Source: an uncultured Saprospiraceae bacterium
GTDB taxonomy: Bacteria > Bacteroidota > Bacteroidia > Chitinophagales > Saprospiraceae
Direction: 5' to 3'
DNA: 64,000 nucleotides
NCBI GenBank assembly: GCA_938015435.1
Contig: CALLPN010000002.1
Location: forward strand, 248,001 to 312,000
Part shown: one piece after another, positions 1 through 64,000 of the stretch
Position numbering within the stretch: position 1 is the stretch's first letter
Layout: each line of letters starts with the position of its first letter
Position numbers and translations under genes: made by a program
Notes under the pieces: model-generated
Databases searched by the model: none
What the model was told of the DNA's origin: nothing
What the model saw: the letters and a program-made list of their open reading frames with translations, nothing else

Positions 1-3000
1 CACCGTCTAATACAATAAATGGATCCGTAGAACCTATTGCTAAAGTTTCGGTTACATCAGAATCTAAATCAGGATTTGTTAGGATCCCAACATTAGAATT
101 AACAAAAGCAAGTGTATCCGGAATATCGAATTTTACATAGTAGCTACCTGTTGGAACTGCACTAAATCCATACATCCCCAACTCATTAGTCAAGACTGGA
201 CCATCGATTATAATATCGCCCATACCTAGAAGTGTCACTTCTATTCCTTCCACTAAATTATTTGGATTATCCTTTACATCATCACCATTGGTGTCTAACC
301 ATACTTCCCCTCTTATAACCGCTCCTGAAGGTGTAAACCCTCCATCCACATCTTCATTACATACTCCAGATCCAAGGAAAATCATATCTGTAGTACCTGT
401 TCCGTTTCCTTCAGTAATATCAGAATTAAGCGCCGGCATAATAGGTAATGCCATAGTCGGTCGTATATCATCAGCAAAAACAAACTCTAAATAGTAGTTA
501 GCTGGATTGAGATCTGCGAATGTATACATTCCTTCAGCATCCGTTAATACAGAATCAAGCTTCACACCATTTTCATCAAACAATATCACCTTCATCATTG
601 CAATACCAGACTCATCAGAATCTTGTAATCCATTAAAATTTTGATCCAAAAATACTAGATTACCAATCTTAGCTGGGAAAATTAATCCTGCATAAATATT
701 GACTAGAGATTGGCCTGAATTAAGTGTAAATGTCTCAGTAGTTCCTTCTCCATTTCCTCCACTAGTTACATCTGAATCTATATTATCATCTGCACCTTGA
801 TCTGCCGCAGTAAAAGTTGTGTTAGCATTCAGAACAAATTTGATGAAATAATCTTTCGGCGAAACATCATTGAAAATATATCCGCCATCCGGATCTGTAA
901 GAGTAGAACCAATCAGCATATTAGTATTTGCCGAATATAACTCAACAGTCACGGCATCAAATGTGCTTGTACCATCATTAAATATTCCATCTACATTTAT
1001 ATCATTCCAAACAAAACCTTCTATCGTTCCTGGGTTTTCTATCAGACCAAAATCAATAGATAAATCATCCTGACCTGACATAATCGTAATTGTATCAGAC
1101 CCTAACAATGTACCATCCATTAAAAGATCGGAATCGATTTCTTTATCTGTTCCTACTTGATAATTAGTAGCTATATAACCTGATGGTGCATCGATAGATA
1201 TTACATAACGACCTGGAGCTAAACCATCAAAAAGATAAGCTCCATCGTCTAAAGTATTTGTAGCATCTAAATTTTCGCCGTCTATATTACTTATAGTCAG
1301 ATTCGCCATCGCGACTCCGAGCTCGTCAGTATCTTGGACACCATTTTCGTTGGCATCAAACCAAACAAAATTCCCTAGGCTTCCCAGTTGATAAACACCA
1401 GCGTCGTATACTTGAGCATCTTGAATTCCTAATGCAAATACATTTGTACTGGCTGCTCCTTGAGACCCTGTTACATCAGAATCAATAGTATCGTCACCGG
1501 CTGCATCTTCACTTGTAAATACATATTCTCCAATTTCAGTAAAAGTCAGATAGTAATCTCCAGTTGCAACATTATCAATCAAATATGTACCATCCATATC
1601 AGACATAACTGACTTGATGATAGTTCCATTTACAATATGAACATTGACAGTATAAGAGTTCAGATTTACTTCTGATACATCATTGATACCATCACCATTT
1701 TTATCTATAAATACAAGACCTGAGATCTGTGATTTTCCATTTTCTACTCCAGCATCTACATCTTCGATGACATCTCCTTCTACCACTGATATAGTATCTG
1801 TAGTACCGATACCATTAGTCATATCCACATCAGAATCGAAAGCTGCACCTCCTAATCCAGAAGTAACATATACTAATGTATCTGCAATTTCAAATTGCAC
1901 ATAATAGTCTCCGTTTTCTATAGGCTTAAATGAATATGCTCCATTCACATTTGTTTGTGTACTAAATACTTCTGCTCCACTATTCGCATCGAATAATTTA
2001 ACTGGAATACTAGACAGAAGAGTATCAGTTGCACTCTGTGTTTCGTTGCCGTCCAAATCAATCCAAACCTCACCTTGTATCTCTGCTCCTGCTATAGCAA
2101 GCCCTGCATCTATATTAAGATTAGTTTCACCTGACCCCAATGCGATTAAACTAGATGTTCCTGCTTGGAAATCATCTGTCAGATCAGAATTCAATAAAGG
2201 ATCTGTTAGCGTATTTATTGTTGCGGTAAGATCTTCTGGATATTCCACCTGTATATAATACATACCTGGTATCAATCCTGCGAATCCATATATTCCATTT
2301 ACATCTGTAGTGTCTTTCGCTATAAGCAATGAAGATTGATTATAAAGATTAATTACTACATCTCCTATTCCTTGCTCTGCTATGTCTTGAAGTCCATTAC
2401 GGTTATCATCTAACCATACGTAGTCACCAATACTGGCCAACTCATATGCTCCTGCCGATACTGTCAAGTTACATTGACCCGGTGCTAATGTTACTAAGTC
2501 TGTAGATCCGATTCCATTTACTCCAGTTACATCAGAATCTGTGGCTTCTTCTCCTACATTAGAAAGTGTAACTAATTTATCTCCAAGATCAAATACTACA
2601 TAGTAATCACCGGCAACAATATTATTAAATAGATACGATCCATTCTCATCTGATAGTGTTGAAGCTACTTCCATATTATCTGCATCAAAAAGCACAACTG
2701 GAATACCTGATAACAATTCATCCATTGGCATCAATTGGCCATCAGCCATGACATCAGTGAATACTTCTCCTCCGATTTTTGCATAGTTATTAGCCAGTCC
2801 TAAATCTATAGATTGGTTACCTTCTCCTGAACATATAGTAATAAGTGTAGTTCCTAATAATCCACTTCCGAATAATAAATCTGAATCCATATTCGCATCG
2901 CCTACAAAAGGTAAAGTTGCTAAATATAAGTCTGGAGATGTCACAAAAATAGTGTACCCTCCTGGTGTTAATTCATCAAAATTATATGCACCAGTCGAAG

Positions 3001-6000
3001 TACTGGTAGTACTACTTACAAGAATACCATCTGTATTATACAATTGTAAAAATATGCCTTCCAATCCTTGATCTGTATCGTCTTGAATACCATTATCATT
3101 AAGATCTAAGAAGACATAATCTCCTATACTCCCTGCACGATATGCACCAAGTGCATTCTCTACTCGCGAACCTCCAGCTGGCAAAGAGAAGCTATCCGTA
3201 CTTCCTGTACCAAATGCTCCAGTTACATCTACAGATGTATAATTATAGGTCTCATCTAAACCATATTTAATATAATATTCTCCTTCTAAAACATCTTCAA
3301 AAACGAAGTCTCCACTTGCGTCAGTAGTTGTCGATTGAGATACAGTATTATCCATATTATGAAGCGTAACCACTACATTCGCCAACGACGTATCGATGTC
3401 ATTGAAAAGGCTATCTGCTTTACTATCTTCGTATAATTGACCTCGAATAGATGCATAGTTATTTATAAATCCGAAATCAATAGTTTCTTCATTCTGTCCA
3501 GAGCAAACTGTAATAGGACTAGATTCATAGTCACCCATAATCGTTAACAGATCAGAATCAGAATCACTTTCTCCAGCATTAAACTGTGTAGGTAGATATA
3601 GATCTGAAGCAAGAAGTGAAATTGTATAATTTCCAGGTAACAAATTACCAAAAGTGTAAGCTCCATCTACTCCTGTAGTACTCATATCCATGACCTCACC
3701 GGACATATCGAATAATGATATTGAAATACCTGCAATACCACCATCTTCAGCATCTTGCAAACCATTTTCATTGAGATCAAGGAATACATAATTTCCTATA
3801 GTTGCTGTTACATATGCGCCAGTAGATTGACTTGTATTCTCTTCCCCTGGCAAGAGTGAAATAGTACTTGTACTTCCTGCAGTAAAATCTCCAGTAACAT
3901 TGTCTGTAGAGTAAATATATTGACTACCCAGTCCATACACGATATAGTAATCACCTGCTAATATATCTTCGAAAATAAAATTACCATTGTTATCCGTAAT
4001 AATAGATTGTGTTATTTGACCATCGCTATTATAAAGTGTAACTGGTATTGCTACTAGTAATGTATCAGGCGCATTAAATATTTTATCCGCTTTACTGTCT
4101 TCATATATTGTTCCAGAAATAGAAGCGTAATTATGTACGAATCCGAAGTCAATAGTATTGTTAGATTGTCCTGAACAGATCGTAATACTTGGCGACATAT
4201 AATTACCTGTATTGTTAATTAGATCTGAGTCTAATTCGTCCTCTCCAATATCACGTAAAGTAGAAAGATACAGGTCTGATTTTACTAAAGAAATATTATA
4301 TGTACCAGGAACTATTCCATCAAAATTATAACTCCCATCATCCGCACTAATCGAAGTCGATATTTGTGTTCCATTATTTCTTAAAAGTGTTAATTCAATT
4401 CCACCTAATCCAGTATCCAGCGGTCCTTGAATTCCGTTTTCATCCATATCTAGGAATACATAATCTCCTATAGATCCAAGAACGTATGCGCCAGTAATCT
4501 GATTACTCACTATTTCTCCTGGAGCCAATACAAACTCATCTGTACTGCCTATACCATTAGCACCCGAAACATTATTTGTAGAATAAATATATGCACTCGA
4601 TAATCCGTAACCTATGTAATATTCACCGGCCAACACATCCTCAAAAATAAACTGCCCTAAAACATCTGTTGTGGTAGAATATACTACTTCATCCATTGTA
4701 TTATAAAGTGAGACAACCACATTATTGATCGTCGTATCGCCTTCATTGAAAATTCCATCAGCTTTATTGTCTTCATAAACCTGACCGCTAAGAGTTGCGT
4801 AGTTATTTATAAAACCAAAATCAATATTATCAATCTGCTGACCAGAACAAGTTGCTATAACATCAGAAAAATATTGTCCATTGTTTTCTAACAAATCAGA
4901 ATCTGTTGAAGGAGAACCTGCGCCAGTTATAGTTTCGAGATACAAATCTGAACTAGTCAACGTAATCGAATATACTCCAGGTAATAGATTATCAAAAAGA
5001 TATGCACCGTTTGCATCTGAAGTATCAACCGCAACCTGCAAACCTTGATCATCCAGAAGTGTTAATTCCATACCACTTAATCCAGTGTCTCCTACATTTT
5101 GAATTCCATCTTCATTAAGATCAATAAAGACATAATCACCTATACTAGTATTACGATATACACCTGCATCAATATTTAGTAACTCCATTCCTGGTGTCAC
5201 TAAAATTGCATCTGTAGATCCATTTTCTATGGATGATGTCACATCAGAATCCGTGGTATCATCACCTATATTTATTTGCGTATAAAGATAATCATCAGCG
5301 GCACCAAATCTCACATAATAAGATCCTGGGAATATACCTAAGAAAAGATATTCACCATTAATATCCGTACTCTGTGTTTGTATGACATCACCATCTATAT
5401 GTATTAGGTTTACTATTACATCTGCTAGCAATGAATCAGAGACATTATATTGCCCATCATACTTTATATCTTCGAATACTTGTCCTCCTATATAAGCCAA
5501 ATTGTCTTTCCAACCTAGATCTATATCTACATTAGATTCATTAGACATGAGCATAAATACACTCGTAGAATAATCACCATCATTGTTTTGTAAATCATTA
5601 TCCAAAGTGCTATCACTTCCTTGCAAAGCAAATGTTGGTTTGATTAGTTCTGTTCCCTCAGAAGAAATAACATATTGTCCTGGAGTTAAACTATCAAACA
5701 AATATATACCTGCATCATCCGATATTACAGTTTGTAATTCAATACCTGAAACAGTGGATAATGTCACAGATATATTATTCAATCCAAGATCTAAACTATC
5801 TTGAATACCATTTTCATTTCCATCAAAAAATACATAATTTCCAACTGAAGCGTATCGATAAAATCCAGCATCTAAATCTACAAAAGGAATATCCAATAGG
5901 TCGAAATCAACGATTCCTGTCGATCCATTATCATCAATATCACTATCTTTATCTTCAGATCCCATTCCTTGTTGAGTGGGTATATATCCGCCTGAAGAAA

Positions 6001-7408
6001 TGAATACCAATTCGTATTCACCTACTCTAACTCCATCAATTTGATAGAATCCGCCAACGTCAGATGTAGTTGACTTTACTGTAGCACCATTATTGTCTAC
6101 GAGCAATATTTCTATTCCAGATACACCAACTTCTTGAGGATCTTGGATTCCATTATAATTTTTGTCTTCCCATACTCTATCTCCTATTACTAACTCTCTA
6201 TCCAGTCCAATATCTATATTATCAATTATAGTTTCTGGTTCGACAAAAAATGTATTTGTCGTTAATGGCCCGTTGGAATTAGTAAGGTCACTATCTACAT
6301 CATCACTTCCTACATTAGCATCAATCGGTAGCATCCCTTCTGGTAATTCAATCTGTAGGTAATAGCTTCCACTACTTATTTTAAATTGGTATAATCCGTT
6401 TTCATCCGTAATTGTTGACTCGATAAAATTATTGAATTCATCAAAAATCATTACGACAACTCCTTCTAAACCTACATCTCCATCAGAAAATGTATTATCA
6501 TGATCATTGTCTAAAAATACTTGATCTCCAATAAAAGCAGGTTTACAATTTTCATATTTAAAATTTCTGCAACAGTTCTCGGCAAACTCATTATTCTCAT
6601 CATATACATCAATACATAAACTATACTGACCATAAGCTGCTAATTCCGTAGCACCGATATTAACCGTATGTTGCTCATTTAGTGATGATAATCTTGTAAA
6701 CTCCATTGGTATATGCCAATTATAGCTATACCCTGGCACCTCTTCTACGCCGAATGCTACACAAGCATGTTCATCATTACAGAAAGTATACATCGGTGTA
6801 TAGAATATCTCAACGGTAATCTGATCAATCAAAAAAGTAACATCGCCACTTACTGAATTCCGTACTTGATATTCCAACCCAAAATTGCTGCTGTTGATCT
6901 CAGATGCGTACCAATTACGGCCCCAAGTATCATCTTCACCTCCATATATCCAGACTTGGTCTATAGAATCTGGAAAAGCCATTCCAAGGTATTGGTTGGC
7001 TTTATTTACATTACTTCCAGTCAGTTGGACATTATAGTCTGTGATATTTCCTGCACCCGTTTGGTGTCCTTCGATGGATAGTTTGATTCCAGTAATCGCT
7101 GCTCCGTCTGGGATATCATGACCCAACCTAGAAAACGAAACTATTTGTGATCTCTTGTATCCAGGAATGGTCACCTTAGAATACTGATCATCAGAATATC
7201 TGGAGCTATCAAGTTGCTCCCAATCGTAGAATGGAATCGATACCGACTGCGAATATATCGTCGGTGAGGACGTGCTTTGATCTGCTATAGGCTCTAGGTC
7301 TGCCCAAATAGGACAGGCTTGATCTTGAGCACTAAGAGACAAATTGAACAATACGTATACGAGTATACATATACCCCTTAGGGTGTAGTTTTCTCTTTTG
7401 AAGGCCAT
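1..7408 (-). CDS. Giant secreted SdrD_B-repeat surface protein (partial, C-terminus beyond window)
   Basis: The start ATG is at 7408 and the frame stays open to the left edge, giving about 2469 codons with the C-terminus outside the window. A Sec signal peptide spans roughly residues 1-27 (hydrophobic core ICILVYVLFNLSLSA, then Q). Residues ~28-285 form a unique, Cys-containing head domain. From ~residue 285, 19 tandem SdrD_B (Cna-B-like) modules follow at about 115 residues each, recognised by cores such as IGDYVFLDLNENG and GSYYLQF or GTYxI. From module 3 on, two module types alternate: one with IGDYVFLDxNENGIQD, the other with ASISGxVYEDxKAD. Family knowledge: these Ig-like modules form Ca-stabilised stalks in adhesins; in Bacteroidota such proteins are usually exported by T9SS, but the sorting domain would lie outside. 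Function inferred: cell-surface adhesin or gliding/biofilm stalk. The frame was checked at both ends and is the same. Confidence 0.9.
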   Translation of the reverse strand, partial: MAFKRENYTLRGICILVYVLFNLSLSAQDQACPIWADLEPIADQSTSSPTIYSQSVSIPFYDWEQLDSSRYSDDQYSKVTIPGYKRSQIVSFSRLGHDIPDGAAITGIKLSIEGHQTGAGNITDYNVQLTGSNVNKANQYLGMAFPDSIDQVWIYGGEDDTWGRNWYASEINSSNFGLEYQVRNSVSGDVTFLIDQITVEIFYTPMYTFCNDEHACVAFGVEEVPGYSYNWHIPMEFTRLSSLNEQHTVNIGATELAAYGQYSLCIDVYDENNEFAENCCRNFKYENCKPAFIGDQVFLDNDHDNTFSDGDVGLEGVVVMIFDEFNNFIESTITDENGLYQFKISSGSYYLQIELPEGMLPIDANVGSDDVDSDLTNSNGPLTTNTFFVEPETIIDNIDIGLDRELVIGDRVWEDKNYNGIQDPQEVGVSGIEILLVDNNGATVKSTTSDVGGFYQIDGVRVGEYELVFISSGGYIPTQQGMGSEDKDSDIDDNGSTGIVDFDLLDIPFVDLDAGFYRYASVGNYVFFDGNENGIQDSLDLGLNNISVTLSTVSGIELQTVISDDAGIYLFDSLTPGQYVISSEGTELIKPTFALQGSDSTLDNDLQNNDGDYSTSVFMLMSNESNVDIDLGWKDNLAYIGGQVFEDIKYDGQYNVSDSLLADVIVNLIHIDGDVIQTQSTDINGEYLFLGIFPGSYYVRFGAADDYLYTQINIGDDTTDSDVTSSIENGSTDAILVTPGMELLNIDAGVYRNTSIGDYVFIDLNEDGIQNVGDTGLSGMELTLLDDQGLQVAVDTSDANGAYLFDNLLPGVYSITLTSSDLYLETITGAGSPSTDSDLLENNGQYFSDVIATCSGQQIDNIDFGFINNYATLSGQVYEDNKADGIFNEGDTTINNVVVSLYNTMDEVVYSTTTDVLGQFIFEDVLAGEYYIGYGLSSAYIYSTNNVSGANGIGSTDEFVLAPGEIVSNQITGAYVLGSIGDYVFLDMDENGIQGPLDTGLGGIELTLLRNNGTQISTSISADDGSYNFDGIVPGTYNISLVKSDLYLSTLRDIGEDELDSDLINNTGNYMSPSITICSGQSNNTIDFGFVHNYASISGTIYEDSKADKIFNAPDTLLVAIPVTLYNSDGQITQSIITDNNGNFIFEDILAGDYYIVYGLGSQYIYSTDNVTGDFTAGSTSTISLLPGEENTSQSTGAYVTATIGNYVFLDLNENGLQDAEDGGIAGISISLFDMSGEVMDMSTTGVDGAYTFGNLLPGNYTISLLASDLYLPTQFNAGESDSDSDLLTIMGDYESSPITVCSGQNEETIDFGFINNYASIRGQLYEDSKADSLFNDIDTSLANVVVTLHNMDNTVSQSTTTDASGDFVFEDVLEGEYYIKYGLDETYNYTSVDVTGAFGTGSTDSFSLPAGGSRVENALGAYRAGSIGDYVFLDLNDNGIQDDTDQGLEGIFLQLYNTDGILVSSTTSTSTGAYNFDELTPGGYTIFVTSPDLYLATLPFVGDANMDSDLLFGSGLLGTTLITICSGEGNQSIDLGLANNYAKIGGEVFTDVMADGQLMPMDELLSGIPVVLFDADNMEVASTLSDENGSYLFNNIVAGDYYVVFDLGDKLVTLSNVGEEATDSDVTGVNGIGSTDLVTLAPGQCNLTVSAGAYELASIGDYVWLDDNRNGLQDIAEQGIGDVVINLYNQSSLLIAKDTTDVNGIYGFAGLIPGMYYIQVEYPEDLTATINTLTDPLLNSDLTDDFQAGTSSLIALGSGETNLNIDAGLAIAGAEIQGEVWIDLDGNETQSATDTLLSSIPVKLFDANSGAEVFSTQTNVNGAYSFKPIENGDYYVQFEIADTLVYVTSGLGGAAFDSDVDMTNGIGTTDTISVVEGDVIEDVDAGVENGKSQISGLVFIDKNGDGINDVSEVNLNSYTVNVHIVNGTIIKSVMSDMDGTYLIDNVATGDYYLTFTEIGEYVFTSEDAAGDDTIDSDVTGSQGAASTNVFALGIQDAQVYDAGVYQLGSLGNFVWFDANENGVQDTDELGVAMANLTISNIDGENLDATNTLDDGAYLFDGLAPGRYVISIDAPSGYIATNYQVGTDKEIDSDLLMDGTLLGSDTITIMSGQDDLSIDFGLIENPGTIEGFVWNDINVDGIFNDGTSTFDAVTVELYSANTNMLIGSTLTDPDGGYIFNDVSPKDYFIKFVLNANTTFTAADQGADDNIDSDVTSGGNGEGTTETFTLNSGQSLVNIYAGLIFPAKIGNLVFLDQNFNGLQDSDESGIAMMKVILFDENGVKLDSVLTDAEGMYTFADLNPANYYLEFVFADDIRPTMALPIMPALNSDITEGNGTGTTDMIFLGSGVCNEDVDGGFTPSGAVIRGEVWLDTNGDDVKDNPNNLVEGIEVTLLGMGDIIIDGPVLTNELGMYGFSAVPTGSYYVKFDIPDTLAFVNSNVGILTNPDLDSDVTETLAIGSTDPFIVLDG

Positions 7409-8004
7409 GATGTGTAGTCTTGGTTATCTTATATGAAATATAATCATCAAGTATTATACTCTCTATAAGTGACAAATATAAATAAAAGATATCCATATAT
7501 ATAACTATTCATAATATATAAATTATCCGTCACCATTTTTGGCAAAAAAATTGCACTGTTTATCAGGCTCTGTTAGAATAAATGGTAGCAGTTAGGCCTA
7601 GAATCTCACTAGATTATCTTGAAATCATCCAATGATGCATGTCATTGTTGGGATCTGTATATTTCAGATTTACCTTTAGGAAGTTGTTAGTCGTACGAAC
7701 CTTCAGTGTTAAGTCAGTAGACCTTATACAGATTATGCAACTTAATGCCGCATATAATTTGCCCCATTTAACTTACCTATTCGTTAAAAATCCTCGTCGT
7801 GACTACGGCCACGCCTACGTTTTTTGCCTTGATTTAAATTAAATGAATTCAAATTATTTATGCGTCATTAAATAACATAAACTGTATTAGACGAAATAGC
7901 TCCGCAATATTTTGTTGAATTTGGTACGAGAAATAGACAAAAGAATTTTTGCCACTTTAATAATGAGATAAATCACATTGATTGAAATAATTACCCTGTT
8001 CTGA
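7409..8004. other. 596-bp gene-poor spacer with a possible decayed gene end
   Basis: No convincing gene is seen. It holds the -7 box listed separately and a short inverted repeat at 7630-7647 (CAATGA / TCATTG). On the minus strand, around 7790-7850, a short frame without a start codon reads like a basic/acidic protein tail (GKKRRRGRSHDEDF then stop), but it is closed by a stop about 25 codons upstream. It may be the remnant of a lost gene or chance. Confidence 0.4.
7473..7480 (-). promoter_or_regulatory. Candidate -7 box for the giant SdrD_B gene
   Basis: The minus strand reads TATATTTG, an exact match to the Bacteroidota TAnnTTTG -7 consensus, 65 bp before the ATG at 7408. No convincing -33 TTTG box is visible at the usual distance. 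Confidence 0.4.
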
Positions 8005-9120
8005 TCAATTACCTAGAAGTTGCCAATAAAGCTCCATCATACCTTTAGCTGCAGTGGAGTCTTTATATCTTTCTGACACGTAAGTTTTACCCTCTCGAGC
8101 CAACTTGCTTCTCAAGTCTTGATCTAAAACTATATCGATCATGGCTTTAGCAAGTGCATTCTTATTGTTGGGTTCTATATAGATTGCACCAGGCCCTGCA
8201 GCTTCGGGTAATGAAGATGCTGTGGTAGTAATCACAGGTGTATCACGATAGAGAGATTCTATCAATGGGATACCAAATCCCTCATAGATAGATGGATAGA
8301 CCATAGCAATAGCATTATCATAGATAGATATTAAAGCTTCGTTATCAATATGATCCAAAAATTCGAAATAATTATCTAAGCCTAATTTTGAGATCCTGTC
8401 TTTAACACGATCCGCATACGACCCACCTTTTCCAACTACTTTGACTTTAGTCCTTTTATCTTCGGCGATAATCGCCATAGCCTCCACGATCAACATAAAG
8501 GATTTTCTTTCGATGAGCGAACCCACATAAAGTAAAAAGTCATCCGTAGCTGTGGGCCCTTTTGGCATGTTGTAAAAGGCTGGATTACAACTTTGATATA
8601 CCACTGATATTCTAGAAGGATGAACTTGATATAGGTTATTCATATCCTTCTTTGTGCTTTCGCTAATGGCTACGATGTGATCCGCATTCTGTGCAGCATA
8701 TCGGTATTTTCGCTTGTACATATAGCGGTCCCAAAGGCCAAATTGCTCAGGGTAGTATTCATATATTAAATCATGAAAAGTAACTATTGTCTTGGCTTCA
8801 ATCGTATGGCTATTGAGTGGTATTTCATGGCTCAAACCATGATATATATCCATTTTCGAAGCATTAATATCCTTAGTTATACCTCTACTACGCCAGTACG
8901 ATCCTATCTTTCCTTTGCATGTATGAATGGTAAATTTATCACGATCCAAAAAGTATAATACCTCAGGATGCTCGCTTATCTTAGGGGTAAACAGATGATA
9001 CTCATGTTCTGGATACAATCGTTGCAAGTCTCGCACCAATGTACGACTGTAATTGCCTAATCCTGTATGATTATGAAAGAGCCTCTTGGCATCGAATCCT
9101 ATTTTGAGAGATCTGGGCAT
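8005..9120 (-). CDS. Glycosyltransferase family 4 (GT-B, group 1)
   Basis: 371 aa. It transfers a sugar from a nucleotide donor to a glycan or lipid acceptor on the cytoplasmic face of the membrane. The N-terminal half has the GT-B acceptor domain with a glycine-rich start (HNTGLGNYSRTL) and FHDLIYEYYPEQF. The C-terminal half has LLYVGSLIERKS, KVVGKGGSYAD and the donor-binding EGFGIPLIESLYRDTPVI, in which E-x7-E is the retaining GT4 signature. The length is typical. It is the only glycan gene here, so the acceptor cannot be told; an exopolysaccharide or O-antigen mannosyl/glucosyltransferase is likely. Confidence 0.88.
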   Translation of the reverse strand: MPRSLKIGFDAKRLFHNHTGLGNYSRTLVRDLQRLYPEHEYHLFTPKISEHPEVLYFLDRDKFTIHTCKGKIGSYWRSRGITKDINASKMDIYHGLSHEIPLNSHTIEAKTIVTFHDLIYEYYPEQFGLWDRYMYKRKYRYAAQNADHIVAISESTKKDMNNLYQVHPSRISVVYQSCNPAFYNMPKGPTATDDFLLYVGSLIERKSFMLIVEAMAIIAEDKRTKVKVVGKGGSYADRVKDRISKLGLDNYFEFLDHIDNEALISIYDNAIAMVYPSIYEGFGIPLIESLYRDTPVITTTASSLPEAAGPGAIYIEPNNKNALAKAMIDIVLDQDLRSKLAREGKTYVSERYKDSTAAKGMMELYWQLLGN

Positions 9121-9344
9121 ATATAGAGTTGCGATGTAAATATAATAAGCTTAGCATGAATGTCTGACCCAATAAACGTAGGTTGAAAGAATATTACGAC
9201 ATCGTTCCCAGCTATCTGCCAAATTAATAATTATCAAGGCCAATAACTTAGTACCTAACCGCGAGCATAAAATAAGGTTCGGCCTATATTGAAATCCCAA
9301 AATTCAAATTATTTAGACGGTTTTCATATCTTAAATAGTATAAG

Positions 9345-9352
9345 TATCTTTG
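9345..9352 (+). promoter_or_regulatory. Candidate -7 box for the PBP1A gene
   Basis: TATCTTTG matches TAnnTTTG, 34 bp ahead of the ATG at 9387. A weak TTTTC sits upstream at ~9321 as a possible -33 element. Confidence 0.45.
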
Positions 9353-9386
9353 AGCATGAAGGTAGGCTATATCTATCTAAACTATC

Positions 9387-12089
9387 ATGGAGACAGAAAA
9401 AGAGACGACTACCGAGAAAAAGTGGAATAAGGGAAGAATCCTTAAAATAATAACACTATTACTTTGGATTGGAGCTATTGCAGGGGTGATAGGTACCTTT
9501 CTATTATTCAACTATATTTCTAAGCAAGATATACCATCATTTGAAGATTTAGAGAATCCTGAATACGACCAAGCCTCTATAATCTATGACGACAATGGTA
9601 TTACGTTTGGTAAATACTATATTGAAAATAGAGTACCCGTAGCCTATGAAAAGATATCACCATTCATTGTTGATGCCTTACTTTCAACAGAAGATGAAAG
9701 GTTTTACAGTCACAGCGGAATAGATGTTCAAGCTCTATCCAGAGTGGCGTTTAAGACTGTACTTCTGAGACAGGAGAGTTCTGGTGGTGGTAGTACTATT
9801 TCGCAACAACTAGCGAAACTTCTATTCAAAAGACCTAGTCTACGAGGAATGGGTACTTTTAAGCGATCGTTTGAACTGGTAAAAGTAAAGCTTAAAGAAT
9901 GGATGACCGCAGTAAAATTGGAGCGAAGCTATACCAAGGAGGAGATTATGGCGATGTATCTCAATAAATTTGAATTTATCAATGGGGCTCATGGAATACA
10001 AGCGGCATCTCAAACTTACTTTGGTAAAGAGCAAGAAAATCTAAGTATCGATCAAGCTGCAATATTGGTTGGAATGCTTAAGAATCCAAGTTTGTACAAT
10101 CCCTTAAGATTTCCTGAGAAAGCAAAAGGACGAAGAAATATCGTTTTGAGTCAAATGGAAAAAGCAGATAAACTAGAAAGAGTCGTTTATGATTCTCTGA
10201 TAGTGAAGGATGTCAATATGGATGAATTCCAACGAAAGACACAATCTGAAGGTCCAGCCCCTTACTTCCGAGCAGAACTGACGAAGTGGCTCAGAACCTT
10301 ATTCAAAGAAAACGATATTAATAAATCTGATGGGACTAGTTACAACATATACACAGACGGTCTCAAGATATTTACTACGCTAGATTTACGATATCAAAAG
10401 CATGCTGAAGATGCAGTAACAGAGCATATGAAATGGAACCAAGAAAGATTTGATAGAGTCTGGAAAGGAAAAGATCCATGGAAATTTGAAGCGGATGATT
10501 TTCAGAAAAAAATAAGGAAAGATATTTTTGAAAGAAGAGTCCGCGCATCAGAAAGATACTCGCTCTTGAGAGATAGAATACTAGGAGCCACCATTGCCAA
10601 GCTTAGAGAAAAATATACCGAGACTCCATTTACTGATAATGCGATCAAAGCAATGATCCGTGTTGAAGAGAAAAGTAACGCATTTGATAAAGAAATAGAA
10701 GACAACTATATAAAACAAGAATACCTTAAAGACTATAAGTCTATCATGAAAATGAAAGGCTGGGATGAACTCAAAGAAAAATGGAATTCCTTCGTTACAG
10801 CATATGATAAGGAATTTAATACTGAGGTCAAGATGATGGTCTTTGACTATAGTGAGCAAAATGAGAAAGAAGTAGAAATGACTCCTCTTGACTCTGTAAG
10901 ATATCACAATATGATGTTGCAGTCTGGCTTACTATCAGTCGACCCTAAAACTGGATATATCAAAGCGTGGGTTGGTGGCATAAATCACCAATATTTTAAA
11001 TATGACCATGTCAATTCCCAACGTCAAGTAGGATCTACGATTAAGCCATTTGTATATGCAACGGCTATTGGAATGATGGGTATATCACCGTGTACTACAT
11101 TCGATGATATACAATATACGATCGCTCCTGGTGACGCTAACTTTGATTTAGCAGATGAATGGACACCAGCAAATGCTAATGGAGAATTCACTCAAAACAA
11201 ATACAATCTTTATCATGGACTACTCTATTCCAAAAATAGTATTACCGTTAGGCTCGTAAAAGAAATGGGCACCGTTCAGGTAGTCAGAGAATTGCTTAGA
11301 AATGTAGGAATCAACGTGGATGACGAAGTACCTAACAACGGAATAAAAGTCCCAAACTTACCTTCAATAAGTCTGGGAGCTGTCAACTTAAGTCTATACG
11401 AAATGACAGGTGCTTATACTGCATTTGCCAATAATGGAATGTATACAGAACCTATATTTATCAAACGTATAGAAGACAAATATGGTAAGGTAATATACAA
11501 TGCCGTACCTGACAAAAAAGTAGCTATCAATCCTAAGTACAATGCTGTAATGGTAGATATGCTCCAAAATAATGTTGGTGGAAAATATGGACTAGGTATT
11601 AAAACCCCTGTAGGTGGAAAGACAGGAACTACCAATGACTATACCGATGGTTGGTTTATGTCTATCACTCCTAATCTAGTATCTGGTACTTGGGTCGGAG
11701 GTGATGATCGCTGGATAAGATTTCTGACTTTGGATGAAGGACAAGGGTATGTATTGGCAAGGCCAATAGTGCAGAAGTACCTCAAGAAACTTGAAGCAGA
11801 TGAAGAAATCAAGCTAAATACAAATGTCAATTTCCCAAAACCGCCAGAAGGATTTGAGGAGTTTGTAGATTGTACAAAATACAAAGAGATTGCACCAGAA
11901 GAAGAACAGGCAGAGATATTAGAAAACAAAAAAGAAATGGATGAATTCGAAGAAGAGTTTGGTGAAGACTTTGACGATGAAATGGATGAGGAGTTCGATG
12001 AAGAGTTTGAAGAAGAACTAGAAGAAGAACTAGAAGATATGCCAATAGATACTACTGGAATACCGGTAGATACCACAGGAAACAATTAA
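9387..12089 (+). CDS. Penicillin-binding protein 1A (bifunctional transglycosylase/transpeptidase) with acidic tail
   Basis: 900 aa, class A PBP that polymerises lipid II and cross-links peptidoglycan at the inner membrane. A short cytoplasmic tail is followed by one membrane anchor (~18-44). The GT51 domain contains the catalytic Glu in EDERFYSHSG (~102-111) and GGSTISQQLAK (~134-144). The transpeptidase has the nucleophile Ser in GSTIKPF (~550), SKNS (~614) and KTGTTND (~744). A ~110-residue insert rich in Lys/Glu separates the two domains. Odd feature: the last ~50 residues are almost entirely Asp/Glu with a few Phe/Met, encoded by GAAGAA-type repeats, ending in two PxDTTG copies. The small membrane gene at 12117 follows 27 bp downstream and may be co-transcribed. 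Confidence 0.93.
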   Translation: METEKETTTEKKWNKGRILKIITLLLWIGAIAGVIGTFLLFNYISKQDIPSFEDLENPEYDQASIIYDDNGITFGKYYIENRVPVAYEKISPFIVDALLSTEDERFYSHSGIDVQALSRVAFKTVLLRQESSGGGSTISQQLAKLLFKRPSLRGMGTFKRSFELVKVKLKEWMTAVKLERSYTKEEIMAMYLNKFEFINGAHGIQAASQTYFGKEQENLSIDQAAILVGMLKNPSLYNPLRFPEKAKGRRNIVLSQMEKADKLERVVYDSLIVKDVNMDEFQRKTQSEGPAPYFRAELTKWLRTLFKENDINKSDGTSYNIYTDGLKIFTTLDLRYQKHAEDAVTEHMKWNQERFDRVWKGKDPWKFEADDFQKKIRKDIFERRVRASERYSLLRDRILGATIAKLREKYTETPFTDNAIKAMIRVEEKSNAFDKEIEDNYIKQEYLKDYKSIMKMKGWDELKEKWNSFVTAYDKEFNTEVKMMVFDYSEQNEKEVEMTPLDSVRYHNMMLQSGLLSVDPKTGYIKAWVGGINHQYFKYDHVNSQRQVGSTIKPFVYATAIGMMGISPCTTFDDIQYTIAPGDANFDLADEWTPANANGEFTQNKYNLYHGLLYSKNSITVRLVKEMGTVQVVRELLRNVGINVDDEVPNNGIKVPNLPSISLGAVNLSLYEMTGAYTAFANNGMYTEPIFIKRIEDKYGKVIYNAVPDKKVAINPKYNAVMVDMLQNNVGGKYGLGIKTPVGGKTGTTNDYTDGWFMSITPNLVSGTWVGGDDRWIRFLTLDEGQGYVLARPIVQKYLKKLEADEEIKLNTNVNFPKPPEGFEEFVDCTKYKEIAPEEEQAEILENKKEMDEFEEEFGEDFDDEMDEEFDEEFEEELEEELEDMPIDTTGIPVDTTGNN

Positions 12090-12116
12090 AAACTAACAAT
12101 ATAAAATAGTACCCTA

Positions 12117-12482
12117 ATGAACGCACACACTGCAAGTTTGATCAATGCCATTACACTTATCTCAATGGGAGTTTGGGGATATTTTGGCTCTATGACTCCA
12201 TCACCTACAGCACTAATTCCAGTATTCGTCGGAGTAATACTTATGGTACTTAATAATGGCATCAAGTACGACAATAAAGTAATTGCTCACATTGCTGTAG
12301 TACTTACGTTTATTATTCTTATTGCTTTGTCCAAAATATTATTTAAAAGAATAGATGACGGAAATACAATGGCAATAGTAAGAGTCGGACTTATGGTAGT
12401 TACATCACTATTTGCTATGGTGATGTTTATGAAAAGCTTTAGAGATGCGAGGATAGCAAGACAGGCCAGAGAAAATAACTAG
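12117..12482 (+). CDS. Small four-helix membrane protein, function unknown
   Basis: 121 aa. Hydrophobic segments are visible at roughly 8-27, 33-47, 58-75 and 85-104, followed by a basic tail (RDARIARQAREN). The size and the first segment (SLINAITLISMGVWGYFGS) resemble TMEM14-like or uncharacterised Bacteroidota membrane proteins, but no family is recognised with confidence. It follows the PBP1A gene by 27 bp in the same direction and is closed by a strong terminator, so it is probably the last gene of that operon. Confidence 0.7.
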   Translation: MNAHTASLINAITLISMGVWGYFGSMTPSPTALIPVFVGVILMVLNNGIKYDNKVIAHIAVVLTFIILIALSKILFKRIDDGNTMAIVRVGLMVVTSLFAMVMFMKSFRDARIARQARENN

Positions 12483-12503
12483 CCTCTTACAATTGAAATA
12501 ATT

Positions 12504-12545
12504 AAATAGCCTAAGCGTCTTAAAGATTCTTAGGCTATTTTTTTT
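12504..12545 (+). terminator. Intrinsic terminator after the PBP1A operon
   Basis: A perfect 12-bp inverted repeat (AAATAGCCTAAG, 12504-12515, with CTTAGGCTATTT, 12529-12540) is followed directly by five T residues. Confidence 0.9.
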
Positions 12546-12594
12546 AGTTCTAACTAAAACATTAATCAGAATATAAAAAGTACAATACCATTCT

Positions 12595-12696
12595 CTTTCG
12601 TTGAAGGGCTCCTGCCCTCGCATCGGAAGGGATTATCGTATTTGTAAAAATACTTGGATGTCTTCCTTCGGAGGGCAGGAGCCTCTCCGATGAAAG
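12595..12696. repeat. Palindromic intergenic element with CAGGAG core
   Basis: Perfect 13-bp arms GGCTCCTGCCCTC (12607-12619) and their complement (12671-12683) are nested in outer CTTTC/GAAAG ends (12595-12599 and 12692-12696), with further short palindromes inside. It is much richer in G/C than its surroundings. It resembles hairpins at 42011-42044 and 15701-15729, which share CAGGAG. It sits between convergent genes and might also end transcription. Confidence 0.6.
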
Positions 12697-12716
12697 ACTT
12701 TGTTCTAGAGCTTCTT

Positions 12717-13088
12717 TTAAGTAACATTAGGTCGACTTTGGGTCAATAGACATAGACTATCCGCTTCAGCTTCCACATGATGCAAGACACCTACTTCTAT
12801 GTCATGAGTATCATATTGATTCAATAAAGTATTTTTATCCTCTTGTACAAAATTAACCTTGCCCTCCATCACAGTAAGTTTGGATGGCCACAGAGCGGTG
12901 TGTTCTTTTAGGATACTTTTCTTATTAAATCCAATAACTATAGATTTAAAATTATCATTGCTATGTAGTTTTTTCACCACTGGACCACTTGCTGAAAGGA
13001 GCTCTTTTTTTATTCCTTTTATTACTGACATATTTATTAATTTACTACGTTTCTTTATTATTGGTTTATGTAATCCTGTTACAACCAT
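12717..13088 (-). CDS. Small cupin-like protein in haemoglobin operon
   Basis: 123 aa from the ATG at 13088, which lies two bases after the stop of the upstream haemoglobin gene, suggesting translational coupling; a second ATG at 13031 would give 104 aa and begins the conserved-looking part. The sequence has a single-domain beta-barrel look (FKSIVIGFNKKSILKEHTAL, then LTVMEGKVNFV, then EVGVLHHVEAEADSLCLL), as in cupins that accompany group III truncated haemoglobins and Rrf2 regulators. His residues in KEHTA and LHHVEA could bind a metal. Function inferred: a sensor or enzyme of oxygen/NO stress; the reaction is unknown. Confidence 0.7.
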   Translation of the reverse strand: MVVTGLHKPIIKKRSKLINMSVIKGIKKELLSASGPVVKKLHSNDNFKSIVIGFNKKSILKEHTALWPSKLTVMEGKVNFVQEDKNTLLNQYDTHDIEVGVLHHVEAEADSLCLLTQSRPNVT

Positions 13089-13090
13089 TT

Positions 13091-13480
13091 CTACATTATA
13101 CTTTTGTAATTATTAGATCTTATGTGAATGAGTTTTGATTTAAACATAAGACTCATTTTATAAGCTCTTTCTTTTACTTCATTAGTTTTCTCTCCTACAA
13201 AATGATCATCAAGAGAAGAATTCAACAACTCCAACCATCTATCAAAATGTTCCTCAGAAATAGGAAGCTGACTATGCTTGGAAAATGGATTGCCTCTGTA
13301 ATCCGCTTCTCCAAATAATACCGTGTTCCAAAAGCTATACATACGCTCCAGATGTAATGGCCAGTGGTTACTAGGTATCTTTTCATTAAATATGTGACCT
13401 ATAACCTTATCAATCTTTACCCGATCGTAGAATGCATTTACAAAAATCACAACGTCTTCTTTGTTCATTATATCTTTCAT
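13091..13480 (-). CDS. Group III truncated haemoglobin
   Basis: 129 aa, full length for the family. It is a haem protein of 2-on-2 globin fold; group III members are linked to NO or peroxide chemistry or oxygen handling in the cytoplasm. Visible: the start MNKEDVVIFVNAFYDRV, HWPLHLERMYSFWNTVLFG (E-helix region with Trp), and ISEEHFDRWLELL, which holds the likely proximal His (F8). The start at 13480 is used; a second Met four codons later is possible. It is followed after two bases by the cupin gene and lies near an Rrf2 regulator, which supports a nitrosative-stress role. A perfect inverted repeat lies about 80 bp upstream. Confidence 0.88.
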   Translation of the reverse strand: MKDIMNKEDVVIFVNAFYDRVKIDKVIGHIFNEKIPSNHWPLHLERMYSFWNTVLFGEADYRGNPFSKHSQLPISEEHFDRWLELLNSSLDDHFVGEKTNEVKERAYKMSLMFKSKLIHIRSNNYKSIM

Positions 13481-13552
13481 TGTGTAATAGCTTAAGTAGA
13501 AGTATTAGAATGAGTTGTAAATGTTTATTTTTCAAAATCAATCACTTGTTAA

Positions 13553-13580
13553 ATTTTTAGTCCTAACTAGGAATTAATAA
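13553..13580. promoter_or_regulatory. Candidate operator upstream of haemoglobin-cupin operon
   Basis: The inverted repeat TCCTA-AC-TAGGA lies within TTTTTAGTCCTAACTA (13555-13570), about 80-90 bp before the haemoglobin ATG. A near copy, TTTTTAGTTCTAACTA, is at 12541-12556. The neighbouring Rrf2 protein is the likely binder, by inference only. Confidence 0.35.
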
Positions 13581-13636
13581 AATACCAAAATAAATGATTG
13601 GCTAATTCCCAATAATACTATTACTCGTCCCTTCAT

Positions 13637-14008
13637 CTACAACGTACTAATTAGATAGGTAATCGCTGGGATGAGAACCATCAGCAAACTGGTAATATGG
13701 AAGGTCGGCAGATATACTCTAGCCTTCATACCCGCAAGATGCACTAGTACATTAGCAAAGAAAAGTATCATCGCAAATCCGATATAATACTCCAGCACTC
13801 CACTATACAAATACATTACTATAATAGACAACGTCATGAATACACAAGGAATAGCTAAGATGGCCGCCATAAACCAAAAGATATATTGATCTTCTTGGCT
13901 ATCAACATAACTTAGATATCTCGTAAATAAACTAGGACGAGCTGTTTTATTTATTTGACTTTTCGTTTCTAATATCTGTCTTTGATTACTAATAGGTAAG
14001 GTTGCCAT
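13637..14008 (-). CDS. Small three-helix membrane protein, function unknown
   Basis: 123 aa. A soluble N-terminus of ~40 residues is followed by three membrane helices (FWFMAAILAIPCVFMTLSII, YYIGFAMILFFANVLVHLAG, and FHITSLLMVLIPAITYLIS). I do not recognise the family. It lies between the Rrf2 regulator (64 bp upstream) and the haemoglobin operon (156 bp downstream), all on the minus strand, so a role in oxygen, NO or respiratory adaptation is plausible by context alone. Confidence 0.7.
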   Translation of the reverse strand: MATLPISNQRQILETKSQINKTARPSLFTRYLSYVDSQEDQYIFWFMAAILAIPCVFMTLSIIVMYLYSGVLEYYIGFAMILFFANVLVHLAGMKARVYLPTFHITSLLMVLIPAITYLISTL

Positions 14009-14072
14009 AATTGAAATTGTTTTAATTAAGTTAATAAGACCTTTTACTCTTTATTTGTTTCAAAAAAATATT

Positions 14073-14498
14073 TTATCGTTTATACGTATCCAAAACCAAC
14101 TGCTCTACCAATGTTTCCAATGTGCTGCTCTGACACATAGCATTAAGTTCATCTCGTACCACTTCAAACTTAGTATGCAGCGGACAAGGCTTCTTAGCAT
14201 TACACTCTGGCAAACCTAATCCACACTTTCTAAATACTTCCGGCCCATCTATCGCTACTACGATTTCATATAGCGTAACATTAGAGAGATCTTTGGAAAT
14301 ATAAAAACCTCCAGAAGGTCCTTTTTGTGAATTTAATATTCCTTGCTTCACTAAATTCTGTAGGATCTTAGCAGTGAATGACTCAGGCGTCTGAGCCAAC
14401 TTGCAGACCTCCTTGATGCCTACTTTCTGACCCTTCTCCCCTTCTTTGGCGATAATGGTCAATGCCCTGATTCCATATTCACATGCTTTAGAAAACAT
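14073..14498 (-). CDS. Rrf2-family transcriptional regulator (Fe-S type)
   Basis: 141 aa. It begins with the winged helix typical of Rrf2 proteins (MFSKACEYGIRALTII, AQTPESFTAKILQNLVKQGIL, GPSGGFYI). Cys92, Cys99 and Cys105 (CGLGLPECNAKKPC) match the cluster-binding loop of IscR, NsrR and RsrR, so the protein probably senses NO, oxygen or redox state through a [2Fe-2S] or [4Fe-4S] cluster. It heads a minus-strand group with a membrane protein, truncated haemoglobin and cupin, which it probably controls. NsrR-like function is favoured over IscR because no isc/suf genes are nearby. Confidence 0.88.
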   Translation of the reverse strand: MFSKACEYGIRALTIIAKEGEKGQKVGIKEVCKLAQTPESFTAKILQNLVKQGILNSQKGPSGGFYISKDLSNVTLYEIVVAIDGPEVFRKCGLGLPECNAKKPCPLHTKFEVVRDELNAMCQSSTLETLVEQLVLDTYKR

Positions 14499-14513
14499 TT
14501 AGTTTCTTTAGTA

Positions 14514-14545
14514 CAAATATAGGACAATTTAGTCTTTTATTCAAC
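14514..14545 (-). promoter_or_regulatory. Promoter of the Rrf2 regulator gene
   Basis: The minus strand carries TTG, 20 bp, then TATATTTG (-7 box at 14514-14521), 16 bp ahead of the ATG at 14498. This is among the best -33/-7 pairs in the window. The spacer contains GACTAAATTGTCC, which partly resembles GGACTAAAAATT in the haemoglobin operator region, so autoregulation is possible. Confidence 0.55.
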
Positions 14546-14677
14546 TTGCGACGCTATAAATTTTTTGTTATCCCTGCAATACTTATTTAATGCAAATAAT
14601 ACAACTTCCTTGTGCATGTAAATATTAAAATCGCTAGCTTGAGTAAATTATCATCTATTTTAACAAATTAGTTATCA

Positions 14678-15586
14678 ATGCGAAATATAATTTTAGGGTG
14701 CTGCATATCAATTTTACTTTCTGGTTGCTTTGAGCAGAAGAAACCAAAAGAACTATCCCTTAGCTTATTTGACAATAAGGAAAATATTAGTAAGTTCATT
14801 TACTCATTTGACATAGAGGGAAAAGGAGATGTTGTGATTGATAAAACTAAATTTGGAAATCTATTTACTCTAGAGAGACAAAAAAAAAACAATCTAAACT
14901 CTACATATCTAATTACCCCAGATACAACGATAATATTTAGTCCGGAATTTAAACCTGATGGTAATGCGGCTTCGATATTTCCAATAATTGGACTAACTGC
15001 AAATATTGTTATCGACAATAATGGAAAATTAAAAGAAGTGCTAAATGAAGAAGAAATAATTAAAGAATATGAGAAAAGGTTAGATTTTATGTCTTCAAAT
15101 AAAAGAATGATTCAATTACAAAAAATGAAAGACGGAGGAATTGATGTTTTTCTAGAATCATTATTTACGCTAAATTACAAATTCCTATTTTCTGACCTTA
15201 ATCAGTCTTTGCAACTACAAGAAAAAAATACTTCAGACAGTTTTATTTCAGCTACTCCTACAAGCCCTAAATCAAATATCAAAAGAATAAAAGAAGTTAA
15301 ATTTGAAGACAATCATTTTCATATTTCTACTCAGACATTAACTACTTCTGAATTATTTAGGATAGAGGAAGGAGCTGATAATTATACAGAAATATTACCT
15401 TTCCATACCAATCAAACATATAAAATTATAGCCGATTCAACAGGGTTAATAACTAATATCGAACTTAACATAAATTCAAAAACAGGAGGAGCGAATCGAC
15501 ATTCTACTAAAAGTGATCATATCGAGCCTATCATGATTGAAACGACCGAGTATCGCAATGTGAAATATAAGAGATTGAAATATTAA
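14678..15586 (+). CDS. Hypothetical lipoprotein
   Basis: 302 aa. It begins with a lipoprotein signal peptide (lipobox LLSGC, Cys17), then a mainly beta-strand, Lys/Asn-rich domain with an internal helical stretch (EEEIIKEYEKRLDFM) around residue 120. The Cys+2 residue is Glu; the final membrane location is not certain. It resembles uncharacterised DUF6263-like Bacteroidota lipoproteins, but I do not claim membership. It stands alone, divergent from the Rrf2 gene. Confidence 0.75.
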   Translation: MRNIILGCCISILLSGCFEQKKPKELSLSLFDNKENISKFIYSFDIEGKGDVVIDKTKFGNLFTLERQKKNNLNSTYLITPDTTIIFSPEFKPDGNAASIFPIIGLTANIVIDNNGKLKEVLNEEEIIKEYEKRLDFMSSNKRMIQLQKMKDGGIDVFLESLFTLNYKFLFSDLNQSLQLQEKNTSDSFISATPTSPKSNIKRIKEVKFEDNHFHISTQTLTTSELFRIEEGADNYTEILPFHTNQTYKIIADSTGLITNIELNINSKTGGANRHSTKSDHIEPIMIETTEYRNVKYKRLKY

Positions 15587-15700
15587 TAATAGTATTAATA
15601 CAAGAATAATACATTCTTATATTCAATCTTTAACATCTAGAAAGCAATGAAGTTAATGAGTTCTGTAAGAATAAAACGAATGTCAAAACATTAACACGCA

Positions 15701-15729
15701 GACCAAGGCCTGGTCTCTCCTTCAGGAGA
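15701..15729. repeat. Two adjacent palindromes downstream of purL
   Basis: GACCAAGGCCTGGTC (15701-15715) is followed by TCTCC-TTCA-GGAGA (15716-15729). They lie about 45 bp after the purL stop on the minus strand and may act as its 3' hairpin. The CAGGAG core recalls the other palindromic elements. Confidence 0.5.
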
Positions 15730-15774
15730 TCAAGAGGTTCTATTACGAAACATAATACGAATCTCAAAAAAAAA

Positions 15775-18700
15775 CTAATCTATCTTCCTCAAACACCACT
15801 CCCTAGCATTAACAAATGCTTGTCCCCAAGGACTTACTTTATGTTTACTATCTGCAGGATAGTTAGCCCAATTCCATGCGTAGAATGATCTTTCGATATG
15901 TGGCATTGTCGCTAAGTGTCTACCATCTTTACTGGCTAGCATCGCTACATTATAATCGCTACCATTTGGATTAGACGGATAAGCTTCGTAACCATATTTT
16001 GCGATTACATTATATGCATCTTCTGATTTTGGTAATGAGAATTTTCCTTCACCATGTGAGATCCAAACTCCAAGAGTAGTACCTGCAAGTGAGGATAACA
16101 TTACACTATTATTATTCGCTACTGTCACGGAAGTAAAGCTACTCTCATGCTTACGCGAATCATTATAAGTCATACGCGATGGCTGATCATTAGCCTGCTC
16201 AGGATTAATAAGATCTAACTCTAAGAAGAGTTGGCATCCATTACAGATACCTATCGATAAAGTATCGTCTCTATCAAAGAAATCCATGATCGCTTTGCGT
16301 GCTTTATCATTATACTTGATCGCTCCAGCCCATCCTTTGGCCGAACCTAATACATCGCTATTACTAAATCCTCCTACCGCTCCTAGAAACTGAATACCTT
16401 GAAGGGTCTCTCTACCAGAAATAAGATCCGTCATATGTACATCCTTCACCTCAAAACCTGCTTGGTATAATGCATTGGCCATCTCACGCTCTGAGTTACT
16501 CCCCTTCTCTCTTAGGATGGCAGCCTTTGGTCTATTACTGATTGCGTCTCTAGAAGGCAATTGTCCATTCCAGTTTTGTGGAAATGTATAGGTAAGCGGC
16601 TGTAACTTATAGTTATCGTATCTGTCTTTTGCTAAAGTACCTGCAGTCTGCTTATTGTCCAAAAGGAAAGATGTTTCATACCATATATCTCTATAGTGAG
16701 CAACATCTAATATTTTTTTTTGACCATCATATGTCAACTCAAATTTTGGAGTAGATGTAACGGTTCCGAGCTTCACAAATTTGATTTCTTCTTGCTCTAA
16801 ATAATCCTGAAACTTATCGTCGTTTGCTTGGATGATCACACCTGCATTCTCTGAAAATAAAGTCTTCACTATATCACCATTCCCTAATCCACTAAGATCC
16901 ACTTGAGCTCCTATCTTAGGATCTGCAAAACACATCTCAAGTAAAGTTGTTATCATACCTCCAGCAGAAATATCGTGACCTGCAGCAATCATATTTAACT
17001 TGATTGCATTTTGTATCACTTGAAATCTTCGAGCAAATTCTTTAGCATTAAATATATCTGGCGTTTTGTCTCCCAATGCCCCTCTCGTCTGCGCGAAAGA
17101 TGATCCTCCCAATTTCAATACATCAGATGACATATCTATATAGTAAATCGATCCTTTACCAGATTGCAATACTGGCTCTACGATCTTAGTGATATCATCA
17201 CAGTGTGCCGCCGAAGAGATGACAACTGTTCCTGGAGCAAGTACAGTTTTATCACCATACTTCTGAGCCATCGACATTGAATCTTTCCCAGTCGGTACAT
17301 TGATACCTAAGGCAATCGCGAAATCAGAAACGGCTTCGACCGCTTTATACAATCTTGCATCTTCACCTTCATATCTACAAGGCCACATCCAATTGGCTGA
17401 TAGAGAAACAGAATTAATCCCTTTCTCTAATGGTGCCCATACAAGATTAGTCAAGGCTTCGGCAATCGCATTACGTGCTCCAGCTGCCGAATCAATAAGA
17501 CCACTCACCGGAGCGTGTCCCATACTAGTAGCGATACCTTGCACACCAGTATAATCCAATGCCATTACGGCTACATCATTAAGCGGAATTTGTAGTGGGC
17601 CAACACATTGTTGCTTAGCTACTTTTCCACCTACACATCTATCTACTTTATTAGTCAACCAATCTTTGCAAGCCACCGCTTCCAATCTAAGTACGTCTTC
17701 TAAGTAATATTTAAATTCTTCACCATGGTAAGTCAATGGCTTATACAAACGATCTAGTTCTACATCTTCCATGATCGTCTTTGGACTGCTGCCAAACATA
17801 TCAGACAATGCCAGGTCCATAGGATTCTGAGCGGTCTTATCTTCAAATGTAAATCTGTTATCTCCAGTTACCCTCCCTACTTCATACATCGGCGAACGCT
17901 CTCTATCTGCGATACGCTGAAGTAAATCGATGTCTTTATCTGCGATCACTAATCCCATTCGCTCTTGAGATTCATTACCGATAATCTCTTTGCTACTTAG
18001 GGTAGGATCACCTACTGGAAGTTTTTCTAAGTTGATGATTCCACCAGTATCTTCTACTAACTCAGATAGACAGTTGAGGTGTCCACCTGCACCATGATCA
18101 TGGATAGATACAATTGGATTTTCGTCCAACTCCACCATCGCTCTTACGGTATTAGCCGCACGCTTTTGCATCTCAGGATTAGACCTCTGTACCGCATTAA
18201 GCTCGATACCAGATCCGAGTGCACCGGTATCTGCTGATGATACTGCCGCTCCACCCATACCGATACGATAGTTATCTCCACCAAGTATTACGATCTTGTC
18301 ATCTATTTTAGGTTCTTTCTTAAGCGCTTGCTCTGCCTTACCATATCCGATTCCTCCTGCTTGCATGATCACCTTATCGAATCCTAGCTCTTGAGTTCCT
18401 TCAGTATGTTCAAATGTCAATAGCGATCCACAGATCAGCGGCTGACCAAATTTATTTCCAAAATCAGAAGCTCCATTACTCGCTTTGATTAAGATATCCA
18501 TCGGAGTTTGATAGAGCCACTTCCGTTCGTCCATAGCTTGTTCCCAAGGACGATTATCGGCCAGACGGCTATATGATGTCATGTATAATGCAGTACCTGC
18601 TAACGGTATAGATCCTTGTCCGCCTGCGAGTCTATCTCTGATCTCACCTCCTGATCCTGTCGCTGCACCATTGAATGGTTCTACAGTCGTAGGAAAATTG

Positions 18701-19473
18701 TGTGTCTCAGCTTTGAGAGATATCACAGAATTAAACATTTTAGATTCGTAATACGAAGGCACGTCTGGCTGAGCTGGAGCAAATTGCTCTACCCTAGGGC
18801 CATTGATAAATGCCACATTATCCTTATAGGCAGATACAATCTCGTTAGGGTTAGCTTTTGACGTTTTCTTAATCATACCAAATAGTGAATCTGGCATCTC
18901 TTCTCCGTCAATAATGAATGTACCATTGAAGATCTTATGTCTACAATGCTCACTATTGACTTGTGAAAATCCAAACACCTCAGAATCTGTCAATGGACGT
19001 TCTAGTTTAACAGCCAAATCAGCCAAATACTTTACTTCTTCGTCAGATAGTGATAGTCCTTCTTGCTGATTGAATGCCGCAATATCGGTAATCTGTATCA
19101 CCTCTTCTGGTGTAACGGATATAGTATATAAGTCTTGATTCAATCCGTCGTATGCCTGTGAGATCATAGGATCATAACCATCATCACCTTCATTAGATGA
19201 AAACAGCTCTATCCTTGCGATACCTGAGACTCCCATATTCTGTGTGATCTCTACCGCGTTAGTACTCCATGGAGTGATCATCGCCGCCCTTGGACCTAAG
19301 TATTTACCAGGTAGCTCGCTTTCGCTGAGACTCTGTGCCTTACCAAATAGCCAATTGAGTTTTTGAATAGATTCTTCGCTGAGTGGTGCTTCGATCTGTA
19401 CTGCATATACGCTACCAGTCGAGTGGCTGAAGAAGTGAATCATGTATGGTGTTCCTTTAAGAATGTGACTCAT
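15775..19473 (-). CDS. purL: Phosphoribosylformylglycinamidine synthase
   Basis: 1232 aa, the long single-chain form. It converts FGAR, glutamine and ATP to FGAM in purine synthesis. Signatures seen: the FGAM synthetase core (SEVFGFSQVNSEHCRHKIFN at ~165-185, AETHNFPTTVEPFNGAATG at ~255-275), the repeated AIRS-like half (GKDSMSMAQKYG), and a C-terminal class I glutaminase with nucleophile Cys in GICNGCQLF (~1078) and HGEGKF. The start at 19473 gives MSHILKGTPYM; the ATG at 19443 (MIHFFSH) is an alternative. It is not next to other pur genes; purH lies 27 kb away. A -7 box is visible upstream. Confidence 0.96.
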   Translation of the reverse strand: MSHILKGTPYMIHFFSHSTGSVYAVQIEAPLSEESIQKLNWLFGKAQSLSESELPGKYLGPRAAMITPWSTNAVEITQNMGVSGIARIELFSSNEGDDGYDPMISQAYDGLNQDLYTISVTPEEVIQITDIAAFNQQEGLSLSDEEVKYLADLAVKLERPLTDSEVFGFSQVNSEHCRHKIFNGTFIIDGEEMPDSLFGMIKKTSKANPNEIVSAYKDNVAFINGPRVEQFAPAQPDVPSYYESKMFNSVISLKAETHNFPTTVEPFNGAATGSGGEIRDRLAGGQGSIPLAGTALYMTSYSRLADNRPWEQAMDERKWLYQTPMDILIKASNGASDFGNKFGQPLICGSLLTFEHTEGTQELGFDKVIMQAGGIGYGKAEQALKKEPKIDDKIVILGGDNYRIGMGGAAVSSADTGALGSGIELNAVQRSNPEMQKRAANTVRAMVELDENPIVSIHDHGAGGHLNCLSELVEDTGGIINLEKLPVGDPTLSSKEIIGNESQERMGLVIADKDIDLLQRIADRERSPMYEVGRVTGDNRFTFEDKTAQNPMDLALSDMFGSSPKTIMEDVELDRLYKPLTYHGEEFKYYLEDVLRLEAVACKDWLTNKVDRCVGGKVAKQQCVGPLQIPLNDVAVMALDYTGVQGIATSMGHAPVSGLIDSAAGARNAIAEALTNLVWAPLEKGINSVSLSANWMWPCRYEGEDARLYKAVEAVSDFAIALGINVPTGKDSMSMAQKYGDKTVLAPGTVVISSAAHCDDITKIVEPVLQSGKGSIYYIDMSSDVLKLGGSSFAQTRGALGDKTPDIFNAKEFARRFQVIQNAIKLNMIAAGHDISAGGMITTLLEMCFADPKIGAQVDLSGLGNGDIVKTLFSENAGVIIQANDDKFQDYLEQEEIKFVKLGTVTSTPKFELTYDGQKKILDVAHYRDIWYETSFLLDNKQTAGTLAKDRYDNYKLQPLTYTFPQNWNGQLPSRDAISNRPKAAILREKGSNSEREMANALYQAGFEVKDVHMTDLISGRETLQGIQFLGAVGGFSNSDVLGSAKGWAGAIKYNDKARKAIMDFFDRDDTLSIGICNGCQLFLELDLINPEQANDQPSRMTYNDSRKHESSFTSVTVANNNSVMLSSLAGTTLGVWISHGEGKFSLPKSEDAYNVIAKYGYEAYPSNPNGSDYNVAMLASKDGRHLATMPHIERSFYAWNWANYPADSKHKVSPWGQAFVNAREWCLRKID

Positions 19474-19568
19474 AAGCCAATCAAAATCTTAATCACACCC
19501 AACAGCTTCTATAAACCATTGATCGTGAACGATAACGACTGAAATATGATAGTTCGCGTTACAAAAGA

Positions 19569-19576
19569 CAAAGGTA
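19569..19576 (-). promoter_or_regulatory. Candidate -7 box for purL
   Basis: The minus strand reads TACCTTTG, an exact TAnnTTTG match, giving a leader of about 90 nt before the 19473 start. A weak hairpin (CGCGAAC / GTTCACG, one mismatch) lies in the leader. No known riboswitch was recognised. Confidence 0.45.
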
Positions 19577-19723
19577 ATGATATGATTTAGATAGCGGAAT
19601 TTATATCTGTTCAAAATAATACTAATCTACATTCTATCATTTTAAGATTAGATATAAGGAGTATGATTACAATAGATGCTTTCCCAAGTACGACTATTCT
19701 TCATACAAAATTAAGATACTACA

Positions 19724-19900
19724 TCAACTACCAACATTCATTAGTAATCTCCAGTCTATCGACCAATATATAGTCATCTGAATCAAGAGTCTATCATACT
19801 TGATTTCTTTGGTATAAACATGACGATTATCAAAATATTCAACGTCTTCTATCTGATGGGGTTTATAAGTAAATGATTTTCTACTCTTTAAAACTTCCAT
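19724..19900 (-). CDS. Small hypothetical protein at the end of the RlaP cassette
   Basis: 58 aa from the ATG at 19900. The peptide is charged, with FTYKPHQIEDVEYFDNRHVY and a Trp-rich end (YWSIDWRLLMNVGS). No family is recognised. It lies 50 bp downstream of the nucleotidyltransferase gene in the same direction and could be the fourth gene of that cassette, but it is short and could be chance. Confidence 0.3.
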   Translation of the reverse strand: MEVLKSRKSFTYKPHQIEDVEYFDNRHVYTKEIKYDRLLIQMTIYWSIDWRLLMNVGS

Positions 19901-19950
19901 TCCAATTATTATTTTTTTAAAAAAAGTCAAAAAGGAATATATACGAAATG

Positions 19951-21042
19951 TTAATTAACAAGTTCTACAAATGGGTTACTAGGATTTACATCCTCATACA
20001 AACTCTCACGTATCTGATAAGCAATCTTCTGTATACTCTCCACATCAGGCTGATCAGGTAAATCGGAACTCATAAACACTTCTTCCATTTTTATTTTTTT
20101 CTTCTCAGCCAAAGCCAATAAGTAATCGAATTCAAACGAACCCGACTTTACGTTAAGAAGAAATTCTCTATCATCTCTTTTTACATTTACAACTCCCTGT
20201 TCTGCAATCTCAATTGCCATTTCCAATAACCGAAATGTATGCATCATATTCTTAGAATCGTACTTTTTACCATGACTCTGAGTATTCTCATATCTCGCTT
20301 CATTTCGATTCTCTACCCAATCCCAATATTCTTTGTAATCCTTACAGTATCTCGAGTAACCATTGACGTTAAAATAGAGTATTCGTTTCTGAATCTCTCC
20401 CTTAGGAATAGAACTCAAGGAAACTGTATGTGAATTTTTATTTTTCATAACACCTTTATAACCATGTTCAGAGCTATAGTACAATCCATACAAATCAGTC
20501 ATATGGGAGATTTTGGCCAATCCACAATTTTCTTGTTTCCATCCGTTTAGCTCAAGATATTTACTCAATTGTAATGAGCCATTATCATTATTTACATAGC
20601 AAAATTCGAGAACTGATTTTCTCACTTTACTTACGGGATTAACAATCTTCTTCTTCAAACCCTTCGCTTTTTTAATCTGAGACAAAGCAAATTTTCCAAA
20701 GCTTTTTTCACATAGCTTTGATAGTACCGTTTCTGACTTTAACAGATCTAGTATTGGATGCTTATAGAGAACAGCATGCTTAGGAGTAGCCAACAATTCT
20801 AATATATTGGGATTATTAACAGAAAGCAATTCCATATATCGACCTAGCTCATAATATACGATATCGTTAGTCTCATTACTAATTTGAGGAATATAGTTCA
20901 AGCTATAAAAATCAGACTTCGGCAAAACAAATACTCCTTTAATATCTGTATCCGAAGATGGCGTTTCTAATCCATAAGCTCTACTCCCACTTATACACTC
21001 CAAGATGATTAGGTTTCGATTTTTGAGGTCCTCAATTGTCAT
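19951..21042 (-). CDS. RlaP-like nucleotidyltransferase (Pol beta superfamily), copy 1
   Basis: 363 aa. The N-terminal nucleotidyltransferase core has GSRAYGLETPSSDTDIKGVF (~19-38): the Gly-Ser of the hG[GS] motif and the D-x-D metal ligands, with a third acidic position in DIVYYELGRYMELL (~67). A helical C-terminal region follows. Family knowledge: COG3541/RlaP proteins transfer nucleotides and are often found with RNA ligases in RNA repair operons. Its start overlaps the end of the upstream paralogue by 11 bp, so the two are translationally coupled. Substrate unknown; no RNA ligase is in this window. Confidence 0.82.
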   Translation of the reverse strand: MTIEDLKNRNLIILECISGSRAYGLETPSSDTDIKGVFVLPKSDFYSLNYIPQISNETNDIVYYELGRYMELLSVNNPNILELLATPKHAVLYKHPILDLLKSETVLSKLCEKSFGKFALSQIKKAKGLKKKIVNPVSKVRKSVLEFCYVNNDNGSLQLSKYLELNGWKQENCGLAKISHMTDLYGLYYSSEHGYKGVMKNKNSHTVSLSSIPKGEIQKRILYFNVNGYSRYCKDYKEYWDWVENRNEARYENTQSHGKKYDSKNMMHTFRLLEMAIEIAEQGVVNVKRDDREFLLNVKSGSFEFDYLLALAEKKKIKMEEVFMSSDLPDQPDVESIQKIAYQIRESLYEDVNPSNPFVELVN

Positions 21043-21802
21043 ACTTCGCTACGTATTTTTTAAATAATAAATTGAGAAGTTCTAAGTTACCATTAGCTGA
21101 AGTAAGCATATTCTTATTCTCTTCCGCTTGTAAGATACAGTCTTCTATAAGTGATACTAACTCAGACTCTCCCTTATGAAAATAGGACTCTTCAATAGTA
21201 CTTTTAATTGCAATCAGTTTTTCAATCCGATCTACAAGAGTGCTTTCAATATTAAGGTTCTTATAAATTTCATGAAACTCAATTGGAGGCATTTCATCTT
21301 TTTCAACAATCCACTTACAGACCATTGCTGATCTAAGGGTATAGAAAAAACTTTTTAGCTTATATTCTTCATTTGACTTCAGTTGTTCCAAAAATTTCTT
21401 CGCCATACTTAGATAGTGATGAATAGTTGCCACCTTTGAATAAAACGAGTGTGAGACTTGAAGAAATTCTTCAATAAAGTCATCATCCGCTCGATAAACT
21501 ATCGGAGATTGCAATCTTTCTAATAAAGCGGGATTGGACTTCCTCAACAAGTTACAGGCCTTCTTAAGATCCCAGCCCGCTATATCTATATCGTTATTAT
21601 CCAACATCAGTTCAATACTATCTTTCTGCTCTGATAGATTGAGATACCATTCATTTCTATTGACGTAGATCAGTCGAATATCATAGTCGCTATCCCTTGA
21701 CGCAAATCCCCAAGCTCTGGAACCTGTCTCTACCGCCCAGAGAACCTTAATTCTATGTTTAGCCTCTAGATCACATATATACTTCTTTATCCTTTCAGTC
21801 AT
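21032..21802 (-). CDS. RlaP-like nucleotidyltransferase (Pol beta superfamily), copy 2
   Basis: 256 aa. The catalytic core is intact: TGSRAWGFASRDSDYDIRLI (~26-45) gives Gly-Ser and D-x-D, and NNDIDIAGWDLKKA (~69-82) gives the third carboxylate. The rest is helical (HYLSMAKKFLEQLKSNEEYK). It is clearly related to, but diverged from, the 363-aa neighbour: only the motif region and overall layout match. Ten bases separate it from the upstream primase-like gene. Two different RlaP-type enzymes in one operon suggest either two substrates or a heteromer (inference). Confidence 0.82.
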   Translation of the reverse strand: MTERIKKYICDLEAKHRIKVLWAVETGSRAWGFASRDSDYDIRLIYVNRNEWYLNLSEQKDSIELMLDNNDIDIAGWDLKKACNLLRKSNPALLERLQSPIVYRADDDFIEEFLQVSHSFYSKVATIHHYLSMAKKFLEQLKSNEEYKLKSFFYTLRSAMVCKWIVEKDEMPPIEFHEIYKNLNIESTLVDRIEKLIAIKSTIEESYFHKGESELVSLIEDCILQAEENKNMLTSANGNLELLNLLFKKYVAKYDN

Positions 21803-21811
21803 CCTTTCTAA

Positions 21812-22498
21812 TTATATGAATTTTGGAATATAACCTCCTTGGGTACATCCAGGCATGGGTAATAATTGATCACCCGTCTGATCTACATCTAGCGTCATTA
21901 TTCCTTTGTAAAATATATTCTTATACTTTTCTTCTATCTTCTTAATCTCAACCAATACATGAAACCCTCCTCTCGTTTCTAATATAGTAACACAATCCCT
22001 ATTAATAAACGGGTCAAGTTTACTTGGATCGAATGGTTTATAATCGATATCAAAATCGAGGTAGACCTTATTGCCTACACTTCTTTGAATACAACCCATC
22101 AGTTCGGACATCGGATTAAAAGATTTTTTATCATCTCTCAATAACTTTGTAAGCTCAATGATACTATTATATGTGGCCTTTAATAAGCTTCGTGGATTAG
22201 GATTGATATATAGAGCCAATGACTGTTCCTCCACAGATTCACCATATAACTTATACCCTCCTTGTGCTATCTCAAGTTGCCTGATCTTATCCAGCATCCT
22301 CTCTTTATCTGTAAGAAACCTCTTTAACTGTCCTTTATCATTTTTCATTTTCCAATCTTCAGCGTACTTCTTTCTAGAAAACAAAGTGCAATAAAACTTT
22401 TCGTTCTCACCCAAAACAGGGAGCCATTCAATGAACTCTGTAAGAATTTTTTCATCCTTTATTATTTCGTAATTCATATTTATTGATTTCAAAAACAT
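21812..22498 (-). CDS. Archaeo-eukaryotic primase-like (AEP/PrimPol-type) protein
   Basis: 228 aa from 22498 (the ATG at 22477 is an alternative). The C-terminal half carries all three AEP motifs: YLDFDIDYKPFD (hhhDhD, ~145), ETRGGFHVLVE (the s-x-H motif, ~180) and TLDVDQTGDQLLPMPGCTQGG (~203-222; here given in part) with the PG-T/C-x-GG end seen in replication-type primases. The N-terminal ~100 residues are helical and unrecognised. AEPs make primers or fill gaps with nucleotides. It is the first gene of the cassette with two RlaP-like nucleotidyltransferases. No helicase or replication initiator is fused to it. Confidence 0.7.
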   Translation of the reverse strand: MFLKSINMNYEIIKDEKILTEFIEWLPVLGENEKFYCTLFSRKKYAEDWKMKNDKGQLKRFLTDKERMLDKIRQLEIAQGGYKLYGESVEEQSLALYINPNPRSLLKATYNSIIELTKLLRDDKKSFNPMSELMGCIQRSVGNKVYLDFDIDYKPFDPSKLDPFINRDCVTILETRGGFHVLVEIKKIEEKYKNIFYKGIMTLDVDQTGDQLLPMPGCTQGGYIPKFI

Positions 22499-22539
22499 TC
22501 AAAATAGAACTATTCAACTACTTTTTTCAGCCGAGTTAA

Positions 22540-22614
22540 TTATAGCCGCTTCTCTTGCGCTTCTAAAAAGACTCCAAAGACTACTATTAAAAATAATATA
22601 AAAACCTGTTTCAT
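22540..22614 (-). CDS. 24-codon orphan signal-peptide-like ORF
   Basis: ATG at 22614, stop at 22540. The peptide is a near-perfect Sec signal sequence (KQVFILFLIVVFGVFL, then EAQEKRL) with the A-Q junction common in Bacteroidota, ending seven residues later. It sits 41 bp upstream of the AEP-like gene in the same direction. It may be the remnant of a secreted-protein gene or a small membrane peptide. Confidence 0.3.
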   Translation of the reverse strand: MKQVFILFLIVVFGVFLEAQEKRL

Positions 22615-22832
22615 TTGTTATTTTTTTTTCAAACTAAAAATATACATATATAGATATTTCGACGAAACTTACTCTTGCGAAAACGCAGCCAGTCCAATCT
22701 CATTGAAATCACTAATGATTCGAAAAGATAAAAGAGCATTCATGATTATAATCGTTACAAAACGATACAGATTAAACCGTAATTAGTTAGATCATATTTC
22801 ACTTTACGCTCTCTTTATAACGCTATAACAAC

Positions 22833-23714
22833 TCACTCCCCAAACTCCTTATAATCGACAGACGGATCATAATCCTGCTTCGTAGAAATCGAGTGCAACT
22901 CACTCCTCTCATCTTTGGATCTGATTAGTGGAAAAAACAATTGTACATACCAAGGTTCTTTCATTTGATTCCAAGCTCCAAATCTTGTCGGGTACTGACG
23001 AGTGATCTTTGCAGTACCAAATATTATATCCCAAATAAAAAGCAGATTACCGTAATTTCCATTAGGATGAGAGATGCCATCTTCAGCAGTCAATCCATGG
23101 TGCGCAAAATGTGTACTGGGCGTAGAGATCGTTCTTTCAATTATCCAAGCCAAAGGTGAAAGAACTTTGTATTGATATAGAAACCTATCCCACTTCGTCT
23201 CGCTATGAGCCAACAATATAATTATCAATTTGATCGGCAAATAGAAAAGGTATATGTAACCCATTCCTAAATAAACCAAGGCTGCCGAAAACCAGATACC
23301 CGGCATCAACGCATAATACATCATCGAATTCCTGTAAGTTACCAGCACTCCCATTTCCTCTACTACATGATGAGGTCTATGTAGTTTCCACATCTTTGTA
23401 CTCACATGAGAGAGACGGTGCCACCAATATTGTGTCATATCGTCCAAAACAAGAAAAGCTAATAAATGCCACCAAATAGAAGTTCCGACAAAATAATCTT
23501 CAAGCACTGGAAAACCTGTACCTAATCCCCACAAAACCACTAGAAATATTCCTGGCTGAATCAAGGTCGGTAGCGTTACAAGACTCAGTAACTCGATAGT
23601 AAAATCGTTCTTTGTTCTTTTGTCCTCAAAATATAATCCTCCGATAGATTCTATAACTCCAAGAATAAGTAATACTACTGCAGGTATGAGTTTGCTAAGG
23701 GCCTGATCTTCCAT
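22833..23714 (-). CDS. Sterol desaturase / fatty acid hydroxylase superfamily protein
   Basis: 293 aa integral membrane di-iron oxygenase. The His boxes are all present: HRLSH (~98-102), HRPHH (~112-116) and HFAHH (~204-208), with a further NGNYG near 219 typical of the family. About four to five membrane segments are seen (AVVLLILGVIESIG, GIFLVVLWGLG, WWHLLAFLVL, YLGMGYIYLFYLPIKLIIIL). Members hydroxylate or desaturate lipids or carotenoids; the substrate here is unknown. It is monocistronic and followed by the cassette in the same direction after 200+ bp. Confidence 0.9.
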   Translation of the reverse strand: MEDQALSKLIPAVVLLILGVIESIGGLYFEDKRTKNDFTIELLSLVTLPTLIQPGIFLVVLWGLGTGFPVLEDYFVGTSIWWHLLAFLVLDDMTQYWWHRLSHVSTKMWKLHRPHHVVEEMGVLVTYRNSMMYYALMPGIWFSAALVYLGMGYIYLFYLPIKLIIILLAHSETKWDRFLYQYKVLSPLAWIIERTISTPSTHFAHHGLTAEDGISHPNGNYGNLLFIWDIIFGTAKITRQYPTRFGAWNQMKEPWYVQLFFPLIRSKDERSELHSISTKQDYDPSVDYKEFGE

Positions 23715-24152
23715 TGTATGAAATTACGGTTTTTTAATAGAATACGGATTCGTACATATTGGCTTACATCTTTTTTCACACCGAGCAATCAAAGCGAGTC
23801 GAAAAAATGGTCGATAGTATCAATCATTTCGACCCTAGATGAGGGGTAATAGTCGCTTACTGATAAGGTAGCCCCTCTTCAATGCAAATATCGTTCAGAA
23901 ACCGCTATAATAATAGGCAAATCACTCAAGTGTCTAAATTGTTAGGCTGGTCTAAAAATATATTTAATACCAGACAAACATTTGGTCACATTCACGCCTC
24001 TAATGGCCCCTTTTTTGCTATAAATGATCTACACTTGTTAAAGTTTCCTTCTATAGTCCAATAAATAGAGACATTTTGAATGATCTCTGATAGATTGATA
24101 GAGATAGGAGGCATATTTACACTAATAAAGAACATACTTAAATTATAAAATC
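23715..24152. other. 438-bp divergent spacer between hydroxylase and sucA
   Basis: No gene is seen. A possible hairpin with GAGGGG/CCCCTC ends lies at 23841-23877. No TAnnTTTG box was found at a convincing distance from either start. Confidence 0.4.
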
Positions 24153-26891
24153 GTGAAAGATTACTCTTACGTATACAATGCTCACCCGACATTCATAGAA
24201 AACATGTATAAGCAATATGCATCTGACCCAACATCTGTAGATGAAGGCTGGAGAGTATTCTTTGATGGGTTCGAATTTGCCAATAATGCTGATGGAGGCG
24301 GACAAGCGCAATCTTCAAGTGGGGCTCCTATGAGCACTAAGGAGTTTGGAGTATTATCTATCATTCACGGATTTCGTAGTAGAGGGCATTTATTAGCTAC
24401 GACTAACCCTATCCAAAACAGAAAAGATAGAGCGCCTCACTTAGAATTATCTGATTACGGATTGACTGATGCAGATCTCAATAGTGTATTCTTAGCAGGA
24501 GAAGAGATCGGAATGAGTAATGCCACTCTAGCACAGATCATTGATAAGCTTAAAGTAATCTACTGCGGTAATATCGGATTTGAATGTGCCAATATTGAAG
24601 ATAGAGAAAAGCGTGTCTGGTTAAGATCCAAAATAGAAGGAATTACAAATCATAATGACTATGGTTTTGACATCGACGAAAAGAAAAATATTCTTGAAAG
24701 ACTTAACGATGCTGTAGTATTCGAAAATTTCTTACACACTAAATATGTGGGTCAGAAAAGATTTTCACTGGAAGGTGGAGAATCTGCAATCGTTGCCTTA
24801 GATACAATTATAAAAAACGCAGCTAACGATGGGGTCAAAGAATGTATCATCGGTATGGCGCATAGAGGAAGACTTAATGTCCTTGCCAATATCATGGGTA
24901 AAACCTATGAGCAAATCTTCAATGAATTTGAAGGAACTGCAGTACCAGATATGGCATTCGGTGATGGAGATGTAAAATATCACTTAGGCTTCTCTTCACA
25001 GAGAATTACGACCAAAGGAAATAAAGTAGATATCAAGATGGTACCTAATCCATCTCACTTAGAGTCTGTTGATCCTGTTGTAGAGGGTTTTGCAAGAGCA
25101 AAGGCAGATATCATGTACGATAGTGATTATGATAAGATACTACCGATACTGATCCACGGTGATGCAGCGGTAGCAGGTCAAGGGGTTCTCTATGAAACGG
25201 TTCAGATGAGCCAACTCGAGGGATACTATACTGGTGGAACGATCCACTATGTGATCAATAATCAAATTGGATTTACAACAGACTTTGATGATGCTAGATC
25301 ATCTACATATTGTACAGCTGCGGCTAGTCTTGTACAAGCTCCTGTATTTCACGTCAATGGTGATGATCCTGAAGCAGTAGCATTTGTATCGCAACTCGCT
25401 ATCGAATACCGTCAGAAATTTAACAATGATGTGTTCTTAGATATGGTATGCTACCGTAAGCATGGACATAATGAAGGAGATGATCCGAAGTTTACTCAAC
25501 CTAAAATGTATGAGTTGATTTCTAAGCACGAAAATCCTCGAGCGATATATGTCAAGACTCTGAATGAAAGAGGTGATCTACAAAAAGAATTAGCAGAAAA
25601 ATTAGAACAAAACTTTTGGTCTGACTTACAAGGAAAACTAGATAAAGTAAAAGAACAAGCACTTCCGTACGAATACCAAACTCCAGAACAAGACTGGAGA
25701 AAAATGAGAAAATCAGAAACTAAAGATTTCGAAAAATCTCCTAAAACTGGTATCACTAAAAAGAAAATAGATCAGATCCAAGAGCATCTTATGAGATTGC
25801 CAGATGGGTTTACTCCACTGTCAAAAGTAAACAGACTGCGTAAAGGAATGCAGAAGCTTCATGACGCTAAGAAATTAGACTGGGCGATGGCTGAGTTAAT
25901 GGCATACGGATCTATTCTCCTTGAAGGGAAAAACGTACGTATGAGTGGTCAAGATGTCAAGAGAGGAACCTTCTCTCATAGACATGCGATATATAGAGAT
26001 GCTAAGACATACGAAGAGTACAATAGATTGAGTGACATGACTGGCGATCAAGGTGAGTTTATGATTTACAATTCATTTTTATCTGAGTTTGCTGTGATGG
26101 GATTTGAGTATGGATATTCATTGGCTTCACCCAATTCTCTCGTAGTTTGGGAAGCGCAGTTTGGTGATTTCTATAACGGTGCACAGACTATCGTTGATCA
26201 ATATATTACTGCTGCTGAGAGTAAATGGCAACGTATGAGTGGGTTAGTATTGTTATTGCCACATGGATATGCAGGACAAGGACCAGAACACTCAAGTGCG
26301 AGAGTAGAAAGATTCCTTCAGCAATGTGCAGAAGAAAATATTGCAGTAACGAACTTGACTACACCAGCCAACTTGTTCCATGCATTAAGAAGACAAATGG
26401 CAAGACCTTTCCGTAAGCCTTTAGTGAACATGTCACCTAAGTCATTACTGAGACACCCTCTTTGTGTAAGTGATCCATCAGAGTTTACAACTAACAGTAC
26501 TTTCCAAGAAGTACTCGGAGATAATAAAATAGATGGCAAAAAAGCTAAACGTCTATTGATCTGTACCGGAAAAATATACTACGAATTACTTGAAGCTAGA
26601 GAAGAAAATAAAATAAAAGATGTAGCCATCGTACGTATCGAGCAACTATATCCATATCCACAGACACAAGTGGATGCCATACTCAAGCAGTACGACAAAA
26701 CTGAAAAATATTGGGTACAGGAAGAACCACAAAACATGGGAGCTTGGAGTTATATGCTAGGCCATATGCGTAAGCTTGATATCGACCCTATCTCAAGACC
26801 AGCAAGCGCATCTCCTGCAACAGGTTATAAAAAGAAGCACGATATGCAGCAAGCGGAAATCATTAATAAAGCATTGAGATTGGATAAGTAA
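24153..26891 (+). CDS. sucA: 2-oxoglutarate dehydrogenase E1 component
   Basis: 912 aa, thiamine-diphosphate decarboxylase of the TCA cycle, in the 2-oxoglutarate dehydrogenase complex. The start is GTG at 24153, supported by the conserved N-terminal region (NAHPTFIENMYKQYASDP, then GWRVFFDGF) that binds the E2 partner. Other marks: GMAHRGRLNVLANIMGK (~233), NPSHLESVDPVVEG, IHGDAAVAGQGVLYE (~333) and MGFEYGYSLASP (~649), followed by LPHGYAGQGPEHSSAR (~708). It is the usual length. Odd: the E2 gene sucB, usually next door, is absent; an aldo/keto reductase follows. A perfect hairpin lies after the stop. Confidence 0.96.
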   Translation: MKDYSYVYNAHPTFIENMYKQYASDPTSVDEGWRVFFDGFEFANNADGGGQAQSSSGAPMSTKEFGVLSIIHGFRSRGHLLATTNPIQNRKDRAPHLELSDYGLTDADLNSVFLAGEEIGMSNATLAQIIDKLKVIYCGNIGFECANIEDREKRVWLRSKIEGITNHNDYGFDIDEKKNILERLNDAVVFENFLHTKYVGQKRFSLEGGESAIVALDTIIKNAANDGVKECIIGMAHRGRLNVLANIMGKTYEQIFNEFEGTAVPDMAFGDGDVKYHLGFSSQRITTKGNKVDIKMVPNPSHLESVDPVVEGFARAKADIMYDSDYDKILPILIHGDAAVAGQGVLYETVQMSQLEGYYTGGTIHYVINNQIGFTTDFDDARSSTYCTAAASLVQAPVFHVNGDDPEAVAFVSQLAIEYRQKFNNDVFLDMVCYRKHGHNEGDDPKFTQPKMYELISKHENPRAIYVKTLNERGDLQKELAEKLEQNFWSDLQGKLDKVKEQALPYEYQTPEQDWRKMRKSETKDFEKSPKTGITKKKIDQIQEHLMRLPDGFTPLSKVNRLRKGMQKLHDAKKLDWAMAELMAYGSILLEGKNVRMSGQDVKRGTFSHRHAIYRDAKTYEEYNRLSDMTGDQGEFMIYNSFLSEFAVMGFEYGYSLASPNSLVVWEAQFGDFYNGAQTIVDQYITAAESKWQRMSGLVLLLPHGYAGQGPEHSSARVERFLQQCAEENIAVTNLTTPANLFHALRRQMARPFRKPLVNMSPKSLLRHPLCVSDPSEFTTNSTFQEVLGDNKIDGKKAKRLLICTGKIYYELLEAREENKIKDVAIVRIEQLYPYPQTQVDAILKQYDKTEKYWVQEEPQNMGAWSYMLGHMRKLDIDPISRPASASPATGYKKKHDMQQAEIINKALRLDK

Positions 26892-26900
26892 TTATCATTT

Positions 26901-26944
26901 CAATTACTGCCCATTAAACAGAAGACTGTAATGGGCAGTAATTG
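26901..26944 (+). terminator. Perfect 16-bp hairpin after sucA
   Basis: CAATTACTGCCCATTA (26901-26916) pairs perfectly with 26929-26944 across a 12-nt loop, 9 bp after the sucA stop. There is no U tract on the sucA side, so it may stabilise the 3' end or need a factor rather than be a classical terminator. Confidence 0.6.
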
Positions 26945-26985
26945 AAAGACCAAATTTTGCAATAGATAAATTCAGTCTCGACAAT

Positions 26986-27142
26986 AAGCCCAAAGGGCTT
27001 TGCCTATTTAACGATGGGCTTCACCCATCGAAATAGAGTATAATATCTTCCCAAATAAACGCCGCTCCTTCAGAGCTAAAACTTCATACAATCATTACAA
27101 TGGGCTTTGCCCATTCCTATCAAAGCGTAGCCCTTGGGGCTA
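26986..27142. repeat. REP-like array of five short palindromes
   Basis: AAGCCC-AAA-GGGCTT (26986-27000), CGATGGG-CTTCA-CCCATCG (27012-27030, in a larger CTATTT/AAATAG stem), GCTC-CTTCA-GAGC (27064-27076), AATGGGC-TTT-GCCCATT (27099-27115) and TAGCCC-TTG-GGGCTA (27128-27142). The second and third, and the fourth and fifth, form two diverged copies of one unit: an ATGGGCTT hairpin, then a GCyC hairpin ending in GCTAAAA. It precedes, and slightly overlaps the false long start of, the aldo/keto reductase. Confidence 0.7.
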
Positions 27143-27171
27143 AAAAAAAGAAACCGAAATCGGTCAAGACT

Positions 27172-28032
27172 ATGAAAACAATAGCAGGAACAATGCGCTG
27201 GGGAACATGGGGAGCCAACCTCGATGATACTGGATATGCAAAAATGATTACTGGTTGCTTACAACTAGGTATAGATACTTTTGATAATGCTGATATTTAT
27301 GGAGGACATACCACTGAAACAGGATTCGGTGGTGGCTGGCGTGCCGCAAGAGTAGACCGATCCAAAATCAAGATTATCACCAAGTGTGGAATCAAGATGA
27401 ACAGTGAAGTATTTCCTTATAGCATCAAACAATACGATACTACATACGAATACATTGAGTCTAGTGTCAATAGATCACTCAGAGAATTACAAACCGATTA
27501 TATAGATCAACTATTGATACATCGTCCTAGTCCGTTGATGGATATGGAAGACCTTGCTAACACATTCAAAGAGATAGAAGGCACTGGAAAAGTAAGATCG
27601 TTTGGTGTAAGTAATTTCACACCCTACCAAATAGATATACTTGCAGAACTCTACCCTCTAGCAGCAAATCAGATTGAGGTATCAGTAATCAAGCATTCAG
27701 CGTTTACGGATGATAGTCTCGTGTTATCCGCAGCTAATGGGTTAGAAATACAAGCATGGTCACCATTGGGTGGAGGTGCTTTTTGGAACGCTAAAACAGA
27801 GGAGCAACAAAAACAAATAAATCGATTTAAGCTTCTATGCGATCGTTACGGTTGGTCGTTAGATGAGATGGCCTATTATTTCTTATTTCACCATCACATA
27901 GGCATTAGACCCGTCACAGGTACTAGTAAAATCGAACGTATAAAAACAACAATTACTTGTGAGGAAAATCAGATTACAGATCAACAATGGTTTGAGATCT
28001 ATGAAGCAAGTAGAGGTTTTGAAGTGGCGTAA
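27172..28032 (+). CDS. Aldo/keto reductase (YdhF-like)
   Basis: 286 aa from the ATG at 27172. An ATG at 27100 is in frame but would translate the palindromic repeat, so it is rejected. It is an NADPH-dependent TIM-barrel oxidoreductase of the cytoplasm. Catalytic tetrad residues are seen: Asp and Tyr in FDNADIYGG (~40), Lys in IITKCG (~70) and His in LLIHRPSP (~109). Cofactor-binding parts are FGVSNF and AWSPLGGG, with RPVTGTSKIER near the C-terminus. The physiological substrate is unknown. Confidence 0.88.
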   Translation: MKTIAGTMRWGTWGANLDDTGYAKMITGCLQLGIDTFDNADIYGGHTTETGFGGGWRAARVDRSKIKIITKCGIKMNSEVFPYSIKQYDTTYEYIESSVNRSLRELQTDYIDQLLIHRPSPLMDMEDLANTFKEIEGTGKVRSFGVSNFTPYQIDILAELYPLAANQIEVSVIKHSAFTDDSLVLSAANGLEIQAWSPLGGGAFWNAKTEEQQKQINRFKLLCDRYGWSLDEMAYYFLFHHHIGIRPVTGTSKIERIKTTITCEENQITDQQWFEIYEASRGFEVA

Positions 28033-28070
28033 AAGTGTTAGTCTTTATATAGAGCTGCTAATAAATAACA

Positions 28071-28856
28071 CTACAAAATCTCTAACACACTCGGCCTTAC
28101 ATTAACAACACCATCGACTACTACATGCCCTAACTTACTATGCACATTAAGTAGACTGGTAACTTCTAATAAACCACCAACATTCAAAATCCCAAAGTTT
28201 TCTAGTCTACTATGATCCGCTACATACATGGCCGAACTCCAATTTATATTAAAATTATTTCCTAAGGTATTTATAATTGAACCTTCCAATCTTACAGGTC
28301 CATTAAATTGAACCAATCCGTTATTAACAAACTCTTGTCCATTACTATGATGAATATCAAAATCACCGTTGAACGTGATATAATCATTGTTTTCAAAATT
28401 GGCCTCTAAATAAAACCTACTTGAATTATACCCTAGTAATCCTCCATGATTAATAAAATTTCCACGACAAGTAAAATCCCCTGTTCCAGTTACTATAAGT
28501 GTACCACTTGCAGAATTTTCCCATGTCCCATTACTCACACAGTCACCAAAGAGATTTAGTTGAGTATTATTAAATACTTGCCCTTCATTATTCAACATTC
28601 CATTAACAAACACTAGCCAATCATTAGTGAGGCTTACCCCAGAGGAGATAGTCAAATTACCATTAATGGTTACGGAAGTATTAATTGTTATATCTGCTGA
28701 TATAATTACTATATCCGTCGAACTTATAATAGTTCCAGGATAAGCATCCCAGTTAGTTACTTGATTCCAATTTCCTACAGATTCAAACGTATATACGTCT
28801 GCCTTTATGGTCGATACAAAAACCAATAAAATAATGGATGTGAAAATAGCTTTCAT
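28071..28856 (-). CDS. Secreted repeat (beta-solenoid-like) protein, function unknown
   Basis: 261 aa. A signal peptide (MKAIFTSIILLVFVSTIKA) is followed by ESVGNWNQVTNWDAYPG, a motif often seen at the start of Bacteroidota surface beta-helix modules, then repeating short strands with Asn/Gly turns (ITINTSVTINGNLTI, GTLIVTGTGDFTCRGNF, FNGDFDIHHSNG). No T9SS sorting domain is seen at the C-terminus, which ends abruptly in VNVRPSVLEIL; the gene could be a shortened form of a larger sorted protein. Surface or extracellular location is likely. Confidence 0.72.
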   Translation of the reverse strand: MKAIFTSIILLVFVSTIKADVYTFESVGNWNQVTNWDAYPGTIISSTDIVIISADITINTSVTINGNLTISSGVSLTNDWLVFVNGMLNNEGQVFNNTQLNLFGDCVSNGTWENSASGTLIVTGTGDFTCRGNFINHGGLLGYNSSRFYLEANFENNDYITFNGDFDIHHSNGQEFVNNGLVQFNGPVRLEGSIINTLGNNFNINWSSAMYVADHSRLENFGILNVGGLLEVTSLLNVHSKLGHVVVDGVVNVRPSVLEIL

Positions 28857-28917
28857 AGAACTAAATCTAATTTATATAAATATACGAAATTCAAATTAGA
28901 TGCCCTTTCGATAGGGA

Positions 28918-29709
28918 CTAATCATTTTTCATTGATTGTACGCTACTTTTATCAAGCGTCTTTACTGCTCTAGTTGCAATAAATCCAGGAAAAAATTTAT
29001 CCAATTTACCTTCTCCATTCCAGTCATCTTCATACATATCTGTAATAATAAATCCTGCTTGTAATTGTCCACCTATCTGATCAGACAAGCTATGCCCAAA
29101 AGTGAAAGCTCCATTCTCATCTTTTAATTTTCTCACTTTATGTTTCGGTAGTGAGTATAAATCTGAATATGGTTGATTATATATTAAACTCAAATCGTCT
29201 TCATCTATCTGAAAAGCAAGGGGGTTAATAAGACCCGTCATCAATAAACCTCCAGGCCTTAAAACTCTATAACACTCATTCCATACAGGTATGACATTCT
29301 CAACAAAAAGAATAGAGCAAGGATTGAAAACAAGATCAAAACATCCGTCTTCAAATACTGAAAGATCACCCATGTCTCCACGAAATGTCTTTATTCCAAG
29401 ATTATACTTGTCACTTACTTTTTTATCCTGGAGAAGTTGTTTTTCAGAATTATCGAAAACTGAGACCTTAGCACCAAGAGTGGCAAGAATAGGAGCTTGC
29501 TGCCCTCCTCCAGATGCAAGTCCTAAAACATCCAGCCCTTTCAGATCAGGAAACCATTCTAAAGGCACCGCCTTACTAGGCGTTAATACTATTCCCCAAT
29601 TACCTTTTTTAGCCTCTTCTATTTCTTCAAAAGAAACAGGAATCGTCCATCGATCCTTATTATCTACATAATTATCCCAAGCTAAGCTATTGTATTCTAC
29701 TATGTCCAT
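28918..29709 (-). CDS. Class I SAM-dependent methyltransferase
   Basis: 263 aa. The Rossmann fold shows motif I LDVLGLASGGGQQAPILATL (~59-78), the acidic end of strand 2 in VSVFDNSEKQL, the motif II-like DLVFNPCSILFVENV, and the post-motif YRVLRPGGLLMTGLINP (~145). This is the Methyltransf_11/ubiE-like layout. The substrate is unknown. It is downstream of the YfcC transporter gene (39 bp) on the same strand and probably in the same transcript. Confidence 0.87.
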   Translation of the reverse strand: MDIVEYNSLAWDNYVDNKDRWTIPVSFEEIEEAKKGNWGIVLTPSKAVPLEWFPDLKGLDVLGLASGGGQQAPILATLGAKVSVFDNSEKQLLQDKKVSDKYNLGIKTFRGDMGDLSVFEDGCFDLVFNPCSILFVENVIPVWNECYRVLRPGGLLMTGLINPLAFQIDEDDLSLIYNQPYSDLYSLPKHKVRKLKDENGAFTFGHSLSDQIGGQLQAGFIITDMYEDDWNGEGKLDKFFPGFIATRAVKTLDKSSVQSMKND

Positions 29710-29747
29710 TTTTATATTCTACTTTACAACATCCTAATCTCTAGTAA

Positions 29748-31127
29748 TTAATACCCAAACGTAACTCCTGCAACCAATACTATCCACGACAAAACCAATA
29801 CCGAAATTACTATAGGAAATATAAATTTTAGCCATCTATCTAAAGGCACTCTACACATACTCAACATCGCTATCAAACCTCCTAATGTTGGATTCACTAA
29901 ATTAGTGACGCCATCGCCAATTTGAAACGCCAGTATGGAGCTTTGCCTCGTTAGGCCAAGCACCTCTCCCAAAGGTATCATGACGGGCAGCGTTGCCAAT
30001 GCTTGCCCACTTCCAGACGGAATAAATAGATTGATTACACATTGCGATAGCGACATCGATATCGCAGAAGCATACAAGGGTAATCCTTGGAGCATCTCTG
30101 ACAAATGGAATGAAATAGTATCACCAATTTGCCCTTCTTCCATAAGTACCTTGATCGTGGTGGCAAAGCCAACCATAAACGCTCCTGGTGCTGCTTTAGC
30201 AACACTGTCCAATAGACAGTTACTAATAACATCACCACTCATCCGCGAAACAATGCCACAAGCCAAAGCAATCATTAAAAAGATTGCCGAAAGCTCGTTG
30301 ATATACCATCCATAATTGAAGACTCCATAAAGACAAATACAAAGACCAATCAAAAATATACTGATCACTAACCAACTATTAGTATCCATCTTGTAACTAT
30401 CTATTGGATGAGAAAGTGTGAAGCCATTTTCATCCAATCCTTGTCCCAATCCTACACTTGGATCAGCAGTGATTTTCTTAAAATAACGTACATTATAATA
30501 GGCCATCATCGAAAGCGCTATAGTGCAAAGTAACGTCCTAAGTTCCCAGCCACTAAACATAGCCAATTCTGCAATTTTGTGTCCAGTGCCAACTGTATAG
30601 GGGTTGATCGGAGACAAACCAAAGCCTACTGTCATAGCACCAACTGATATACCAGCTGCCAAGATCAGATCGCCTCCCAAAGCCAAACTGACAACAGCAG
30701 CTATTGGTACGAGTGCGATATTATTTTCATATCCCACAGCAACCCCTAGCAGACCAAATACAAATGTGAGTATCACTACAATCAGATACTTTCTTTGCAT
30801 TCCTAGTTTTCTTACCAAGGTGCCAACAGCATTTTCAACGGCTTTGGACTTTTCCATAATGCCAAACATAATGCCACCAGCTAATACGATAAAAATGATG
30901 TCAGATGCTGCCTTAAATCCTAAAGGTATCGCTCTAAACATAGCAAGAATTGATATCGGACTAGAAGCAACTTCAGCGTATGAATTTGGCACTACTCTGT
31001 TGCGACCATCGACCAATATTCTTTCGTAAAGTCCAGCCGGCAATACATAGGTCAAGATCGTCACTAAAATAATAATGCCGAACAACATTGTTACAGCATG
31101 CGGAATTTTATAATACCACTTTTTCAT
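29748..31127 (-). CDS. YfcC/DcuC-family membrane transporter
   Basis: 459 aa with about 12 membrane helices. The start MKKWYYKIPHAVTMLFGIII and later VGYENNIALVPIAAVVSLALGG and NLFIPSGSGQALATLPVM (P-S-G-S-G re-entrant region) match the YfcC branch of the C4-dicarboxylate/arginine-ornithine antiporter superfamily. A Na+- or H+-coupled carrier for an amino acid or dicarboxylate is likely; the substrate cannot be told. It begins two bases after the DUF3820 stop, so it is translationally coupled with it. Confidence 0.87.
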   Translation of the reverse strand: MKKWYYKIPHAVTMLFGIIILVTILTYVLPAGLYERILVDGRNRVVPNSYAEVASSPISILAMFRAIPLGFKAASDIIFIVLAGGIMFGIMEKSKAVENAVGTLVRKLGMQRKYLIVVILTFVFGLLGVAVGYENNIALVPIAAVVSLALGGDLILAAGISVGAMTVGFGLSPINPYTVGTGHKIAELAMFSGWELRTLLCTIALSMMAYYNVRYFKKITADPSVGLGQGLDENGFTLSHPIDSYKMDTNSWLVISIFLIGLCICLYGVFNYGWYINELSAIFLMIALACGIVSRMSGDVISNCLLDSVAKAAPGAFMVGFATTIKVLMEEGQIGDTISFHLSEMLQGLPLYASAISMSLSQCVINLFIPSGSGQALATLPVMIPLGEVLGLTRQSSILAFQIGDGVTNLVNPTLGGLIAMLSMCRVPLDRWLKFIFPIVISVLVLSWIVLVAGVTFGY

Positions 31128-31129
31128 AT

Positions 31130-31366
31130 TTATGAATTGTGAATCTCCTTTAATTCCTTGAACAAATAATCTAAGCCGTTTTCTTTTATTACATATACAT
31201 TCTTGAGTAAATCTCCAAGATTTCCTTTAGGCCAAGCATCTTTAGTACGACACCAAACGAGATACGTCTCAGGGATATCGCAGATAAGCCTACCCTTGTA
31301 TTTACCGTACGGCATAACCGTTGTTATGAGTGATAAAAGTACCGCTGGATCTGGTTTTAATTCCAT
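31130..31366 (-). CDS. DUF3820 (putative quorum-sensing-regulated virulence factor) protein
   Basis: 78 aa. The core MPYGKYKGRLICDIPETYLVWC matches DUF3820/QSregVF proteins, a family of small proteins of unknown activity. Its ATG overlaps the stop of the PhoD-like gene by one base (TAATG), and it ends two bases before the YfcC start, so the three genes form a tightly coupled operon. It ends in KELKEIHNS. Confidence 0.82.
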   Translation of the reverse strand: MELKPDPAVLLSLITTVMPYGKYKGRLICDIPETYLVWCRTKDAWPKGNLGDLLKNVYVIKENGLDYLFKELKEIHNS

Positions 31367-32436
31367 TATTTATATAAGTGATGCTCGTGTATAATTTTAT
31401 TTCCTAACCCTATGATCTCTACCTTGACCTCCGGAGGTGACAAAGACCAATCGATCTCTAATTGGGCAAAGTTCTTCTGTCCTGATAAAATGTTATCAAC
31501 CCTGTATTGATTCGCTTCGCCTCTTTGTTCCACCTTCTCATAGGAGTGTGTCATTCCACTCGAAGTAATATCATACAATGGATAATCCAAACTATCCAAC
31601 TGGATACTAGATACCTCCGCTATATGTCTATCTCCACTCAACAGAATCGCTCTATTCGGCTGTGTTTGATTAAGTAGATCATAAAGACGTTGATGTGCTG
31701 AAGGAAAATTGGCCCACTTCTCATAATTATGCTGAGTAGGTATTACTTGTATACCGCAACCTATAATATGGATAGCTGCTTCACTATCCGTAAGTTCATC
31801 TTCTAGCCATTTCCATTGAGACTCACCTAAGACATCTCCTGTTTCATTCTTCTGATACTTCTGTCCTTTGGTAAGTACATTCTTCTTGAGTTCATCTCTA
31901 AAATATCTTGCATCCAACAGTAATATCTTTACTTTTTTATTGCCTTCACCAAATGTATACGACTGGTAAGCCCCTTCTCTTTGACGCACTTTTGCATCTT
32001 CTGGAACATCAAGAAAATCGACCATCAATTCCTTACTCTCTCTCTTAATAACAAAGTGTTTGTCACCATCATTTTCTCCATAATCATGATCATCCCAAAT
32101 ACCTATGATAGGCGTACTGGTTTGTAATTTTTGATATTCTTCATTCGCTAGCTGCTGATTATATTTATCCTCTAGCACTTTGGGGTCATCACTATCACCA
32201 TAGATCATATCACCTAACCATATCCATAGATCAGCTTCATTAGCCACAATGTATTTCCACATAGGTTGCGGTTGGTCTTCATCACTACAAGAACCAAAAG
32301 CAATGCGATTAAGCGTCTTTGATGTATCCACAGCTAATACCCTAACCTCTGCATCTGGATTGTCGTGACCCTTGTTTGATTTACAGCCCATCAGACCAAT
32401 AAGCAATACGCCTAATAATGTTCTCATATATATCAT
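31366..32436 (-). CDS. PhoD-like alkaline phosphatase / phosphodiesterase lipoprotein
   Basis: About 356 aa from the ATG at 32436; another ATG at 32427 is equally possible, while the longer frame to 32475 would use TTG. The lipobox is LIGLMGC, so the protein is a lipoprotein. Metallophosphatase marks are FGSCSDEDQPQPMW, WIWLGDMIYGDSDDP, IWDDHDYGEND and LLSGDRHIAE, together with ASP near LLLDARYFRD. PhoD enzymes cleave phosphate mono- and diesters, using Fe and Ca. It is the first gene of the PhoD-DUF3820-YfcC operon, which may link phosphoester breakdown to uptake of the product (inference). Confidence 0.87.
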   Translation of the reverse strand: MIYMRTLLGVLLIGLMGCKSNKGHDNPDAEVRVLAVDTSKTLNRIAFGSCSDEDQPQPMWKYIVANEADLWIWLGDMIYGDSDDPKVLEDKYNQQLANEEYQKLQTSTPIIGIWDDHDYGENDGDKHFVIKRESKELMVDFLDVPEDAKVRQREGAYQSYTFGEGNKKVKILLLDARYFRDELKKNVLTKGQKYQKNETGDVLGESQWKWLEDELTDSEAAIHIIGCGIQVIPTQHNYEKWANFPSAHQRLYDLLNQTQPNRAILLSGDRHIAEVSSIQLDSLDYPLYDITSSGMTHSYEKVEQRGEANQYRVDNILSGQKNFAQLEIDWSLSPPEVKVEIIGLGNKIIHEHHLYK

Positions 32437-32462
32437 CACGGATAAAGATACACGAAAAAGAA

Positions 32463-32501
32463 AAAGCCCAGTCAAAAATTATTTCAACTGAGCTTTCATA
32501 T
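32463..32501 (-). terminator. Terminator of the DUF1761 gene
   Basis: AAAGCCCAGT (32463-32472) pairs with ACTGAGCTTT (32487-32496) with one mismatch; on the minus strand the hairpin is followed by T-rich sequence. It lies within the PhoD upstream region. Confidence 0.55.
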
Positions 32502-32520
32502 TAATTCAAATTTTATTGAT

Positions 32521-33033
32521 CTAACTAAGTGTACCGAAATCGAGTGTAGCACAAAGAACACCGCCTATTAGAGCCAATGTAATTAACCAGTATCCTGCAT
32601 GAATAAGATTATACCTCCATGTTCTTCTTTCAAATAGACTATTTGTTGCTATCAACGGCAATACAAACAATAAAGCCAAAATAACACCATGCAATGCGCC
32701 ATGACCGAAAGTTCTGAAATTACCTTCATACTTATCCATTAATCCAACATACTCATTCATGGCTATACTACCAGATTCCAATACTTCAGGCATCATCATT
32801 TGTAATGCGCCATACTGATGCACAACTACGCCAGTTAAAGTAAATGAAATGAAAATTCCACATAGATAAGCTAAACCCAAAATCTTCACCATATTTCCTC
32901 CTTCAAGATCCTCTTTACTGAAATTGTTTTCTTCCATCCATGCATTACCCAGAAGCATAGGACTGTAATAAATTGATCCCACGAATAAAGGGATCAGCGC
33001 GGTTATAAAATACATATAAAAATTTACTGGCAT
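32521..33033 (-). CDS. DUF1761-like membrane protein
   Basis: 170 aa with four membrane helices (FITALIPLFVGSIYYSPML, ILGLAYLCGIFISFTLTGVV, GHGALHGVILALLFVLPLIA, IHAGYWLITLALIGGVL). The layout, with GSIYYSP after the first helix and a C-terminal WRYNLIHAGYWLI, matches DUF1761. Function unknown. It is monocistronic with its own terminator downstream. Confidence 0.75.
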   Translation of the reverse strand: MPVNFYMYFITALIPLFVGSIYYSPMLLGNAWMEENNFSKEDLEGGNMVKILGLAYLCGIFISFTLTGVVVHQYGALQMMMPEVLESGSIAMNEYVGLMDKYEGNFRTFGHGALHGVILALLFVLPLIATNSLFERRTWRYNLIHAGYWLITLALIGGVLCATLDFGTLS

Positions 33034-33144
33034 TGTGTTTTGATTTTAGTTGGTTATTAAATATTGTAAAAGTTGTTTGATCAAATATACTCAATAAGGT
33101 AAGATATAAGAAGATTAGTATTCAAGATCCGCTTTAAAACAAAA

Positions 33145-33172
33145 AAGGCTATACTCTATTGAGTATAGCCTT
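33145..33172 (-). terminator. Intrinsic terminator of the DUF4252-T9SS gene
   Basis: Perfect 12-bp arms AAGGCTATACTC / GAGTATAGCCTT with a 4-nt loop. On the minus strand it is followed by TTTTTTGTTTT. It lies 39 bp after the stop at 33211. Confidence 0.9.
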
Positions 33173-33210
33173 ACAAATAATTCATCAGCTCTTTGCAATG
33201 TAATAGAATA

Positions 33211-33984
33211 TTAATCTACTACTATAAACTTCTTTTTAAGTGTTACTCCCGCTTTATTAATCTCTACAACATACTGTCCAGCTGCTAAGCCGTCAGTACT
33301 AATTTCAGTACGATTATTTGTAGCATCCATTGTTTGTACTTGATTTCCTGAGAGATCAAAAATCGTCATACTTCCTCCTATCATTTTCTCAGGAATCTCA
33401 ACTATTAACTGAGCGTTAGAGGTAGCAGGATTGGGAAATACTTTCATGTCTCCGAGCTCTACATCTGCCCCTTCTATCATAGATTGTATATCATCTGACT
33501 GTATTTTAGATACTATATCTTGGATCTGATCCAATCTCATCTCACCTGTCAGAGCTGCTACAACAAACTCGTTGTCTGTAGTTACTAATGCTACGATCTC
33601 ATGTATCATATCATCTGTTTCATTGATAAGAATAGATACTTTATTGTCCTTATCTCTTATTCTTACCAGCTCTTCAAATTCATCTCCTAATGAGTTTAAT
33701 CCTCTTTTGTACTCAGCTTGACTATTTTCTAATGCTTCCACTTTGATTAATGTAAATGACGTAATATTGCTAAGAAAATCTTTAGCATCTTTTACTGGAA
33801 ATTCTTCATCAGATTCCATTTCATCCGGAACGATAGCTGCTGCGTATTGAAATAGTTTTCCAGACACCTGCACCACAGTTGCTTTTTCATTGTCGAGGTG
33901 ATTCGAAAAATATTTGTCTACTGCATTCTGTGCAGATAATTGAAATGATATTAATGCGCATATTATTAGTGATAGATATTTCAT
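33211..33984 (-). CDS. DUF4252-like secreted protein with C-terminal T9SS sorting domain
   Basis: 257 aa. Signal peptide MKYLSLIICALISFQLSA-QN. Residues ~20-165 resemble DUF4252 (DKYFSNHLDNEKATVVQVSG, a strand-helix pattern with EELVRIRDKDNKVSILINE and HEIVALVTTDNEFVVAALTG). The last ~80 residues are a type A T9SS sorting domain (MKVFPNPATSNAQLIVEIPE, SGNQV, GLAAGQYVVEI, KKKFIVVD). DUF4252 proteins are usually plain secreted proteins or lipoproteins, so this pairing is uncommon and implies export across the outer membrane. A proline/asparagine PNP marks the junction. Confidence 0.83.
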   Translation of the reverse strand: MKYLSLIICALISFQLSAQNAVDKYFSNHLDNEKATVVQVSGKLFQYAAAIVPDEMESDEEFPVKDAKDFLSNITSFTLIKVEALENSQAEYKRGLNSLGDEFEELVRIRDKDNKVSILINETDDMIHEIVALVTTDNEFVVAALTGEMRLDQIQDIVSKIQSDDIQSMIEGADVELGDMKVFPNPATSNAQLIVEIPEKMIGGSMTIFDLSGNQVQTMDATNNRTEISTDGLAAGQYVVEINKAGVTLKKKFIVVD

Positions 33985-34217
33985 TGTATTAGGTTTAAGT
34001 GTTCTTAAATTTTTTGTTGACTATTAATGGTATCAAAGTAATTTGGGATTTAGTAATTTTCATTATTTAGATTCCCTTTGTCTGCAGTACACCATGATGA
34101 CGCCAACTCCTAAATAAATGTTACAGAACGTTAAAAATACTCGTTCAATTTACACTCAAAAGCAATATAACAATCTGATTAACAGCAAATTAAAAAAGAT
34201 AAAAATTTAACTAAATT

Positions 34218-34796
34218 TTGAAACTTACCAAATTAGTAAAAGAAATAAAGTCCTGTACTGTATGTAAAGAACATCTTCCTCATGGGTGTAACCCAGTTCT
34301 TACTGCAGGAACAAAAAGTAAAATAATCGTGATAGGGCAAGCTCCAGGACACATAGTGCATCGCACTCATATTGCATGGAATGACAAAAGCGGTGATAGG
34401 CTTCGTATGTGGATGGGTGTGGATAAAGAAACATTCTACGACACCAATATAATTTCGCTGATCCCCATGGGGTTTTGCTATCCTGGTACTGGAGAACGAG
34501 GTGACTTACCTCCTCGAAAAGAATGTGCTCCTTTATGGCATACACAACTTATTCCGTTGCTATCAGATGTAAAATTGATAATACTCGCTGGCGCATACGC
34601 ACAGAAATATTATTTAGCCAAAAATAAAAAAAGGAATTTAACGCTTAATGTTCAGCACTATGCAGAGTTCCTTCCACTATACTTTCCGCTCCCACACCCA
34701 TCAGGCAGGAATAACATATGGCTCAAAAAAAATCCATGGTTTGAAGAAGAGGCGGTTCCTCATTTACAGCATATGATAAAGGAGATTATCCATTAA
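34218..34796 (+). CDS. Fe-S uracil-DNA glycosylase family protein
   Basis: 192 aa. The start is TTG at 34218; the next ATG would remove the first cluster ligands. The four cysteines fit the [4Fe-4S] pattern of family 4/5 glycosylases: C13-x2-C16 and C87-x15-C103. Motif A is GQAPG (~40-44) and the C-terminal motif is HPSGRNNIW (~156). These enzymes remove uracil or related bases from DNA in base excision repair. It stands alone between convergent neighbours, with a bidirectional terminator after it. The substrate range of this subgroup is not known to me. Confidence 0.85.
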   Translation: MKLTKLVKEIKSCTVCKEHLPHGCNPVLTAGTKSKIIVIGQAPGHIVHRTHIAWNDKSGDRLRMWMGVDKETFYDTNIISLIPMGFCYPGTGERGDLPPRKECAPLWHTQLIPLLSDVKLIILAGAYAQKYYLAKNKKRNLTLNVQHYAEFLPLYFPLPHPSGRNNIWLKKNPWFEEEAVPHLQHMIKEIIH

Positions 34797-34815
34797 TATT
34801 TTTCATTGTCGATAA

Positions 34816-34852
34816 AAAATGGGTAGCAAGATTATTCCTTACTACCCATTTT
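34816..34852. terminator. Bidirectional terminator
   Basis: AAAATGGGTAG (34816-34826) pairs with CTACCCATTTT (34842-34852), extended inward by AAG/CTT past one mismatch. It ends the glycosylase gene (+) and the anti-sigma gene (-). Confidence 0.85.
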
Positions 34853-34876
34853 ATATTTCTCTAAAGCCAATTTTTA

Positions 34877-36337
34877 TCAAAATCTAAATACATATCCAGC
34901 GTGTAACCCAGCTAAATTATACCTCTGTTCTATTGAAGGATCTACAGAAGAAAATCGACTTGGGTAATACCTAAACCTTGCAGACAGTTGCACTGAACTT
35001 CTCTTAGATAAATGTTTTCCAAAATGAAATCCACCAAAATAACTTATACCTACTTTTGTCTCTTTGGTAGTTACATCTGAAAGATTAGCGTAGTCATTAG
35101 TATCTCTAAATATTAATCCAGATCCGCTTGTACGAATATTGAACTGTACACCTAATTCAGCTCCAGCATAGAATGATCCTGCTATTGGTATTTCATATCC
35201 TATAGCTACTGGAATATCAAGAAGATGTAAATAATAATGCTTAACAGATTTTCCGGTAAATCTTGTTTCCGATACTACATCACCATATATCGCAGTAACT
35301 GTATCTCCAGTCATCGATGTAGTAATAGATATCAATCCTCTCATCGTATCTAATTCTATATAGTCGTACTCCTCATTCATTTGTTCAGCGATACGAGTGT
35401 ATGTTGCGCCACCTCTTACGTATAATGGATTACTACCTTTACTTATTTTAGCATGGAGTCCTATCTGAATCGCCTCTTTACTATTTTCGTTTCTCTCTCT
35501 CAAATCAAATGCAGAATTATCCATTCCAACATTCTCAAGGTCTTTCATTGGCTTCATAACTCCTACCTCCGCAAGTAAAGCAATGTTCCAAGGAATACGA
35601 TAACTAAACGAAGGGCACTCAGGCTCTGCAAGTCCAGGAAATTCGCTATCAGAGATTATTTCACTTTGCAATAATTCAATAGGAAACAATGGATCTAAAG
35701 TTCTATCTTGATGTTCCTTATCCGAAATTATTGCTTTACTGATTTTCGAATTTCTATTTACTCTTACATTTTCATATAATGATGTAGCTTCAATAACTAT
35801 AGCTTCATCTTGTTTTGTTACCAATTTATTAGTCGAATTTCTTATCGAATTTTTGTTAGACTTAGAATCCTGAAATACCTTTTGTGATTTATCCTTTTTG
35901 ATTGTAATGTCACTTACGGAATTGACTTCAACGCTGTAATTCTCTATTGTTTCATCTTTACGATTTCCTACTTCTCTTTGATTGGTCAAATTCTCTGTAT
36001 TCTTTGAGTCTTGACTACTTATATTTTCATTACTTGACTCATCATCTTCAGCTAAGGCCAATGAAGTATCATTATTATTCCCATTTATATCCATACCGAT
36101 AGTCATAGAAGATGTGTCACCAACATAACTACCCAATGGAGCACTAGTGAAATAGTAAAGCCCTACTAACAACAACGATAGCAAAGCCAAACCTGCAAGC
36201 ATCCACCATGCTAATCTTCTTTTAGGCTCTAGCGCAACTGGAATGCCTAAGCTTGCGATCAACACATCCGTATCTACAGGTGCAGAATCATTTAGAAAAG
36301 ATTCCCTAATATGTGTTTCAAAATTATTATACTTCAT
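34877..36337 (-). CDS. Dual-membrane anti-sigma factor (inner-membrane helix plus outer-membrane beta-barrel)
   Basis: 486 aa. Residues 1-42 are a short cytoplasmic domain (THIRESFLNDSAPVDTDVLI) resembling anti-sigma N-termini. One membrane helix follows (WWMLAGLALLSLLLVGLYYF, 44-63). About 180 low-complexity residues rich in Ser/Asn/Asp/Lys could span the periplasm. From ~245 to the C-terminal Phe the sequence is an outer-membrane barrel (ALLAEVGVMKPMKDL, YYLHLLDIPVAIGYEI, FYAGAELGVQFN, HAGYVFRF). Family knowledge: such dual-membrane-spanning anti-sigma factors are described in Bacteroides. It follows the ECF sigma gene by 62 bp and is probably its partner. Confidence 0.82.
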   Translation of the reverse strand: MKYNNFETHIRESFLNDSAPVDTDVLIASLGIPVALEPKRRLAWWMLAGLALLSLLLVGLYYFTSAPLGSYVGDTSSMTIGMDINGNNNDTSLALAEDDESSNENISSQDSKNTENLTNQREVGNRKDETIENYSVEVNSVSDITIKKDKSQKVFQDSKSNKNSIRNSTNKLVTKQDEAIVIEATSLYENVRVNRNSKISKAIISDKEHQDRTLDPLFPIELLQSEIISDSEFPGLAEPECPSFSYRIPWNIALLAEVGVMKPMKDLENVGMDNSAFDLRERNENSKEAIQIGLHAKISKGSNPLYVRGGATYTRIAEQMNEEYDYIELDTMRGLISITTSMTGDTVTAIYGDVVSETRFTGKSVKHYYLHLLDIPVAIGYEIPIAGSFYAGAELGVQFNIRTSGSGLIFRDTNDYANLSDVTTKETKVGISYFGGFHFGKHLSKRSSVQLSARFRYYPSRFSSVDPSIEQRYNLAGLHAGYVFRF

Positions 36338-36399
36338 TAATATTTATATTTCTATCGATACAAGAATAAACTGTATTGAATAATTTTCTTTAAAATTCT

Positions 36400-36969
36400 C
36401 TATCTATTTGCTATCATTTTTTTTTTAATATCCATACCGATTGCATTTTCTGCTTGTAATATGTCAATCAACTTACTCCTCGCTCTAGAAAGCGACCCTC
36501 TTGAGCTTCCTTCAGTAATACCAAGCATTTCACCTACTTCGCGATGATTAAAACCTTCTATCACTACTAAGTTAAATACCATGTAGAGACTTTCTGGTAA
36601 CCTCTTCAATAAATTCATTATCTCTTCTTTCCCAAGGCTACTATACACATCTGGCACTTCTGACATTTGCATATCACTATTAGGTGACTCATCTACAAAA
36701 TAGACAGGATGTACTTTCTTAGCAAAGGCTAGAGAACAATTTACAGCAATTCTCTTGAGCCAGCCTTCAAACGATCCTTTGCCGCTATAGCTATTAATAT
36801 ATTTAAACACATTGATAAACGTCTCTTGCAAAGCATCCTGCGCCGATGCTGGATCCTTGGTGTATCTGCGACAAATAGCCATCAGCCGTGGTGCGTATGT
36901 GCGCACCAGGCATGATTGGCCTTGAGCATCTCCACTCTTACATTTTGCTATGAGCTCTTCTGTTGTCAA
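36400..36969 (-). CDS. ECF-type RNA polymerase sigma factor
   Basis: 189 aa. The start codon is TTG at 36969, directly preceded by an in-frame stop, and the next ATG (codon 30) is within region 2. Region 2 is LMAICRRYTKDPASAQDALQ through FEGWLKRIAVN; region 4 is LPESLYMVFNLVVIEGFNHR, EVGEMLGITEGSSRGSLSRA. It directs transcription of a small regulon and is held by the anti-sigma factor encoded next. A near-consensus -7 box (TACTTTTC, minus strand at 37024-37031) lies upstream. The lipoprotein gene ends 80 bp upstream on the same strand. Confidence 0.9.
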   Translation of the reverse strand: MTTEELIAKCKSGDAQGQSCLVRTYAPRLMAICRRYTKDPASAQDALQETFINVFKYINSYSGKGSFEGWLKRIAVNCSLAFAKKVHPVYFVDESPNSDMQMSEVPDVYSSLGKEEIMNLLKRLPESLYMVFNLVVIEGFNHREVGEMLGITEGSSRGSLSRARSKLIDILQAENAIGMDIKKKMIANR

Positions 36970-37048
36970 TTATGTTTTTTGTTTGTTTTGGTTTACTTCT
37001 TTACATTCGGTTATGGTTATTTCCGAAAAGTAACTTATCAAAAGATAT

Positions 37049-39592
37049 CTATAACTCTATAAGTTGATGGGCTATAATACATCCGCTATTAATTTCTGTA
37101 ACTACTACATAATACTGCCCTGAGGTCATTAATTGTTCCGAATTAGTACCTGACAAATCATTTGCAAATTGATCGTCGTTTTCTACACTATAAATAGCTA
37201 TCTCTCCAACTTCACACTGAAAACAATCTGCATCAGGATCTAAAATGATATCTATAAATCCATCTTCACAATCTTCACAAGTTGGTGATACCCCTGTAGC
37301 GTTTAATCCAGCAAAATTTGGAAGATTGATAAACTCCTCATATTGGCACATCTGAAAATCTTGATCTATGATCAATGTTCCGCTGTACCCAAGTTCAATA
37401 GGATTGATATCAAATGAATTAGCAAAACCCGTCTCTGATATATTACCCGTTGCGCTAAAATAATTGGCATTGAAAGCATCTACTCCCCAATCAATATTAT
37501 AGAATGGAAAGTTGCAAGTAACATTTACATTAATTGGTAATTCTTCTATTACTTCTACATCAATACATCTCGTCTCCATGCACCCTTGTTCATTTTCAAG
37601 TTCGAAGCAATAGCTTCCTGATTGAAGAATATCTATAAAATTCGTAAATATATCGCCATTAAGCTCGATAGTTATGTTTCCGAAATTAGGTGATATAAAT
37701 AATTGAGTATTACCACATTCTTGGAAAATTTGAAACTCTGGAATTCCTCCCGTTTCTTGAATTACCGCAATAGATTCTATGGTACATCCATTGGCATCTG
37801 TGACAGTAATTATATATGTCCCCGGACTAAGATCTGAGGCTACTGATTGTGTTGATATTGGACCACCAGGACCAGATATTTCATATTGATATGGAGCAGT
37901 TCCACCAAATGGACTAGATTGAATAGATCCATTGTTCATTTCACAAGATGAATTCATAAAAGATAATGAATCTCCTAAAGCAAAATATTCAAAATCTATA
38001 CAACTTATCTCTTGACATCCTTCATTATCTGTTACTGTAACACAATTGATTCCAAAAGAAATCATATCATTAAGCTGAGTAGTATATCCATTACTCCATT
38101 CATACGATATATTTCCATTTGCTCCTGATACATTTACAGTTGCATAGTAGGTCTCTACATCGCAGACGTCACTAGATTCAATGATAGTTTCTAATGTCAT
38201 TTCACAACCTCCACAAGTATTAAGATCTATAGAGGCATCTGTATCTATCAAAAAGTCCTGTGCACTGCTTGCTTCATTCGTTTCATTATTGATCGCGAAT
38301 ATACTTCCTGAACCGACTTCTATACACCCAAATATTGCAGTATTGAAACTATAATTTCCAGTTTCATCGGTAAGATATACTATGGTTTGTCCATTGACAT
38401 TTACCACAATTGATGCATCTGTTACAGGAGAACCATTACATAAAACATTTCCAGTAATCAATCCATTATCGATATTTGGAAGCGTAATAGGATCTAACTC
38501 TGTATCTGTGTCAAATGGCCCTACAGTAAATGTAAATCCACTTTCATAGCAACCTTGATAATAAATCGTTATTGTAAGTTCTTCACCCTTTGGCATCTTT
38601 CCGCAGAATCTTCCATCCGAATCCGTGTTTCCATACCCTGTAGCATACACTACATCAGCCACTACTTCCATAGATAAATTTACAGCGGGAGTACCATCAG
38701 CGTTGAGCACGGTTCCACATACATGTATAAGTGGAAAAGGAGCATCACAATTCCAAAAGCTAAAATGCTTAACTTGACCTATATAATTATCCCCATCTCT
38801 AGTTGCAAATCCATCTTCGACCCATAGTCCCTTTGCCTCATCAAAAGACCACAAAGCGATCTGATCAGGTGCAGCACTGCGTTGACTTTCTGCAATTGGG
38901 AATCGAACTGTAGCTTCAGCACCATCCGCTAGATTTAACTCATTACCATTGGCATCTCGAAGCTCCACAGCAACCATACCTAAGGTACCTAATACTCTAG
39001 TATATCCTTCTTTATCCTCTGCTAGCAGTCCTCCAGGCATTACATCGGAAAGATCTGGATCGTCTGCTGCTATTCTCTTAGCCGTTACCGTAACTGTTCC
39101 TCCGTAAAGTGATCCATCAGAGTTGACAATTGTATTAGCTACAAATGTGATGATACCACCACCTTGTACAACTATATTACCTCCGTTGGCTCCATTGACC
39201 GTTGTATTAGAGGTCAAACGCATCATCTTGATATATGAATGGTTAACATCGGCTTGATCTGGGTAAATTCTATCAGATCCTAATATAAATCCAGACTTAT
39301 TCGCAGTGATATAAGTACCGTTAAGATCTACATTAGTTTCCCTAAATACGAAAACACCAAACTCATTTGTTCTAGTTGTATTTCCTAATATACTAACTTC
39401 GACATCGACCATTGGAGCGTCATCTTCATCGTATATGTAACCTACTACATCACTTTGAGTCAAATTCTTAACATCTACCTGAGTAATAGGTGTTGTAGTG
39501 GATTCATCGGCTTCGTCAATATCTTTATGACATGAACTCAAGCTTATAGATATTAGTACACACAATAGTAAGTAGTGAGATGCCCGCTTCAT
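37049..39592 (-). CDS. Large surface lipoprotein with carboxypeptidase-regulatory-like and SprB-like repeats
   Basis: 847 aa from the ATG at 39592, chosen because it puts the lipoprotein signal (LLLCVLISISLSSC) at the N-terminus; an ATG at 39613 adds seven residues. Domains in order: a CarboxypepD_reg-like beta domain (VVGYIYDEDDAPMVDVEVSI, ~45-120), a ZU5/adhesin-like middle (TVTVTAKRIAADDPDLSD), a second regulatory-like domain (CGTVLNADGTPAVNLSM, ~290), then SprB-type repeats (GTAPYQYEISGPGG, SPGTYIITVTDANGC). No T9SS sorting domain is seen. It lies just upstream of the ECF sigma/anti-sigma pair and could be their cue or output (inference). Confidence 0.8.
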   Translation of the reverse strand: MKRASHYLLLCVLISISLSSCHKDIDEADESTTTPITQVDVKNLTQSDVVGYIYDEDDAPMVDVEVSILGNTTRTNEFGVFVFRETNVDLNGTYITANKSGFILGSDRIYPDQADVNHSYIKMMRLTSNTTVNGANGGNIVVQGGGIITFVANTIVNSDGSLYGGTVTVTAKRIAADDPDLSDVMPGGLLAEDKEGYTRVLGTLGMVAVELRDANGNELNLADGAEATVRFPIAESQRSAAPDQIALWSFDEAKGLWVEDGFATRDGDNYIGQVKHFSFWNCDAPFPLIHVCGTVLNADGTPAVNLSMEVVADVVYATGYGNTDSDGRFCGKMPKGEELTITIYYQGCYESGFTFTVGPFDTDTELDPITLPNIDNGLITGNVLCNGSPVTDASIVVNVNGQTIVYLTDETGNYSFNTAIFGCIEVGSGSIFAINNETNEASSAQDFLIDTDASIDLNTCGGCEMTLETIIESSDVCDVETYYATVNVSGANGNISYEWSNGYTTQLNDMISFGINCVTVTDNEGCQEISCIDFEYFALGDSLSFMNSSCEMNNGSIQSSPFGGTAPYQYEISGPGGPISTQSVASDLSPGTYIITVTDANGCTIESIAVIQETGGIPEFQIFQECGNTQLFISPNFGNITIELNGDIFTNFIDILQSGSYCFELENEQGCMETRCIDVEVIEELPINVNVTCNFPFYNIDWGVDAFNANYFSATGNISETGFANSFDINPIELGYSGTLIIDQDFQMCQYEEFINLPNFAGLNATGVSPTCEDCEDGFIDIILDPDADCFQCEVGEIAIYSVENDDQFANDLSGTNSEQLMTSGQYYVVVTEINSGCIIAHQLIEL

Positions 39593-39742
39593 TGTGTTAA
39601 CTGTTATTTGCATTGTTTCTTATTATAAATGAAAAAATAAATCTACCGTATTAAACAACGGTATGCTCTATAGAATAGGCTTTTGGTCCAAACGCTGCAG
39701 TTCGATCAAAAAAATATGCTAATTATATAACTTTCCTTTTTG

Positions 39743-40846
39743 CTACTTATCAGAATCTTGGATTAGAAGTTCTTCGAGATCTACGTTATTTTCTATTAGA
39801 CGTATCGCCTTGTAAATTTTCCATGGAGTAGATCGATTAATTTTTACCTCGATCTTACTGATCTTTATGACAGAGCCATAGGTATCTAAGTCTGTACGTA
39901 TCAATGGAATTTTGAATTCTTCTATATAGTTAAGTGTTGAAGCATCTATACTTCCTTGCCCTGTAGCCACTATCCCAGACAGAGGTGAATTTGTAAATCC
40001 TACATTGGCACTTATAGACTTAATTTTATTGATCGCATCATTAAGTGCTCTAGTACTAACGACTAGTAACAAATCTTCCGAACTACTTAATTCTTTAAGA
40101 TCTATAAGTGATCCAGCCAATATATTCTCAATCTTATTATCTGCACAATCAGCATTATAGGTGATTGTACCCTTTACAGATTTCGCAATCGTCTTGATAA
40201 GCGGATATGCCAATGTCTTATCATAGGGTAATATTCCTAATAGTTTGAGGCCTTTCTTATCCAACCACTTTTTGACATATTTCCTTACTTTATCCGTCTT
40301 TTCCGGTATTACTTTGTTGATAATCACTCCTACGATAGGCACATTGTGCTCTCTAAATAGTGATGCGCTAAGATTAAGCCTATCTATTGTATTACCAATA
40401 CCGCCTTCTACTATGATAACTACTCCTGCACCTATTAGCTGCGCTACACGAGCATTCGATAGATCCGCTACACTGCCTACTCCTGGATGACCAGTGCCTT
40501 CATATATAACTATATCATTAGTCTCAGATAATACTTTCTCCGCATTGAGTATTTTTTTATCTAATGGGTATTTTTCTGGATCGTCGAGATAAATCTCAGT
40601 AGCACCTTTACCTAATATAACCGGACTATGGATCTCAGGGATCAAATCAAAATTAATAAGATCGGCAAATAAGATTGTATCCTTATCTACTCTTAGATTT
40701 TGTATATCGAGAAACTTCTGCCCTACTGGCTTACAATATCCTACTTTAAGCCCTTTTTTCATGAATGATGAAACTATACCTAATGTCGAGGTAGTCTTAC
40801 CTACATGCTGGCTTGTCGCTGCAACATAAATATTCTTGTACTTCAT
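39743..40846 (-). CDS. Stand-alone Pta N-terminal module (AAA_26 + DRTGG), CobB/BioD-like
   Basis: 367 aa from the ATG at 40846; the longer frame to 40903 would use TTG. The N-terminus is a dethiobiotin-synthetase/CobB-like P-loop (VAATSQHVGKTTSTLGIVSS, ~6-25, Walker A) with a late Walker B (DIVIYEGTGHPGVGSV). The C-terminal third matches DRTGG (SGIVATGQGSIDASTLNYI, IPLIRTDLDTYGSVIKIS). This is the regulatory half of long phosphate acetyltransferases, but the PTA_PTB catalytic domain is missing and no partner gene is next to it. It may regulate a separate enzyme or have another ligand; the function is uncertain. Confidence 0.82.
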   Translation of the reverse strand: MKYKNIYVAATSQHVGKTTSTLGIVSSFMKKGLKVGYCKPVGQKFLDIQNLRVDKDTILFADLINFDLIPEIHSPVILGKGATEIYLDDPEKYPLDKKILNAEKVLSETNDIVIYEGTGHPGVGSVADLSNARVAQLIGAGVVIIVEGGIGNTIDRLNLSASLFREHNVPIVGVIINKVIPEKTDKVRKYVKKWLDKKGLKLLGILPYDKTLAYPLIKTIAKSVKGTITYNADCADNKIENILAGSLIDLKELSSSEDLLLVVSTRALNDAINKIKSISANVGFTNSPLSGIVATGQGSIDASTLNYIEEFKIPLIRTDLDTYGSVIKISKIEVKINRSTPWKIYKAIRLIENNVDLEELLIQDSDK

Positions 40847-41069
40847 AGACTCAATATCGCAATTCCAATGTGATATAAGCTTGAGGATATAAAAAATATT
40901 CAAAAAATAATCTTAGAAAATAGGGGAATTGGATTTAAGGATCATTTAACATACAACTAGAGTAAGGTTAAACATCAGTTTTTAAAGCGATTTTGATGAA
41001 TTACATCTTTATTTAGAGAAATGCTCGATTTACAAAGTAGCCAAATACTTAATCACAAAATCTAATTTT

Positions 41070-41765
41070 ATGAATCACTCATCAAAATTTCTAATGTTGA
41101 AGGATATCGATATCCTCAATTCGTTATCCGAAGATCAAATCAATGAGCTAGCAAAAAGATGTACTATGGAAAAAGTACACAAAAACAGTAAAATATACGA
41201 AGCAGGGCAATCCATCGATTATGTTTATCTAATAAACAAAGGAAGTATCAAACTAGGTATGATCGCTGAATGTGACAAAACATTAATCAAAGACATTGTC
41301 TACGACAGGGAGCTTTTTGGTGAGAATATCTTTGCAAGAAACATAGTGAGAAAAGATTTTTCAGAGGCAATGACAGATACTACTTTATTTAAGATTCCGG
41401 TATCATTCTTTAAAGAACTAGTGGAAACCAACTCAGGATTCGCTAATTCTGTAATGACCATAATAATCGGAAGATTGCGTAACCTTGAGCAACGCATGCA
41501 AAATTTTGTCTTCATGAAGGCCAAGGCCCGTATCGTGGATTTCATTCGTAAGACTGGGAATCGCAAGGGTATCAAGATTGGTGTAGATGAGACATTGATC
41601 AACCATGGCATGTCACATAAAGAGATTGCTTATCTAACAGACACAAGCAGACAGACCGTAGCTAGAGTATTAGGCGAGCTCAAAAAAGAGAATTTGATTT
41701 ATTTCTCCGCACGAAAGCCTAGTAAAATTTTGATTAGAGAAAGCTTCCAATTGGCATTGGGGTAA
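41070..41765 (+). CDS. Crp/Fnr-family transcriptional regulator
   Basis: 231 aa. The N-terminal cyclic-nucleotide-binding fold (HKNSKIYEAGQSIDYVYLIN, KGSIKL, GENIFA) is followed by a long dimer helix and a C-terminal Crp helix-turn-helix (GMSHKEIAYLTDTSRQTVAR, then VLGELKKENLI). It lacks the N-terminal Cys cluster of oxygen-sensing Fnr, and the pocket lacks the clear Arg-Ser cAMP motif, so the signal is unknown. It stands alone and divergent from the Pta-like gene; a terminator follows ~120 bp downstream. Confidence 0.9.
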   Translation: MNHSSKFLMLKDIDILNSLSEDQINELAKRCTMEKVHKNSKIYEAGQSIDYVYLINKGSIKLGMIAECDKTLIKDIVYDRELFGENIFARNIVRKDFSEAMTDTTLFKIPVSFFKELVETNSGFANSVMTIIIGRLRNLEQRMQNFVFMKAKARIVDFIRKTGNRKGIKIGVDETLINHGMSHKEIAYLTDTSRQTVARVLGELKKENLIYFSARKPSKILIRESFQLALG

Positions 41766-41881
41766 ATGTACAGTTTACCAACAATTAAAAAAATAATAAA
41801 CAAAACAATAGACCACACTTAGCCGGGTTTATCTGGCAAGTTGAGGCATAGATTAAGTATTTGGTTTTTCGCTTTGTATGG

Positions 41882-41904
41882 AGGGCTTCCTTTTTGGAAG
41901 CCCT
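41882..41904 (+). terminator. Intrinsic terminator downstream of the Crp-family gene
   Basis: AGGGCTTCC / GGAAGCCCT with a 5-T loop, followed by TCTTGTTTT. It is 117 bp beyond the gene stop. Confidence 0.75.
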
Positions 41905-42070
41905 TCTTGTTTTAAGAGACAGAGAAGCTTGTAGGTCCTTTCTTCTGATCTATGGTAGCTTTTCATTTCGCTAAATAGCTTTTTTCCTTTCTCTATAGTG
42001 GCTTCTTTTCCTTTCTTCGGGTCACAGGAGTCCTACGAAGAAAGATTATAAAGTAAATTTTGACAAAAAA

Positions 42071-42098
42071 AAAGAGCTACTCATTTGAGTAGCTCTTT
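42071..42098 (-). terminator. Intrinsic terminator of the TPR protein gene
   Basis: Perfect 12-bp arms AAAGAGCTACTC / GAGTAGCTCTTT with an ATTT loop; on the minus strand it is followed by six or more T residues. Confidence 0.92.
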
Positions 42099-42123
42099 CA
42101 TAAATTTATTTTTAGATGCGATT

Positions 42124-43548
42124 TTAGTTAAATCTCACTTTCACTGTTTCTCCAATCCAACAACCCACTGTTGCTGATTGTCCAGCTTTTACTTTTCTCA
42201 TAAAGCCTTCTTCTTGTGCTGGCATAGAGGCTTTATACTTAGATAGTCTACTGTTAGCATCTGATGCTTGCTCAGGATCTATTGACTTAGCATAGCTATA
42301 TTTGTCCATCGCAGCTAATATCGCTAGCCTTTGGTTCCAAGAGTCTCCACAGCTTCGAGCTGTAGATCCATACATATCACCGATAAGCATGTAAGGTCTT
42401 CCCCATCCTGGTCTTAGTTTAGCTGCTTCTCTTGCCGTTGCTCTAGCTGTATTATATTGCTTTAGCTTACGGAATTCGATAGAAGCTAATGAGAATAGGT
42501 ATCCTGCTTTCTTAGAAGGATCTGCCTCACCATCTGCCGCTTCTTGATATTTAGCTGCTGCACCCTTGAAATCTCCTTGATCATATAACTTCTTAGCCAT
42601 TCTGTTAGGGTTGCTTTGATCAAAATTATCTTGAATCTTCTTATTCTCTGCAGCCGCATATTTCTTCCACTTATTATCCAACTCATCGTAGAATGGATCA
42701 CCAGGAGTACATCCTTGTCCTTTGAGTATTGCAAGCGTTTGCTTAATGACATCTACATTATCAGGATCAGCATCATAATCTGGCCTTAGTTTATTCTTAA
42801 AGAACTCACAATCAAAAATGTCTCTTTCTATCTTAGAGAAAGTAGAGTTCATTGATTCTTTAGCTTGTTGATAACTAGGACTAAGATTATCACCTTTGTC
42901 TATATTGAAATCAGCAATTTCATTTAATTCTTCATAGATGTTCCTAACTTCCTCCTTTGTCATTAGCTTTTTTTCGAAGTTAAAAACAGCTATATTGGCA
43001 TATGGAGCAAATACTATATATTCTGCATCATTACCACTATTTCTAACAGCACCTTCAAGTTGTTCCAAGGTTTGAGAATATTTAGTATTGAGTGTATAAA
43101 ACATATTGTAAGCAAGTCTTCCTTGCAAATATCCCATCCTCTTTGTGTAGCAATCAGATTCTCCTTCACAGCTAAGTGTAATACCTCCTGTCTTTAAACA
43201 CTCTACGGCTTCTGCTTGTAATTTGAGGATGATATCCACATATTCAGCTTTCTTTGCCGCGTCTTCTTCGTTGCTCCACTTGTTGAGATATAATTTGATT
43301 CCATCTGTATAATGAAAATCTCTTTTACCATCAGCCGCTGGAGCTATTGCGTAAGCCTTTTCCCAGTTTTCGAAGGCCATCGCATAATCTTCTGTCTTCA
43401 GGGCTTGTCTATATATAGTGTGTGCATCTTCAGCTTCACCCTTCTTAGGGCTTCCCTCCCATGTACCACATTGTGCAGATAGATTGATAGATAAAGCTAA
43501 CATCATTAGCCCAGGAAATAGTTTGAATAATAATTTTGATCTCTTCAT
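42124..43548 (-). CDS. Secreted TPR-containing protein
   Basis: 474 aa. Signal peptide to ~residue 25 (LMMLALSINLSA-QC). The rest is helical with tetratricopeptide-like pairs (YAMAFENWEKAYAIAP, GDFKGAAAKYQEAADGEADP, YNTARATAREAAKLRPGWGR) and a short C-terminal CWIGETVKVRF strand. Several Cys residues (CLKTGG, CEGESDCYTKR, GQGCTPGD, RSCGDSW) may form disulfides in the periplasm. It lies after the outer-membrane protein gene with 255 bp between and has its own terminator. A scaffold or protein-protein contact role at the envelope is likely. Confidence 0.8.
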   Translation of the reverse strand: MKRSKLLFKLFPGLMMLALSINLSAQCGTWEGSPKKGEAEDAHTIYRQALKTEDYAMAFENWEKAYAIAPAADGKRDFHYTDGIKLYLNKWSNEEDAAKKAEYVDIILKLQAEAVECLKTGGITLSCEGESDCYTKRMGYLQGRLAYNMFYTLNTKYSQTLEQLEGAVRNSGNDAEYIVFAPYANIAVFNFEKKLMTKEEVRNIYEELNEIADFNIDKGDNLSPSYQQAKESMNSTFSKIERDIFDCEFFKNKLRPDYDADPDNVDVIKQTLAILKGQGCTPGDPFYDELDNKWKKYAAAENKKIQDNFDQSNPNRMAKKLYDQGDFKGAAAKYQEAADGEADPSKKAGYLFSLASIEFRKLKQYNTARATAREAAKLRPGWGRPYMLIGDMYGSTARSCGDSWNQRLAILAAMDKYSYAKSIDPEQASDANSRLSKYKASMPAQEEGFMRKVKAGQSATVGCWIGETVKVRFN

Positions 43549-43803
43549 AATTCGTCAGTTTAAAATATTCTTATTGCAAGGTTCAGTTCGTGGTCAAGGG
43601 GTTCAAAGCGTAAAACGGAAGTTATCTAAGCACAGTTACAATCTTTAATACACTTAAGATTATCGTAACTAATTTATTAAATAATTCAAAAAGTAATGAT
43701 CTTTCCTTGAAAACATAATACAATCTTCTAGCCAGATTCGCCTAATTCTCACTAACAAGATGCATCAAAGCTATTAAAAGCATGTATTTCCAACTCCAAA
43801 GTA

Positions 43804-45150
43804 TTAATTATACTTTCTCTTTACAAACCATTCGTCATCATTGAATGTAAAGCCCAATGTGAAACGGAAATAATTCTCTCGAATTGGTGTATTCATACCA
43901 CTACGACCAATATCTAAGCCCAAATTAGCGTGCGATACTTTTCTTTGAAATATAAATGGTAATCCCATTCCGAATGTAATACCTTGAGATTTGATTTGCT
44001 CTCCTCCTATTACTCTAGGATCTACTCTATGGTATGCACCATATCTGTAATAGACTCTCTTCCAGTAACTCGTAAAAGATTTGTAGTTAGGTCTAAAGTA
44101 ACCACCAACAGCAAAAGAAGTGGTATTCCTAAGATCACCAACAACCTCATTATTGCCATCATTAAAGTAATTGGACCAGCTTGTAGCTGTATAGTCAGCT
44201 CCTATGGACCACTTTTCGCCACTAGTGTAGTGTAAGCCTAATCCTAACGATCCAGGTAACTTACCTTTCCCTGGTAACTCTCTCACAGTAGTAATAGAGG
44301 TGTCTATTGTAGAAGAGCCATTTCCAATAAAGTACACACCAAGGTTTTGGATGTTTGATTCCGTAGAAAAACTAGTCGCCGAATTAAAAGTAAGACCTAT
44401 ATTAAGTGTCTTGATATTAGAACTATTTGACTCATCCAATTTCTTTCGATTCAATACTTTAGAATAGATCAAGCCGATATCATATAGAAAACCTTTAAGG
44501 TTATAGTCTGTTGAAAATCTATTTTCCCTCGTTTGATCAACCTCAACGAAATCTACACTTCTGTTGTAAGTTACCTTACCAAAGAGATATCCTAGATTTA
44601 AACCAAAAGAAAAGTCTTTATACTTGATCGCATTACCCCACAGAAATTTGTACGTTCCTCCTTGCCCTGTATAGCTTCTTAAGAAAGTACCAAGACTATC
44701 GACAGAAGAATCATTTGTGGCCAAGTCATAAGAAACAGTTGATTGAGGCTTCAATGTGAATGTCATACCTAAGCTTACATCTTTCTTCTCTCTATCTAAT
44801 AATTGATTAAGTGGATTATAGAGTGGAAATCCAAGAGATAAATACTCGAGATTACCAGTCCATTGTGAAGAAGACAGCTCATCTGTTGAAAGTGTACTCT
44901 TTTTAGCGTATACGCCAATATCAAATGCAGTAGTTCTCAAAAAACTATACGATGCTGGATTTTTGATATTGATGTGGAAAGCATCTGTATATGCATTTCC
45001 AATACTTCCCATTTGCTTAAGGTGCTGAAAGGCATCATCTGAGAGATCACCAATTCCAAATCTAGAGTAAGGAGAATTATCACCTGTTTGCGCCAATACT
45101 GTGAACGAGCAGCATACAAATAGTATGATATAAACTATATTATTCTTCAT
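43804..45150 (-). CDS. Outer-membrane beta-barrel protein encoded with coaX
   Basis: 448 aa. Signal peptide MKNNIVYIILFVCCSFTVLA-Q, then NSPYSRFGIGDL, a motif at the start of many Bacteroidota barrel proteins encoded near coaX. Alternating strands end with YFRFTLGFTFNDDEWFVKRKYN. The ATG overlaps the end of coaX by 11 bp, so they are translationally coupled. A FadL-like or uncharacterised porin/transport role is possible; the function is unknown. Family knowledge: this coaX-barrel neighbourhood is common in Bacteroidota. Confidence 0.83.
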   Translation of the reverse strand: MKNNIVYIILFVCCSFTVLAQTGDNSPYSRFGIGDLSDDAFQHLKQMGSIGNAYTDAFHINIKNPASYSFLRTTAFDIGVYAKKSTLSTDELSSSQWTGNLEYLSLGFPLYNPLNQLLDREKKDVSLGMTFTLKPQSTVSYDLATNDSSVDSLGTFLRSYTGQGGTYKFLWGNAIKYKDFSFGLNLGYLFGKVTYNRSVDFVEVDQTRENRFSTDYNLKGFLYDIGLIYSKVLNRKKLDESNSSNIKTLNIGLTFNSATSFSTESNIQNLGVYFIGNGSSTIDTSITTVRELPGKGKLPGSLGLGLHYTSGEKWSIGADYTATSWSNYFNDGNNEVVGDLRNTTSFAVGGYFRPNYKSFTSYWKRVYYRYGAYHRVDPRVIGGEQIKSQGITFGMGLPFIFQRKVSHANLGLDIGRSGMNTPIRENYFRFTLGFTFNDDEWFVKRKYN

Positions 45151-45862
45151 TATACTTTAATATTTCATGCAGCCCATTGAGGACTAGGTTTGGGGCTACA
45201 AATATCTTAGATTTTAGCTTACTACCAAAGATCTCTGCATCTCCACCGGTTAAGATTACGTTAAGTGGCGTAAATAGAGCATTCATGCGCTGTATAAACG
45301 ATTCAATTTCGAAGATTGTGCCCCAAAAAGCACCATTTTGTAGTGCGGATGTCGTGTCTTTACCCATCGGATCGTCGTTAAATTGCCTAACCGGTAGTGG
45401 GAGCTTACTTGTAAAGTGGTTCATAGCCTTGAGTTTCATGTCCACTCCAGGGCTAATATTACCTCCATGGTAAATTCCTTTTTTGTCTATAAGGTCAAAT
45501 GTATTACAAGTACCTAAGTCGATGACCGCACAATTTTGCTTAGGGTAAGCGACAAATGCACCAATCACCGCGGCTAATCTATCTCGACCTAGCGTCTCTG
45601 GTGTCTTGTATAAATTTTTAATAGGAATCTTAGTATGATGATCCAAAACGAACATATCATACCTCTTTTTAATTGCCGATACTACCCTCTTATCAAGTAC
45701 TCTTGTTGATGATAATATAGCTTTAGTAAAAGGATATTTCTTATACAGCTTATCTACATTACCTACTAATAGTTTATGATGACGCTCCTTGTGGACGATC
45801 TCTCCATCACGAAAGATTGCAAGCTTTGCAAAGCTATTTCCTATGTCTATTGTCAGGTACAT
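45140..45862 (-). CDS. coaX: Type III pantothenate kinase
   Basis: 240 aa, the first step of CoA synthesis (pantothenate to 4'-phosphopantothenate), needing a monovalent cation. ASKHA marks: LTIDIGNSFAKLAIF (phosphate 1), ETLGRDRLAAVIGA (~90), VIDLGTCNTFDLID (phosphate 2, ~118) and VILTGGDAEIF (adenosine, ~205). The pantothenate-site G-R-D is intact; the motif usually DxGTAxT is DLGTCNT here. It begins one base after the stop of a 31-codon microprotein (45864-45959) and overlaps the outer-membrane protein gene by 11 bp. Confidence 0.93.
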   Translation of the reverse strand: MYLTIDIGNSFAKLAIFRDGEIVHKERHHKLLVGNVDKLYKKYPFTKAILSSTRVLDKRVVSAIKKRYDMFVLDHHTKIPIKNLYKTPETLGRDRLAAVIGAFVAYPKQNCAVIDLGTCNTFDLIDKKGIYHGGNISPGVDMKLKAMNHFTSKLPLPVRQFNDDPMGKDTTSALQNGAFWGTIFEIESFIQRMNALFTPLNVILTGGDAEIFGSKLKSKIFVAPNLVLNGLHEILKYNEE

Positions 45863-45863
45863 A

Positions 45864-45959
45864 TTACATCATATCTATCAGAATGAATGATACCAATGCC
45901 AATCCTAGCAGGATCAATACTAACCACATCTGACTTCTTATTTTTCCTATCATTCCCAT
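45864..45959 (-). CDS. 31-aa single-helix microprotein resembling the PpiD/SurA-type N-terminal anchor
   Basis: ATG at 45959, stop at 45864. The sequence has MGMIGKIRSQ, a hydrophobic stretch (WLVLILLGLALVSFILID), then MM and stop. The IGKIR-x-GLAL-x2-F pattern is the usual N-terminus of Bacteroidota PpiD-like peptidyl-prolyl isomerases, but the rest of that protein is missing. One base separates its stop from the coaX ATG (TAATATG). It is either a remnant left by a deletion or a functional microprotein that couples translation to coaX. Confidence 0.5.
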   Translation of the reverse strand: MGMIGKIRSQMWLVLILLGLALVSFILIDMM

Positions 45960-46079
45960 ACAATCAAAATTTAGAATTTTAATAAAAATAAAGTTTGAAA
46001 TAAACAAATACCAAGATAAACTAACTGAAAGGTTTGCCATTGGAATTTGGAGTTTATTTTATTGGAATTCCACTTCCCT

Positions 46080-47606
46080 TTAATGCTTAAAGTGCCTTAC
46101 GCCTGTCATCAACATCGGCATACTTTTACTATTGCAATAGTCGACACTTAAGTTATCCTTGATACTACCTCCTGGTTGCACTACAGCTGCTATTCCTGCA
46201 TCATGAGCAATCTCTACACAATCTGGAAATGGAAAAAAAGCATCTGATGCCATTACACATCCCTCTAAGTCAAACCCAAAAGCCTGCGCTTTGGCGATTG
46301 CCTGTCTACAGGCATCTACTCTAGACGTCTGACCACATCCCATTCCGAGAAGTTGACTGTTCTTTACGAGTACAATAGTATTTGATTTCAAATGCTTCAC
46401 ACATTTATTAGCAAACTCTAAGTCTGATAATTGCTGTGGCGTAGCTTTGGCCTCAGTGACACATTCCATCTTATCTGAGGACTCCATAGACTTATCTGTA
46501 TCCTGTTGGATAACTCCATTCAATATACTCTTGAAAGACTTATCATTGACATGCCATCTGTTGATTTTCATCAAGACACGTTTCTTTTTCTTAGTCAATA
46601 GATCGATTGCATCCTGATCAAAATTTGGTGCAATAACTACTTCATAAAATAATTTATTAATCTCTTCTGCCGTAGCTAGATCTACAGTTGTATTACTGAT
46701 AAGTATCCCTCCAAATGCGGATACAGGGTCACCAGCTAGTGCCGCATGCCACGCTTCTAATACTGTTGGCCTTGTTGCGATTCCACATGTATTGGTATGC
46801 TTAAGTACCGCGAACGTAGGATCACTATCTACAAACTCTGACATTACATTTACTGCAGCATCCACATCCACTAGATTATTGAATGAAAGCTCTTTACCAC
46901 TGATCTTATCAAACATGGCATCCAACTCACCAAAGAAGATTCCTTGCTGATGTGGATTCTCTCCATATCTAAGTACTTGACTATCCATCAGACTGTGCTT
47001 AAAAGAAACATCGTCACTTTCGCTATCAAAATAGTTGAATATCGCAGTATCATAATGACTCGATACTTTGAATGCCCTTCTTGCTAATTCTTTACGATCT
47101 GCTAAAGTACTCTCAGCGTTTTGCTCAGCTAAGATCTTTTGAATCATCGGATATTCCTTATTAGAGGGTACGATAACAACATCATTAAAATTCTTCGCTG
47201 CTCCTCTGATCAATGCGATACCACCAATATCAATCTTCTCGATTATAGCATCTTCATCATCTGTACTCTTCACTGTATCTTCAAATGGATATAGATCTAC
47301 GATTACTAAATCGATTTCTGGCATCTCGTATTTAGCTAATTGACCTAAATGATCTTCGTCTCTTTTAGCTAATATCCCTCCAAAGACTTTGGGATGAAGG
47401 GTCTTCACTCTACCATCAAGTATAGATGGATAACTAGTAAGGTCTTCAACACGCTCGACCTTTACTCCATGGGACTCAATAAATTTCTGAGTACCTCCAG
47501 TAGAATATATGGTTACGTTATGCTGATCTAATAGTTTTACTATATCGTCGAGTCCGTCCTTATGAAATACGGAAATAAGAGCTGATTTTATCTTTCTAGA
47601 TGCCAT
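46080..47606 (-). CDS. purH: Bifunctional AICAR transformylase / IMP cyclohydrolase
   Basis: 508 aa. It performs the last two steps of IMP synthesis. The N-terminal cyclohydrolase shows YSTGGTQKFI (~32), TSYPSILDGRVKTLHPKVFG (~57) and IDIGGIALIRGAAKN (~126). The transformylase has LRYGENPHQQGIFF (~212), VLKHTNTCGIA (~265, with the catalytic Lys-His) and the C-terminal DAFFPFPDCVEIAHDAGI. Length is usual. The start is preceded by a hairpin-plus-U-tract terminator in the leader and a -7 box, which suggests control by transcription attenuation. Confidence 0.96.
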   Translation of the reverse strand: MASRKIKSALISVFHKDGLDDIVKLLDQHNVTIYSTGGTQKFIESHGVKVERVEDLTSYPSILDGRVKTLHPKVFGGILAKRDEDHLGQLAKYEMPEIDLVIVDLYPFEDTVKSTDDEDAIIEKIDIGGIALIRGAAKNFNDVVIVPSNKEYPMIQKILAEQNAESTLADRKELARRAFKVSSHYDTAIFNYFDSESDDVSFKHSLMDSQVLRYGENPHQQGIFFGELDAMFDKISGKELSFNNLVDVDAAVNVMSEFVDSDPTFAVLKHTNTCGIATRPTVLEAWHAALAGDPVSAFGGILISNTTVDLATAEEINKLFYEVVIAPNFDQDAIDLLTKKKKRVLMKINRWHVNDKSFKSILNGVIQQDTDKSMESSDKMECVTEAKATPQQLSDLEFANKCVKHLKSNTIVLVKNSQLLGMGCGQTSRVDACRQAIAKAQAFGFDLEGCVMASDAFFPFPDCVEIAHDAGIAAVVQPGGSIKDNLSVDYCNSKSMPMLMTGVRHFKH

Positions 47607-47638
47607 GCTTAGGGTGGTAAAATTTTGCTTGAAAAATT

Positions 47639-47679
47639 AAAAAAACCTCAGAAACCCTAGCGAACCAAGGATTCTGAGG
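47639..47679 (-). terminator. Terminator-like attenuator in the purH leader
   Basis: On the minus strand CCTCAGAA (47672-47679) pairs with TTCTGAGG (47646-47653); a mismatch, then six further pairs (two G-U) lead to a UUCG loop. Seven T residues (47639-47645) follow. This is a complete intrinsic terminator placed between the purH promoter and start codon, ending 32 nt before the ATG. Confidence 0.8.
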
Positions 47680-47686
47680 AAAAGCG

Positions 47687-47694
47687 CAAAAGTA
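47687..47694 (-). promoter_or_regulatory. -7 box of the purH promoter
   Basis: TACTTTTG (minus strand), exact TAnnTTTG match. Transcription would begin about 7 nt downstream, right before the terminator hairpin. Confidence 0.6.
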
Positions 47695-47799
47695 CAGAAT
47701 TAAACAACTAATTACGACTGCCTATTTTAGAATATTATAATAGGACTACACAGCTCAAAACAATTGTGCTTTCACTTAGACTATTTCTATTTGCTATTC

Positions 47800-47807
47800 T
47801 ATATTTG
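47800..47807 (+). promoter_or_regulatory. -7 box for kynureninase gene
   Basis: TATATTTG, exact TAnnTTTG match, 93 bp before the ATG at 47901. Confidence 0.5.
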
Positions 47808-47900
47808 TCTGACACATTAGGTACCAACAGCACCATTTTGAAAATTGAATTCGGACCATCTTGAATTCTCTACTCGAAACACCTTAATTTTTTTATAGAT

Positions 47901-49166
47901 ATGACTCAATATAGCCTAGCTCACGCTCAAGCATTAGATACTCAAGATCCACTACATAAGTATAGATCACAATTTTCGATACCAAAACAAAAGAATGGAG
48001 AAGAGCATATATATCTATGCGGAAACTCATTAGGCTTAATGCCATTTAAAGCTCAAGAGTATGTCAATCAAGAGATGGAAGATTGGGGCAAGTATGGAGT
48101 CGAAGGGCATTTCCATGCTCGCCACCCTTGGATGCCCTATCACGAGTTTCTCACAGATAAGATGGCTAGAGTCGTAGGCGCTTTACCAAATGAAGTAGTA
48201 GTAATGAATAGTCTCACTGCTAATCTACATCTTATGATGGTATCATTTTACAGACCGACTACAGAGAGATTTAAGATACTAATAGATTATAGTCCATTTC
48301 CATCTGATAGGTATGCTGTAGAATCGCAGGCTAAGTTCCACGGATATGATCCTAAAGATGCAATCATAGAGTTACAACCTTCTGATGGTAAAGAGACGGT
48401 AGATCATGATGATATCATGGCAATGATAGATCAACATGGAGATGAAATAGCACTGATCATGATTGGTGGTGTTAACTACTATACTGGACAGCTTTACCCT
48501 CTTGAGGATATCACTAAGGCAGGACATGCCAAAGGTTGTTTTGTAGGATTCGATTTGGCTCATGCCGCTGGTAACATAGACTTACAATTACATGATGCAG
48601 GTTCCGATTTCGCGGTATGGTGTACATACAAATATCTTAATAGTAGTCCAGGATCACTTTCTGGTTGCTTTGTACATGAGCGTCATGCGGAAAATGAGAA
48701 CATGCCAAGATTCGCTGGGTGGTGGGGTCATGATAAAAGTACAAGATTCTTGATGGGTGATGATTTTAAACCTATGCGTGGCGCTGAAGGATGGCAACTT
48801 AGTAATCCTCCGATATTACCTATGGCCGCGATGAGAGCATCCCTAGAGATATTCGACGAAGTAGGCATGGCTGCACTTAGAGAAAAATCTCTCAAGATGG
48901 GAGACTATCTGCTTTCACTCTTAGACAATATAGATACTGATAAAACATCAATCATAACACCTAGAGAACATGCAAGACGTGGATGTCAGCTATCCATACA
49001 AGTTAAAAATGCCGATAAAAGCTTATTCGATAAAATTACTGAAGCGGGCGTAATTGCTGATTGGAGAGAACCAGATGTAATTAGAATAGCAGGAGCTCCA
49101 CTTTACAATAGTTATGAGGATTGCTGGAGGTTTGTAGATGTCTTGAATAGAGAATTAGACATATAA
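47901..49166 (+). CDS. kynU: Kynureninase
   Basis: 421 aa, PLP enzyme of fold type I. It cleaves kynurenine (or 3-hydroxykynurenine) to (hydroxy)anthranilate and alanine in tryptophan breakdown. Marks: IYLCGNSLGLMP (~37), WGKYGVEGHFHARHPWMPYH (~66-85), VVVMNSLTANLHLMM, GFDLAHAAGNIDL (~222; PLP-binding Asp), and the Schiff-base Lys in CTYKYLNSSPG (~247). RFAGWWGHDKSTRFLM follows, as in the family. No other kyn genes are adjacent, so the pathway is scattered or partial (NAD synthesis or salvage). Confidence 0.95.
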   Translation: MTQYSLAHAQALDTQDPLHKYRSQFSIPKQKNGEEHIYLCGNSLGLMPFKAQEYVNQEMEDWGKYGVEGHFHARHPWMPYHEFLTDKMARVVGALPNEVVVMNSLTANLHLMMVSFYRPTTERFKILIDYSPFPSDRYAVESQAKFHGYDPKDAIIELQPSDGKETVDHDDIMAMIDQHGDEIALIMIGGVNYYTGQLYPLEDITKAGHAKGCFVGFDLAHAAGNIDLQLHDAGSDFAVWCTYKYLNSSPGSLSGCFVHERHAENENMPRFAGWWGHDKSTRFLMGDDFKPMRGAEGWQLSNPPILPMAAMRASLEIFDEVGMAALREKSLKMGDYLLSLLDNIDTDKTSIITPREHARRGCQLSIQVKNADKSLFDKITEAGVIADWREPDVIRIAGAPLYNSYEDCWRFVDVLNRELDI

Positions 49167-49203
49167 TCAATTTTTGATTTCTGCGAAAAAAAACCATTAA
49201 TTG

Positions 49204-49698
49204 ATGACTCACTTAAAACATGTTCTCAAGAGTAACGGATTTAAATTAAAAAAAGATAAGGAATCGTGGCATATTATGCCTATCCAAGGTTCTAATCGTT
49301 GGCTAGGATTATTTTTTCTAGTTCTAGGTATTTTTCAGATCCTTGGGGAGCATTTTGCTTTCGGATCTATTTCTATCGCAATTGGATTAGTATATCTTTT
49401 GATGCCAACTAATAAAGAAATGAGAGCTAGAAATATCAATGCATATGTCTCAGTGACAAGATTGGGATTTGAAATAAAGGGAAATAAATTTCATGAATCC
49501 TATAAACATGAAGAGGTAGGTGATATTAAAATAGAAAAAAGTGTATTTCAAGATATGAATGTTGTAAAAATGACTACTAATCATATTGCTTCCGGAAAGG
49601 AAGTGCTAATTATGAGAGCCTTAGACTCTAAGGAAAAGGACACAGAAACCCTTTTTCAAAAGGTTGGCAACAAGATGATCCAACATTGGGAACCTTAA
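49204..49698 (+). CDS. Hypothetical membrane protein with PH-like domain
   Basis: 164 aa from the ATG at 49204. A short cytoplasmic start is followed by two adjacent membrane helices (WLGLFFLVLGIFQILGEHF, GSISIAIGLVYLLMP) and a soluble beta-rich C-terminal ~90 residues (VSVTRLGFEIKGNKFHESYK, VVKMTTNHIASGKEVLIM) that look like a bacterial PH (bPH) domain. No function is known. It follows kynU by 37 bp and could share its transcript, but no metabolic link is apparent. Confidence 0.68.
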   Translation: MTHLKHVLKSNGFKLKKDKESWHIMPIQGSNRWLGLFFLVLGIFQILGEHFAFGSISIAIGLVYLLMPTNKEMRARNINAYVSVTRLGFEIKGNKFHESYKHEEVGDIKIEKSVFQDMNVVKMTTNHIASGKEVLIMRALDSKEKDTETLFQKVGNKMIQHWEP

Positions 49699-49769
49699 GA
49701 AATTTGACTTTGACATCACCATTCGAAATTCACTGCCCTAGCAAAGTCGCAAGCAAAACATTATATTGA

Positions 49770-51095
49770 CTAACTCTTACTAATACGCTCTAAGATATCT
49801 GATATCTCTCCATCTAATTCACCCGTATTCTCATTCATTATTTCCAAAGCATCGTCGATAGATTTTTTTGCTTTTTTTCTATCTCCTTTTGCAAGGTAAA
49901 GTTTAGCAAGAGTAACATAGTATCTAGCCTCATCTGGATTAAGATCTATTGCCTTGTCTATTTGCTTTTTGTAATGATTCCAAGTACTTTTTTTGTACTT
50001 TAATGACGAATATACCTCCACTGCTTTATTGATGGTATAATGATCATTCGGTGCAACTGTAGTTAAGTACTTATTGATCGTCGCCAGATATCCTTTTTTA
50101 TTACTTTCCTGAAGCATTCTTCCTAAGTAATACTGATAAGCATCCTGCTCAGCTGTAAAGGTGTCGACGAGACTATACAGTTCTATCGCTTCCTGCAAAT
50201 CGGGTCTAGGGTAACCTTGATAGATTCTCTGATTCACAATTATATCTAGACTATGAGCTAGGTTTGATTCACCAACTATACTTGCTACATGGTTTCTATT
50301 TTCTTTAATATAATCGAAAAGCAATGAGTTTGCCGATTCTACAAAGTCATATATAAATTTGACATTTTTCTCTGAATCCCAATTCTCCTGCGTCTTGAGA
50401 TATGCTATGGCAGCATCACCATGACTATTATTCATCCTCTGCAATTGATAATATGCTTCTTGATATAATACCTCTGGAGGCATCTCATCATTGGCCCCTA
50501 TTATTTTGACAATCTGTCCTTCAGAACTTGTTTCTTTGACCACCTCCTTTTTTGGTTTCGGAGCTTTCTTTGCTTTAGATACGGCTACCTCTGTTCGTTT
50601 AGGCTTAGGCTTAGTAGTGGATTTTGATTGAAATGGTGTACTTATGATCTGCGAAGCATTATTGCCTAGATATACCCCTGGAACGTTGGCTTGAATACCA
50701 ATATTTAATAGCTCGTCGGCTGTTAATAGTTTGTCCGTTTTATATTTTATTTCACCCTCATGATCAAATATCATCATGGTAGGAAGAAACACTACGTCGT
50801 AATCATTATAGGTTGTCCTCCCATTGGGGCCATCCATATTGATTTTTACATTGATATAATTTTTGTTGAAATATTCAGAGACTGCACTATCCACAAATAC
50901 CTTTTTCATCTTTTTACACGGTATACACCACTCAGCGTATGTATCCACAAAGAGAAATTTTCCGTTTTGTTTCGCTTTAACAATACCAGCTTTTACGCTA
51001 ATATTATAAAACTTGATTCCCCCTTGTGCAAATGACACAATAGAAGTTGTCAAATAAAAGATAAGAGTTAAGCTAAGTACTTTATACAAATTCAT
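49770..51095 (-). CDS. Secreted thioredoxin-fold protein with TPR-like tail (paralogue A)
   Basis: 441 aa. A signal peptide (~1-24, FYLTTSIVSFA-Q) leads into a thioredoxin domain with the active site EWCIPCKKM (~52-60) and cis-Pro region VVFLPTMMIFDHEGE (~104). A Lys/Pro-rich linker (~150-185, PKPKRTEVAVSKAKK) follows, then helical TPR-like repeats at the C-terminus (IDLNPDEARYYVTLAKLYLA). The active site is intact, so thiol-disulfide exchange in the periplasm is likely. It lies 67 bp downstream of its paralogue on the same strand. Confidence 0.83.
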   Translation of the reverse strand: MNLYKVLSLTLIFYLTTSIVSFAQGGIKFYNISVKAGIVKAKQNGKFLFVDTYAEWCIPCKKMKKVFVDSAVSEYFNKNYINVKINMDGPNGRTTYNDYDVVFLPTMMIFDHEGEIKYKTDKLLTADELLNIGIQANVPGVYLGNNASQIISTPFQSKSTTKPKPKRTEVAVSKAKKAPKPKKEVVKETSSEGQIVKIIGANDEMPPEVLYQEAYYQLQRMNNSHGDAAIAYLKTQENWDSEKNVKFIYDFVESANSLLFDYIKENRNHVASIVGESNLAHSLDIIVNQRIYQGYPRPDLQEAIELYSLVDTFTAEQDAYQYYLGRMLQESNKKGYLATINKYLTTVAPNDHYTINKAVEVYSSLKYKKSTWNHYKKQIDKAIDLNPDEARYYVTLAKLYLAKGDRKKAKKSIDDALEIMNENTGELDGEISDILERISKS

Positions 51096-51161
51096 AATAT
51101 TGGTTAGATATAACGACGCTTTGGTTTATAACGATATCTGATTGGGGTCAGTCGTAATTGG

Positions 51162-52322
51162 TTATGCTTTTTGACTCTGTAAGTATTTCATTAATCTATC
51201 TAACGAAGGAGATTTCTCTTTATTCTTTACTCGCTCTTCTATCCTCTCTTTTACGATTTTTATAGCTTCATCAGTTTTCTCTACCCTTACCAACATTTTA
51301 CAATAGTTTACAATATTGATATCGTTGTTATTGAGCTTTACTAGTTGCTTATGAGCGCCCTCTAAAAAATCGTGATACTTCACGTCTTTTTCATTTTCAC
51401 TTAATTCTCCGAGCAATCTACTCAACTCCTTTTCATCTTTCTTTACTTCTTTGTATTGCTTCTTACTCAGATCCAAATACTCAGATTTACCTCCAGTATT
51501 TTTATAATAATATCTTTTCATTTTTAAGATAGCTAACTTATCGTCTCCTACTGTGCTTTTATATGCCTCTATCGCCTCTTCCAAAAGTGAAGGCACTTCA
51601 TATTCAACTGCTTTTTTAACTGTCGCTGACGTAGCTGAAGTAATTTTTTTAACGAATGTTTCTTCGTCTACCAATTTTCTAATTTTCTTACTTTTCTCCA
51701 CTACCTCTGCGAATAATCTACTGTCTGATTCATTAGCAGCTTCTAACAAAAACACTAATCTTTCATCCTCTGAGATATCAGGTTTAGATCTTATATATTC
51801 GTTAGAGATTTTTAAGGATGGCTTACCTGCTTTATTCAAAGCTTTCACATAGTTATATACTAGTTTGTAGTCTCTGTCTCCCTTTTCATATGCCTCTGTA
51901 TACTGACCACTAGTATCATACTTACGCAACACTAGCTGCCCCATTTTTATTAGCATCTCCTCATTCTTCCCACCTTTTTCCATATGTATAACTTCTCCGT
52001 CTCCTGCCAAAAAATACAACGTTGGATATGCGCTTACAGGGTACTTATGTCCAAATGTAACACCATCTTCCTTCTCCATATCAAGTTTTAAATTGATGAA
52101 ATTTTCATTGAAGAATTCTCCAACCTCCGTTTTTGTAAATACATTTTTGGACATTCGCTTACATGGTCCACACCAAGTTGTATAGCTATCTACAAACATC
52201 GCTTTACCCTCTTCCTTGGCCTTGGACATAGTCTCTTTCCATGGCGTATGCTCAAATTCTATTCCCTGTGCAGATAAAGCAATCGTAATCGTAAAAAGTG
52301 CAATGAATAATCTAAGTTTCAT
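51162..52322 (-). CDS. Secreted thioredoxin-fold protein (paralogue B)
   Basis: 386 aa. Signal peptide MKLRLFIALFTITIALSA-Q. The thioredoxin domain has TTWCGPCKRM (~48-57) and VSAYPTLYFLAGDGEVI (~96), with a helical C-terminal region of Lys/Glu-rich repeats. It shares the order of parts (thioredoxin head, long helical tail) with the 441-aa neighbour but has CGPC instead of CIPC and no Lys/Pro linker. A duplicated pair of periplasmic redox or thiol-repair proteins is likely. Confidence 0.83.
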   Translation of the reverse strand: MKLRLFIALFTITIALSAQGIEFEHTPWKETMSKAKEEGKAMFVDSYTTWCGPCKRMSKNVFTKTEVGEFFNENFINLKLDMEKEDGVTFGHKYPVSAYPTLYFLAGDGEVIHMEKGGKNEEMLIKMGQLVLRKYDTSGQYTEAYEKGDRDYKLVYNYVKALNKAGKPSLKISNEYIRSKPDISEDERLVFLLEAANESDSRLFAEVVEKSKKIRKLVDEETFVKKITSATSATVKKAVEYEVPSLLEEAIEAYKSTVGDDKLAILKMKRYYYKNTGGKSEYLDLSKKQYKEVKKDEKELSRLLGELSENEKDVKYHDFLEGAHKQLVKLNNNDINIVNYCKMLVRVEKTDEAIKIVKERIEERVKNKEKSPSLDRLMKYLQSQKA

Positions 52323-52592
52323 ATTATAGTAAGTTGTAATCCAACAGTTGGGTTGGACCTATTTATTCAATTTTTGTAACGTGTGGGTAAGTTAGATATA
52401 CTTCAACTTACAGACCATCAAAAATAACGTAGGCTGTAAAGTTGAAATTTCTCAGAGGGATATATTAACACAACTGTAACTACTAGAACAGCCTGTTATT
52501 ACAAATATATATAGAAATGCTGTAAAATCAAGGGATAAGGACTCGCTGCCAATCGATTTTCCTCATATTTGTTTAATAAATTGAGACGCCTT

Positions 52593-53795
52593 ATGCTATC
52601 CAAGAGAGATCTATATATCAACCACGTAACACAGACTAGTACTTTTTCTATGATGCTCGATGTCGAGCGAGCAGAAGGCATGTACATATATAGTAGTGAT
52701 GGCAAGAGATATCTCGACCTCAATAGTGGAATATCAGTATCTAGCTTAGGCCATAGACATCCTAAAGTGGTAAAAGCCATCAAGGATCAAGTGGATACTC
52801 ACATGCACACTATGGTCTATGGGGAACACATCCAATCACCACAGACGAAATACACTGAGTTACTCACAAAGCATCTCGGTTATGGGTTAGACAATGTCTA
52901 TCTTCTTAACTCTGGTTCAGAAGCCGTAGAAGTAGCCGTCAAAATAGCGAAAAGGCATACGGATAGATATGAGATCATAGCTGCAGCAGGTGCCTATCAC
53001 GGAAGTACTGCCGCAGCCGAAGCCCTTAGAAGTGATCTGGAATTCACCTCAGCATTTCGACCTGCTATTCCGGGTATTAGGCATATACAATTTAACAATT
53101 TTGAAGATCTAGAAAAAATCACTTGTCGTACAGCCTGTGTCATCATGGAGCTAGTACAAGCCGAGTCTGGTGTTATTACGCCAGATACCAATTGGTTAAA
53201 AGCCATCAGAGCAAAATGCACTTTGACGCGTACCTTACTCATATTAGATGAGATCCAAACTGGATTTGGGAGGACTGGGCATCTATTTGCTCATCAAAAG
53301 TATGATATACAGCCGGACATACTTACCATTGGAAAAGCGATGGGTGGAGGTATGCCAATCAGTGCATGCGTAGCTCCCAAAGAAATCATGCATAGCATCG
53401 CAGATAAACCAGCACTTGGTCATATCACTACTTTTGGTGGTCACCCAGTGTGTACAGCTTCCGCTCTAGCCACCCTGCAAACCATGCTAGACGATAAGGT
53501 GATCGAAGAAGTACTTGCTAAGGAGAAACTAATAAGATCTCTACTGCAGCATGAAATAATAGCCGAAGTAAGATCCTCTGGTATGATGATGGCGGTGGAA
53601 CTCAAACGCCGTAAGTATCTCAAGCATGTAGTCAATGCCGCCCAAGAAGGTGGCGCATTAGTCGACTACTTTTTATTTAATGATAAGTCGTTTAGATTGG
53701 CTCCTCCATTGATTATAACCGAAGATCAGATTAGAGAGGGATGTAAGATATTATTGAATGCAATGGATGTGGCGCAAGCTCGATATACTAAGTAG
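52593..53795 (+). CDS. Class III aminotransferase (acetylornithine/4-aminobutyrate type)
   Basis: 400 aa from the ATG at 52593; the longer frame starts with TTG. PLP fold type I. Marks: YLDLNSGISVSSLGHRHPKV (~40-59), LLNSGSEAVEVAVKIAKR (~104), AYHGSTAAAEAL, LLILDEIQTGFGRTGHLFAH (~220-239), and the Schiff-base Lys in LTIGKAMGGGMPI (~252). The omega-amino donor and acceptor are unknown; acetylornithine, 4-aminobutyrate or beta-alanine are possible. It ends 31 bp before the operator of the outer-membrane protein gene. Confidence 0.9.
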   Translation: MLSKRDLYINHVTQTSTFSMMLDVERAEGMYIYSSDGKRYLDLNSGISVSSLGHRHPKVVKAIKDQVDTHMHTMVYGEHIQSPQTKYTELLTKHLGYGLDNVYLLNSGSEAVEVAVKIAKRHTDRYEIIAAAGAYHGSTAAAEALRSDLEFTSAFRPAIPGIRHIQFNNFEDLEKITCRTACVIMELVQAESGVITPDTNWLKAIRAKCTLTRTLLILDEIQTGFGRTGHLFAHQKYDIQPDILTIGKAMGGGMPISACVAPKEIMHSIADKPALGHITTFGGHPVCTASALATLQTMLDDKVIEEVLAKEKLIRSLLQHEIIAEVRSSGMMMAVELKRRKYLKHVVNAAQEGGALVDYFLFNDKSFRLAPPLIITEDQIREGCKILLNAMDVAQARYTK

Positions 53796-53824
53796 TAAGC
53801 TAATACAAAACAGACTCTTGACGC

Positions 53825-53890
53825 AATTCCTATTATGGGAATCGATATTTTTACAATTCCTACTCTAGCAGCATTGTAGATCTACCTTTG
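53825..53890 (+). promoter_or_regulatory. Operator-promoter of the outer-membrane protein/lipoprotein operon
   Basis: Inverted repeat ATTCCTA-TTA-TGGGAAT (53826-53842, one mismatch), then a half-site AATTCCTACT (53855-53864), 18 bp, then -7 box TACCTTTG (53883-53890). The ATG follows at 53910. The layout is the same as at 56914-56979. Confidence 0.72.
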
Positions 53891-53909
53891 ATATAAATAA
53901 TTAGAGATT

Positions 53910-54596
53910 ATGTTGAAATATCTATTCACTTCCTTCCTCCTCTTATCCTCCTTAATCGGTTATTCTCAATACACAGTATATGCTGGACTTGGAATAGGAG
54001 CTAGCACATTGACTGCAGGTGAGGCTACCTATTTACTACCAAGCTTGTACGATCCTGGCGCCGACTTAAGGTATTCTATTAATGTTGAGAAATCATTACA
54101 TCCAAAATTTTACTCTGGAATTAGTCTTTCTTATAGTAGCTTGAATAATGAATTGTTTAGTCTTTCTTATCAAGAAAAAAACAATACACGATCTTCAATT
54201 AGTGGAGACAATATTCTTTCTCAGAAGAAAATGACCACTACTATTTATGGAGGCTATTTCCTTACCAAAAATTTTAGTTTCGATGGTGGAATTAGCCTGA
54301 TAAATAATGTAACCAATAAACTGACCGGACTAAAAAGAGATATTAAAGAAGATATGTTTATAACATATACTGATCTTGATAAACTCAAATACGGCAGCAG
54401 CAATTCTTTTGGATGGCAATTTGGAATCAACTATCATATCCAAATAGGTCCAATTAAAATAATTCCAAGCGTAAGATTCCTAAACGAAAACAGAACAGAT
54501 ATAGGAGTTGACTCCAATTTAAAGTTAGGGTATAGACATTATATAGGAGAATTGAAAATTGGTTACACATTACAAACTAACGGAAATGACAAATAA
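53910..54596 (+). CDS. Outer-membrane beta-barrel protein, unknown function
   Basis: 228 aa. Signal peptide MLKYLFTSFLLLSSLIGYS-Q, then alternating strands with aromatic ends (YTVYAGLGIGAS, FYSGISLSYSSLN, TTTIYGGYFLTKNF, YRHYIGELKIGYTLQ). It looks like a PorT-type/OmpA-like eight-strand barrel. The next gene starts 11 bp before its stop, so the two are coupled. It is preceded by an operator shared with the AMP-ligase gene. Confidence 0.78.
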   Translation: MLKYLFTSFLLLSSLIGYSQYTVYAGLGIGASTLTAGEATYLLPSLYDPGADLRYSINVEKSLHPKFYSGISLSYSSLNNELFSLSYQEKNNTRSSISGDNILSQKKMTTTIYGGYFLTKNFSFDGGISLINNVTNKLTGLKRDIKEDMFITYTDLDKLKYGSSNSFGWQFGINYHIQIGPIKIIPSVRFLNENRTDIGVDSNLKLGYRHYIGELKIGYTLQTNGNDK

Positions 54597-55851
54597 ATAT
54601 TTATACTTACTCTTTGCGCTGATTGTTTTTTCTAGTTGTACTAAAGAGTTGGAGGCAGATCAATTTACACCTTGCGGAGACGTACTTGAAGAGACAGTAA
54701 TAACTCCTAAATGGACTGCTGCTCTAAACTCTATGAATAGCAATATATTCAAACCTATGAGACCTGTAGAGTACAATGGATTTCTTATCCATTCTGTCGG
54801 TCACGGTCAGGAACAAATCGTGGTAAAAAGAAATTTAGAAACTAAAGAGATAGTACTTCAACAAGAAATACTAAGATTAGACAACGATGGTGTGATACAG
54901 CACAATCATGAATTAATATATGTCGAATTAGGTAGAATTTTAGCGTTAGATCTTAACACTTTTGGCATAAGGACAATTTGGGATTATAACTATAATCCTC
55001 ACTATACAGAAATAGAAGATGACATTACTATTGTAAATGGGAAATTGATATTTGTAGATCTTAAGCAAGTTGATAATTCTAATTATGTAGAACAATTAAT
55101 TTCATTAGATATCGCAAGTCTTAATCATGATGTTCTTTTCGAATGGAAGGAAAAACTGCAACCTATCATAGGTATTTACAGATTTAAGTTATGGGAGAAC
55201 ACCAATGGAGAATCTATGCTCAACTACTTAGACGGATATGGTGGCTTGCAAGGTGGATTTCTCTCTGTCGGAAAATTGGGCTGCGTAAATCTTACAAACA
55301 ATAACTTACTATACGAAAATGACATTTTAGCAGAATATGAGGATGACATTGATATCGAAGGGTTCGATCTTTTTGGGAATCAAATAAATATAGAAATGCA
55401 AATTGGTGGCAATACGTTTACAAATGAATTCATAACTCAATACAAATCTTTCAATGCTGAAACGGGTCAACTTTTATGGTCAAAAGATTATAAAACTGGA
55501 GGTTCAGAATTCAAATTCAACACATATAGCGAAGCTAGAAACTCAGTAACTCTAGTATCTCAATCGAACCTCTTAGAAATAGATTTAAGCTCAGGAGAAC
55601 AATTGAATGAAGAGATAGCACTCTTTGGGCTTATTTCAAATCACAATTTCCTTATAGATTCCAGAATAGCATTTGTACAACAATATGAAATCAAATTTTT
55701 TGATTTAGAAATAGGATGCATAACACAATCTATTACAATAGACAATGAACCTGCGGACAATCGAGTAAAAAGCGACTTGTACTACAATGAACTTAGTAAC
55801 ACTATTTACGCTTACAATCAAACGGAATTTTTAGCTATTCCCTACCCATAA
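54586..55851 (+). CDS. Lipoprotein with beta-propeller-like repeats
   Basis: 421 aa from the ATG at 54586, inside the end of the upstream gene; this puts the lipobox LIVFSSC at residues ~14-20, whereas the longer frame begins with TTG. The body has repeating blade-like strands (LETKEIVLQQEILRLDNDG, LIYVELGRILALDLNTFG, YKSFNAETGQLLWSKDYKTG, NLLEIDLSSGEQLN), recalling PQQ-type or quinoprotein-like propellers, with W at strand ends. Probably an outer-membrane-attached lipoprotein working with the barrel. Its 3' end is 2 bp from that of the convergent regulator. Confidence 0.78.
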   Translation: MTNKYLYLLFALIVFSSCTKELEADQFTPCGDVLEETVITPKWTAALNSMNSNIFKPMRPVEYNGFLIHSVGHGQEQIVVKRNLETKEIVLQQEILRLDNDGVIQHNHELIYVELGRILALDLNTFGIRTIWDYNYNPHYTEIEDDITIVNGKLIFVDLKQVDNSNYVEQLISLDIASLNHDVLFEWKEKLQPIIGIYRFKLWENTNGESMLNYLDGYGGLQGGFLSVGKLGCVNLTNNNLLYENDILAEYEDDIDIEGFDLFGNQINIEMQIGGNTFTNEFITQYKSFNAETGQLLWSKDYKTGGSEFKFNTYSEARNSVTLVSQSNLLEIDLSSGEQLNEEIALFGLISNHNFLIDSRIAFVQQYEIKFFDLEIGCITQSITIDNEPADNRVKSDLYYNELSNTIYAYNQTEFLAIPYP

Positions 55852-55853
55852 AT

Positions 55854-56879
55854 CTACTTTACATAATACCTCAATTTCTCTTCCATATCATCCAAAACAC
55901 CCATGAGAAGATTAAAGGTATTCTCTCTTTCTACTTCTCCAACTTTACTAATTAGAGATGATTGACCGATTGCCTTTTCCATCCAGTTAGATGTATAATC
56001 ACATATGCGTTCGTCTGTAGTACGAAGATAATTAGGTGACAAGTAAGATGAATAAACTAGTCTATGTTTGCCTGAGTGGATATATATCAGCTCAGGATTT
56101 GTATGTGTGTAATTAAGATAGATATCCATCTTAGCATGTGTCTCTCTACTACCATATCTCATCTTAGCTCCTGCCTTTGCCGTAGCTTTAAGGTGATTGA
56201 TCATCTTACGGATATCAGAAAGGATAAGCATCGGATCCTCTGGCCTTGTAAATGCTCCTAGCTTAGTATAATACCTTAGTTGATTGAGTGTGGCCGTCAA
56301 GAAATCTCTTCCCCATACATCGATACTTTCATAACTTATGAAATGATCATTAATCTCAGCCACTGTGGCTTTTAATTCTGTGTCTCTATCAAAGTGATTA
56401 TAGTCATACGTTGTCCCATATTGTTGAATATTCCAGTTGCTCCTGTTCCAAACGAATAGCTTAAAACTGAGAAGATGGTGAAATGGCAATAAATGAAAAA
56501 CAGGTACTTCATCGCTAAAAGAATACACTTTATAATCCTCTCTGAATCTATTCATCGCTTCTGCGTGTGAAAGGATATTTTTTGCCCACTCATTATAAGT
56601 CTCTATGGGCTTGACTATATCATCCGATTGAAAAGCATAGCTACTCTTCTCCATACCGAAACTATCGAGATATTGATCCAATGATATACCGAAGTGCTTA
56701 CACACTTGCATAGATTCATCAAAGCTCAACTTAGAAATAGCTCTGATCTTTTTATAGGCTCCACTTCTACTTATGTACAATGCGGAAGCTACTTCTTCTG
56801 CAAAATGATCTGTACGCTTATAACCACCCCTATCGTATAAGTAATCAAAAAAAGAAACTTGGTATTCATTCTGTTGCAT
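55854..56879 (-). CDS. HTH-type transcriptional regulator, candidate repressor/activator of the local regulon
   Basis: 341 aa. The N-terminal ~70 residues look like a cI/XRE-type helix-turn-helix (HFAEEVASALYISRSGAYKK, then ISKLSFDESMQVCKHFGISL). The rest is a Bacteroidota-type helical/ligand domain of unknown fold (HLLPFHHLLSFKLFVWNRSN, YLNYTHTNPELIYIHSGKHR). It is divergent from the AMP-ligase gene, and an inverted repeat (56914-56930) lies between them. The same operator layout occurs before the barrel-lipoprotein operon on its other side, so it is the likely binder (inference). Confidence 0.75.
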   Translation of the reverse strand: MQQNEYQVSFFDYLYDRGGYKRTDHFAEEVASALYISRSGAYKKIRAISKLSFDESMQVCKHFGISLDQYLDSFGMEKSSYAFQSDDIVKPIETYNEWAKNILSHAEAMNRFREDYKVYSFSDEVPVFHLLPFHHLLSFKLFVWNRSNWNIQQYGTTYDYNHFDRDTELKATVAEINDHFISYESIDVWGRDFLTATLNQLRYYTKLGAFTRPEDPMLILSDIRKMINHLKATAKAGAKMRYGSRETHAKMDIYLNYTHTNPELIYIHSGKHRLVYSSYLSPNYLRTTDERICDYTSNWMEKAIGQSSLISKVGEVERENTFNLLMGVLDDMEEKLRYYVK

Positions 56880-56913
56880 AGCTATTAATTATAGTTGATC
56901 ACACAATATAATC

Positions 56914-56979
56914 ATTCCTACAATAGGAATTGCAATGAAATTCAATTCCTACTTTCAGGTATTCATGACTCTATGTTTG
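56914..56979 (+). promoter_or_regulatory. Operator-promoter of the AMP-ligase gene, shared layout
   Basis: Perfect inverted repeat ATTCCTA-CAA-TAGGAAT (56914-56930), half-site AATTCCTACT (56944-56953), 18 bp, then -7 box TATGTTTG (56972-56979). The ATG is at 57042. The repeat lies 35 bp before the regulator's own start on the minus strand, so it may also control that gene. Confidence 0.75.
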
Positions 56980-57041
56980 TATTGTAATAAAAGAGGAGAA
57001 AGGTCTAAGTATCTAATCCTAAAACAAATAAAAACAACATT

Positions 57042-58547
57042 ATGAAAAGTATCAATCCAATCATATCATCAATGATTGCTAAATCTAATAATAATGAGAT
57101 CGCAATACAAGACGGCAATAAAACTTATACGTATAAGTCCATATTTCAGGATAGTCGTAAGCTAGCTAAGTATCTATCCACCTTAGGTATGAAGAAAGGA
57201 GATACGGCAGTAATTGCTTCACAACCAGGCTATGAGTTTCTACTCATCTTGTACGCAACGATTATGTTAAGAGTAAAACTTACAATCATAGATCCTCAAC
57301 TAGGTAATGATCTATACCAAGCCAAGCTAAAAGAACTAAATCCAGAATGGGCATTTATAGACAGTAAACTACTACTGCTACAAGAGCATCCTATACTAAG
57401 ACGCATGTATCTAAGGTCAGGGAAAAACAAAGTATATTTTCCATATAGTAATCAATATCAAACAATAGCTACAGGACCATGGATGCCACTTATGAAGTCG
57501 TTCCAAAGATTGGGTTTGTACAATATTCATGAACCTATGAATTTCGATCCGACATTCACAGATTATGAATATATCGTGACTTATACCTCTGGTACCACTA
57601 GCGAACCTAAAGGCGTAGTGCATCGTCTCTCAACAATAACAACTAGCGTAAAACATATTACAAAATTACTTGGAAGTACCAAAGGAAAATCTTTAGCAAC
57701 TCACCTTCCACACCTTATGTTAATTGCCGTTTCTTCAGGGCTCAAAGTACAATTATGGAAGGAAGAATGGTCCGCCGAAAAAAAGATAGATTTTATAATT
57801 AAAAATGAAATATCAATCCTCTTTGGGCCTCCAACAGATTATATAGAACTAATCAATTACTGCAAAGAAAGCAACAGAAAACTACCTAACTGTATAGAGC
57901 ACATTATAATAGATTCAGCTCCGAAACATAGCTCATTTCACGAAGATTTATTCCAGCATAGTAATAGTGATACAAGTGTCACCATGATGCTTGGAATGAC
58001 CGAACTCTTGTCTGATTCAATTGTAGACGACCTAGACTATAAATTCCAAGGTGATGTACTAAATGAATCGTCGAGAAGTGTAAATCTACATTTTGATCAA
58101 GAAGGAGAAATAAAAATCCAATTTCCACAACTTCACAAGAAGTGCTTACAACTTCCTAATGGCAATGACAGTCAGGAAAATGAAAGCCTGAAATATATTA
58201 TTGAAGAAGGAAAATCAATAAACATCCAACGCAAAAAGGATCTAATTATTCAGAAAAACTACAATCTATATCCAGCATTACATGAGCCCACAATCAAGTC
58301 TATTCCTGGAATAATTGAAGCTGTATTAGTTAGTAAGTACATAGATGAGATTGTCGATGAAAAAATTTACCTCATCATAGAATCTGAAAAAAATTTAAGT
58401 AGAACTAAAATAATGTCACAATTAGCCAATGGGGAATATAGAATAGATAGAGAAGCACTTCCTGATGAAATTCTATTTGCCAAGATTCCTAGAAAAGGGA
58501 GACAACAAAAAATAGATAGAAAGGCAAGTATAGAATCGATTATATAA
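57042..58547 (+). CDS. AMP-forming acyl-CoA synthetase/ligase (OleC-like layout)
   Basis: 501 aa, ANL-superfamily enzyme that activates a carboxylate with ATP. The P-loop is TYTSGTTSEPKGVVHR (~184-199), and the C-terminal lysine region is RKGRQQKIDRKA (~485). LTIIDPQLG (~87) recalls OleC (olefin/beta-lactone) ligases, which have IDPGMG there. The A7/A8 region is weak: the usual TGD and GR are replaced by IIEEGK and QRKKD, so activity may be altered. The substrate is unknown. It is transcribed divergently from the regulator and carries the shared operator. Confidence 0.83.
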   Translation: MKSINPIISSMIAKSNNNEIAIQDGNKTYTYKSIFQDSRKLAKYLSTLGMKKGDTAVIASQPGYEFLLILYATIMLRVKLTIIDPQLGNDLYQAKLKELNPEWAFIDSKLLLLQEHPILRRMYLRSGKNKVYFPYSNQYQTIATGPWMPLMKSFQRLGLYNIHEPMNFDPTFTDYEYIVTYTSGTTSEPKGVVHRLSTITTSVKHITKLLGSTKGKSLATHLPHLMLIAVSSGLKVQLWKEEWSAEKKIDFIIKNEISILFGPPTDYIELINYCKESNRKLPNCIEHIIIDSAPKHSSFHEDLFQHSNSDTSVTMMLGMTELLSDSIVDDLDYKFQGDVLNESSRSVNLHFDQEGEIKIQFPQLHKKCLQLPNGNDSQENESLKYIIEEGKSINIQRKKDLIIQKNYNLYPALHEPTIKSIPGIIEAVLVSKYIDEIVDEKIYLIIESEKNLSRTKIMSQLANGEYRIDREALPDEILFAKIPRKGRQQKIDRKASIESII

Positions 58548-58718
58548 TTGAAATAAAAATTAAAACAATAATGCAATACGAATAACAAAAACAAGTGAAT
58601 CAAACTCAATTACCACATAAAAAAAACATCAGCATGAACAAAGAGTCGAAACAGATACTATTATCAGTAAATACAAGAGTATTCCCTGGATAGTATAGAA
58701 TGCAAAATACCAACAAAA

Positions 58719-58754
58719 AAAACACCCTACGGAACTAATTCTGTAGGGTGTTTT
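58719..58754. terminator. Bidirectional terminator between AMP-ligase and rpoN genes
   Basis: Sixteen pairs (AAAACACCCTACGGAA with TTCTGTAGGGTGTTTT, one G-U) and a CTAA loop. It lies 23 bp after the rpoN stop (minus strand) and 170 bp after the ligase. Confidence 0.9.
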
Positions 58755-58776
58755 AATATTTTTATACTTTTTTATT

Positions 58777-60258
58777 CTACAATTCCTTTCTAAGTCTTGC
58801 TACAGGAATTGATAATTGTTCTCTATATTTTGCAATTGTTCTTCTTGCAATATTATATCCTTTTTCGGTAAGCATATCTTTGAGTCTTTCATCAGATAAT
58901 GGCTTACGCTTATCTTCTTGATCCACTATGGTTCCTAAGATATTTTTTACTTCTAAAGTGGATACTTCTTTTCCATCTTGAGTCATTAGCGACTCAGAAA
59001 AGAAATCTTTAAGTCTCTTAGTACCAAACTCCGTCTGCACAAATTTACTATTAGCAACACGTGACACTGTAGAGATATCTAATCCAGTAATCTCGGCGAT
59101 ATCTTTGAGTATCATTGGCTTGAGTGTACGGTCATCTCCAGTTTTGAAAAAGTCATACTGATATTGCATGATCGAGTACATTGTACGCTTGAGTGTATCT
59201 TGTCTTTGCTTGATTGCATCGATAAACCATTTTGCTGAATCAATCTTCTGCTTGATAAACATCACGGCTTCTTTCTCGGTTTTCTTAGCCTTACGTTTTT
59301 CAGTAGTTGATTTATATCCTTTCAGCATTTCCATGTACTGATCGTTGATCCTTAGATCAGGAGCGTTACGGCTATTTAGCGTAAGCTCTAATTCTCCATC
59401 TCTATTATTGATCAAGAAATCTGGTACGATATATTGATTAACTCTATTTGCTGTAGTCGGTGCGCCACTTGCTGGCTTAGGATTGAGCTTAAGTATCTCG
59501 TCGATTGCTTCTTTGAGCTCATCGTCAGATACGAATAGATTTTTCTTAAGCTTAATATAATGCTTCTTAGTAAATTCTTTAAAGTGATTGAGTAGGATCT
59601 TTAATGCAAGATTCTTAGCTCTAACATGTGTACCTGTGTCTCTTTCGATCTTATCGTTTAATTGAATCAATAGACATTCTCTTAGATCTCTAGCTCCGAT
59701 TCCTGGTGGATCAAATCTCTGAACCATACTGAGAATAACTTTCACCTCTGATTCTTCTATTTCGAATCCATGAGCAAACATTACATCATCTATTATAGCT
59801 GATGTCTCTCTTCGGAGATAACCATCATTATCAATACTACCTATTACTTGATTCGCTATGATTTCTTCTCTTTCTGAGCTAAACTCTAATAAGCCTAGCT
59901 GCATCTCTAGTAAATCATGAAAGCTATTACCTCCACTGATTGGTGTATCAGTCTCTTCTATATTGTATGCACTGGTATCTCCCTTCATCTTATAACTAGA
60001 CGGATCATCCTCCATGTACTCTGTGAGATAGTCATCTAGTTCAAACTCTTTTTCTTCCGCTCTGTCATCAGAGTTCTCTTCTCCTAGGTCAAAAACATCT
60101 GTGTTATCCTCACCCTCATCTAGGGCTGGGTTAGATTCTAGCTCTTCTTGGATACGCTGATCCAGAGTTGCAGTTGGAATCTGCAGAAGTTTCATTAGCT
60201 GTATCTGTTGAGGAGACAGCTTCTGGAGCATTTTTTGACTTAGATTCTGCTTTAACAT
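58777..60258 (-). CDS. rpoN: RNA polymerase sigma-54 factor
   Basis: 493 aa. Region I begins MLKQNLSQKMLQKLSPQQIQ with the glutamine-rich start, followed by an acidic region II (~45-90). The core-binding part and the C-terminal DNA-binding helix-turn-helix follow (KDIAEITGLDISTVSRVANS, ~378). The RpoN box is ARRTIAKYR (~473). It directs activator-dependent transcription. No bacterial enhancer-binding protein gene is in the window. A -7 box candidate is at 60436-60443 (minus strand TATATTTG), which would give a ~170-nt leader. Confidence 0.95.
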   Translation of the reverse strand: MLKQNLSQKMLQKLSPQQIQLMKLLQIPTATLDQRIQEELESNPALDEGEDNTDVFDLGEENSDDRAEEKEFELDDYLTEYMEDDPSSYKMKGDTSAYNIEETDTPISGGNSFHDLLEMQLGLLEFSSEREEIIANQVIGSIDNDGYLRRETSAIIDDVMFAHGFEIEESEVKVILSMVQRFDPPGIGARDLRECLLIQLNDKIERDTGTHVRAKNLALKILLNHFKEFTKKHYIKLKKNLFVSDDELKEAIDEILKLNPKPASGAPTTANRVNQYIVPDFLINNRDGELELTLNSRNAPDLRINDQYMEMLKGYKSTTEKRKAKKTEKEAVMFIKQKIDSAKWFIDAIKQRQDTLKRTMYSIMQYQYDFFKTGDDRTLKPMILKDIAEITGLDISTVSRVANSKFVQTEFGTKRLKDFFSESLMTQDGKEVSTLEVKNILGTIVDQEDKRKPLSDERLKDMLTEKGYNIARRTIAKYREQLSIPVARLRKEL

Positions 60259-60592
60259 CTTGTAGTTTTTTTAATTTTATCGACTGGCGAAAAATTGTTA
60301 GTGGCTAATGAACCGGTTAAATAAATTTAGGAATACTAGCAAAAAGGGAATTCGCACGTGTACTACAGTGAAGAAACATTGAAAATACTTCTTAAGTTCG
60401 CTGTAATATAGACCTTGGATTGGCAGTTTATACAACAAATATAGACTCAGAAAACAACATATGAAAGAAAAGCATAATATTTAATTCGCTCTAATAGCAA
60501 TATTTATACCAAAATATGAGCTGAACCACTTGTAAATATAGGTCGTCAGCTTATCAAATTTTATTCCATTTTTTTTAATAACCTTTAGACAA
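60259..60592. other. 334-bp divergent spacer between rpoN and aminopeptidase P genes
   Basis: It contains the candidate rpoN -7 box (60436-60443, minus strand TATATTTG). No ORF or hairpin of note was seen. Confidence 0.5.
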
Positions 60593-62362
60593 ATGACAGT
60601 AAACGATAGATTAGCAGCCCTAAGAGGGTGGATGAGAGAAGAAAAGATAGATGCTTATATCATACCGAGTAGTGATCCTCATCAAAGTGAATACGTCGCC
60701 GAACATTGGAAATCAAGAGAATGGATTAGCGGATTTACAGGATCTGCAGGTACTGTAGTAGTGTCTGCCGATTATGCTGGAGTGTGGACAGATAGTCGAT
60801 ATTTCCTTCAAGGTGAAATGGAAACTGCTACTAGTGATTTTGAGCTTCAAAAGATGCATAATCAGTTTGGAAACTACTATAGAGACTGGATTATAGAGAA
60901 TCTATCTCGTGGTCAAACAGTTGCTGTAGATGGCAGATTATTTTCTAATGGTCAATGCGATGCTCTTAAAAAGGCGTTCGATGCGGAGGAGATTAAGTTT
61001 AGAATAGACGCAGATGGTATCGCCTCGATATGGAAAGATAGAGCCGACATCCCTATGAACGAGATATTTGTACATGATTCCAAATATGCTGGAAAGACGC
61101 GTACTGAGCGACTCAATGAAGTAAGAGCTAAGATGACTGAGCATAAAGCAGATCATCACCTTACCACTACATTAGATGACATAGGTTGGACGCTCAATAT
61201 AAGAGGAACAGATATCGATTTTAATCCTGTGGCTGTCTGCTACTTAGTGGTGGGTAAATCGGATAGTACATTATTTATAGATGATGTTAAGGTACCCACA
61301 GAGATTCAGGAAGAACTCAAAGCAGACAATATCTCACTCAAGCCATATGCCGATATCGTTGCTTATCTTAATGAATTACCTGCGAGTGATAAGATGCTAG
61401 TAGATCCATCGATCTGTAACGCATATCTATATAGAGCAATCAATGCACAAAAAGTAAATGGTAAAACTCCTGCGAAATACCTTAAAGCTATAAAGAACCC
61501 GACTGAAATAGCACATAGTAAAACCTCTCAGATCAAAGATTCTGTAGGTATGGCTAAAGCGTGGAAATGGCTCGAAGACACACTTAAATCCCGCAAGGTG
61601 TCTGAGGCTGAATTTGCTGATAAATTAGCTGAATGTAGGTCTCAGCAAGCAGATTACAAAAGTGAAAGTTTCCCAGCTATAATAGGATACAAGGGGAATG
61701 GTGCGATTATACACTACCACCCTACTCACGACGTCAGTCATGATATAGAAAACAATGGAATGCTACTCTGCGATAGTGGAGGCCAGTATCTCGACGGTAC
61801 TACTGATATAACTAGGACCGTGTCATTTACTGAGCCAATAGAACAGCAGAAGCTTCATTATACTCTTGTCCTCAAAGGTATGATCGGTCTTTCGATGGCT
61901 AAATTTCCTATAGGTACTCAAGGTAACCAGTTGGATACATTGGCACGTATGCACCTCTGGCAACATGGTCTCAACTATGGTCACGGTACAGGACATGGTG
62001 TAGGTTTCTTTATGAATGTTCATGAACCTCCGCAAGGATTTGCTCCTGGAAACTCTGAGAGATCGAATACCAAACATACTCTTGGAATGCTCAGCTCTAA
62101 CGAACCAGGTTTCTACCTTGAGGGTGAGTATGGAATTAGAATCGAAAATCTCATGGTCGTAGTAGAGGATAAAGAAGGATGGTTAAAGTTTGATACTATT
62201 ACCTTATTCCCAATTGCTACTAATCTTATAGACATGGATATCATGACCAATGATGAAACTGCATGGCTCAATGCGTATCACAAAGAGACTTATGATAAAG
62301 TATCGCCAATGTTAGATGAAGAACATAAGGCATGGATGAAAGAAAAGTGTAAGGCTATATAA
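60593..62362 (+). CDS. Xaa-Pro aminopeptidase (M24B)
   Basis: 589 aa. It removes an N-terminal residue before proline. It has two N-terminal creatinase-like domains (IIPSSDPHQSEYVAEHWK, ~21) and a C-terminal pita-bread catalytic domain with metal ligands in CDSGGQYLDGTTDITRTV (~395), GLNYGHGTGHGVG (~465), ending with LSSNEPGFYLEGEYGIRIEN (~500-519). The length (long form, three domains) matches eukaryote-like APP1 and Bacteroidota homologues. Monocistronic with its own terminator. Confidence 0.93.
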   Translation: MTVNDRLAALRGWMREEKIDAYIIPSSDPHQSEYVAEHWKSREWISGFTGSAGTVVVSADYAGVWTDSRYFLQGEMETATSDFELQKMHNQFGNYYRDWIIENLSRGQTVAVDGRLFSNGQCDALKKAFDAEEIKFRIDADGIASIWKDRADIPMNEIFVHDSKYAGKTRTERLNEVRAKMTEHKADHHLTTTLDDIGWTLNIRGTDIDFNPVAVCYLVVGKSDSTLFIDDVKVPTEIQEELKADNISLKPYADIVAYLNELPASDKMLVDPSICNAYLYRAINAQKVNGKTPAKYLKAIKNPTEIAHSKTSQIKDSVGMAKAWKWLEDTLKSRKVSEAEFADKLAECRSQQADYKSESFPAIIGYKGNGAIIHYHPTHDVSHDIENNGMLLCDSGGQYLDGTTDITRTVSFTEPIEQQKLHYTLVLKGMIGLSMAKFPIGTQGNQLDTLARMHLWQHGLNYGHGTGHGVGFFMNVHEPPQGFAPGNSERSNTKHTLGMLSSNEPGFYLEGEYGIRIENLMVVVEDKEGWLKFDTITLFPIATNLIDMDIMTNDETAWLNAYHKETYDKVSPMLDEEHKAWMKEKCKAI

Positions 62363-62390
62363 AAAAGCCAAAGATCTTGTTCGTTATAAT

Positions 62391-62445
62391 GTCGAATCCA
62401 TACATACTTCGTTAAATGGAAATGTTTGGATTCGACTTTTTTTTT
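62391..62445 (+). terminator. Terminator after the aminopeptidase P gene
   Basis: Ten-bp arms GTCGAATCCA (62391-62400) and TGGATTCGAC (62427-62436), loop of 26 nt with a few inner pairs, followed by nine T residues. Confidence 0.88.
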
Positions 62446-62479
62446 GATAGCGTATTATTATTGTCGTTAAACAAAGCAA

Positions 62480-63613
62480 ATGAAAAACCGTAACTATCTA
62501 AACAGCGCTGGTGCAGCTATCATGAGTGATCGTACTGTCGAAGTAATTACTGACTATCTTAAACTAGAGCAGCAAATCGGTGGCTATGAAGCGATGTTTG
62601 CGTCCGCAGAAGAACAAGCAATATTTTATACAAGAGTACAAGTGCTAATCAATGCTAATGATGTAACTGAGATCGCTTATACTGATGGTGGTAGTCGTGG
62701 ATGGAATTCTTTACTCAATGGCTTGGACCAAAATACGGTTGACAGTTTCGTTACGTTATCCAGTGAGTATGTTACCAATATTACAACCTTGAAAATATTG
62801 GCGGATAAGTATAATAAACCTTTGCATATCATACCTTGTAAGATAGATGGTAGCTTTGAGATAGATCTCTTAGCTGAGAAAGTGGTAATGGGAAAATGTT
62901 GTATTGCGATCAGTGAAGCCACAGCACAAGGATCTATCGTAAACCCTATAGAGGCCATTGGAGAAATAGCTCAAAAAAACAATGCAATCTATATAGTAGA
63001 TGGCACTCAATCGACCGGACAAATACCGATAGATGTGCAGGCTATGAAATGTCATGCGTTTACTGCCAATGGACGAAAGTGGTTGCGAGGACCAAGAGGA
63101 ACAGGATTTATGTTTATAAAATCAGGTGCTCCTTTTACGACTCAAATATTAGATGGAAGTAGTTCAAGAGCTTACAGTGTTAATGGCGAAATAAAAGTAG
63201 ACGTAGTCGATACCGCTAGACAATTCGAAATGTGGGAAAGGTGCATTGGTAATATGCTAGGATTATCTCAGGCCATCAAAGAATACTTAGATCTAGGACC
63301 AACAACAGTCCATGAGCAAATTGTAAAATATGCTAATCAAATAAGAAAAACAATCTGCGGCAATGAAAATATATTTCTTGTAGGAAAAGTGGGTTCGAAA
63401 TCTGGGATCATAGGGTTCATCGCAAAAGATGAAGAAACTCACATTCGAATATCAGACCTTTTTTCCAAAAACGATATAACTATTAGCGTAGTAAATGAGT
63501 GGGCTTGTCCATTATTTTTTGATAAAAAGACCCAAGTATATAGATTAGCTGCTCATCACGATGTAAGCCCAAAACGCATCGAAAAACTATGCAAGGTAAT
63601 CAGTGAAGTGTAG
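62480..63613 (+). CDS. Class V aminotransferase-like PLP enzyme (EgtE/cysteine-desulfurase-like)
   Basis: 377 aa, fold type I PLP enzyme. Start MKNRNYLNSAGAAIMSDRTV. Marks: ISEATAQGSIVNPIEAIGEI (~135), IYIVDGTQSTGQIPIDVQAM (~171; PLP-binding Asp) and the Schiff-base Lys in NGRKWLRGPRGTGFMF (~195). The RKWLxGPRGxG form is typical of EgtE-like sulfoxide lyases and related isopenicillin-epimerase-like enzymes. No EgtB/EgtD is nearby, so ergothioneine synthesis is not shown. The 3' end overlaps the convergent gene by 14 bp. Confidence 0.85.
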   Translation: MKNRNYLNSAGAAIMSDRTVEVITDYLKLEQQIGGYEAMFASAEEQAIFYTRVQVLINANDVTEIAYTDGGSRGWNSLLNGLDQNTVDSFVTLSSEYVTNITTLKILADKYNKPLHIIPCKIDGSFEIDLLAEKVVMGKCCIAISEATAQGSIVNPIEAIGEIAQKNNAIYIVDGTQSTGQIPIDVQAMKCHAFTANGRKWLRGPRGTGFMFIKSGAPFTTQILDGSSSRAYSVNGEIKVDVVDTARQFEMWERCIGNMLGLSQAIKEYLDLGPTTVHEQIVKYANQIRKTICGNENIFLVGKVGSKSGIIGFIAKDEETHIRISDLFSKNDITISVVNEWACPLFFDKKTQVYRLAAHHDVSPKRIEKLCKVISEV

Positions 63614-64000
63614 CGTATGAAAATGCTAAATATTTTCCGTGGTGTGTAATAGACAAATAAACGTCTTGCTTTATATTATCAAAGTATAATTCAGGGATTC
63701 CTAGTTCGGTCTTAATGATATCAATTTGATTTCTATTCCAATCTAGATCGACTGACAATTGATCTTTTATGATAGAGTAATAATCCTTCTTCACAGGGGT
63801 TTCGAAATTGACAACTTGATGTTTTACCTTTTCAGAAACATCTAAACTAGTCGATGAAAAAATATACTCCTCGCAGCAGATTGATGTGGTTCCATAATCT
63901 CTTCCTTCGATTGTTACAATACCTTTTTCATCACTCAATAATCTACACGCAATAGAAGAAGGATAAAAAGAACGCTCGTTAACACTTCTTACATATAATT
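63600..64000 (-). CDS. C-terminal part of an unidentified protein, weakly AcpS-like (5' end beyond window)
   Basis: The frame is open from its stop at 63600 to the right edge (about 133 codons), so its start is outside; the apparent internal start at 63938 is only a TTG. The tail (GIPELYFDNIKQ, VYLSITHHGKYLAFSYATLH) recalls the C-terminal strand-SxSHxxxxA motif of 4'-phosphopantetheinyl transferases (AcpS type). The catalytic Asp and Lys-Glu-Ala motifs would lie upstream, so this cannot be confirmed. It overlaps the class V enzyme tail-to-tail. Confidence 0.4.
   Translation of the reverse strand, partial: LYVRSVNERSFYPSSIACRLLSDEKGIVTIEGRDYGTTSICCEEYIFSSTSLDVSEKVKHQVVNFETPVKKDYYSIIKDQLSVDLDWNRNQIDIIKTELGIPELYFDNIKQDVYLSITHHGKYLAFSYATLH

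Follow-up and report, generated by a model that had tools for sequence, protein, structure and literature searches.

An accessory cassette of a predicted AEP-fold polymerase and two RlaP nucleotidyltransferases in a Saprospiraceae genome, with a probable role at damaged RNA ends

The window analysed here, a stretch of 64,000 nucleotides from an uncultured Saprospiraceae bacterium, contains three tightly spaced ORFs on the minus strand, encoding an AEP-fold protein and two RlaP-type nucleotidyltransferases, R1 and R2. The features of the locus are as follows:

21812–22498, minus strand: AEP-fold protein, 228 aa; ORF with DFDID (motif I), TRGGFH (motif II) and VDQTGDQLLPMPGC (motif III region)
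21032–21802, minus strand: R1, full-length RlaP, Pol-beta-type nucleotidyltransferase gene, 256 aa; Pfam PF10127, phrog_14344
19951–21042, minus strand: R2, divergent RlaP, Pol-beta-type nucleotidyltransferase gene, 363 aa; Pfam PF10127, phrog_388
19724–19930, minus strand: 68-aa ORF with a TTG start, probably not a gene
19621–22832, no strand assigned: 3.2-kb accessory insertion, from blastn against congener region L270
15775–19473: purL, one flank of the insertion
22833–23714: fatty-acid hydroxylase gene, the other flank of the insertion

A first-pass annotation had described the tight spacing and the 11-bp overlap of R1 and R2 correctly, but the gap between AEP and R1 is 9 bp rather than the 10 bp it gave. 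The small fourth gene that it considered possible at 19724–19930 was rejected because the ORF starts with TTG, has no Pfam match, and has no homologue in the loci searched.

The proposal that the cassette is an accessory insertion is borne out by an empty site in a congener (G002). Blastn blocks against this genome (L270) stop at window position 19620 and restart at 22833, yet are separated by only 6 bp in L270, where purL adjoins the fatty-acid hydroxylase gene; compared with G002, the window thus carries the cassette as an insertion of 3.2 kb. The G+C content of the insertion (33.0%, versus 36.3% for the window) is a value within the range that the window itself spans. Searches of three congeners gave no AEP, no defence gene was recognised in the cassette, and besides the AEP gene and the RlaP pair the insertion holds only short ORFs. 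One of these, a 24-codon minus-strand ORF at 22540–22614, is signal-peptide-like when translated by eye. Next to purL, a further segment of about 1.2 kb (14548–15774) is likewise missing from L270; it contains a 302-aa plus-strand ORF (14678–15586) without a Pfam match.

The 228-aa protein has no match in Pfam, PHROGs, NCBIfam, or PADLOC; 550 homologues were found. Its predicted model (pLDDT 94.4) aligns best with AEP primases in the PDB, in agreement with the fold first proposed for it, and on this model it belongs to the AEP superfamily. It contains the DxD, H, and third acidic residue that we take to be AEP motifs I–III, and the earlier reading that all AEP motifs are present holds up across its relatives: D150, D152, H180, and P214 are kept in 44/44 aligned rows and the third acidic residue, D206, in 36/44. 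The D206 position is occupied by T or M in the other eight rows, for example in Chryseobacterium (L064) and a viral contig (L120), where the substitution suggests, judging from sequence, that the active site may be changed. The protein is a single domain, with no helicase, zinc, or PriCT part of the kind that marks replicative primases and PrimPols, either fused to it or encoded alongside it in the insertion.

R1 and R2 were proposed to be two different RlaP enzymes with intact GS and DxD residues, and both points were verified. Matches to Pfam RlaP (PF10127; curated cut-off 23 bits) are strong for R1 (E 4.7e-70, 236.5 bits) and clear for R2 (E 6.7e-20, 72.3 bits), while their best PHROG families differ (phrog_14344, E 1.4e-62, and phrog_388, E 1.5e-47, respectively). 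Both carry the GS...DxD nucleotidyltransferase motif, with residues G27, S28, D39, D41, and D73 of R1 (30 rows) and G19, S20, D31, and D33 of R2 (32 rows) kept at 95% or more. In the window's genome (89% complete) PF10127 finds just these two proteins. It is present in 118/398 genomes of the family, and by our own tally of the table 65 of these 118 have two or three matches. RlaP occurs in 32 of 35 fetched loci, the other three having AEP alone, and 28 contain both R1 and R2. R2 follows R1 on the same strand in all 28, with spacing that runs, on longest-ORF starts, from a 44-bp overlap to a 96-bp gap, and the two genes overlap or lie at most 3 bp apart in 25. As most of these loci were chosen because a family scan showed two neighbouring matches, they describe the form of the pair and not its frequency. 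Two of the 28 (L245 and L246) were fetched via AEP; among the neighbours shown for the other 26, fetched via an RlaP match, there was no AEP and no constant neighbour. A scan of viral contigs with R1 found no relative.

The linked order AEP-R1-R2, with overlaps or gaps of a few bases, was found in three genomes: that of the window, G611 (locus L245) and G775 (locus L246), the last two from other genera of the family. L246 and L003 are both 87,695 bp long and apparently represent one contig. Recurrence of the same order in two other genera indicates that the arrangement is not due to chance. The linked trio accounts for three of the 20 family genomes in which AEP and RlaP are both present; G794 lay outside this check, and many of the contigs are fragmentary. 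AEP and RlaP are on different contigs in most of these genomes. Single-sequence searches of 149 AEP loci, many of them cut by contig ends, found R1 and R2 in 11, R2 without R1 in 10, and neither in 128. Given the three genomes of 20 and the 26 R1-R2 pairs without AEP nearby, the suggestion of one fixed system of AEP plus two RlaP enzymes is not supported. There seem instead to be two units, the R1-R2 pair on one side and, on the other, an AEP family that stands on its own and has repeatedly come to lie with RNA-repair genes.

The AEP family is a patchy chromosomal gene, present in 26/398 genomes of the window's family and in 2/395 genomes of a phylum-wide draw (the window's genome and G327). 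The latter tally was lowered from 3/395 after a fusion candidate in G404 (920-aa frame, E 8.9e-5) was rejected, as it reads like a sensor histidine kinase. AEP scans gave 73 genome loci and 76 loci on viral contigs of up to 597 kb. In a phage collection, tblastn of the AEP protein matched 5/50,697 records. Two of these are Chryseobacterium phages, both larger than 213 kb, and the other three are metagenomic phage records, the longest of 735 kb.

Immediate same-strand neighbours of AEP were tallied for 123/149 loci (26 near-duplicates or fragments were dropped by eye; 150/153 proteins were used). Among the 150 proteins RlaP (8) and RNA_ligase (5) rank first and second of 117 families, followed by aldose epimerase (4), R2K ATP-grasp (3), and LRR (3), with helicase-type families occurring twice each. 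In a comparison made within these loci as a control, with Chryseobacterium left out, RlaP or RNA ligase makes up 4/119 adjacent versus 1/524 non-adjacent genes in bacterial loci, and 8/114 versus 7/1037 in viral loci. Representative ligase neighbours are of the T4 Rnl1, Rnl2, and PHA02142-OB kinds; in a set of similar viral contigs that includes L123 and L129, AEP is followed downstream, within 2.5 kb, by a ligase gene of the T4 Rnl1 type. A search of 50 of the 76 viral loci found RlaP in 13 of the 50 records, in eight of which the two genes are no more than 2 kb apart, where record lengths would lead one to expect 1.0. In Chryseobacterium loci AEP occurs with R2 and mostly R1, alongside varying Thg1, AAA_33 kinase, TROVE, and R2K ATP-grasp genes. 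A protein family, cluster c2, of which the member tested has no Pfam match, also adjoins AEP in these loci, and a 176-aa relative lies beside AEP and R1 in L212 (G327 C54:367500-382500). In an AEP tree of 129 rows (128/149 loci plus the window protein), 30 rows have a sought repair gene within 2.5 kb, a distribution needing at least 14 changes, and 99 have none.

At the level of whole genomes, RlaP is present in 20/26 AEP genomes of the family versus 98/372 others. The raw co-occurrence test (p 3.4e-7) was dropped in favour of a stratified one, since large genomes tend to have both genes and genome size therefore confounds the comparison. RlaP was found in 11/11 AEP genomes versus 24/39 others at 7 Mb or more, in 2/4 versus 22/43 at 6–7 Mb (no excess), and in 7/11 versus 52/290 below 6 Mb, giving a Mantel-Haenszel odds ratio of 6.0 (p 1.6e-4), a statistic that ignores the kinship of genomes. 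Genomes of 6 Mb or more were listed by eye and all others, including 10 without a listed size, were counted as below 6 Mb. Pfam recognised no RNA ligase in the insertion. For ligases, the search of the window's whole genome covered PF09414, with no match, and RtcB, which is encoded on another contig.

RlaP relatives are found in phages and bacteria, and by Pfam score and active-site motif R1 and R2 belong with the RlaP of RNA-repair systems (PF10127; Iyer and Aravind 2021, PMC7824862). The locus differs from those systems in that two different RlaP genes overlap as a pair and are joined by an AEP gene, without a ligase at the locus. The RNA-repair section of that jumbo-phage review names RlaP, Thg1, CCA enzyme, ligases, and TROVE, and no AEP (PMC7824862). 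Burroughs and Aravind 2016, as relayed in PMC5862659, proposed that divergent AEP domains act in RNA repair; these are described there as parts of multidomain proteins found primarily in kinetoplastids. The window AEP shares that proposed role and differs from this description in being single-domain and of bacteria and phages. The abstract of the 2016 study reportedly describes a distinct RNA-acting prim-pol domain family with Dicer-like proteins in kinetoplastids. In the portions of the literature searched (including PMC7824862, PMC5862659, PMC4431377, and PMC6514570) no report of the AEP family in RNA repair was found. Within those portions an RNA-repair role for a single-domain AEP of bacteria and phages looks new, and Burroughs and Aravind 2016 may already list the family.

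We consider it fairly probable that the accessory three-gene cassette repairs damaged RNA ends, with the AEP-fold protein as a predicted polymerase and the two RlaP proteins adding nucleotides. The observations beneath this reading are the model fold, the conservation of the catalytic motifs, the insertion, an R1-R2 pair that is conserved and in most cases overlaps, and recurrent linkage of AEP to RNA-repair genes, and from these we infer all enzymatic steps. As AEPs are polymerases and RlaP has a proposed place in RNA repair, it is most economical to suppose that AEP would extend RNA 3' ends with a template. RlaP has been proposed to restore lost nucleotides ahead of ligation (PMC7824862, section 3.4.9). 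An RNase, for instance a toxin or phage-triggered nuclease, would cut tRNA or another RNA whose ends are then nibbled; R1 and R2 would put back one or a few 3' nucleotides template-free; and AEP would lengthen the 3' end against the intact paired strand. Because none is present at the locus, the ligase sealing the break must come from elsewhere, and here would probably be RtcB.

By analogy, this putative division of labour among AEP, RlaP, and ligase resembles the way in which LigD pairs a polymerase with a ligase for DNA end joining, moved to RNA. In LigD the polymerase domain (2r9l) works on DNA as part of a fusion with a DNA ligase, whereas the substrate proposed here is RNA. A broader and distinctly tentative extension is that the single-domain primase-polymerase family of bacteria and giant phages may be an RNA-templated RNA gap-filler which, with RlaP tailing and a ligase, would perform LigD-like RNA end joining.

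An unlikely alternative is that AEP is a DNA enzyme, a primase or translesion PrimPol belonging to mobile elements, and that its proximity to RlaP is a by-product of a shared phage and accessory habitat. The nearest solved folds are indeed those of replication primases and PrimPols, half of the AEP loci are in viral contigs, and the 99 tree rows without a sought repair gene point the same way. Identity to RepB' primase (3h20) and the cyanophage S-2L PrimPol (6zp9) is 9–11%, and the insertion has no replication partner genes. Against a DNA enzyme, the window AEP lacks the fused parts noted above, the commonest neighbours are RlaP and RNA ligases and not replication genes, the viral records place RlaP inside 2 kb of AEP at a rate well above that expected from their length, and in the family AEP is a patchy chromosomal gene.

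We regard as rather improbable a module related to defence or toxin-antitoxin systems, in which the nucleotidyltransferases would cap or tail tRNA or proteins and so stop or restart translation. Its location in an accessory insertion would suit such a module and R1 weakly resembles the MntA antitoxin adenylyltransferase, but at 19 bits against an NCBIfam MntA cut-off of 60 R1 falls outside type VII toxin-antitoxin systems. PADLOC yields a single weak match (E 0.021), the insertion has no other ORF of at least 130 aa to serve as toxin partner, the RlaP match is full-length, and RNA-repair genes are among the neighbours of AEP relatives. Still more improbable is a chance joining of the R1-R2 pair and the AEP gene as accessory units with no functional link. 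The 26 pairs without AEP alongside and the separate contigs of AEP and RlaP in most family genomes with both would agree with it, yet the same tight order in three genera and the recurrence of AEP-RlaP linkage in Chryseobacterium and viral contigs speak against it.

The locus as first observed is thus confirmed and its earlier interpretation partly supported, a likely role on RNA ends gaining support as a prediction. The two RlaP kinds make up a conserved gene pair that stands alone in many places. An AEP family that general domain, phage, and defence collections do not recognise emerges as probably taking part in RNA repair in bacteria and large phages, and its small single-domain form makes the substrate testable. 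Should it prove active on RNA, its task would be to mend RNA instead of copying DNA.
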